IMG/VR virus record: IMGVR_UViG_3300030329_002366 | Location: 1-29,735 of that record | From: a virus | Strand: one strand, 5' to 3' | Length of the DNA: 29,735 bases | In this document: positions 1 through 29,735 of the stretch, one piece after another | How the letters are laid out: the number at the start of each line of letters is the position of its first letter | How positions within the stretch are numbered: position 1 is the first letter of the stretch | Notes under the pieces: model-generated | Told to the model about the DNA's origin: nothing | The model's input: only the letters and a program-made list of their open reading frames with translations | Database searches by the model: none | Made by a program: the position numbers and the translations under genes

Positions 1-98
1 TTGTAAAATTATTACTATTAAGCATAGCGTTTTGAGGCAATAAATACTGATCACCTAACATTGTAAAATTTACAGTCCACTTTCTAAGACCTGATGGT
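1..98. repeat. Direct terminal repeat, left copy
   Basis: Bases 1-98 are identical to 29637-29734. The final base of the window (29735, A) does not match base 99 (G). The overlap lies inside a tail gene whose frame is kept when the ends are joined. This is most simply the overlap of a circular assembly, so the unique genome is 29636 bases. A true physical terminal repeat of the virion DNA is possible but cannot be told apart here. Confidence 0.95.
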
Positions 99-808
99 GG
101 TGCATTGTTTGATGGCTCTGCATCTGATAATTCCCATGCGTGTAAATCTCCCCATTTCTTAGGGCCTGCATAGTTAAGTGTTGATATACTTTTACCACTT
201 AATGTTTTTCTAACCCTATTTCCTATTATATATTGGAAACTTTGATTTATATCACAATTTATTGGCGTTTCCCAAGATTTTCCCCAAAGAACACTACCAA
301 CTTCACAATCACCAAGAGCATTAAATGTTATCTTTTGTTCAGATACTAATGCCTTTTCCATTTCATATAAACTCCAACCATCATAAGCTGGGCTTGATTT
401 ACAATCATTGATAGATAAAGTCGCAGTATTGCTACCATCTGCTCCATCATTATAGCCAACAATCTGATTAGAACTGTAAAAATTATGATTTAAAATTGCA
501 CAAAAATCCTGCTCTACTTCATCTGTTTGCCACTCTATATAACTGTTAAAAGTATCAGCAATAGTATCTGCATCTGAATCTGTACCAATAGGACTTCCAA
601 TTATGTGCCTTTTGTGTGGTGTTAAGTTAATTAGACTATATATTGTTTTTTCTGTTGAAACTGGTGCATTTCCCTGATAGTCAGATGAATCACCAAACAA
701 ATCAACAACCCTATAATTTAATTTAAGACCATTAGCATAAGCATATAGTGGATATGATGGATAAAATTTTATTTTTGATGCGTACTGTCTATTGTCTGAT
801 GTAGCCAT
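1..808 (-). CDS. Tail structural protein, 5' part (gene continues across the circle junction)
   Basis: The ATG at 808 overlaps the stop of the upstream gene as TAATG. The frame stays open to base 1, and after closing the circle it continues from 29636 to the stop at 29383, giving 1062 nt and 353 residues. The protein starts MATSDNRQYASKIKFYPSYP and is rich in aromatic and polar residues, with no signal peptide or membrane segment. It is the last gene of the tail operon, after the hub protein and directly before an intrinsic terminator, so I infer a tail-tip or distal-tail component. I do not recognise a specific family. The frame agreement across the junction is strong evidence that the contig ends join. 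Confidence 0.8.
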   Translation of the reverse strand, partial: MATSDNRQYASKIKFYPSYPLYAYANGLKLNYRVVDLFGDSSDYQGNAPVSTEKTIYSLINLTPHKRHIIGSPIGTDSDADTIADTFNSYIEWQTDEVEQDFCAILNHNFYSSNQIVGYNDGADGSNTATLSINDCKSSPAYDGWSLYEMEKALVSEQKITFNALGDCEVGSVLWGKSWETPINCDINQSFQYIIGNRVRKTLSGKSISTLNYAGPKKWGDLHAWELSDAEPSNNAPPSGLRKWTVNFTMLGDQYLLPQNAMLNSNNFT

Positions 809-1416
809 TAATATGAACCCCTACTCTTTCTTTTTTGTTTTTTAAAAATTTTTTTCCCTTTCATTAAATCTGTACCCTCAAAATCAGAAGCCTTTGTTAG
901 ATTGGAATCCTTTTTTAAAGAATCATTTGATCCCCTGAACATTCTTTTTCTTACTATTGTCTTTTTCCCCTCACTATTTGGAACAACTTTATTCCTTGTT
1001 ATAATACTATTATCATTTCTTCCGTTGTGTAACATTTCATCATATTCTTCATTTAATGATTCCCATGTTTTTTTATCACTACTCATATCCAAAGAATTAT
1101 ATCTGCCCAACCTTTCCCATTCTTGCCTACCAGTAAAAACAATTTTCAAGTCTATTTTATTTTTATTATAATCTACCATATAAGCACTTACTATATTACA
1201 AGCACCACTATATGTAAACAATTCAACAGGCAATGATTTATTTTTTTCAAAAGAAATTATTATAATTTTGTTGTTTTTTTTCATAACTATATTTGATTGT
1301 CTATTTAGCAAGTTATTAATAAACATTTTATCTTCATAATTAATTTCAATAGCACAAAAATCTATATCTGTTTGAATTTCTACTGATTTATTTGATATTA
1401 TTAATTTATGTTTCAT
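808..1416 (-). CDS. Hypothetical tail-region protein with basic C-terminus
   Basis: This encodes 202 residues. Its ATG overlaps the stop of the 1455-residue tail hub gene as TAATG, and its own stop overlaps the next ATG the same way, so it is translationally coupled on both sides. The N-terminal half (residues 1-95) alternates hydrophobic and charged residues and looks like a small beta-rich fold. The C-terminal third is Lys/Arg rich and low in complexity, ending KKIFKKQKRKSRGSY, and is probably disordered. There is no membrane segment. Its place between the hub and the last tail gene suggests a tail-tip accessory or assembly role, which is positional inference only. I do not recognise the family. 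Confidence 0.7.
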   Translation of the reverse strand: MKHKLIISNKSVEIQTDIDFCAIEINYEDKMFINNLLNRQSNIVMKKNNKIIIISFEKNKSLPVELFTYSGACNIVSAYMVDYNKNKIDLKIVFTGRQEWERLGRYNSLDMSSDKKTWESLNEEYDEMLHNGRNDNSIITRNKVVPNSEGKKTIVRKRMFRGSNDSLKKDSNLTKASDFEGTDLMKGKKIFKKQKRKSRGSY

Positions 1417-4400
1417 TAGTCAATACCTAAAATCATAGAAACCATTGAAACAAGAGTAACAACATTAATGTCCTCTTCACTTTCATTCCAAGAACCTGAA
1501 TACTCTGATGGTACATATGTATACCACGAAGCACTATGCCATATCCATTTCCTTTCGTCAGGGTATCCTTCAGGATTTTCGGATTGAAGTGCTTGATATT
1601 GTGATTCAAAATCTTCATAGTTACCTGCTTCAAGAATCCAATCAACAGCATTAACAATATCAACAATATTTGTTATATTATCCTTATTAAAATCATAAAA
1701 ATTTGTTGCTGGTTGTTCTTCTTCAGGACCAATTTGTATATATGTAAAATTTACTGAATCTTCAGGCTTTTGACCTACACCTGACATTGCTTCATTCCTT
1801 GTATTTCCTTCCCAATTCCAATTATGGATATTAACACCATAATCTAAACTCTCAGTATAATATTCATTCCAATTACCATAAACATCAACAGGATCAGGAG
1901 GTGGTAGTTCACAGCTACCATCATCTATTGTTGCATCAGGATTATAATTGGTAGCATCAGGATTAGTACACCCTGAAATATCCTCTATTGAAGGTATCTC
2001 ATCACCTATTATATCTTCTTCATCAGGTTCTGGTGGAATGTCATCCCATATAGAAGCCTCTGTTGTTAGTTTATGTAGTTGATAAGCCTTTATTTTAATT
2101 GCATCTACATTATAATTAACCTCTGTAACTAACCACAATGGATAGACTATTTGTCCATTTAATTCCTGAACCTTATTGTAATCTATCCCAAACGCTTTAG
2201 TGTTGTTCATTAATGGCATTCTTATCTTATCTCCAATTTTAATATTAGAATAAGATACTGGTAGAGTTATATCTATGATTAAATGCTGATTACAATTATT
2301 TAAAACATAGAATTTTTGAAATCTTTTAACAGTATCTAAGGATACATGATACCTTAAATCCATAGATTTTTGACCACTAATATCACCCATGTTGTAATAT
2401 TTTTCTCCATTGTAATTTGACAAATAATCTGATGCAAAAACAGGAGGAGATGACTTTCCATATCTATTAAAACCATTATCCCAACCATAAAAACATTCCA
2501 AAGAAGTTACTACATCTTCTCTTTTTGTTCTATCTATGCTGTATTTAATAACATCTTCTTCAATTATAACATGATTTATGTCCAAATATTTATTGTAATC
2601 AGATTTTATGTTTATTAGTGTAAATTTATTTTCTGAATTAAAAATATAAAAAGATTGTGTTTCTTTTAAAATATCTTGTATTAGTTTTTGAGTTTCTATT
2701 TCCTTATCTTGGCAAAAACCCATCTTCCAATCTTTATATACTTCCCTTGATTCTGTAAAACTATCTGAATTATATAAATTTTGATTTAAGAACTTTTCCT
2801 CTTTAATTCCATATCCTAATTCTGTGCTTAATATATGTAAAATAATATCACATGGCTTTTCAACAACACCATCAGTTTGATATGTCAAAGGATCTTCACC
2901 TGAACTATACTCAGGGTAGGCATTTTTTGCTGTATGCCAATTCCAACTATATCCTCTCCACCAAGTTGTTCCACTACCTGAACCACCTTGACCATATCCA
3001 CCTGCATCTGTAAAAGGGTCTGCTCCAAAACTTGTTTCTGTTTCTGGATCATAATTTAAATTCCAATGATATAGAGAATATCTATGTAAATTAGTCATTG
3101 TAAAAGTTTGTGAATCATCTGGATTAGAGTATTGGAAGCTATCATCCACATCATGTTTATAAAGAGCATTTTGGAATGAGTTGAAATTTAATTCTGCATG
3201 ATAAGCTAAACGTGATATATTAAAATAAAAAAGCCCTCCATCTGGATTAGCAGAAACCCACTCATCTTCAGTAAAACCTAATGGATGGTCTGTTTCAAAG
3301 GCATTACCACCCAATGGTAATACAAAATCATTAAAATCATTTTCAATTTCTGGAAAAGGATACCCACCATTAGGTGTCCAGAAAAAGATAGAAATCATTG
3401 TTTTTAGTAATAATTCTCTTTCCTCTGATGTGTTATTATACATACTAAAGAAAAAATTATCTCTTGTGCTGAGTTCAGGATTGTTTCCATAGCTTTCCTC
3501 AAGCTGATTGTAACCATCAGCAGAACCCACTCTATGAAAAGCTGGCCAATGATTAATCATCTTAGCTGCCCAATGAAAGTTTTGTTGAACCCATGATTGA
3601 CCTGCAATATATTGTGGATCACCTTCTGGAAAAAAATTATTAAGATCTTCATTATACATAGCCTCAGTATAGATAAGATATGGGTATTGATGAATCCTAT
3701 ATGTTACATTTAATATGATATTTTTTACTACGCAATGCAATATTGATTGGAATATTGATAAAGAGTTTGCTACTGCATTGTCTGTTCCTACTTCATTTTC
3801 CCACCAATCAGGCAGGGAATTTGGAAACGTAGTATTCCAATTTTGCTGAACATTCTCTACATCTGCCCATAAATATGGTTTTCCGTCTAAACTTTCATCT
3901 AACCACCTTTTTATTGCATTTAGATATGAATCAGGATTAATTGGTTCACCATTTATTCCATTTACAACGTTATCCCATGTTATTTCTTGTCCAATACCAG
4001 CTTCTTCTAATGCAACAAGAACCTCATAATATCCAAAATTTTCAGTACACTTATAATCAGATCTTCCTTTTATAGGAACATATATAGTTTGCTCAAATGG
4101 ATTATCAATAAATTTTTCATATACAAAAGCAACATCTTTTATACTTACTTGGAATGGATCATTGCCATCCAAAGGTCTTGTTTCTGTTGATCCAGCAAAG
4201 CTCTCTGATACTTCATTATCCTCATCCCATCTTTTATAGAATAATACTTTATTAGTTTTTATAGGTTTAAGTGCAGGGTCATTATATGTTTCTTCTGATA
4301 AAAAAGGTTGAGGCTCTGGAGATGAGTTACCAAAATATTCAGGAAAATATGAATCCAATGATCCATCAATATGCAAATTATCAACTGAATCATAAATATA

Positions 4401-5783
4401 AGGCCCTGAAGTATGGAAAAAACTACTACCAATGCTATCCATAGTCAAACCATCATTATCCTCAAAAACACCTGTATTATATATGTTTTCCCAAGCCTCT
4501 TGATCTATTGGTAAAAAATGAAATATACCTGTACCCCATCCTGATAAAAGTTCAACAGCCTCTATTTTAATATTTGCTCTTGGATAAATTAATTCAACCT
4601 CCTTTGGAAGTCTAAAAAGAACAAACATACAATCATCTTCTTTTGGTGATGTAAAAGAGTTGTAACCAGAGTTCCAAGTGATAGAATTATTAGGTTGCAT
4701 TTCATATAATTCTTGCTCTTTATACCAACCAAAAGTATAACCACCATGTTCTGCATTAAAATCAGAATATACATCATCAGCATCTGTTGTTAAATTTGAT
4801 ATAACAGAATTTCCAGTAAAGTTAGATACCATACTATAAGGTCTTATATAACCAAATGTTCTAACAGACACATCTTGTTGTGAAGCATTGCTAAGAAGAA
4901 GGCTATCATAAGCAATTCCTGTAAAATTGACTAAGGTTCTACAATTATTTGAATCAAAATATATTGTATTTGGAGAACAAACCCAATTACTACCATCTTG
5001 AAAATATAAATGACCTTCTTCTGATGGATGTCTTTGCATAAATACATGAGTTTTGTATGTAGAATCTAACTTCATAGATGGATTATCATGAATTAACAAC
5101 CTATTAGCTGTTACTGATGGACACCTGTCTACCTCTCCATATATCATTGGAACAACATCATCTAAAGATGAGGATGATATATCAGGATCAGGTGCATCAT
5201 CAAGGTCTTTAACTCTCATAGTTGGCACAACAGTTTCTTTAAAAAATACAGTAGAAGGGTCTTCTGCTTGTATCCTAAGACTTTCATCATTTTGAGTTAC
5301 CCTGTTTATAGAGCCACTAAATAATACAGAACAATGATTCTTCTTTAAACCTGTTTGTAAATATTTTAAGTTAATTGTTCTTGTTCTTGTTGTTGAATAA
5401 AAAAGGAGTACATCTGTTCCCATTAATTTTTTATTAGGGTCTGAATCACTTGAATAATAATCAGGAGAACTTGTTAGCTTTGTAATTATATCATAATAAT
5501 TATATAAAGTAAATCTAAATAAATTTGTTTTAATTTTTTTAGATTCAAAGTTTATTGAGTTTTTAATAGATGATATTTTACCAAGTATATCTTGTGGATA
5601 TATTTTATTACCATCAGTATCTTCCAACTCTACTTGTCCAGTTGAAAAAGAATCAATTAATGTATAACTACCATCAAAAGCACCAAATTCATCTAAATTT
5701 TTATCTACTAATACAACAACAGGTATTGCTTTTACTATATTACCTATTGTGTCTGATTCAAAATATTTACTTGTATTAGACAC
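1416..5783 (-). CDS. Large tail hub / tip protein with C-terminal surface-protein-like modules
   Basis: This 1455-residue protein starts at GTG (5783), which overlaps the tape-measure stop as TAGTG, with AGGA about 7 nt upstream. The N-terminal ~230 residues include LFSGSINRVTQNDESLRIQAE and VVPMIYGEVDR, and residues from about 960 include an 'ILHILSTELGYG' segment followed by 'TQKLIQDILKETQSFYI' and 'GDKIRMPLM'. This layout resembles baseplate-hub or tail-tip proteins (Tal/gp27/J-like) of siphoviruses, and its place directly after the tape measure fits. The middle is Trp/Tyr/Asn rich. Residues 1272-1291 carry a Cys-bounded NPDATNYNPDATIDDGS motif. Residues about 1361-1386 match a dockerin-type DxNxDxxxNxxD loop and helix, and the last 20 residues look like a second, degenerate copy (INVVTLVSMVSMILG). 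These C-terminal parts are typical of marine bacterial surface proteins and may act in host contact. Confidence 0.8.
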   Translation of the reverse strand: MSNTSKYFESDTIGNIVKAIPVVVLVDKNLDEFGAFDGSYTLIDSFSTGQVELEDTDGNKIYPQDILGKISSIKNSINFESKKIKTNLFRFTLYNYYDIITKLTSSPDYYSSDSDPNKKLMGTDVLLFYSTTRTRTINLKYLQTGLKKNHCSVLFSGSINRVTQNDESLRIQAEDPSTVFFKETVVPTMRVKDLDDAPDPDISSSSLDDVVPMIYGEVDRCPSVTANRLLIHDNPSMKLDSTYKTHVFMQRHPSEEGHLYFQDGSNWVCSPNTIYFDSNNCRTLVNFTGIAYDSLLLSNASQQDVSVRTFGYIRPYSMVSNFTGNSVISNLTTDADDVYSDFNAEHGGYTFGWYKEQELYEMQPNNSITWNSGYNSFTSPKEDDCMFVLFRLPKEVELIYPRANIKIEAVELLSGWGTGIFHFLPIDQEAWENIYNTGVFEDNDGLTMDSIGSSFFHTSGPYIYDSVDNLHIDGSLDSYFPEYFGNSSPEPQPFLSEETYNDPALKPIKTNKVLFYKRWDEDNEVSESFAGSTETRPLDGNDPFQVSIKDVAFVYEKFIDNPFEQTIYVPIKGRSDYKCTENFGYYEVLVALEEAGIGQEITWDNVVNGINGEPINPDSYLNAIKRWLDESLDGKPYLWADVENVQQNWNTTFPNSLPDWWENEVGTDNAVANSLSIFQSILHCVVKNIILNVTYRIHQYPYLIYTEAMYNEDLNNFFPEGDPQYIAGQSWVQQNFHWAAKMINHWPAFHRVGSADGYNQLEESYGNNPELSTRDNFFFSMYNNTSEERELLLKTMISIFFWTPNGGYPFPEIENDFNDFVLPLGGNAFETDHPLGFTEDEWVSANPDGGLFYFNISRLAYHAELNFNSFQNALYKHDVDDSFQYSNPDDSQTFTMTNLHRYSLYHWNLNYDPETETSFGADPFTDAGGYGQGGSGSGTTWWRGYSWNWHTAKNAYPEYSSGEDPLTYQTDGVVEKPCDIILHILSTELGYGIKEEKFLNQNLYNSDSFTESREVYKDWKMGFCQDKEIETQKLIQDILKETQSFYIFNSENKFTLINIKSDYNKYLDINHVIIEEDVIKYSIDRTKREDVVTSLECFYGWDNGFNRYGKSSPPVFASDYLSNYNGEKYYNMGDISGQKSMDLRYHVSLDTVKRFQKFYVLNNCNQHLIIDITLPVSYSNIKIGDKIRMPLMNNTKAFGIDYNKVQELNGQIVYPLWLVTEVNYNVDAIKIKAYQLHKLTTEASIWDDIPPEPDEEDIIGDEIPSIEDISGCTNPDATNYNPDATIDDGSCELPPPDPVDVYGNWNEYYTESLDYGVNIHNWNWEGNTRNEAMSGVGQKPEDSVNFTYIQIGPEEEQPATNFYDFNKDNITNIVDIVNAVDWILEAGNYEDFESQYQALQSENPEGYPDERKWIWHSASWYTYVPSEYSGSWNESEEDINVVTLVSMVSMILGID

Positions 5784-7657
5784 TACAATCCTATCTCATT
5801 GCCAAGCCTCAAACCTTCTTCAATTTGTGGCATTAAAACTTCTTCTGTAAATTGCTCTGTTCCTATAACAGAGCCTTGTATATTTAGCGTTATATTTCCA
5901 CCTTGTGGTCCATTAACATTAGGATCACCACCTAATGGTGTTATTTGTACCCTTTCCTTCCCTGATGGGTTATCCCCTACTAAAATGGTTTGAGGGCCAT
6001 CCGTAACAAAATCACCACCCAATGCAAACTTTTGTCTTTCAATTTTATCAACCTGAGCACCACCCCAAAGTGCTGCTCCTGCTGCCCTCACCCATTGTCC
6101 TTTTGCTAAAAACTGAGTTACAGCTTCTGCTGTATTTATTACAGCATTAATTTGTGATATTCTTTTTTCTGCTAATGCCTCACCTCTCATTATATCACTT
6201 AAACCACTCATTATATTTCTTGTCTTAACATAAGCCTCTGCTCTTTTTTCTTCTGCTGATTTTACCAAGCCTAATGTTTCTGCTGCTTTCCTGTTATCTT
6301 TAATCCACTCTTTTAAAAGTTCATTTCTCTCTTTGTCTTTTTGAACTTTGGCTATATGATCTTGGAGTTCTTTTTCTTTTTCTTTGTTGAATTTTTTTTG
6401 CTCTTTTGTTTGATCTGTGGTTGCTTCTGTTAATTGTCCCATTAAATCAATTTTATCCATATCTTGTAATATTATTTGCTCACCACTTATTAGTTCTCCA
6501 GTATCTGAATCTAATTTAATTGTACCCAATGTTTGTCTTTTTAATATTTCTTCATCAATAAATGCAATTTTACTTTTAATAGATTCTATCTCAGCATCAT
6601 TTCCTCTTACAAACATTTGTCCAAATGTACCCATACCCAAAAATCTATCCTCTTGCTTGTTTAATTCTTCATCTGCAAGTTCAAGTAATAGCTTTCTTCT
6701 TTGAGTAATAAGTTCTGTAATTTCCTGTTCAGCAACCATAGCGTTTATTCTATTCATCATAGCTTGAACAGATTTATTTTGCCAATCAACTAAATCTTTT
6801 GTATCTGCTTTTTCTATATCTATATTATCTAAATATGATGGGTATTCCTGTTGCAATGTCTTAATAATAGATTCCCTTGTAGATGTAGATGTATTTACAT
6901 CAATTAAAGCATTTGTTAATTTTTTAAATTCAGCAGTTTCTTCTTTTGTCTTTACTACTGGACTTTCTGTTATCATATCTTTAAATCCAGTTACTATATT
7001 TTTTAATGTTGGTGCAAGTTTTTCACCCAATTCCTCTCTTAAATCACCCCAAGCATTTTGAAGCTGATCCAAAGAGCCTAATGTAGTATCTGCTTCTTGT
7101 TCTGCAAATCCTTTAAATTGCTCTCTTATAAAGTCAATACCCTCACCTGCTTTTAATTGTTCTGCTGTTAAATCTTTAAAAGAAGCTGGTAATTTTTCCC
7201 CAAGTTCACCCTGCATACCACTTAATGTTTTTGTAACATTCATAACAGCACTTTCTAATGATATTCCTAAAGCAGCAGATAAATCAACTGATGCTTGTAT
7301 TATTTCTTTAGTTTGTTCTGTTGATATTCCAAGTGATTTAACATAGGCTTGTTGAGCAATAATTGCCTCATCACCATGAATTGTTGTTTGTTGTAATGCT
7401 TGTGCTTGTTTTATAAGTTCTTTTGTAGATTCACCTGCTGCAAATCTTAGTTTTTTCTCTGCCATCTCCTGTTGTCCAAACAAGTCAATGGATTGCTTTA
7501 TACCATCTAATAACATTTTACTTCCAAAATAGGCTGCTGCTGCAATCCCTGCCTGTTTAGCCATTCCACGTAAAGCACCACCAACACCCTTTATTTGCTT
7601 TTCAGATTTTTCTGCACCCTGTGCTGATACTTTTATTTTTAATTCATTTGTTGCCAT
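5783..7657 (-). CDS. Tape measure protein
   Basis: This 624-residue protein starts at ATG 7657 with AAAGGA 6 nt upstream and overlaps the end of the frameshifted chaperone gene by 14 nt. The N-terminus (ELKIKVSAQGAEKSEKQIKG) is typical of tape measures. It is followed by a hydrophobic, Ala-rich segment near residues 28-55, a long mainly helical region with LGISTEQTKEIIQ and LGSLDQLQNAWGDLREELGE, and a coiled coil of Lys/Glu repeats around residues 415-460. The C-terminus has the 'GGDFVTDGPQTILVGDNPSGKERVQ' type of segment common in phage tape measures. At about 1.5 angstrom per residue the tail would be roughly 90 nm long. The position after the tail chaperones and before the hub is the classic order. 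Confidence 0.93.
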   Translation of the reverse strand: MATNELKIKVSAQGAEKSEKQIKGVGGALRGMAKQAGIAAAAYFGSKMLLDGIKQSIDLFGQQEMAEKKLRFAAGESTKELIKQAQALQQTTIHGDEAIIAQQAYVKSLGISTEQTKEIIQASVDLSAALGISLESAVMNVTKTLSGMQGELGEKLPASFKDLTAEQLKAGEGIDFIREQFKGFAEQEADTTLGSLDQLQNAWGDLREELGEKLAPTLKNIVTGFKDMITESPVVKTKEETAEFKKLTNALIDVNTSTSTRESIIKTLQQEYPSYLDNIDIEKADTKDLVDWQNKSVQAMMNRINAMVAEQEITELITQRRKLLLELADEELNKQEDRFLGMGTFGQMFVRGNDAEIESIKSKIAFIDEEILKRQTLGTIKLDSDTGELISGEQIILQDMDKIDLMGQLTEATTDQTKEQKKFNKEKEKELQDHIAKVQKDKERNELLKEWIKDNRKAAETLGLVKSAEEKRAEAYVKTRNIMSGLSDIMRGEALAEKRISQINAVINTAEAVTQFLAKGQWVRAAGAALWGGAQVDKIERQKFALGGDFVTDGPQTILVGDNPSGKERVQITPLGGDPNVNGPQGGNITLNIQGSVIGTEQFTEEVLMPQIEEGLRLGNEIGL

Positions 7658-8066
7658 TAGAATCCTTTGCTCTTAAAAATTTAATTTCTTTATCTATTGT
7701 CATAAAATCATCAACTATGTTTGCTGGAGTGTCTACAAGGCTTGGGTATGGTGGGCAATTAAATGCCTTGCAATAGGTATATTCTTTAATTGTTTTTTGT
7801 ATATTTTGATCTAACAAATCACTTGTATTGCAAAAAAAGAAATGTTGTGTGTATAATGCTTGTCCTATTGAATCAAAACCATTTTCCATAATTTCGTCAT
7901 AACAGGCTTCAAGTTCTGTATAAACATCTTCCATTGATCTGAACATTTTACGCTTACCAGTAACTGGACTTAATGCTTTATAAGGAAATCTAAAGCCATT
8001 ATCTCCTTGATTATTTAATCCATTATAAGAAATATGTATATTAATTAAAAATATTATTTCTTCACT
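7644..8066 (-). CDS. Tail assembly chaperone, frameshifted extension (gpT-like)
   Basis: From 8066 down to the stop at 7644 a frame is open for 140 residues, but it has no good start. Its first ATG (7946) lies deep inside and has no Shine-Dalgarno site. The frame is exactly -1 relative to the upstream chaperone gene, and joins it at a run of nine A. The fused product would be 84 + 140 = 224 residues. The extension begins SEEIIFLINIHISYNGLNNQ, and its later part (MFRSMEDVYTELEACYDEI...) is helical with several Cys. Lambda gpG/gpGT and many siphoviruses make such a fusion at low level to assemble the tail around the tape measure. The next gene here is indeed the tape measure. Confidence 0.85.
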   Translation of the reverse strand, partial: SEEIIFLINIHISYNGLNNQGDNGFRFPYKALSPVTGKRKMFRSMEDVYTELEACYDEIMENGFDSIGQALYTQHFFFCNTSDLLDQNIQKTIKEYTYCKAFNCPPYPSLVDTPANIVDDFMTIDKEIKFLRAKDSNGNK

Positions 8067-8317
8067 TTTTTTTTATTGACATGGTTAGATACTGCAATAG
8101 CCACTTGAAATATCTCATCATTTGAAAATAGATTTATATCATCATCATCTAAATCAGTAGCCATCCGTACTATGTCAATAGCTGGACCAAACATACCTTC
8201 TTTGTTGTTAAAAAACTTATAGAGTAAATTATTTAATTCTATTCTTTCAGTTAAATTAAATTCCTTTACCTCTAATTTGAAGGTTTTTATCCCTTCACCT
8301 TTAATATCTAACTTCAT
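8054..8317 (-). CDS. Tail assembly chaperone (gpG-like), zero-frame product
   Basis: This encodes 87 residues from ATG 8317, preceded by GAGGAA about 4 nt upstream. The sequence MKLDIKGEGIKTFKLEVKEF is followed by a helical, acidic body (TDLDDDDINLFSNDEIFQ). It ends in Lys-rich NHVNKKKVKK, encoded by the slippery A run just before the stop. Small size, position between the tail tube gene and the tape measure, and a slip site at the 3' end all match the gpG-type chaperone of long-tailed phages. Most ribosomes should end here, and a minority should shift to make the 224-residue fusion. Confidence 0.85.
   Translation of the reverse strand: MKLDIKGEGIKTFKLEVKEFNLTERIELNNLLYKFFNNKEGMFGPAIDIVRMATDLDDDDINLFSNDEIFQVAIAVSNHVNKKKVKK
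8066..8074 (-). promoter_or_regulatory. Programmed -1 ribosomal frameshift site
   Basis: The minus strand has nine consecutive A (8074 down to 8066) read as AAA AAA AAA, followed by GTG AAG AAA TAA. An A AAA AAA heptamer permits a -1 slip. The next codons then become AGT GAA GAA ATA ATA and stay open to 7644. The zero-frame stop is only 10 nt after the run. No strong downstream hairpin is evident by eye. Confidence 0.85.
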
Positions 8318-8394
8318 ATTTCCTCATCCTTGTATTATTCTTTATATATATATTTATATATAAGAGTTAAAGTAAACCCTTAACTAACCCTTTA
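8318..8394 (-). other. AT-rich intergenic gap before the tail chaperone gene
   Basis: This 77-nt gap has a long alternating TATATA tract (about 8342-8363) and a small inverted repeat, AGTTAA/TTAACT, nearer the tail-tube stop. The gap is large for this genome and could hold a promoter or RNA processing site for the chaperone-tape measure-hub genes. I cannot identify a convincing -35/-10 pair. Confidence 0.3.
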
Positions 8395-9399
8395 TTATGC
8401 TGTTTTAATACTAACAATAGTGCTTGAAGTTGCACCTGAGTATGTGCATCTAAATGGTATAGTTTGTTTCCAACCATCATCATCCATACTTATTCCTGCT
8501 GTATCAATATACACTTTTGGTGCATCAATTTGATATACATCTCCAGCTGATAAAGCCAAAGCCATAGGTGATGACATATCAGCATCTATCGCTTCTAAAC
8601 TTTCAGAATCTCTTTTACAAGTTAGTGAACCAGTTACTTCATATCCACCAAGACTATATCCCATTGGTCTAAAATTATTATCATTGTCAAATCCAATTCT
8701 ATTAACAGGTCTTGCTATTGCAAGTTCAAAACTATATAATAATAAATCTTGCTCATTTAGCGTTTCTACCGTTAAATCATGCATATTAAACATAGTTGTT
8801 TGGTCTGATATAACAGTATGTGTTCCACCACCACCTGAAAATGTTAAAGCACCCTGTGTTGGTTGATAACCTGTTTGAAATGTAGCAGTACACATGACTA
8901 CACCACCATTAGAGGCTATATCACCTGATAATGTTAATCCTGTACATAAACAAGATGTGAAATACATATCAGTATCTTGCCCTGCATGAGCAGAATTTTC
9001 AAACCACAATGTTACTGGAACAGCGTTATTTTCTCCATGTCTAAAATCTGTTACAGAAGGCATAGAACCTATTAGAGTATTTGTACCATCACCATCACCA
9101 AATAAAGTTAAACACACTCTATTTATTGCTTGTGCAGTTCCATGAAATGTTATAGAAATATCAAACATCCGATCGTGCCTTTGCCATTTAACCATATCAT
9201 CAGATTGCGTAAATGCTCCACTACCAGTTCTTGGAGGTGCTACACTCAATGAATGTTTATGTATTTCATCAAAGGAATAGTCTGTTACAGGCATTTCTAT
9301 ACTATCTGCTGTTGCCAATGCAGCAGTTCCAAGTGTAGCTTCCGTACCAATTATTACCCTTGCATTTTGCTTTGTTTGAAATGTTGCACTTAAAGCCAT
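8395..9399 (-). CDS. Major tail tube protein
   Basis: This encodes 334 residues, with a very strong AAGGAGG site before the TAATG overlap at 9399. The N-terminus (MALSATFQTKQNARVIIGTE) begins like many phage tail tube proteins that open by describing a handled tag segment, and the rest is beta-rich with many Thr, Ser and Gly and repeated short hydrophobic strands. There is no membrane segment. It lies directly between the tail terminator block and the frameshifted tail chaperones, which is where siphoviruses keep the tube gene, and its strong ribosome site fits a high-copy protein. The size is larger than a minimal tube protein (about 200-250), so an extra surface domain is likely. A tail sheath is excluded by size and by the lack of contractile-tail genes. 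Confidence 0.8.
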   Translation of the reverse strand: MALSATFQTKQNARVIIGTEATLGTAALATADSIEMPVTDYSFDEIHKHSLSVAPPRTGSGAFTQSDDMVKWQRHDRMFDISITFHGTAQAINRVCLTLFGDGDGTNTLIGSMPSVTDFRHGENNAVPVTLWFENSAHAGQDTDMYFTSCLCTGLTLSGDIASNGGVVMCTATFQTGYQPTQGALTFSGGGGTHTVISDQTTMFNMHDLTVETLNEQDLLLYSFELAIARPVNRIGFDNDNNFRPMGYSLGGYEVTGSLTCKRDSESLEAIDADMSSPMALALSAGDVYQIDAPKVYIDTAGISMDDDGWKQTIPFRCTYSGATSSTIVSIKTA

Positions 9400-9587
9400 T
9401 ATTTTTTACCTCCTTCTTTGGTATTTTTTATTTCTGTTAAATGTTCTTTTAATGATTTTGGAACATCTTTAACCTCTATCACTAAACCTTCTTTTAGCCA
9501 TAAATGTTTTGATGCTGAACCAAAGGCATTATAATTTTTTGTATCATCTAACTCATAGTAAGATGATTTTGCTTTATATTTAGCCAT
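9399..9587 (-). CDS. Small hypothetical protein of the tail block
   Basis: This encodes 62 residues from ATG 9587 with AAGGAAA upstream. It begins MAKYKAKSSYYELDDTKNYN and carries a GLVIEVKDVPKSLKEHLTEI segment, and it is charged, with no membrane segment or Cys pair. It lies between the tail terminator and tube genes and overlaps the tube start. Similar small proteins with a 'W-L-K-E-G-x-V-I-E-V' pattern occur near capsid and tail genes of phages, sometimes as decoration or joining proteins, but I cannot assign a role. Confidence 0.65.
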   Translation of the reverse strand: MAKYKAKSSYYELDDTKNYNAFGSASKHLWLKEGLVIEVKDVPKSLKEHLTEIKNTKEGGKK

Positions 9588-9597
9588 ATCTTTTTCC

Positions 9598-10035
9598 TTA
9601 TCCTAAATTATTTAAATGTTCACAACTAAAGTTCCAAGATGTAGCGAAGTAATCTTCATGTTCCTCATCTACTTCTACACCTAACTCATTATCACCACTT
9701 CTTAAATTATAAGCAGTAGTTGAATCTGCTAATGATAATGTTGGATTATCATGTATAAGTGCTTCCAATATACTTACTTGATTCAGTATATAATCTTGAA
9801 ATTGTGCATTATTTCTATTTACAAAATAATAAATTATATCTATGTTAAAAGTTCTGTGTTCAGATTTACTTGTAACATCACCTTGTTCTGATCCTGTTGG
9901 AATCAGTCTAATAAATTGATTAGCTTTGCTTTTTTCATCAAAACCACTAAAAACAGGACATTTCATTTCAGCTTTAATTTTACTCTTTAAAGCCACTAAA
10001 ATATTTTTCCAAGTGTTTGTATAGGTAACTGCCAT
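9598..10035 (-). CDS. Tail terminator / tail completion protein
   Basis: This encodes 145 residues from ATG 10035, overlapping the connector stop as TAATG. It begins MAVTYTNTWKNILVALKSKI and has a central beta pattern (RTFNIDIIYYFVNRN) followed by a helix (FQDYILNQVSILEALIHDN) and an acidic C-terminus with two more strands. The size and order match tail terminator proteins (gpU-like) that cap the tube and join it to the head. It sits between the connector and tail tube genes, the expected place. The assignment rests on size, pattern and position. Confidence 0.65.
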   Translation of the reverse strand: MAVTYTNTWKNILVALKSKIKAEMKCPVFSGFDEKSKANQFIRLIPTGSEQGDVTSKSEHRTFNIDIIYYFVNRNNAQFQDYILNQVSILEALIHDNPTLSLADSTTAYNLRSGDNELGVEVDEEHEDYFATSWNFSCEHLNNLG

Positions 10036-11024
10036 TATCTAACCATTTCAATAGTAGCATTGCTTTTATTTGTTTGTTTCCTGTGGCTACCATATACTTC
10101 TATTTCCCATACATCACCATCCGTCGCACTTTCACCTTGAAACCTTACATAAATTCCTGAACCACCAACTAATTCCTGTAATCCACCTGTAATTTTATTA
10201 GAAGAAGTTACTGCACCAAATAATTTATCATTTGCCAAATAATGTGTTTTATAGCTTGACACTCCATATGCCCCAGAATCTTCTATCTCCACCTTCAGCA
10301 AATCATAATGTCCTCCAGTATATTCACCTGCAAGTTCTACTATATCCATAGTGCCTGATACATTTCTATATCTTATAGAGCCTTTTTTATCATTAGCATC
10401 AACCTCATGTGATAGTTTATATATACCATCATTTAACTTGTCAATTAATCCTGTTCTCTCTGCATTAGTAACTAAAGAATGATAATAGTCTGCTTCTTCT
10501 GAAGCACCTTCTTTTGCTCTTATGAGATTAGCAGTTGCAATATAACATACTGCCTTAATTATAATTGGATCATATTCTTCAGCAACAGATAGTGCTGCTG
10601 TATCTGAATCAACCTGCTTAATCTTTTCAAGAGGTGTTGAATATCTTGCATCTAAATAATTATGTAGTTCTAATGAAGCATCAACCAAAGATTGATTTAA
10701 AAAATCTTCAAAATCTACACCTGCCTCAAACAGTTGTTCATTAATTGTAGTTGAAGAATAATTACTATTATAATATTCTACTTGATTAGTAGCACTTGCA
10801 TAATACCATTCCCCATTACTATCTACTGCACCTGAAGATGATTGTGCTGCTGCAAGTTCTTCTCCATTTACAAATAATTGTGTAACATATCCACTATCTC
10901 TAAACAAATGAAGATTACCTGATGTTAAAGTTGGGTATATTTGAACTTTACTATCAAAGTCATTTACTCTGTTGAAGTATTTTGTTAAATCTGATATTCC
11001 TGCGTATTTAAAATTAGTTGCCAT
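10035..11024 (-). CDS. Head-tail connector-like protein with extra C-terminal domain
   Basis: This encodes 329 residues. The N-terminal half is mainly helical: 'ISDLTKYFNRVNDFDS', then FEDFLNQSLVDASLELHNYL and 'YDPIIIKAVCYIATANLIRAKE', a pattern like gp6/gp15-type head-completion adaptors, in which helices track cumulative occupancy of the connector. The segment at about residues 25-100 and the C-terminal ~110 residues are beta-rich (SGTMDIVELAGEYTGGHYD, VWEIEVYGSHRKQ). It precedes the tail terminator gene. The family assignment is moderate. The extra beta-rich domain makes it about twice the usual adaptor length. Confidence 0.6.
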   Translation of the reverse strand: MATNFKYAGISDLTKYFNRVNDFDSKVQIYPTLTSGNLHLFRDSGYVTQLFVNGEELAAAQSSSGAVDSNGEWYYASATNQVEYYNSNYSSTTINEQLFEAGVDFEDFLNQSLVDASLELHNYLDARYSTPLEKIKQVDSDTAALSVAEEYDPIIIKAVCYIATANLIRAKEGASEEADYYHSLVTNAERTGLIDKLNDGIYKLSHEVDANDKKGSIRYRNVSGTMDIVELAGEYTGGHYDLLKVEIEDSGAYGVSSYKTHYLANDKLFGAVTSSNKITGGLQELVGGSGIYVRFQGESATDGDVWEIEVYGSHRKQTNKSNATIEMVR

Positions 11025-11027
11025 ATT

Positions 11028-12755
11028 TTATCCTAACACTAAGATTTCTATTTTTGAGTTTTTAATTGGATTTACACTTCTTGCTTTTATTAAGCTAATT
11101 GAGTTATATGCACCTGAAGCATAATTAATTCCACCTGAATGTGCTGAATGTGATTGACCATGTATTTTAAACTCAGCTTCTGGATGTGAAGCCAACGTCC
11201 AACTACAATGACCTCTAACATAATCAATACTACCTACTATATTATCCATATATCTTAGATTACCTTGTCCATCATCAAATATAAACGCATTTTCATTTAA
11301 AACTGATTGTCCTGTAACTCTATCAGTTATTGTTTCTGGTGCTAAAGAAGAAGCAGGACCAAAACAGATAGTATCTGTTGCTCCACCACCATGTTCAGAA
11401 CCAAGCAGATCAGGAACACCACTTGCCAATGAAGGAAATCTACCAACACCAAATGGCGTTGTTCCTGATACATTAGCAATACCTATTCTTGTTTCTGAGT
11501 GATTACTATTAGATTTTACCCTTACATCACCATTGTGTAAAAATATTGAAACAGATTTATTTAATAATCCTGAGCCTGTTGTTTTTGTTTGTGTATTGAT
11601 TGCTGCTTGAATTTTAGGCAATACTGCATTTACAGAGCCATTAAATGTTAAGTCTGACGCATCAGTTGTAAATGCTATTGCAGTTTCACCTGTTACACTA
11701 CCATCATCAATTCCTCCATCACCAAATTCATCAACAACTAAGTGAAATGTATATGTAGTAGATGCTGCCAAACCTGTATTAGTGCTTGGTGTTATACCAT
11801 TTAATCCCCAATCTAAATGTCCACCTTGAGTATAACCTATTTGTATTGCAACACTACCAGCTACCAATCCAGAAGCTACATCTGTACTTGTTCTTGCGTA
11901 TCCAAAAAACCCACCTCTTTGTTTAAACCTTCCTTTTTTATCAGACATACATCTGCCTGAATTATAAGGTAAATATTCATTTCCAAAAAAATAATTAACT
12001 TCTTCATCGTTTGTTATTGCACCTGCATTAGTTCCAAGCAAACCTCTTTTAATTGTTAAAACATTTGAAGAAATAGAAACAACCTCTACAACCTCATCAG
12101 GCGTATCTCCCAATATTAATAAATCTTCAGGCTCAAAATAATCACCATCATCAACAGTAAAAGTTGTTGCAGTTACATCTGAAACAGTACCATCAATTAA
12201 AACATCTGATCCTGCACCATAAGTTGTACCTGATATTGCTGCTGCTTTTCTATATTCATTACCACTATTGATATCTTTTGGAACTATTGATATATCACCT
12301 ACACCTGCATTTGCAGCAGATTGATAAACAATACCATCAGAAGGATCATCTGTTGTTGAATAACTTACTGCCCTTGCATTTGGTAAATACATAAATTCAC
12401 CTGCTGGTAATAAAAAACTCCAAGTTCTTTTAGCAGTTGCACCACCACCACCAACATCTATTGAATTTCTTACATCAACGCTACTACTATCCTTCCAATC
12501 TTGTGTAACCATTAATATCTCGGCAGTTATATTACTTACATTTTTAACAAGTATTGCTTGTGGTGCATTAATCTGCGTTGCTGTGGTTGTTAAACTTGAT
12601 TCTCCCTGACTTGTCATTATAGTCATAAACGCATCCGTAGAATCTAATTCTTGATTTAATGTATATACATCATTATATCCTTTGCTAATAGAGCAAGTAT
12701 AGTTGTTGTCTGCACTTATAGCCAAATCTGTTTTAAATCTTTTTTTAATCGCCAT
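11028..12755 (-). CDS. Large virion structural protein, possibly head decoration or adhesin
   Basis: This encodes 575 residues from ATG 12755 with GGAG upstream. The protein is rich in Thr, Ser, Gly and Asp with short beta strands, typical of virion surface proteins, with no membrane segment. An internal region (FTVDDGDYFEPEDLLILGD... VVEVVSISSNVLTIKRGLLG, about residues 197-245) looks like a small beta-barrel insertion found in phage structural proteins. The last 60 residues contain HGQSHSAHSGGINYASGAYN. It lies between the adhesin-like proteins and the connector. I do not recognise a definite family, and a fibre, decoration or neck role are all open. Confidence 0.6.
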   Translation of the reverse strand: MAIKKRFKTDLAISADNNYTCSISKGYNDVYTLNQELDSTDAFMTIMTSQGESSLTTTATQINAPQAILVKNVSNITAEILMVTQDWKDSSSVDVRNSIDVGGGGATAKRTWSFLLPAGEFMYLPNARAVSYSTTDDPSDGIVYQSAANAGVGDISIVPKDINSGNEYRKAAAISGTTYGAGSDVLIDGTVSDVTATTFTVDDGDYFEPEDLLILGDTPDEVVEVVSISSNVLTIKRGLLGTNAGAITNDEEVNYFFGNEYLPYNSGRCMSDKKGRFKQRGGFFGYARTSTDVASGLVAGSVAIQIGYTQGGHLDWGLNGITPSTNTGLAASTTYTFHLVVDEFGDGGIDDGSVTGETAIAFTTDASDLTFNGSVNAVLPKIQAAINTQTKTTGSGLLNKSVSIFLHNGDVRVKSNSNHSETRIGIANVSGTTPFGVGRFPSLASGVPDLLGSEHGGGATDTICFGPASSLAPETITDRVTGQSVLNENAFIFDDGQGNLRYMDNIVGSIDYVRGHCSWTLASHPEAEFKIHGQSHSAHSGGINYASGAYNSISLIKARSVNPIKNSKIEILVLG

Positions 12756-12763
12756 TTTTCTCC

Positions 12764-13537
12764 TTAACCTGTAATATGATATTTAACTGTTACTTGTAAA
12801 CCATAATCTGAATTGACTGAATCAGGTCTAAATGCAAATAAAATTATTTTACCAGCAGATACATCAGCTGATTGTATAGTCATTTGTTGATAATATAATT
12901 GCTCATCACCTGCGTTCACTATATCATCACCATCGGCTAAAACCACACCATTTGACAAATTACCACCATCAGCATCATTATCTGTATTAACGTCATAACT
13001 CATTAGATGACACCTTGTTGTATCGCCAGTACCAGTATCTGCTGCACTCCACCAAACCACCCTATCAATAGTGATGTTATCCATAACGTGCCAATAAGAG
13101 TTCACAATTCTTTGTGTGCTACCAGTAAAAGATACTGATGTATCAGGATCATCCCCAGTACCTATTGTTGCTAATGCTCCTGTAAATAACGCATCTATTG
13201 GAATTGCCCAATGGTTGTTTGATGTCATTGCAGAATGACCTGATGAAAGTGAAAAAGACTGATATTGAGTGTTTACATGAACACCATTTGCTTTTACGTA
13301 GTTATTTGTAGTGTCTACCAATAACTTGCTTGATCCACTTGCATTTTGAACATCTAAAGCAGTTGTATTGTTTGTTGCTGATTTAACAAGCAATGACCTA
13401 TCTGAAACCTGCAAAGCAGTACTTGAACCTTCTCCTGTTTTAAGTGATTTTAATGTAGTGGTAACTCCATTATTTGAATTATCTACATAGGTTATATCTT
13501 TGTATGTTTCTGCTGGTGATTTACCTGTCAAACTCAT
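12764..13537 (-). CDS. Tail-fibre / receptor-binding-like protein A
   Basis: This encodes 257 residues from ATG 13537, with AAGGAC upstream. It begins MSLTGKSPAETYKDITYVDN, an opening commonly seen in fibre-like proteins of marine phages, followed by short repeat-like strands (TALQVSDRSLLVKS, TALDVQNASGSSKLLVD) that suggest a beta-helical shaft. From about residue 140 to the end is a globular beta-rich module (NITIDRVVWWSAADTGTGDT ... IQSADVSAGKIILFAF). This module resembles the C-terminus of the 323-residue protein just upstream. A receptor-binding or capsid-fibre role is inferred from this design. Confidence 0.7.
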   Translation of the reverse strand: MSLTGKSPAETYKDITYVDNSNNGVTTTLKSLKTGEGSSTALQVSDRSLLVKSATNNTTALDVQNASGSSKLLVDTTNNYVKANGVHVNTQYQSFSLSSGHSAMTSNNHWAIPIDALFTGALATIGTGDDPDTSVSFTGSTQRIVNSYWHVMDNITIDRVVWWSAADTGTGDTTRCHLMSYDVNTDNDADGGNLSNGVVLADGDDIVNAGDEQLYYQQMTIQSADVSAGKIILFAFRPDSVNSDYGLQVTVKYHITG

Positions 13538-13599
13538 TAATTTTTGTCCTTATTTGTTTTATAATATAATATATTAAATGTTTTTTTAAACATATATTT
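13538..13599 (-). other. AT-rich intergenic gap before fibre protein A
   Basis: These 62 nt contain almost only A and T, including an ATGTTT/AAACAT inverted repeat (about 13579-13594) and TATTATATTATAAAAC downstream of it. The stretch could be a promoter (-10-like TATAAA) or a weak processing site ahead of the structural operon. No conclusive signal is visible. Confidence 0.3.
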
Positions 13600-13701
13600 T
13601 TATTGATTGTTAATCCAATCCACAATTTCATTTATCTTATCTATTATTTCATCTAACACATCTTTGTAATCAGAATCACCATTTTTTTCCAATTTATCCA
13701 T
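13600..13701 (-). CDS. Very small acidic protein (33 aa)
   Basis: The ATG at 13701 overlaps the stop of the 323-residue fibre-like gene as TAATG, and the frame runs for 33 residues to TAA at 13600. The product begins MDKLEKNGDSDYKDVLDEII and continues as an amphipathic helix ending in DWINNQ. It may be a fibre-assembly helper or a short coiled coil. The coupling and codon use support translation, but no family is recognised. Confidence 0.55.
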   Translation of the reverse strand: MDKLEKNGDSDYKDVLDEIIDKINEIVDWINNQ

Positions 13702-14672
13702 TAATCATATTCTCCACTTATTGTTATAGAAAAATATAAATCTTGATTTCCTGTATTTGAATCTTTTTTAAGAAATATATATAATTGCTCTCCTGCTGAA
13801 ATACTATTACCTGAACTAATATCTTTGCTTTCTACAAAATTTCTTGCAGTACTTGAAACCTCAATGGCATCAGTTCTATCTATTTCTGTTAAACTTGTAG
13901 ATGTAGCATTGTGTGATGTTGTACCTTTAAATAAATAAAATCTAAATGGATCAGTTGCTCCTGTGTCTTGAGCATATCCTACAACTCTTATGTTTGTAAC
14001 TGTACCGTCTGCTGGTGCTATAAAAAAGGTGGAAAAAGCATCCCAAGCATTTACGCTTGTTGGAGAAGATTCAAAATTTGACCAATTATCATACCATATT
14101 CTGTAAAAAGTATAATAATTTGATGTAGATGTATTATTTGTTTTATAGCCACCTACCTGACAATGCCATCTTGCAGTACTACCACCACCTGCTAAAAGAT
14201 TTGTTGCTGTTCCACCATCTGTTTTAAAATATAATACATCACTATTTACATATAAAGAACCATACCCACTTGAAGGTGTATCAGAAACACCTCCAATATC
14301 TTTTAAATGTAATGGACAGGCTGTAGATACCTTGCTTGATTGAGCCACAGATGTTGTGGCATCCTCAGCTATTGAAAATAAACCTTCACCACCAACAGTA
14401 AAAGTTAAAATGTCAGCTGGTGGTTCATAAGATTTTATATAGGTATGTCCATTATCACCATCAAATTTAAGTTTTTTTGCTGCATCAATACTTCCAACTA
14501 AGTTTTTTATTTTTACTTCATTTTCTGATAGTTCAATAGGTGTAGCTTTCTCACCTACTTTTAATACTTTTAAATCACTTTCTAATGTGCTATCATTTGC
14601 AAGGGATACTATGTTTTTTAGCATCCCTTGAAATGTACTGCTTAAAGCCTTCCTTATATCGCTAATTGACAT
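13701..14672 (-). CDS. Tail-fibre / receptor-binding-like protein B
   Basis: This encodes 323 residues from ATG 14672, in a TAATG overlap with a 50-residue gene. The N-terminal ~75 residues form a helix then LKVLKVGEKATPIELSENEV-type strands that could attach to the virion. A middle segment, SGYGSLYVNSDVLYFKTDGG, is the pattern found in many fibre proteins just before a knob. The C-terminal ~130 residues are a beta-rich module (VTNIRVVGYAQDTGATDPFR ... ISAGEQLYIFLKKDSNTGNQ) with the same order of strands as fibre protein A. I infer a host-binding fibre. Two similar knobs in tandem suggest alternate or paired receptor-binding proteins. Confidence 0.7.
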   Translation of the reverse strand: MSISDIRKALSSTFQGMLKNIVSLANDSTLESDLKVLKVGEKATPIELSENEVKIKNLVGSIDAAKKLKFDGDNGHTYIKSYEPPADILTFTVGGEGLFSIAEDATTSVAQSSKVSTACPLHLKDIGGVSDTPSSGYGSLYVNSDVLYFKTDGGTATNLLAGGGSTARWHCQVGGYKTNNTSTSNYYTFYRIWYDNWSNFESSPTSVNAWDAFSTFFIAPADGTVTNIRVVGYAQDTGATDPFRFYLFKGTTSHNATSTSLTEIDRTDAIEVSSTARNFVESKDISSGNSISAGEQLYIFLKKDSNTGNQDLYFSITISGEYD

Positions 14673-14824
14673 TACTTAAATTTCTTTATAATAGGCTTTA
14701 TTTTCTTCCATAATTCGTCATCTTTTTTAGATTTAGTATTTTTTACTATCAAATCACCAACAAAAAGCAATACTGCTTTACCACCTTTTTTAGCAATCCA
14801 TTTACCCAATAATGCTTTAACCAT
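14672..14824 (-). CDS. Small basic protein with possible membrane segment (50 aa)
   Basis: The ATG at 14824 overlaps the stop of the upstream 92-residue gene as TAATG, and the TAA at 14672 overlaps the next ATG the same way. The 50-residue product begins MVKALLGKWIAKKGGKAVLL and continues FVGDLIVKNTKSKKDDELWK, so it has a short hydrophobic stretch flanked by Lys. It sits at the end of the lysis block and may be a holin-associated peptide. The two-sided coupling argues that it is real. Function is unknown. Confidence 0.6.
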   Translation of the reverse strand: MVKALLGKWIAKKGGKAVLLFVGDLIVKNTKSKKDDELWKKIKPIIKKFK

Positions 14825-15102
14825 TAGTTATCCTTCCTTAACCCTTTAAGTAATCCTTTAAGTGCTGCTCCAAAAGTGTTCTCAATTAAGTCAATAAAAT
14901 ATGGTTCTATTGTTTTATTCCATAAACCTTTGGTCCATTTCCACTTAGATAATCCAAGCGTTATTGCTACGCCTGAACAATAGGATATTGTTTCCACCCA
15001 AGAATACAATTCTTTGTTAGGTATTCTTTTTAGCATCCATAATACTGCTGCACCTGATCCACCACCTATTATTAAATTTAAGTTATTAGTTAAAAATTCC
15101 AT
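14824..15102 (-). CDS. Membrane protein, holin candidate
   Basis: This encodes 92 residues from ATG 15102, coupled by TAATG and preceded by GGAGAG. The N-terminal region NLIIGGGSGAAVLWMLKRIP and the central segment SYCSGVAITLGLSKWKW give two possible membrane spans. The C-terminal half is amphipathic and basic, ending LKGLLKGLRKDN. Small size, two spans, a charged tail and a position two genes from an endolysin-containing block fit a holin. No specific holin family is recognised. Confidence 0.55.
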   Translation of the reverse strand: MEFLTNNLNLIIGGGSGAAVLWMLKRIPNKELYSWVETISYCSGVAITLGLSKWKWTKGLWNKTIEPYFIDLIENTFGAALKGLLKGLRKDN

Positions 15103-15317
15103 TAGTTAAACTCTCCTTTATCTATTAATTCAATGTTATCTATCCACGCTTCCACCACTTCTAATCTTTGAACCAAATCCTTGTATTGTGATTTTTTAAA
15201 CATTGGTGGATGTGAATCTTTTTTTAAATGAGCAACCATTATCTCTAATTGCTCAATATATCTTGCTTGTTTATTTATTGCCTTCCATAATATGTCTATT
15301 TTTTTATCTGAAGTCAT
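15102..15317 (-). CDS. Small coiled-coil protein of the lysis block
   Basis: This encodes 71 residues from ATG 15317, which lies inside the end of the 33-residue membrane-peptide gene. It begins MTSDKKIDILWKAINKQARY and is helical throughout, with heptad-like spacing of Ile/Leu (IEQLEIMVAHLKKD, LVQRLEVVEAWIDNIEL). It has no membrane segment or Cys. It may partner with one of the small membrane proteins beside it. The ribosome site is weak. Confidence 0.6.
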   Translation of the reverse strand: MTSDKKIDILWKAINKQARYIEQLEIMVAHLKKDSHPPMFKKSQYKDLVQRLEVVEAWIDNIELIDKGEFN

Positions 15318-15405
15318 CTTTATTAAGTATTCCTTTACTTATAAGGTAGATTCCACCATAGAATATAATCATGAAACCTAATCCAAATAACAATAATTTA
15401 AGCAT
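15304..15405 (-). CDS. Small membrane peptide (33 aa)
   Basis: The ATG at 15405 opens a 33-residue frame to TAA at 15304. The peptide is nearly all one membrane span, MLKLLLFGLGFMIIFYGGIY, with a short charged tail (SKGILNKDDFR). A GGGATAG sequence lies about 8 nt upstream. It fills the gap between a BhlA-like holin candidate and the coiled-coil gene. Lysis accessory peptide is a reasonable guess. Confidence 0.5.
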   Translation of the reverse strand: MLKLLLFGLGFMIIFYGGIYLISKGILNKDDFR

Positions 15406-15423
15406 TACTATAACTATCCCATG

Positions 15424-15732
15424 TCAATATTTTTTGTTTTCATTTCTTTCTTGCATTCTTAAAAACTTTTCTCTTAATCCATTACCACTTAACTTAGCTA
15501 TTACTTCTACTAAAGTCTTATAACTATTCTCAATTCCTTTTTGTTCTAATTGCATCTTCTTTTGCTGATCAATTAATTTTATTAATATTCCCTCAACCCT
15601 GCCAAAAGATTCTCTCAATTCTCTTGTTAATTCATCTTGTATAAATTTAGTGGATTTAAATATATAGAAAGCCATACCTATACTCATAGCTACTGCTATT
15701 CCATATCTATCTAATATTGCAAACCAATCCAT
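15424..15732 (-). CDS. BhlA/UviB-like holin candidate
   Basis: This encodes 102 residues from ATG 15732, coupled by TAATG to the metallophosphoesterase stop and preceded by AAGGTGG. The N-terminus DWFAILDRYGIAVAMSIGMA continues FYIFK to form one membrane span (about residues 8-27). It is followed by a long amphipathic helix (FIQDELTRELRESFGRVEGI ... LIDQQKKMQLEQKG) and a basic tail. This one-span-plus-coiled-coil layout matches BhlA/UviB holin-like proteins. It is the best holin candidate in the window. Confidence 0.6.
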   Translation of the reverse strand: MDWFAILDRYGIAVAMSIGMAFYIFKSTKFIQDELTRELRESFGRVEGILIKLIDQQKKMQLEQKGIENSYKTLVEVIAKLSGNGLREKFLRMQERNENKKY

Positions 15733-16928
15733 TATACTACCACCTTAAATATTGTTGTTCCTTGATTTACTTTGTCATGACTTTTAGCATTATATGCTTC
15801 TAATGACTTATCAATATTATACATATCATCTTCATAATGCTGTAAATCAATCTTAATACCATCTCTATTACCATTCTCATAAAATATATAACAATTCTGT
15901 GATGCCCTCCCTGCTAAGTTTAAAGCCTTCTCACTATAATCATTTGCTCCTACCATACTGCTTGATCTTGAAAAGGTATCTCCCACCCTTGCAGAATGTA
16001 TATGACCAAATATCACATAATCTACATTAATCCCTCTTGCCTTATACCTTCCCATTAGTTGAGTTACACTTGTATCTAAACCCTTCTTAATAGAACCATT
16101 ACCATGTAACATTAATAGATTTTGTCCTGCTACCTCAACTACTAATTCAGTAGGATCACCATTAATAAAGTTAATATCTGAATCTTTAAATATATATTCA
16201 AGTGTCTTAAAGATTGTGAAGTCATAGTTATCAGATGCTAACATCTTACTCCAGCCCCAATCTCTTTTAACTCTTGATTCATTACCAGTAACACTTGCAA
16301 TAGATACATTAAAATGCTCATTTAATTCAAGTATTATCTGTTGAAATATATCTACTGCTAAAAAGGTAGCCTTTGCTCTATTAGTAGCCATTGATAACAA
16401 TTCATCTAATCTTCTATCTGAATTAAGTAGATCACCTGTTTGTGCTATTAGTATATTGCTTACATTTTGTGATTTAAAGAAAGATATTGCCCTTTTAACA
16501 AAGTATTTACATCTTTTGGATGCAACACTAAAGTCGTACTGATTATGCCTTAAATCTATTAGTTCATTCATGTGTACATCAGAAAATTGTATTACTCCAC
16601 AAGCAGATGAAGTTCTTTCATGTGATTTTGTAAGTGTACTTAGCTTATATTTGTCAAAAATCTTTTTTAATTCTGCATTATATCTGGCAACTGCATTTTC
16701 TACTCTTGCATATTCCCTAAATGTCTTTCTTTCAATTCTATTTAAATCTTGGTATGATTGTTTTTGCTTTGCTAACTTGACATTAGATTGGAGGATTTCA
16801 ACATCATCAGGTTGCATTGGATGTATTGTTTTATATTTGCACTTCTTACATCCCCACCTTTGTCTATCTCTTTCCCAACCCTGTTTATTTAGCTGTTTAC
16901 TAAAACAATTCGGACAAACAAGGTCCAT
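15732..16928 (-). CDS. Zinc-ribbon metallophosphoesterase
   Basis: This 398-residue protein starts at ATG 16928 with AAAGGA upstream. Residues 1-33 form a zinc ribbon (C5, C8, C27, C30). Residues 45-95 are a helical linker. Residues 110-330 show the calcineurin-like phosphoesterase motifs: FSDVHM (D117, H119), TGDLLN (D166), TGNES (N216), LHGNG (H275) and FGHIHS (H309, H311). The usual GNH(E/D) motif reads GNES here, so the catalytic His of that motif is absent although the metal-binding Asn is kept. The family hydrolyses phosphodiesters or phosphomonoesters with two metal ions, and the zinc ribbon suggests nucleic-acid binding. Such genes recur in phages with no settled role. Its place inside the lysis block is odd. 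Confidence 0.85.
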   Translation of the reverse strand: MDLVCPNCFSKQLNKQGWERDRQRWGCKKCKYKTIHPMQPDDVEILQSNVKLAKQKQSYQDLNRIERKTFREYARVENAVARYNAELKKIFDKYKLSTLTKSHERTSSACGVIQFSDVHMNELIDLRHNQYDFSVASKRCKYFVKRAISFFKSQNVSNILIAQTGDLLNSDRRLDELLSMATNRAKATFLAVDIFQQIILELNEHFNVSIASVTGNESRVKRDWGWSKMLASDNYDFTIFKTLEYIFKDSDINFINGDPTELVVEVAGQNLLMLHGNGSIKKGLDTSVTQLMGRYKARGINVDYVIFGHIHSARVGDTFSRSSSMVGANDYSEKALNLAGRASQNCYIFYENGNRDGIKIDLQHYEDDMYNIDKSLEAYNAKSHDKVNQGTTIFKVVV

Positions 16929-16931
16929 ATA

Positions 16932-17108
16932 TTATTCCTTTATAAGATACCCTAAAACACTTGTAATCAAGAATGTTACACTTGCACCAACACCCTTAAT
17001 CCAAGAAATGCTTTTCTCATTATCCCTCACTCTACCATTTATATCATCAACTCTTTTCCTGATATATTCTAAATGATTTATAACTAATTCCGTGTCTTGT
17101 TTATTCAT
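16932..17108 (-). CDS. XhlA-like small membrane-associated lysis protein (58 aa)
   Basis: The ATG at 17108 overlaps the end of the endolysin gene by 8 nt, and the frame ends at TAA 16932, leaving 3 nt before the next ATG. The product has an N-terminal amphipathic helix (DTELVINHLEYIRKRVDDIN) that continues GRVRDNEKSISWIKG into one membrane span (VGASVTFLITSVLGYLI). This is the layout of haemolysin XhlA-type phage proteins, which work with a holin and endolysin in some Bacillus phages. It is adjacent to the endolysin, which supports a lysis role. Confidence 0.65.
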   Translation of the reverse strand: MNKQDTELVINHLEYIRKRVDDINGRVRDNEKSISWIKGVGASVTFLITSVLGYLIKE

Positions 17109-17547
17109 TGGCTTTTATAAAATGTTCTATTGTTCCTGCTCCAAGTTCTGTGTTGTATACTCTTTTCCAGTATTTGGCTTGTGCTTCAAGATCATCCCAA
17201 CTTGGTATTGGGTGTTTGTCCCTTCTGTATTTTAATCTACAAAAGGCAACCTGTAATGCTATATTAGATAATAAAGAAAACTCTAAATCATTCCCTAATC
17301 CTAATCCAACTAATTTGTCTTTGAGTTTCTGTCTGTAGGCTACATAGTTATCAAGAGTGTCTTGTGCAGTTTCTAATTCAACTTGAAAAAATCCTATTGC
17401 TGGACCATTACCCATTTGTCTTAATGTTCTATATCCTGATTCAGCCATACCTGTTCTCATAACTAATGCTAAAGCATCATCACTATAACAATTCAGCTTA
17501 TATAATACTGCTTCAGCAATTTCTTTAACATCATCTATTAAAGGCAT
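17101..17547 (-). CDS. Lysozyme-like endolysin
   Basis: This encodes 148 residues from ATG 17547, preceded by AAGGT. The sequence 'VMRTGMAESGYRTLRQMG' is followed by GPAIGFFQVE, which resembles the catalytic Glu and substrate-groove region of the lysozyme / lytic transglycosylase fold, with E36 as the likely catalytic acid. The C-terminus AKYWKRVYNTELGAGTIEHF is a pattern I associate with phage lysozyme-like proteins. There is no signal peptide or cell-wall-binding domain, so it would need a holin. Several small membrane proteins sit next to it. A virion-borne peptidoglycan hydrolase is an alternative. Confidence 0.65.
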   Translation of the reverse strand: MPLIDDVKEIAEAVLYKLNCYSDDALALVMRTGMAESGYRTLRQMGNGPAIGFFQVELETAQDTLDNYVAYRQKLKDKLVGLGLGNDLEFSLLSNIALQVAFCRLKYRRDKHPIPSWDDLEAQAKYWKRVYNTELGAGTIEHFIKANE

Positions 17548-17554
17548 ATTTACC

Positions 17555-17704
17555 TTATTTGCTTTTAGATGGTTTCTTATTTTTTTGCTTTACTTCTTTC
17601 ACTTCTTCAAATTTTGATTTTAAGTTTGACAAATACTCAGGACTATGAACATTTGAATCATACACTACTACATAGCCATTTGGTTTTTTAAATTTTAATA
17701 CCAT
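17555..17704 (-). CDS. Small basic hypothetical protein (49 aa)
   Basis: The ATG at 17704 has GGAG 8 nt upstream, and the frame ends at TAA 17555, 7 nt before the endolysin start. The product begins MVLKFKKPNGYVVVYDSNVH and ends in a very Lys-rich tail (KEVKQKNKKPSKSK). It is the first gene after the capsid terminator. There is no recognised domain. The good ribosome site and clean frame support it. Confidence 0.65.
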   Translation of the reverse strand: MVLKFKKPNGYVVVYDSNVHSPEYLSNLKSKFEEVKEVKQKNKKPSKSK

Positions 17705-17716
17705 TAAATTTCTCCA

Positions 17717-17751
17717 TTTAAAACAAGGAGCAGAATTAACTGCTCCCTGTT
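17717..17751 (-). terminator. Intrinsic terminator after the major capsid gene
   Basis: On the minus strand a 12-bp stem, AACAGGGAGCAG with CTGCTCCTTGTT (one G-T wobble), closes a TTAATT loop at 17722-17751 and is followed by TTTTAAA. It lies 20 nt after the major capsid stop. It would cap the head operon while allowing some read-through into the lysis genes. Confidence 0.8.
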
Positions 17752-17771
17752 ATTATAGTTAAAGTAACTAA

Positions 17772-18671
17772 TTATGAAACATCTGATGTTAAAGATACTG
17801 CAAATAAGTCTTTTATCATAGTTTCGCCCCAAAATCCAGTTGCAACCATTTCTGTTGCTCTTTTTGCTGCATTTCTTTGTTCTTCTATTCTAATCAACCC
17901 TTCTACACCAATTCCAACACCAAAAGCACCTGAACTAAATGCACAGCCTTCTTCATCATCACCTGAAATTTCTGTGATTTGTGGAGAAGTATATACATCA
18001 AATCCTGCTAACCTTGTAACAAATCCATTACTTGCAAGTTCTTGTCCTTGAACTGCACCAAAACTTGAATATGGTTTTGCATTACTGCCTGTAACTGCTA
18101 CATCTGTAACAAGTTTTCTTACACCTTTTGCTCCCCAAACTTGTTTTGTACCAAGTGCAAGATTTAAAGGTGCTGGTGCTCCATTAGCATTTAACAATCT
18201 AAGACAATCAAAGATATGTGATAATGCTAAAGGTGTACCTGCTCCACAAGCATTATTTGTCAAGCTACCTGCTGCGAATAGATTAGCAATATCATCATCT
18301 AATCTCATAGCAACTGCATTACCAATTACTGCTCCTGCTGTTTCTTTTAATGAACCTGCTCCATATCCCATTTGAGATAAGTCAGTAATATCTACTTGTA
18401 TTCCATGCTCACTAATAGTAGCTGTTCTTGCAGCTGTTGTTAATGCTTGTGCTGTACCAGCTGTACCTTCTGTTAAAGCAGGAACATCTGCTAATGCAAC
18501 TGCTGCCCAATCAGAAAACTCTACTGATCCTGAACCTTGTGCTGCTTGTTTTGAAGTTACTAATGGTAAAAATACATTAGTTTTATTAAAGGCAACTACT
18601 GCGTCACCTATTGTCATTCCAATACCACCAGCTATGCCAGATGATACTGTTGCTCCATCACTTAATGCCAT
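17772..18671 (-). CDS. Major capsid protein
   Basis: This encodes 299 residues from ATG 18671, with AGGAGC about 7 nt upstream. The protein is Ala/Gly/Thr rich and lacks Lys-rich patches. It has an N-terminal helix and E-loop-like part (VFLPLVTSKQAAQGSGSVEF), then 'TISEHGIQVDITDLSQMGYG', a spine-helix region (AGAVIGNAVAMRLDDDIANL) and a C-terminal FGVGIGVEGLIRIEEQRNAA segment. This order matches HK97-fold capsid proteins of the P22/Bacteroides and marine phage type. It follows the scaffold gene and is closed by a terminator, which fits high-level expression. Confidence 0.88.
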   Translation of the reverse strand: MALSDGATVSSGIAGGIGMTIGDAVVAFNKTNVFLPLVTSKQAAQGSGSVEFSDWAAVALADVPALTEGTAGTAQALTTAARTATISEHGIQVDITDLSQMGYGAGSLKETAGAVIGNAVAMRLDDDIANLFAAGSLTNNACGAGTPLALSHIFDCLRLLNANGAPAPLNLALGTKQVWGAKGVRKLVTDVAVTGSNAKPYSSFGAVQGQELASNGFVTRLAGFDVYTSPQITEISGDDEEGCAFSSGAFGVGIGVEGLIRIEEQRNAAKRATEMVATGFWGETMIKDLFAVSLTSDVS

Positions 18672-18737
18672 GATAAGCTCCTAATATTTTCTCTGTCTTT
18701 CAACTGCTTGTTAGCCTTCATTTTGACAGAATTAAGT

Positions 18738-19031
18738 TTATGAATTAGGTTTTATAACGTTTCCATCTTTATCAAAGTTTAATCCACTAAATAAACCAAA
18801 CTTACTTCTTGATGTAAAATCTTTTCCTTCATGATTCTTTTCACATCTATCCTGCATTTCATCAATATAATCATTGAAATCCATTTTAGAATTTTTGTAA
18901 TAAGCATCATAACTACCATCAGGATTAGTGATGTGTTTAAGATTTTTATCAGGGTCTATATCAATTCCAAATGGCTTATGACCACCATCATTGATTTTTG
19001 GTTTATCTTTTTTTATGTGAATTTTACTCAT
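18738..19031 (-). CDS. Small hypothetical protein between scaffold and capsid
   Basis: From ATG 19031 (overlapping the scaffold stop by 8 nt) this encodes 97 residues. A GTG at 19037 would add two residues, and the choice is not certain. The protein is Lys/Asp rich, with DGSYDAYYKNSKMDFNDYID and 'FGLFSGLNFDKDGNVIKPN', and has no membrane segment. It may be a capsid accessory or decoration protein because of its position. The family is not recognised. Confidence 0.65.
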   Translation of the reverse strand: MSKIHIKKDKPKINDGGHKPFGIDIDPDKNLKHITNPDGSYDAYYKNSKMDFNDYIDEMQDRCEKNHEGKDFTSRSKFGLFSGLNFDKDGNVIKPNS

Positions 19032-19602
19032 TTCCACTATACGCTATTTTAACACCTGAGTTAGTCATATTTCTTGACTGCTGATAACCTTTTGGGTCTT
19101 TAGATGCCCATTCAGCATAAGATGAATAACCACCAAATTCACCAGCAGAACCAGTAGTGGCTCTTGCCTTTGAAGTTGAAGGTGCAGAAACATTTGAAAC
19201 CTTAGTTACATATTGTTCTAATTTCTCTAAACTCAAACCATCTGCAATAGATTTATCTGTATCATCAGTTAATTGATTCATCAAAGTTTCTCTTTTATTA
19301 GATTGGTATTGATTCCATTGTTCAGCTTGTGTTTTAAAATTATCTCTCTCTTTAGTAACAATTCCCAATGCTTCTTTTAGTTTACCATCTTCTACAAGTT
19401 TAGCCTGTTCTTTGTCTTTAGTAGTTTGATTCATTTTATCAATCTGTGCTTGGAGTTTACCTATCTGAGATAGAGCATCATTCTTTGCTGCATTAACTTC
19501 TGCAAATCTATCATAAGGAACATTTTTATCTTCAGCTTGTGTGCTGTTGTTATTAGCCTGAGTATCTTCAGGAGTTTGAGTAACATTATTTTCTTCTGAC
19601 AT
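19024..19602 (-). CDS. Scaffold protein
   Basis: This encodes 192 residues from ATG 19602, with AAAGAGG upstream. It has an acidic, disordered N-terminus (SEENNVTQTPEDTQANNNST), a long coiled coil (residues about 35-100, KLQAQIDKMNQTTKDKEQAK) and a C-terminal basic/helical end. This is the classic layout of phage scaffolding proteins, which fill the procapsid interior and leave before or during packaging. It directly precedes the capsid gene block. The C-terminal 'YSSYAEWASKDPKGYQQSR' may bind the capsid subunit. Confidence 0.8.
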   Translation of the reverse strand: MSEENNVTQTPEDTQANNNSTQAEDKNVPYDRFAEVNAAKNDALSQIGKLQAQIDKMNQTTKDKEQAKLVEDGKLKEALGIVTKERDNFKTQAEQWNQYQSNKRETLMNQLTDDTDKSIADGLSLEKLEQYVTKVSNVSAPSTSKARATTGSAGEFGGYSSYAEWASKDPKGYQQSRNMTNSGVKIAYSGNE

Positions 19603-19675
19603 TTTTAACCTCTTTTGTTGAGTTTTAGTTGAAAATTCTTAATCATAATATAATTTTTTAAATCAATTATAAAAA
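19603..19675 (-). other. AT-rich gap before scaffold gene, possible promoter
   Basis: These 73 nt separate the head-morphogenesis genes from scaffold and capsid. The minus strand has TTGATT then TATATT and TATGAT within about 20 nt, which could form a sigma-70-like promoter, but spacing is not ideal. A separate promoter here would make sense for high scaffold and capsid expression. This is weak evidence. Confidence 0.3.
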
Positions 19676-20110
19676 CTATTTTTTACCAATTTTATAAGTT
19701 GTTGTCTTATTTGGTCCTAATCTTTTTTTAATATAACTATGTGCTTCATTGTGTAAATATTTAATAACACCATCAGGCATAGGCTGTGATTTGGATGTTA
19801 ATACTCTACCCATCTTCTTTAATGCTTCTACTCTTGCACCTAATGTAGTCCAACCTATTTGGAAGCCTCTTGATGCTGTTTTAATTAAACTATAATCTCT
19901 AAGTAAATCAGATGTTAATACTGGTGCATTAGTACCTGCATATTGTGAAGCCTGTCTTTTAAACTTGTTTGCTCTTTTTCTTTCACCATACTTAGATGTG
20001 TATGTTTTGAATGGTTTACCAAATACATCTAATGCTTTTTTAAATATATGTTCTCTATACCTATCTCTTACATTAGGTCCAACTCTTAAAAAGAATATCT
20101 TATCAAGCAT
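19676..20110 (-). CDS. Virion morphogenesis protein (gpG-like / HK97 gp10-like)
   Basis: I place the start at ATG 20110, which overlaps the previous stop and has AAGGAG 9 nt upstream, giving 144 residues. An upstream TTG at 20137 would add 9 residues but would put the ribosome site inside the gene. The protein is basic, with KYGERKRANKFKRQASQYAG, 'DLLRDYSLIKTASRGFQIGW' and 'EALKKMGRVLTSKSQPMPDG'. This resembles Mu gpG-type virion morphogenesis / tail completion proteins, which often follow the Mu F-like gene. A role in head completion is inferred from this and the position. Confidence 0.6.
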   Translation of the reverse strand: MLDKIFFLRVGPNVRDRYREHIFKKALDVFGKPFKTYTSKYGERKRANKFKRQASQYAGTNAPVLTSDLLRDYSLIKTASRGFQIGWTTLGARVEALKKMGRVLTSKSQPMPDGVIKYLHNEAHSYIKKRLGPNKTTTYKIGKK

Positions 20111-20825
20111 TAGCACTATCTCCTTCAAATAAATCAATTCCTTCTTCAGATGCTATTTCCCACTTATGCCTACAATTAAAACCACCACCATCAACAAGAG
20201 ATTCTTTCCACTTTGATCCTCTACCTTCTATTTCTTTTTTAGTAAGCCTACCTGCATCAATATACTTTCTACATTCAGCCCTTGTTTTTTCATCATTAGG
20301 GCCTACATAAACATACTTAGTTGATTGTGGTGCTATATCCATCATCTGATTAGTTACTTGTCTTGAATAAGAATTAAGTGTAGTATTAACTAATGTTTGC
20401 ATTTGTGCATTAGATATAGAAGCACTACTAACATTTTCTATTATTTGAGTAGCAGACATTCCTGCCTGTAACCCCTTAACCACCTGTGTTCTTATGTTTC
20501 CTGATATAGTTCTAATAATTGCATTGTCAAATAGTTGTTCATTAAGTGTAGCAAATGTAGCCAATGCTCTTGGGTTTACATCAGCAAACCCTATTGTTGT
20601 TTCTAATACATTTCTATGTGCATTAGCATATATAGATGTAGCCTTTTGTAGTTTAGATTTAAGAGAGCCTTCTATATCAATAGTAAGTAATGATTCAGCA
20701 AACTCTGTAACATCACCTATTTCTTTTCCAATAAGATATAAAGATTGTACTATTTCTGCTCTTGCTTTATCTACAAGATTAGCTATTTGTTCTGATGATT
20801 TGTCTATGTTGTTTTGGTCTGCCAT
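20103..20825 (-). CDS. Mu F-like minor head protein
   Basis: This encodes 240 residues, with the ATG overlapping the portal stop as TAATG. The N-terminal ~150 residues are helical. The C-terminal region has 'YVYVGPNDEKTRAECRKYID' and GGGFNCRHKWEIASEEG, the Cys/His signature of the phage Mu F / SPP1 gp7 minor capsid family, with conserved C (ECRKY) and a CRH motif. These proteins bind the portal and are packaged in low copy inside the head. The order portal then MuF is standard. Confidence 0.85.
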   Translation of the reverse strand: MADQNNIDKSSEQIANLVDKARAEIVQSLYLIGKEIGDVTEFAESLLTIDIEGSLKSKLQKATSIYANAHRNVLETTIGFADVNPRALATFATLNEQLFDNAIIRTISGNIRTQVVKGLQAGMSATQIIENVSSASISNAQMQTLVNTTLNSYSRQVTNQMMDIAPQSTKYVYVGPNDEKTRAECRKYIDAGRLTKKEIEGRGSKWKESLVDGGGFNCRHKWEIASEEGIDLFEGDSANA

Positions 20826-22165
20826 TACTCAACAGGTTTAGACAATGCTTGTAATAATGCACTTCCAGCATCTTCCTTAACTTCTTCTTCTTTCTTTCTT
20901 AACTCTAATTCAGCTTCTGCTTCTTCTCTTGTTAGATCAGGATTCTGTTGCATTAGTATATCAGCAAGATCAATAAGTCCTTTAGATAATTCCCATTCCC
21001 ACTTATCTCTTTGCTCTTGGTCATTTAATACTTCAACAGATTCAGAGTAATCTACATCTTCTAAATCACCAGCATCTTTACCTTGCTCTACTGCTATCAT
21101 TAATCTTTCTAATTCAAATAGCTTATACTCTATATCTCTCCATCTAATAACATCTGACTTTCTATTATCAGTTAGTTCTTGGTTTCTTAGTTTAAGTGCT
21201 ACTCCTGATTGAGCAGTAGTACCTTCAACAAAAGAAATAGGGAGATGGTAGTTTTGAGCCAACATCTTATAGCTGGATTGTATTGATTCATCAAGTGCTG
21301 GAACTGCGTTGGGAGGAGACACAATGCTAATACTACCATCTACACCTAAATAATTAATCTTGTCTTGTCCTATCTGCATAGTATCTTTATCAATACCTGC
21401 ACCATTAACAAATAGATAACCAAATGATTGGAACATAATGTTAGCATTTTTATTTGTTTCTGCTACATTCATAGATAGGTTTGTTTGTATTAAATCCCTT
21501 GAAGCATTAGTATCTAAGTAATCTGTTTCAGGCTTACCATCTCTAAAACATTCTACAAAAGGTAATACCCCATAAGGATTAACCATATCAGGATTGTCAT
21601 CTGATGTATATTGCTTTCCATTCTTATCAAATACAAAAGTATTTTCTGCATCCCAATATACAAACTGCTCAGGCGTGTTATCCAACACACTTGCTTTCTG
21701 TGCAATAGGATAAACAATAGCATAAGGGTTAAGTGGGTCATCATCAAACAAAGGCTCATAATCCATAATAATATCATACTCTATACACCCACTTCCATCA
21801 TCTTTAATTCTCCAACATGGTTTAACCAATACGCCATCTAATAAATTAGTCATACGTTCTAATCTCTGCATCTTCAAATCTTTTTCAAGAAAGTAATCAG
21901 GAGTTAATTCATTTGAGTATTGTCTAACAGGTGGTGCCATATAAACAAGTGATATTCTATCTATTACTCTTTTAGTTATATTAACATTACCAATAGGAAC
22001 TTTATTAAGTGTTGAAGCACCAAAGTATTTACTAACATATTCTTTAGTTACACCTTTATAGTAATCAAGTGCCTCATATCTACTCTGCTTCCACTTGTTC
22101 TTTCTTTGTTGTTGTATATCCCATTTGGAATAAAGTAATGCTAATTCACCCATGTTTGGTATCAT
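20825..22165 (-). CDS. Portal protein
   Basis: This encodes 446 residues from ATG 22165 with AGGAG upstream. It begins with the helical 'LALLYSKWDIQQQRKNKWKQ', includes 'TLNKVPIGNVNITKRVIDRI' and the clip/stem-like AQNYHLPISFVEGTTAQSG, and ends in a long acidic helical tail (LTREEAEAELELRKKEEEVK). This matches SPP1 gp6-type portals, which form the dodecameric vertex through which DNA is packaged. It follows the large terminase by 9 nt. Confidence 0.88.
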   Translation of the reverse strand: MIPNMGELALLYSKWDIQQQRKNKWKQSRYEALDYYKGVTKEYVSKYFGASTLNKVPIGNVNITKRVIDRISLVYMAPPVRQYSNELTPDYFLEKDLKMQRLERMTNLLDGVLVKPCWRIKDDGSGCIEYDIIMDYEPLFDDDPLNPYAIVYPIAQKASVLDNTPEQFVYWDAENTFVFDKNGKQYTSDDNPDMVNPYGVLPFVECFRDGKPETDYLDTNASRDLIQTNLSMNVAETNKNANIMFQSFGYLFVNGAGIDKDTMQIGQDKINYLGVDGSISIVSPPNAVPALDESIQSSYKMLAQNYHLPISFVEGTTAQSGVALKLRNQELTDNRKSDVIRWRDIEYKLFELERLMIAVEQGKDAGDLEDVDYSESVEVLNDQEQRDKWEWELSKGLIDLADILMQQNPDLTREEAEAELELRKKEEEVKEDAGSALLQALSKPVE

Positions 22166-22174
22166 GTTATTCTC

Positions 22175-23458
22175 CTATAATCTTTCTCTTGTTCCAATTA
22201 CTGGTTTAATTGTTGGATGCTTATAGTCCACATAATAGCCTAAAGCATCTGATAAGTGTGTTAAATCTTTGTTAGTTGTTTTGTCTATATCTCTTGTTCC
22301 CTCTTTATTAACCACTTGTTCTAAATCTCTTATAAGTCCTTTACACTTAGGATCAATAATCATATTACCCTTTGCCAAGTTATTGTTCATACTATTAACT
22401 CTATTAACAACTAATGGATTGATATGTCTTACATGGACCATAAATCCATTCCTTCTTATAATCTCTATATCACTAAACCTTGCAGATGAATGTCTTGCTG
22501 CACCAGTAGCGTCAGGATAAGCATAGTATTTGCTATTAGGATATTTCTGTTTAATAGTTCTACACATTCTATCTGTTAGTACATCACCACTACCATCAGC
22601 ATCAAGTTGTATCTCATCTATGACTTTGATGTTAGGACTATTTTGTTGTTCTTGTATGATACAGACACATTGTGGCATGACATTGAAGTCCCAACCCACA
22701 TGGATTGGCTGACTTCTGTTGTATTCACATTCTCTAACATTTCTTTCTCTTTCAAATCCATGATATGTATTTCCTCTTTGTAAGTTAGTAAATTGCCCAT
22801 CTAAATAAGCCTTTAATAAGTTCTCATCATAGTTATCTCTTAATGACTGTATATAAGATTCAGGTAGGTATGGATTATCTGTTGTCTTGCCATGTACAAG
22901 AAACTTGTTTGGAGATGCCTTCTCTACCATAAAATCATATAGCCAATGATAGCCTTCAGGTGTTGATGTGATATATAGTTCAGCATCTTCACATCCTCTT
23001 AGTCTACCTAATGCTTTAGATATAGCCATGTCTGCGTTCTTATAACTCTCAATATCTATTTCATCTACACCACAATATGTATATGAAGAACCCACTATTT
23101 TACTTGCCTGATTTGTTGGGTAGATTTTAATATCTCCATAGGTGGATGTAAACTTATGTGATGCTATATTGTAATCATATATGATTCCACACTTATCAAG
23201 CATTTCTCTAAATGGTTGTACAAAAACATCTTCAGCCAATGCGTATGTAGGATATAGTATTAATCCATTTGATTTACCAGTATTAGGGTTTTTCTTTTTT
23301 ATTAAATTAATCCATGTTTGTATTTGGAAAATCTTTGTTTTACCGCACCCATATCCGCCTGATAGGCATTTAATTTTTGCCTTTGGCTTGTTCTCAAGAA
23401 ATTCCCATTGGTGTGGGAAATAGTGTTCTTTCTTTATCTTAAATTTATAGTCCTTCAA
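22175..23458 (-). CDS. terL: Terminase large subunit
   Basis: This 427-residue protein starts at TTG 23458, overlapping the small terminase by 14 nt. No in-frame ATG is available upstream before a stop, and about 30 residues before the Walker A loop is normal. Walker A is SGGYGCGKT (34-41), Walker B is YCGVDEID (D132, E133), and motif III is ITSTPEG. The nuclease domain shows VGWDFNV, YPDATGA and LSDALGYYVDY with its acidic residues. It is the ATP-driven packaging motor and headful or cos nuclease. The family (PBSX/T4-like) suggests headful packaging but does not settle it. Confidence 0.93.
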   Translation of the reverse strand: MKDYKFKIKKEHYFPHQWEFLENKPKAKIKCLSGGYGCGKTKIFQIQTWINLIKKKNPNTGKSNGLILYPTYALAEDVFVQPFREMLDKCGIIYDYNIASHKFTSTYGDIKIYPTNQASKIVGSSYTYCGVDEIDIESYKNADMAISKALGRLRGCEDAELYITSTPEGYHWLYDFMVEKASPNKFLVHGKTTDNPYLPESYIQSLRDNYDENLLKAYLDGQFTNLQRGNTYHGFERERNVRECEYNRSQPIHVGWDFNVMPQCVCIIQEQQNSPNIKVIDEIQLDADGSGDVLTDRMCRTIKQKYPNSKYYAYPDATGAARHSSARFSDIEIIRRNGFMVHVRHINPLVVNRVNSMNNNLAKGNMIIDPKCKGLIRDLEQVVNKEGTRDIDKTTNKDLTHLSDALGYYVDYKHPTIKPVIGTRERL

Positions 23459-23813
23459 GTTCTACATCCTTTATTGGCTGGATTATACCTATCTGTTGAT
23501 GCTCATCATATCCTCTATCCTTGCACTTGGTTTTACACCTATATATTATTGCTGCTACATTACCTTTCTTACAAGCCTTTATAAGCCAAGCTTCAGTATC
23601 ATCCTTTAAAGATTCTTCAACATCTTTTACCGCTTGATTAAATTCTTCATCCTTTTCCATCCACTCATAGTATGTTCTACGCCCTACCTTAGCACCAGCA
23701 CAGGCTTTGGATATATGACAATCTTTATCTTTTAAAATTTCCAAAAACCTTTTTTTATTAGATTTTGTGCGGTTTGTGCGGTTATTATCTTTATTTGTGG
23801 TGTTTTTACCCAT
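23445..23813 (-). CDS. terS: Terminase small subunit
   Basis: This encodes 122 residues from ATG 23813. A basic, Asn-rich N-terminus is followed by a helix-turn-helix (CHISKACAGAKVGRRTYYEW) and 'EEFNQAVKDVEESLKDDTEA', then a C-terminal WLIKACKKGNVAAIIYRCKT segment. This pattern is typical of small terminases that recognise packaging-site DNA and recruit the large subunit, whose gene overlaps its 3' end. Confidence 0.85.
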   Translation of the reverse strand: MGKNTTNKDNNRTNRTKSNKKRFLEILKDKDCHISKACAGAKVGRRTYYEWMEKDEEFNQAVKDVEESLKDDTEAWLIKACKKGNVAAIIYRCKTKCKDRGYDEHQQIGIIQPIKDVELEGL

Positions 23814-23842
23814 AATATTGTATTGTAATATAACATATATAT

Positions 23843-23971
23843 TTATTTATAAAAGGGAAAATACTTTGTTTTTAGGCTTTTCCTATACTTAACAGCTTCT
23901 TTCTTAGTTAAGAACTTCTTGCCATTACATATATAAATAAAGCCTAATTCTTGCTTAATTTCTTTGTTCAT
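23843..23971 (-). CDS. Small basic protein (42 aa)
   Basis: The ATG at 23971 overlaps the RusA stop as ATGA, and the frame ends at TAA 23843. The product begins MNKEIKQELGFIYICNGKKF and continues LTKKEAVKYRKSLK, a short beta-hairpin plus basic helix like small phage proteins found near terminase genes. It is basic and without a membrane segment. Its coupling to rusA supports it. Confidence 0.65.
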   Translation of the reverse strand: MNKEIKQELGFIYICNGKKFLTKKEAVKYRKSLKTKYFPFYK

Positions 23972-24378
23972 TTAAAATCTGTTATTATTATTTCTACATA
24001 AGGTTCTTGATATTCATCACAATATTGTTTTGTTGCTACTAAGCTAATTACCAAACTATCATCAGATAAAACTTGGCTATCAACTAATACATCTAAATAG
24101 AACTTTGCAAAATTATCAATATCACCAATTCTTCCTATTGGGTATTTAGGTGCTGATGGTTTTAAATCATACTTATTATAATGAGATTTAGGTCTACCTA
24201 TATAAAAATTCATCTCTAATACAACTGCATTATCAAAAGGTTTCTCCATAAACTGGTCTACTATTAGTGGTATTACTTTCTTCTTATCCTTTGATGATGG
24301 ATCATAAGTACCCCACTTGCTATGCCTATGTCTTTTCTGTGAATATACTGAGCCTTCTATTTTTATGTATTTAGTCAT
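23968..24378 (-). CDS. rusA: RusA-type Holliday junction resolvase
   Basis: This encodes 136 residues. It shows the RusA pattern: an N-terminal K-rich part with YDPSSKDKK, then 'IGRIGDIDNFAKFYLDVL' and VLSDDSLV, with D86, D88 and D106/D107 matching the metal-binding acidic residues of E. coli RusA (D70, D72, D91). RusA cuts four-way junctions made during recombination and can clear branched DNA before packaging. It lies between the Mom-like gene and the terminases. The ATG at 24378 has no clear ribosome site and sits next to an inverted repeat. Confidence 0.88.
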   Translation of the reverse strand: MTKYIKIEGSVYSQKRHRHSKWGTYDPSSKDKKKVIPLIVDQFMEKPFDNAVVLEMNFYIGRPKSHYNKYDLKPSAPKYPIGRIGDIDNFAKFYLDVLVDSQVLSDDSLVISLVATKQYCDEYQEPYVEIIITDFK

Positions 24379-24381
24379 TGA

Positions 24382-24452
24382 GCCACATTTTGGAACTGCC
24401 CCAAACCCTTTGTAATGGTATTACAACATATCTCTCTTGATACTTATGTGGC
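24382..24452 (-). promoter_or_regulatory. Nested inverted repeats before rusA
   Basis: GCCACAT (24446-24452 on the minus strand) can pair with ATGTGGC (24382-24388), bracketing a perfect 17-nt palindrome TTGTAAT-ACC-ATTACAA at 24410-24426. The outer arm lies in the last codons of the Mom-like gene and the inner end is 3 nt before the rusA ATG, which lacks a ribosome site. It may be a translational control hairpin or a protein-binding palindrome. Confidence 0.5.
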
Positions 24453-25181
24453 ATTGTTTCTTTTTGGGTATTCAAGTTGTTTGTGTTTAAATATTTTTTT
24501 TGCCTTCCTGTTAAGAATTTTTATGTATTTATATCTTGGTAAAACTTTTCTTTTTTTAATGTTTTGAAAACTTTCCACATACATTTCTTTAATTTTTCCG
24601 TCTTGTTTGTTAAGCCATTTTTTTTTATGTGCAAATGACCTTTCACCTATCCACCTTCCATCAATATAGTACTCAAAGGATTTATTTGTTTTTCCATAAT
24701 ATGTAAAGTTAGATGCCTGATATATAGTTCCTATTTCCCCTGCTTCAGGAGTACAATATGCTACAATAGCAACTATTCCTTCTTTTTTTAAAATTTTACA
24801 ACTTTTAGAAATTAATTTTGTTGCTGTTCCAGTTGGTGTCCAATGAGAACAAGCACCTCTACTTAATTGAATTATAGACTTACTTCCAAAATCTTTTTCA
24901 AACAACCCTAAACTTCTCACTTGTGGCTGTGCATAAACTAAAGCACCACCAAGTGTGTCTTTAAAAAATATTCCGTGTGATACCCTGTAACCAAATCTGT
25001 GTGGCATAGATTTTAACCATTCATATTTCATTATTATTTTTTTTGCTTCCGTAAAAGATATTTGCCTAACTTTAGTTTCATTAAAGTTTTTAAATTCAGG
25101 ATATAAAGATTTACCAAAAAGATTATCACATTCACTATTTTTAACTTCATCTCTTAATATTTTTTGATGTGCTTTTTTCAT
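24444..25181 (-). CDS. mom: Mom-family DNA modification protein
   Basis: This encodes 245 residues from ATG 25181. The N-terminal ~40 residues are charged. Residues 41-85 include 'ISFTEAKKIIMKYEWLKSMP' and a strand GGALVYAQPQ. Residues 103-131 (SIIQLSRGACSHWTPTGTAT) and 138-163 (AIVAYCTPEAGEIGTIYQAS, NFTYYGK) are the strongest match I know to Mom of phage Mu, with its ELSR..., SYADP..GH.GTIYRA.N..YYG signature. Mom has a GNAT-like fold and converts adenine to N6-carbamoylmethyladenine, protecting phage DNA from host restriction. The basic C-terminal ~60 residues may bind DNA. The start has no clear ribosome site and is 12 nt after a strong hairpin. Assigned from recall of the family, not a search. 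Confidence 0.78.
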   Translation of the reverse strand: MKKAHQKILRDEVKNSECDNLFGKSLYPEFKNFNETKVRQISFTEAKKIIMKYEWLKSMPHRFGYRVSHGIFFKDTLGGALVYAQPQVRSLGLFEKDFGSKSIIQLSRGACSHWTPTGTATKLISKSCKILKKEGIVAIVAYCTPEAGEIGTIYQASNFTYYGKTNKSFEYYIDGRWIGERSFAHKKKWLNKQDGKIKEMYVESFQNIKKRKVLPRYKYIKILNRKAKKIFKHKQLEYPKRNNAT

Positions 25182-25193
25182 ATCTAAATTTTA

Positions 25194-25254
25194 GGGGGTC
25201 CATAGTGAGTAGTGTGGAGAAACAGTACAAGGGATGTATGTTTCATGAACCCCC
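25194..25254 (-). ncRNA. Structured RNA element upstream of the Mom-like gene
   Basis: In an AT-rich genome this intergenic stretch is GC-rich and self-complementary. On the minus-strand RNA, GGGGGUUCAU (25254-25245) pairs with AUGGACCCCC (25203-25194), ten pairs with one U-G. Directly inside, GAAACAUACA (25244-25235) pairs with UGUA-C-UGUUUC (25229-25219) around a UCCCU loop with one bulged C. Fifteen bases (25218-25204) stay unpaired. No U tract follows, so it is not a plain terminator. It ends 12 nt before the Mom-like ATG and may control its translation, or be an origin or packaging signal. Confidence 0.6.
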
Positions 25255-25265
25255 ATTATCATCCT

Positions 25266-26153
25266 TTAATCTATTTTACCTTCTATAACATCTTTTATTA
25301 AATAACCATATCTGTTTCTTATTTTATTTGGTGATTTATTTTTATAGTATTTACTTCTACCTCTTTTTCTTTCACACTCTCGACACAAAGATGCCAAATT
25401 ATCCATACTTGCTTTATTTTTACCATACATATCAAGAGATTTGGTTTTTTTACACTTAATACATTCTTTTTCTGTTCTGTTTTTAATTACCTCTAACATT
25501 TCTTTTCTCTTTTTAGCCCTATATTTATCCCTGCCCTTAAACAGCTTCATTTTTTGATCTTTACTTATGGTTGTTCCATACATATGGTGTAATGCTCCAG
25601 TTCTTCCATACATAGGGTTGTCTTTTCCTTTTCTACCCTTCCCATACATAGGATTTTTTTTGCCCCTTATATCCCTTGAACCAATTTGATGTTTTTTATT
25701 ATAAGCATCTATAATCATTTTATCAGTTGGATTTCTCCACTTTTCTTTCATAGCTAAACTTCTTTTAATATTTCTGTCTTTTGGCTCAATCTTACCTGAA
25801 TTGATTTCACTTAATTGTATACAAACATCTTCAGTTACTTTAAAACCAATATCTTCACCACTTTGACAATTATATCCATATTTTCTATTTGTAGACTTGT
25901 TTTTAATTATGTGATTTGCCCTTAGTTTATAAAGTTTTTTCAGAGATAATGAAGAATCTATTTCTCTAAATATAAAACATTCTTTACCATATTTCCTTAT
26001 AGCTTTAGAAAGAGGTGTATTATAATTACCATTAGATTTGATTTTATTTGTAGCAAAGTATAGCTTGTTGCACCTCGCTGTTTTTAACAAACCTACTGTC
26101 ATACCTATAAACACTTTATTGTTTTTTATATTTTCTATTTTATAAATTATCAT
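25266..26153 (-). CDS. GIY-YIG homing-endonuclease-like protein, active site degenerate
   Basis: This encodes 295 residues, with the ATG overlapping the replication gene stop (ATGA). Residues 1-98 follow the GIY-YIG nuclease plan: IIYKIENIKNNKVFIG, R27, LSKAIRKYGKECFIFREID and KYGYN (N95). Compared with I-TevI, the first Tyr (Y4), Arg and Asn are kept, but the second Tyr is F15 and the catalytic Glu (E75 in I-TevI) falls on Ala79 (LRANHI against ERENFW). Residues 164-193 are tandem NUMOD3 DNA-binding repeats (KKNPMYGKG, KDNPMYGR, HHMYG). Residues 231-260 form a C4 zinc motif (C231, C234, C257, C260). It resembles free-standing SegA-type mobile genes, here probably cutting poorly or not at all. 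Confidence 0.8.
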   Translation of the reverse strand: MIIYKIENIKNNKVFIGMTVGLLKTARCNKLYFATNKIKSNGNYNTPLSKAIRKYGKECFIFREIDSSLSLKKLYKLRANHIIKNKSTNRKYGYNCQSGEDIGFKVTEDVCIQLSEINSGKIEPKDRNIKRSLAMKEKWRNPTDKMIIDAYNKKHQIGSRDIRGKKNPMYGKGRKGKDNPMYGRTGALHHMYGTTISKDQKMKLFKGRDKYRAKKRKEMLEVIKNRTEKECIKCKKTKSLDMYGKNKASMDNLASLCRECERKRGRSKYYKNKSPNKIRNRYGYLIKDVIEGKID

Positions 26154-26899
26154 TTTATCCCCAATGCTTTTTTTCTATCTTCATCTGAAGCAACATTGCT
26201 TTCTGATTCTCTTAACCTGCGTTGCTGTGCCTGATAATCAGCCTCTATCCTTGCTTCCCTTTTAGCTATATCATCATCACTTGCTGCTTGAAATGTCATA
26301 TTACTATTAAACTTCTTTGCGTTCTTCTTCCATGTACTCATTCTTTTTCTGATATTGAAGATTGACCGTTGCTCAAATCTAAGCACCCTTCCACCATTAT
26401 CATTATATTCAGTCCAGTAATCTATAAAATCTTTCATCATTCCAGCATCTATGTGCATATCAAATACTTCTTTTTCTACTCTTTCAGCAAATTCTTTAAG
26501 CCTAACCTTAATATCTTTACCCTTTACTTTATCTTTGTCTTTAAGTCCTTTGTCAGTCTTATCTAAGTCTATATCATATTTTTTTAACTGTTTAATTACT
26601 GACTGATGAACTCTTACATTTGGATTTAATTCTTCACCATACTGGAATCTAATAAAAGAGTGTATAAACCATTTAGAATCACCTATATCAGTTATATGTT
26701 TTTCAAATGATTTTTTAACCTCATCTAAAGTATAAGGCTGCCCTATATCAAAAGACATTCTTTCAATATCTACCTCATAAATACCACTATGTGAGCAATT
26801 ACTCAGTAAATAAAACCATGCTAACTTTAATTTAGGTTCTAATTTTCTAAAATTTGCTTTTTGCCATATATCTGCATCCATAAATCTTTTCCTTGCCAT
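26150..26899 (-). CDS. DnaD-like replication initiator / replisome organiser
   Basis: This encodes 249 residues from ATG 26899 with AAAAGGAG upstream. The N-terminal ~100 residues, DADIWQKANFRKLEPKLKLA, WFYLLSNCSHSGIYEVDIER and 'SFDIGQPYTLDEVKKSFEKH', are the winged-helix domain found in phage replisome-organiser and DnaD-like proteins. A Lys/Asp-rich linker (about 110-130) is followed by 'MMKDFIDYWTEYNDNGGRVL' and a helical DNA-binding tail typical of the C-terminal part. It is the only replication initiator seen, so the host replisome must be recruited. No helicase or helicase loader is seen next to it. Confidence 0.75.
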   Translation of the reverse strand: MARKRFMDADIWQKANFRKLEPKLKLAWFYLLSNCSHSGIYEVDIERMSFDIGQPYTLDEVKKSFEKHITDIGDSKWFIHSFIRFQYGEELNPNVRVHQSVIKQLKKYDIDLDKTDKGLKDKDKVKGKDIKVRLKEFAERVEKEVFDMHIDAGMMKDFIDYWTEYNDNGGRVLRFEQRSIFNIRKRMSTWKKNAKKFNSNMTFQAASDDDIAKREARIEADYQAQQRRLRESESNVASDEDRKKALGIK

Positions 26900-26920
26900 A
26901 ATATGTTTCTCCTTTTATTC

Positions 26921-26942
26921 TCACTTTAATTATCCCTTGTTT
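26921..26942. repeat. 22-bp direct repeat, copy 1
   Basis: Bases 26921-26942 are identical to 27211-27232. On the minus strand the repeat contains an AAGGGATAA stop context and AAAGTG. This copy covers the C-terminal codons and stop of the 94-residue gene. The other copy covers the end of the ribbon-helix-helix gene and the GTG start of that same 94-residue gene. The flanking bases differ on both sides. Confidence 0.9.
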
Positions 26943-27214
26943 CTTAAATATTCACCATGATAAATAAAACTCATATTAATGGTTTCTAAATCAAGGTTTT
27001 TATCTAATTTTTTTAAATCTTCTATCATTTTATTGAATGTTGCTATTTCCATTGTATTCAAATGCTTTTGAGTTAATTCTTCATAATTACCCCAACCCAC
27101 ACCTGAACTATTATAATATAACTTACCATTATTAATCATAACAGAACCCATATCATCGATTTCAGGCTCATTTTGTTCTTTTTTCCAAAAACTTTCAAGT
27201 TGTATTATTATCAC
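26930..27214 (-). CDS. Hypothetical 94-residue protein within repeat-bracketed cassette
   Basis: The start is GTG at 27214, with AAGGGA about 9 nt upstream, and the stop lies at 26930. The protein is acidic and helical: 'IIIQLESFWKKEQNEPEIDD', then NNGKLYYNSSGVGWGNYEEL and 'MEIATFNKMIEDLKKLDKN', ending GEYLRNKG. It has no membrane segment or recognised domain. The gene is bracketed exactly by 22-bp direct repeats, which suggests it was inserted or duplicated by recombination. An unknown early-region protein is all I can say about its role. Confidence 0.65.
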   Translation of the reverse strand: MIIIQLESFWKKEQNEPEIDDMGSVMINNGKLYYNSSGVGWGNYEELTQKHLNTMEIATFNKMIEDLKKLDKNLDLETINMSFIYHGEYLRNKG

Positions 27215-27232
27215 TTTAATTATCCCTTGTTT
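27211..27232. repeat. 22-bp direct repeat, copy 2
   Basis: Identical to 26921-26942. This copy supplies the ribosome site (AAGGGA), stop of the ribbon-helix-helix gene and GTG start of the 94-residue gene. Confidence 0.9.
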
Positions 27233-27366
27233 TTAATGTAGTAATTTATTGATTTTTCTATTACAGAACTAATTGATTCATCATTAAGTGCTGCAAATAT
27301 TCTTACTTTTTGATGCACATCTTTTGATAGTTGCACACTCTTACATACTTTAGTATTCGATTTCAA
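27220..27366 (-). CDS. Ribbon-helix-helix DNA-binding protein (48 aa), TTG start
   Basis: The frame opens at TTG 27366, which has AAAGGA seven bases upstream, overlaps the end of the zinc-finger gene, and closes with TAA at 27220. No ATG fits. The product has a beta strand (KVCKSVQLSKDVHQKVRIFA) then two helices (ALNDESISSVIEKSINYYIK), the plan of Arc/MetJ ribbon-helix-helix regulators, including VQLSKDVHQKVRIFA and a turn before S-I-S-S-V-I-E. These bind DNA as dimers. It is the only candidate transcription regulator of this type here. It is too short for default gene callers, and its start codon is non-ATG. Confidence 0.75.
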   Translation of the reverse strand: MKSNTKVCKSVQLSKDVHQKVRIFAALNDESISSVIEKSINYYIKNKG

Positions 27367-27529
27367 ACCACGTTCCTTTCAATAATTCTCTTTTTTTCCT
27401 TTGTCTTTCCCTTGATTCTATCTTTTTACATGGTCTGCATTGCCCTAACATATAACCAGCTTGTATAATAGCATCTTTTGACTTAGGGATTATTGTTTTA
27501 CCACAATCATTACATTTCTTTGTTTTCAT
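27350..27529 (-). CDS. Small CxxC zinc-finger protein, Com-like candidate
   Basis: I choose ATG 27529, which overlaps the upstream stop as ATGA with GGGAA upstream, over a TTG three codons earlier. The 59-residue product has C6-x2-C9 and C31-x2-C34 with a basic helix (KKIESRERQRKKRELL), so it is a small zinc-finger nucleic-acid binder. Mu Com, which activates mom translation by binding its mRNA leader, is likewise about 60 residues with two CxxC pairs. There is no detailed sequence match, and this gene is three genes upstream of the Mom-like gene, so the analogy is weak. General zinc-finger phage proteins of this size are common. Confidence 0.65.
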   Translation of the reverse strand: MKTKKCNDCGKTIIPKSKDAIIQAGYMLGQCRPCKKIESRERQRKKRELLKGTWFEIEY

Positions 27530-27909
27530 ACTTCCCAATATCCTTTAAATTTCTTTTTCTTAGATTCAAAACCAAAACCAAGTTGCTCTTGCGTATCAGG
27601 AAAATGTGCAGATTCAAGTGCAGTAGCTGCTTCATTAATATGCTTAACTCTTGATCTTAATTGTTTAATAGTATGAGATGCTTCTACCTTGTTTCTTGCA
27701 TAGAAATATCCTGAACTATCTGAGCATATTGGTTTCTTATCATATACTCTTAAATAATGCACTATTTCCCTAACATTAACACCACTTATATCAAAGGTTC
27801 TTTCAATGTGTCTTGATAGTATAGGGTTCTCTTTCTTATGTCTTTCAATAAGGTCCAAAACCCTATACAAACATCTTTGAGATTTCTTTGATAAAGATTG
27901 CTTAGACAC
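27526..27909 (-). CDS. Winged-helix / helix-turn-helix phage protein
   Basis: This encodes 127 residues from GTG 27909, overlapping the recombinase gene stop by 8 nt. The segment 'LSRHIERTFDISGVNVREIV' is a helix-turn-helix, followed by HYLRVYDKKPICSDSSGYFY and 'VEASHTIKQLRSRVKHINEA'. This layout, an HTH, a short beta wing with GYFYA, and a long helix, is found in small phage proteins near replication genes. A DNA-binding role, possibly helping replication or control, is inferred. Confidence 0.7.
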   Translation of the reverse strand: MSKQSLSKKSQRCLYRVLDLIERHKKENPILSRHIERTFDISGVNVREIVHYLRVYDKKPICSDSSGYFYARNKVEASHTIKQLRSRVKHINEAATALESAHFPDTQEQLGFGFESKKKKFKGYWEV

Positions 27910-28510
27910 TCAATGCTCTCCTATCAAGTTCTTTTTGAGCCAGTTCTCTTTGCCAATCAACCTTAGAAGATTTAGCAACCCACTCAATCCAAGAAGCATC
28001 TATAACCTTACTCCAAGCAACATCTCTATATTTACCAAATTTGATTATATCATTACCATCCCAATCATCAGAATCAGAAGCCTTCCCATCAAACTTCTTT
28101 TTAGCTTCTTCAAATAATGGGTTGGGTACTTCTTGTTCTTTTAAATCAACCTTAGTTGTTGGGGGATTTTCTTGCTGATTGATAGCATTAGCAACCTCAT
28201 CATAACTTGCAACAGATGTATCTATACCTATCCCAAGCATACCTAATGCTCTACCAACACTTGATGTTTCACAATTTTCTAATGCTGATGTTTTATTAAT
28301 AAAAGAACCATCTTCTTTTTCATAAGCAATACCAGTAAACTTTCTTTCAGGTACTGCTACGTTAGGAATAACAGTAGTTTTAGTTATAAATCTATCTGTC
28401 ATTTCAATTAAATCAGTTGTTATTGAGCCATCAGGATATAAATTATGAAACTCCTTAACCCTTTCATTAACCTCAATATAATCCTTACCTTTTATATTTA
28501 TTTTTTTCAT
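27902..28510 (-). CDS. Single-strand-annealing / ssDNA-binding recombination protein (Sak3-like)
   Basis: I place the start at ATG 28510, which has GAGGG 9 nt upstream. An ATG at 28525 lacks one. The 202-residue protein carries 'KDYIEVNERVKEFHNLYPDG' and TSALENCETSSVGRALGMLG (about residues 74-93), the hallmark of phage Sak3-type annealing / ssDNA-binding proteins. The C-terminal 45 residues (IIKFGKYRDVAWSKVIDASW, IEWVAKS) look like the small domain found at the C-terminus of exonuclease-X-type proteins. It would anneal or cover single-stranded DNA in replication and recombination, together with RusA. No partner exonuclease gene is seen. Confidence 0.75.
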   Translation of the reverse strand: MKKINIKGKDYIEVNERVKEFHNLYPDGSITTDLIEMTDRFITKTTVIPNVAVPERKFTGIAYEKEDGSFINKTSALENCETSSVGRALGMLGIGIDTSVASYDEVANAINQQENPPTTKVDLKEQEVPNPLFEEAKKKFDGKASDSDDWDGNDIIKFGKYRDVAWSKVIDASWIEWVAKSSKVDWQRELAQKELDRRALSV

Positions 28511-28511
28511 C

Positions 28512-28712
28512 CTATTTACCCTCATTTGATTGATATTTAACTAATTGATACTCTTTGTACTCTTTCTCATACTTGTGTGGCATCTTAACTATGTCTATTA
28601 TAGCCTCAGTAGTATCAAAATCCTCAATATGTTCATTACCATATACTTCCTTATACCATTGTAAAAAGAAGCCAAAATCTTCATTATTTAAATCTATTTC
28701 TTTTTTAGCCAT
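28512..28712 (-). CDS. Small acidic hypothetical protein (66 aa)
   Basis: This encodes 66 residues from ATG 28712, overlapping the membrane-peptide stop (TAATG). It begins 'MAKKEIDLNNEDFGFFLQWY' with VKMPHKYEKEYKEYQLVKYQ near the end, acidic and helical with aromatic residues. No membrane segment or known domain is seen. It belongs to the early operon just upstream of the recombination gene. Confidence 0.65.
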   Translation of the reverse strand: MAKKEIDLNNEDFGFFLQWYKEVYGNEHIEDFDTTEAIIDIVKMPHKYEKEYKEYQLVKYQSNEGK

Positions 28713-28867
28713 TAATCTTCCTCCCTACTTGCTACTACTATTAAACCAAAAGCAGGAAATAATAAAAATGCTATTGGTATGAAATTTAATCCTCTAACCA
28801 TGTGATTCAAACATAATGCTACTAATAAACTGAACATTATTATAGGTATTATTAGTGTTTTTTTCAT
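28712..28867 (-). CDS. Small two-span membrane protein (51 aa)
   Basis: The ATG at 28867 has GGGAGAA upstream, and the frame ends at TAA 28712 in a TAATG overlap. The product has two membrane spans: KKTLIIPIIMFSLLVALCL near the N-terminus, then NFIPIAFLLFPAFGLIVVA, with a short SREED tail. Early small membrane proteins of this kind may act in superinfection exclusion or host takeover, but there is no specific evidence. It is shorter than the usual gene-calling cut-off. Confidence 0.65.
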   Translation of the reverse strand: MKKTLIIPIIMFSLLVALCLNHMVRGLNFIPIAFLLFPAFGLIVVASREED

Positions 28868-28876
28868 GTTTCTCCC

Positions 28877-29233
28877 TTATCCCTTTATTTTATTTAAATG
28901 TAAAGCAGTTCCATATATTAATATATTTGCCATTTCTCCAACAGATTTTAATGATTTTGAATCTATTATACTTTCAATATGAATGCTCTGTATTTTTTTA
29001 TTAATATGAATCCAAGAATTTCTAATTAAATATTCATAAGCATCTTTTTCAGATAAATATAATCTAATATTAAGATTTTTATCTTTAACAATATTTTTAA
29101 TTTCTTTTTTTAATTCATTAACATTAAAAGATAAATTGACACTTGGATTTCTATGATAAGCAGATTTTCTTGCTCTATATAAAGCATATCTAAAAGATGA
29201 AATTGTTTTACATTCTTGTATTAAAGTTTTCAT
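28877..29233 (-). CDS. Hypothetical early protein (118 aa)
   Basis: I place the start at ATG 29233, preceded by AAGGAG 6 nt upstream. An in-frame ATG at 29299 would add a hydrophobic N-terminus overlapping the promoter-like region and lacks a ribosome site. The protein is basic and helical with charged segments (NELKKEIKNIVKDKNLNIRL and 'ESIIDSKSLKSVGEMANILI'). No domain is recognised. It is the first gene after the terminator and candidate promoter, so it is probably the first expressed. Confidence 0.7.
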   Translation of the reverse strand: MKTLIQECKTISSFRYALYRARKSAYHRNPSVNLSFNVNELKKEIKNIVKDKNLNIRLYLSEKDAYEYLIRNSWIHINKKIQSIHIESIIDSKSLKSVGEMANILIYGTALHLNKIKG

Positions 29234-29269
29234 TTGTTTCTCCTTGTTATTATTAAAACTCACATAAGT

Positions 29270-29299
29270 AATATATAAAACTATAATAATATAAAACAA
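29270..29299 (-). promoter_or_regulatory. Candidate early promoter
   Basis: On the minus strand TTGTTT (29299-29294) is followed, after 18 bases, by TATATT (29275-29270), a plausible sigma-70-like -35/-10 pair in an AT-rich stretch. It lies between an intrinsic terminator and the first early gene. All genes run the same way, so a start is needed here. AT-rich DNA produces many such matches, so confidence is limited. Confidence 0.45.
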
Positions 29300-29315
29300 T
29301 AAAAAAGATTATAGA

Positions 29316-29341
29316 AAAGAAAAACCCTCAATTAAGAGGGT
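29316..29341 (-). terminator. Intrinsic terminator of the tail operon
   Basis: On the minus strand ACCCTC-TTAATT-GAGGGT (29341-29324) is followed by TTTTTCTT, a textbook hairpin plus U tract. It comes about 40 nt after the last tail gene stop (29383). The loop TTAATT matches the terminator after the capsid gene. It separates late from early transcription. Confidence 0.88.
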
Positions 29342-29382
29342 ATTTCTCTCTCTGTGGCTTACGAGGATGAGGGATTCAGAGA

Positions 29383-29735
29383 TTAAATTTGTTCTTCCAA
29401 TGTCATACTTATGTTTGTAAAATTTGGCATTGACTTGCTTGTAGATAGGTTTACTATTCTAACTATTGCAAATTGGTCTGGATTGTTACTTTCGCTAATT
29501 CTTATCATTACGGGAAGATGAGACCCCATAGTCAATCTATAAACAGATGTCATAAAATCAGGACTTGATGTTCTATTATATGTAGAAACATCATTGCCAC
29601 CATCATCATAAGTGGTGTAATTACCTGAATCATCCTTTGTAAAATTATTACTATTAAGCATAGCGTTTTGAGGCAATAAATACTGATCACCTAACATTGT
29701 AAAATTTACAGTCCACTTTCTAAGACCTGATGGTA
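29383..29735 (-). CDS. Tail structural protein, 3' part (continues from base 1)
   Basis: This is the C-terminal part of the 353-residue gene that begins at 808. Bases 29637-29735 are the duplicated overlap, so new sequence is 29383-29636. The residues from MLGDQYLLPQNAMLNSNNFT onward (Met 250 of the full protein) repeat what is encoded at 61 and below. The C-terminal segment 'TSVYRLTMGSHLPVMIRISE' and IVRIVNLSTSKSMPNFTNIS is beta-rich. The stop at 29383 is followed by the intrinsic terminator. It is listed as a second entry because the window is linear. Confidence 0.85.
   Translation of the reverse strand, partial: PSGLRKWTVNFTMLGDQYLLPQNAMLNSNNFTKDDSGNYTTYDDGGNDVSTYNRTSSPDFMTSVYRLTMGSHLPVMIRISESNNPDQFAIVRIVNLSTSKSMPNFTNISMTLEEQI
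29637..29734. repeat. Direct terminal repeat, right copy
   Basis: Identical to bases 1-98. Base 29735 is A where base 99 is G. See the left copy. Confidence 0.95.

Follow-up and report, generated by a model that had tools for sequence, protein, structure and literature searches.

Within the window, the 29,735-nt stretch of viral DNA analysed here (IMG/VR record IMGVR_UViG_3300030329_002366), a strongly structured leader separates a homing-endonuclease-like gene from a Mom-like gene. This raises the question of what the structure controls, and in particular whether it is a switch for the Mom-like gene, as the initial annotation had suggested by analogy with phage Mu. We find that the stem-loop is genuine and is conserved as an RNA structure in a lineage of uncultured phages. 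On the basis of its sequence, we propose that it is a regulatory RNA in the early mRNA, located in the 3' UTR of the replisome-organiser-like gene rep, and that it probably damps rep and other early genes by antisense pairing. Structure in the leader of a Mom gene does not by itself imply a Mom switch.

The coordinates of the element, its proposed targets, and the surrounding genes are collected in Table 1. The outer stem (GGGGGUUCAU/AUGGACCCCC) comprises 10 bp, including one U-G, while the inner stem (GAAACAUAC/GUA(c)UGUUUC) comprises 9 bp and one bulged C and carries the loop AUCCCUU. Folding of the minus strand bears out the architecture originally described, namely a 10-bp outer stem, an inner stem, and 15 unpaired bases. 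The stem and the Mom ATG are indeed 12 nt apart, as reported; in the related contig L037 the corresponding distance is 10 nt. The 106-nt stretch has a minimum free energy of -24.2 kcal/mol (z -2.4; 4 of 200 shuffles equally good) and the trimmed 67-nt element scores better against its shuffles (z -4.3; 1 of 200 as good). A covariance-model search for repeats elsewhere indicates that the element is single-copy in the window genome. It has no gathering-score match to any Rfam family.

Table 1. Positions of the structured element, its antisense segments, their candidate target sites, and neighbouring genes. Coordinates refer to the window unless a contig is named.
Feature	Position	Strand	Basis or remark
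Structured element (two stacked stems)	25194..25254	-	Fold; covariance models R1/R2 match 25191-25257
Outer stem 5' arm GGGGGUUCAU	25245..25254	-	Fold
Outer stem 3' arm AUGGACCCCC	25194..25203	-	Fold and covariation
Inner stem 5' arm GAAACAUAC	25236..25244	-	Fold; contains GAAACA, also found in the target ribosome-binding site
Inner stem 3' arm GUACUGUUUC, one bulged C	25219..25228	-	Fold
3' bulge, 15 nt, UCCACACUACUCACU	25204..25218	-	Unpaired in fold
Antisense segment A' AUCCCUUGU, apical loop and its 3' edge	25227..25235	-	Complement of ACAAGGGAU in rep leader
Antisense segment B' UGUUUCUCC, inner-stem 3' arm and bulge start	25216..25224	-	Complement of GGAGAAACA
Antisense segment C' CUCACU, in 3' bulge	25204-25209	-	Complement of AGUGAG in rep leader
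Target site A ACAAGGGAU, rep leader	26932..26940	-	
Target site B GGAGAAACA, rep ribosome-binding site	26904..26912	-	
Target site C AGUGAG, rep leader	26920..26925	-	
GGAGAAACA at ribosome-binding site of early 118-aa ORF	29235..29243	-	
GGAGAAACA at ribosome-binding site of early 51-aa ORF	28867..28875	-	AGGGATA just upstream
ACAAGGGAT (site A type), upstream of GTG start of early 94-aa gene	27222..27230	-	
rep, replisome-organiser-like, putative main target	26150..26899	-	PHROG 19415 (function unknown); size, position, and sequence pattern suggest the role
Homing-endonuclease-like gene, an insert separating rep from the element	25266..26153	-	PHROGs homing endonuclease, E 3.8e-14
Mom-like gene, inserted between element and rusA	24444..25181	-	Pfam Mom, E 2.8e-31
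RusA-like resolvase gene (rusA)	23968..24378	-	Pfam RusA, E 1.7e-15; follows element in relatives without a modification gene
Zinc-ribbon gene	27350-27538	-	
Zinc-ribbon gene, L033	184-369		
Zinc-ribbon gene, L068	2371-2562		
Zinc-ribbon gene, L093	2041-2229		

Copies of the element were retrieved from related phages. A terminase query returned nine related contigs, including L003, in which the element is 85% identical and lies directly behind rep without an endonuclease gene. Queries with rep, rusA, and a DNA pattern yielded further copies in L008, L033-L037, L039, L054, L055/L057, L086, and L087/L088/L090. L068 is a more distant carrier (rep 39% identical) and L093 carries a divergent form (rep 37%). 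Some of these contigs are fragments, and that of L086 ends inside the element. A single-protein query with Mom and a nucleotide search of phages returned nothing or noise. Only the two stretches already known were real among the 22 that matched the two-part pattern GTTTCTCC...TACTCAC, and a pattern scan of bacterial and archaeal genome contigs recovered no copy of the element.

All copies contain the two stacked stems and lie immediately 3' of rep or of a gene inserted after it. At least five unrelated outer-stem sequences preserve the fold (GGGGGUUCAU, AUGGCUGUCUAU, UGGAAGGUGCAU, AUGGGUAGGGUGU, and UGGGUGGCAGUGU). In a model-based alignment, 98.3% of cells are paired and nine pairs show double-sided change, though most copies represent one lineage and these changes reflect a handful of events, not dozens. 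The covariation score was reached in none of 500 shuffles, and slid controls collapse. The initial annotation had looked to covariation in both stems as support for RNA control, and this is what the relatives display. Because they show the same place, the same fold, and covarying stems, the structure is not a product of chance. A covariance model built without L087 detects the element of that contig (E 9e-5 in ~21 kb). L068 is not separated from noise by model R2; both it and L093 were assigned by position, fold, and target complementarity, not by covariance model.

The element also reveals its strand. On the mRNA strand, every wobble in the covarying outer helix is G-U, with no A-C pair, and this strand outperforms its complement in folding relative to shuffles in all 11 copies tested. 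As a result, the acting molecule is most likely an RNA of the mRNA strand.

Its genetic context varies on both sides. The inserts between rep and the element are the endonuclease gene in the window and L008, and small genes in L036, L037, L039, L055, and L087. The next gene downstream is mom in the window and L037; a 50-aa gene followed by a second Mom family member in L036; an MT-A70 gene in L003, L054, and L055; and a C5-methylase gene in L008 and L087/L088. In L033, L034, L035, L039, and L068, rusA follows directly, with no modification gene. We infer that the element resides in the 3' UTR of rep in the ancestral arrangement, with the labels "rep" and "early" themselves assigned from gene order and sequence character. 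Mom and the other DNA-modification genes would be later insertions just downstream of the element.

The candidate targets of the RNA are suggested by its sequence complementarity to early leaders. UGUUUCUCC, which is invariant in the element, is the exact reverse complement of GGAGAAACA. The latter occurs three times on the mRNA strand of the window; all three occurrences occupy Shine-Dalgarno positions of early genes, including that of rep. At ribosome-binding-site positions, GGAGAAACA is found at 20 sites in six element contigs and at none in six element-less relatives (~150 kb each side), a comparison in which kinship bears on the presence of both element and motif. Upstream of the same early ribosome-binding sites lie AGGGAU and GUGAG, which are the complements of the loop AUCCCU and the bulge CUCAC, respectively. 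Outside the L068 genome, AGGGA or GTGA lies at most 40 nt upstream in nearly all these early leaders; they are seldom present at later GGAGAAA sites. In L055, the leader GUGAGUAAAGGAGAAACAAUG and the element sequence UGUUUCUCCAUACUCAC can be read as complementary over 16 pairs with one small internal loop.

The match between the element core and the rep leader was compared with shuffled and genomic controls. Two complementary stretches of 7-14 nt are present in every phage with a rep start except L068, of which the UCUCC/GGAGA part is expected with any Shine-Dalgarno sequence. Shuffled elements or leaders were as good as the real rep match in 0-20 of 2000 trials. When 50-nt segments of nine genomes were scanned on the mRNA strand only, the element ranked first as a match to the rep leader in seven; in the window, none of 9838 other segments matched as well. 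The exceptions are L086, where the contig ends inside the element, and L087, where the match is 8+7 nt and 19 other segments are equally good. A ranking of all genes by complementarity places rep and the early genes with the GGAGAAACA motif on top.

Element and target also appear to have changed together. In L093, the element contains UUGAUCUCC and UAACCUUAACCUUU and the leader GGAGAUCAA and AAAGGUUAAGGUUA, a compensatory change that keeps full complementarity, including a 14-nt match. The 9-mers GGAGATCAA and TTGATCTCC each occur once in the 4.4-kb locus. The element of L068 is devoid of A' and C', and the early leaders of this phage are largely devoid of A and C sites; its rep leader match of 8 nt is not significant, while its other early genes match by 9-13 nt. 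Such joint change lends itself to clean compensatory-mutation experiments and offers a route to detecting this logic in other settings.

The modelled binding energies are the main quantitative weakness of the antisense proposal. Predicted values are -9.0 kcal/mol for the window, -5.6 kcal/mol for L054, and -8.5 kcal/mol for L086. They are near zero for L093 and for rep of L068, and the matched pair is not always favoured.

On this proposal, the element RNA, either within the same transcript or processed to a small RNA, would pair with early leaders, cover the Shine-Dalgarno sequence, and thereby damp the translation of early genes, rep among them. The seed may be the bulge (UCC...CUCAC), which is exposed. 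The inner stem would then open by strand exchange, given that its 5' arm GAAACAUA copies the target (GAAACA). The sites are ordered A-C-B in the leader and A'-B'-C' in the element; hence a linear duplex can accommodate B and C, leaving only a separate loop contact for A. Co-folds of the window and L054 contain the linear duplex of B' and C' with B and C; A' would make the loop contact. Early shut-off or replication dosage control by RNA in an uncultured phage lineage could be tested with simple reporters.

Well-known phage antisense RNAs, for example C4, serve temperate-phage immunity. In C4 of P1/P7, the b' loop covers the ribosome-binding site, the a' loop binds upstream, and the RNA is cut from a longer transcript (PMC5320573). 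The element resembles C4 (RF01695) in that it is phage-borne, structured, and ~70-80 nt long. In addition, one of its segments is complementary to a ribosome-binding site and another, distinct segment to a site further upstream. However, C4 consists of three stem-loops and is processed by RNase P, whereas the present RNA has two stacked stems and a 3' bulge, is carried by the 3' UTR of its putative main target on the same strand, and apparently addresses several early targets, including a replication gene. Searches of the element and the whole record with the Rfam C4 model gave no match at the gathering score and none at E up to 10. In icaR of Staphylococcus aureus, a C-rich 3'-UTR motif pairs with the Shine-Dalgarno region of its own mRNA and blocks translation (PMC3868564). 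The element parallels this in that the gene it follows has a Shine-Dalgarno region complementary to a motif in its own 3' UTR, but icaR is one bacterial mRNA, in contrast to a compact covarying phage hairpin with two or three pairing segments and several targets. RNase III cleavage of the paired RNA is a further trait of icaR-type autoregulation. OppZ-type RNAs, which derive from mRNA 3' ends and repress their own synthesis by base pairing (PMC7398697), provide a further parallel for the autorepression that we propose from sequence. The element is thus apparently a same-strand, 3'-UTR, multi-target relative in kind of C4 and icaR. We lean, by a small measure, towards regarding it as an undescribed class of phage RNA: a covarying two-stem RNA of the rep 3' UTR that would act as a multi-target anti-Shine-Dalgarno, shut down an early regulon sharing an extended ribosome-binding-site motif, and co-evolve with its targets.

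Several other explanations were considered. The initial annotation had allowed for an origin or packaging site, and an origin, operator, or packaging site acting at the DNA level, with a protein binding the same motifs in the leaders and, inverted, in the element, would suit the adjacent replication gene; a protein reading double-stranded DNA would also make the motifs co-vary between both places. Both the strand specificity of the G-U pairing and the anti-Shine-Dalgarno complementarity speak against this alternative, which we consider unlikely. Several genes within the early operon carry the motifs at their Shine-Dalgarno positions. The two arms covary in the manner of a folded single strand, in which G-U pairs occur and A-C pairs do not, and L087 pairs with its target via a G-U wobble that a shared DNA motif would not explain.

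It is also rather improbable that the element is mainly an RNase III-type processing or stability hairpin, or a put-type elongation RNA between early and later genes, with its resemblance to ribosome-binding sites secondary. Such a role would suit the irregular shape of the hairpin, its asymmetric loop, and its location between two gene modules of a polycistronic transcript. However, it leaves unexplained the conserved loop and bulge, complementary to early leaders, as well as the joint change in L093.

Control of the Com type, in which translation of the Mom-like gene is turned on by a phage RNA-binding protein attached to the structured leader, now seems very unlikely. The short spacing to mom in the window and L037 favours it, as do the DNA-modification genes that often follow the element and the ~60-aa zinc-ribbon proteins (CxxC...CxxC, basic tail) common to these phages. 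In addition, the element does lie upstream of the Mom-like genes of relatives, directly in L037 and with the 50-aa gene between in L036. The likeness to the Mu com/mom leader is that of a structured RNA just upstream of a Mom-family gene. In Mu, however, the mom start codon is inside the inhibitory stem and Com recognizes the RNA motif CC(N)2-3GAG (PMC6483171). Here, reading of the element sequence finds no CC(N)2-3GAG, and the Mom AUG is outside the stem and ~69% unpaired in the window. Of 13 cases, 12 have the AUG of the next gene beyond the stem, on which ground we rejected start-codon sequestration; the one case with the AUG inside is L093, where a zinc-ribbon gene follows the element and starts within the outer stem. 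The AUG is also poorly exposed in L068. Several relatives carry the element before rusA with no modification gene. A Pfam search with the small zinc-ribbon proteins of these phages gave no Com-family match and their gene is also present in relatives without the element, and the zinc-ribbon protein was therefore rejected as a Com-like partner. The conserved unpaired sequence, antisense to early-gene leaders, points to a different target. The observation that the Mom-like gene lacks a ribosome-binding site, unlike most genes here, is only partly right: a crude scan found no Shine-Dalgarno-like string for 10 of 34 genes, including the neighbours rusA and terS.

A leader peptide is hardly credible and was rejected: a 21-codon ORF (MGVHETYIPCTVSPHYSLWTP) in frame with mom, with an ATG preceded by AGGA, spans the hairpin exactly in the window, but L003 and L086 have no ATG there and 1-nt indels break the frame in other copies, which keep the RNA motifs instead.

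Some features of the neighbouring genes are also of note. The homing-endonuclease-like genes of the window (25266-26153) and L008 (314-1231) are 31% identical and are positioned precisely at the stop codon of rep, with an ATGA overlap; L003 and L033-L035 do not have them. Behind the insert, L039 and L008 still retain pieces of what was formerly the 3' end of rep. A 27-codon ORF (MPHKYQERYVVIPLQRVWGSSKMWLND; window 24371-24454, minus strand) overlaps the end of mom and is kept behind the Mom genes of L036 (~3217) and L037 (~3133), with a related stretch in L035 and L055; it looks protein-coding and seems to travel with mom. The MT-A70 gene of L003 (696-1222) is broken by an apparent frameshift at an eight-G run and is intact in L054 and L055. 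In L093, a C5-methylase gene (571-1185) of the kind seen behind the element in L008 and L087/L088 is located upstream of rep, which indicates that modification genes move around the region.
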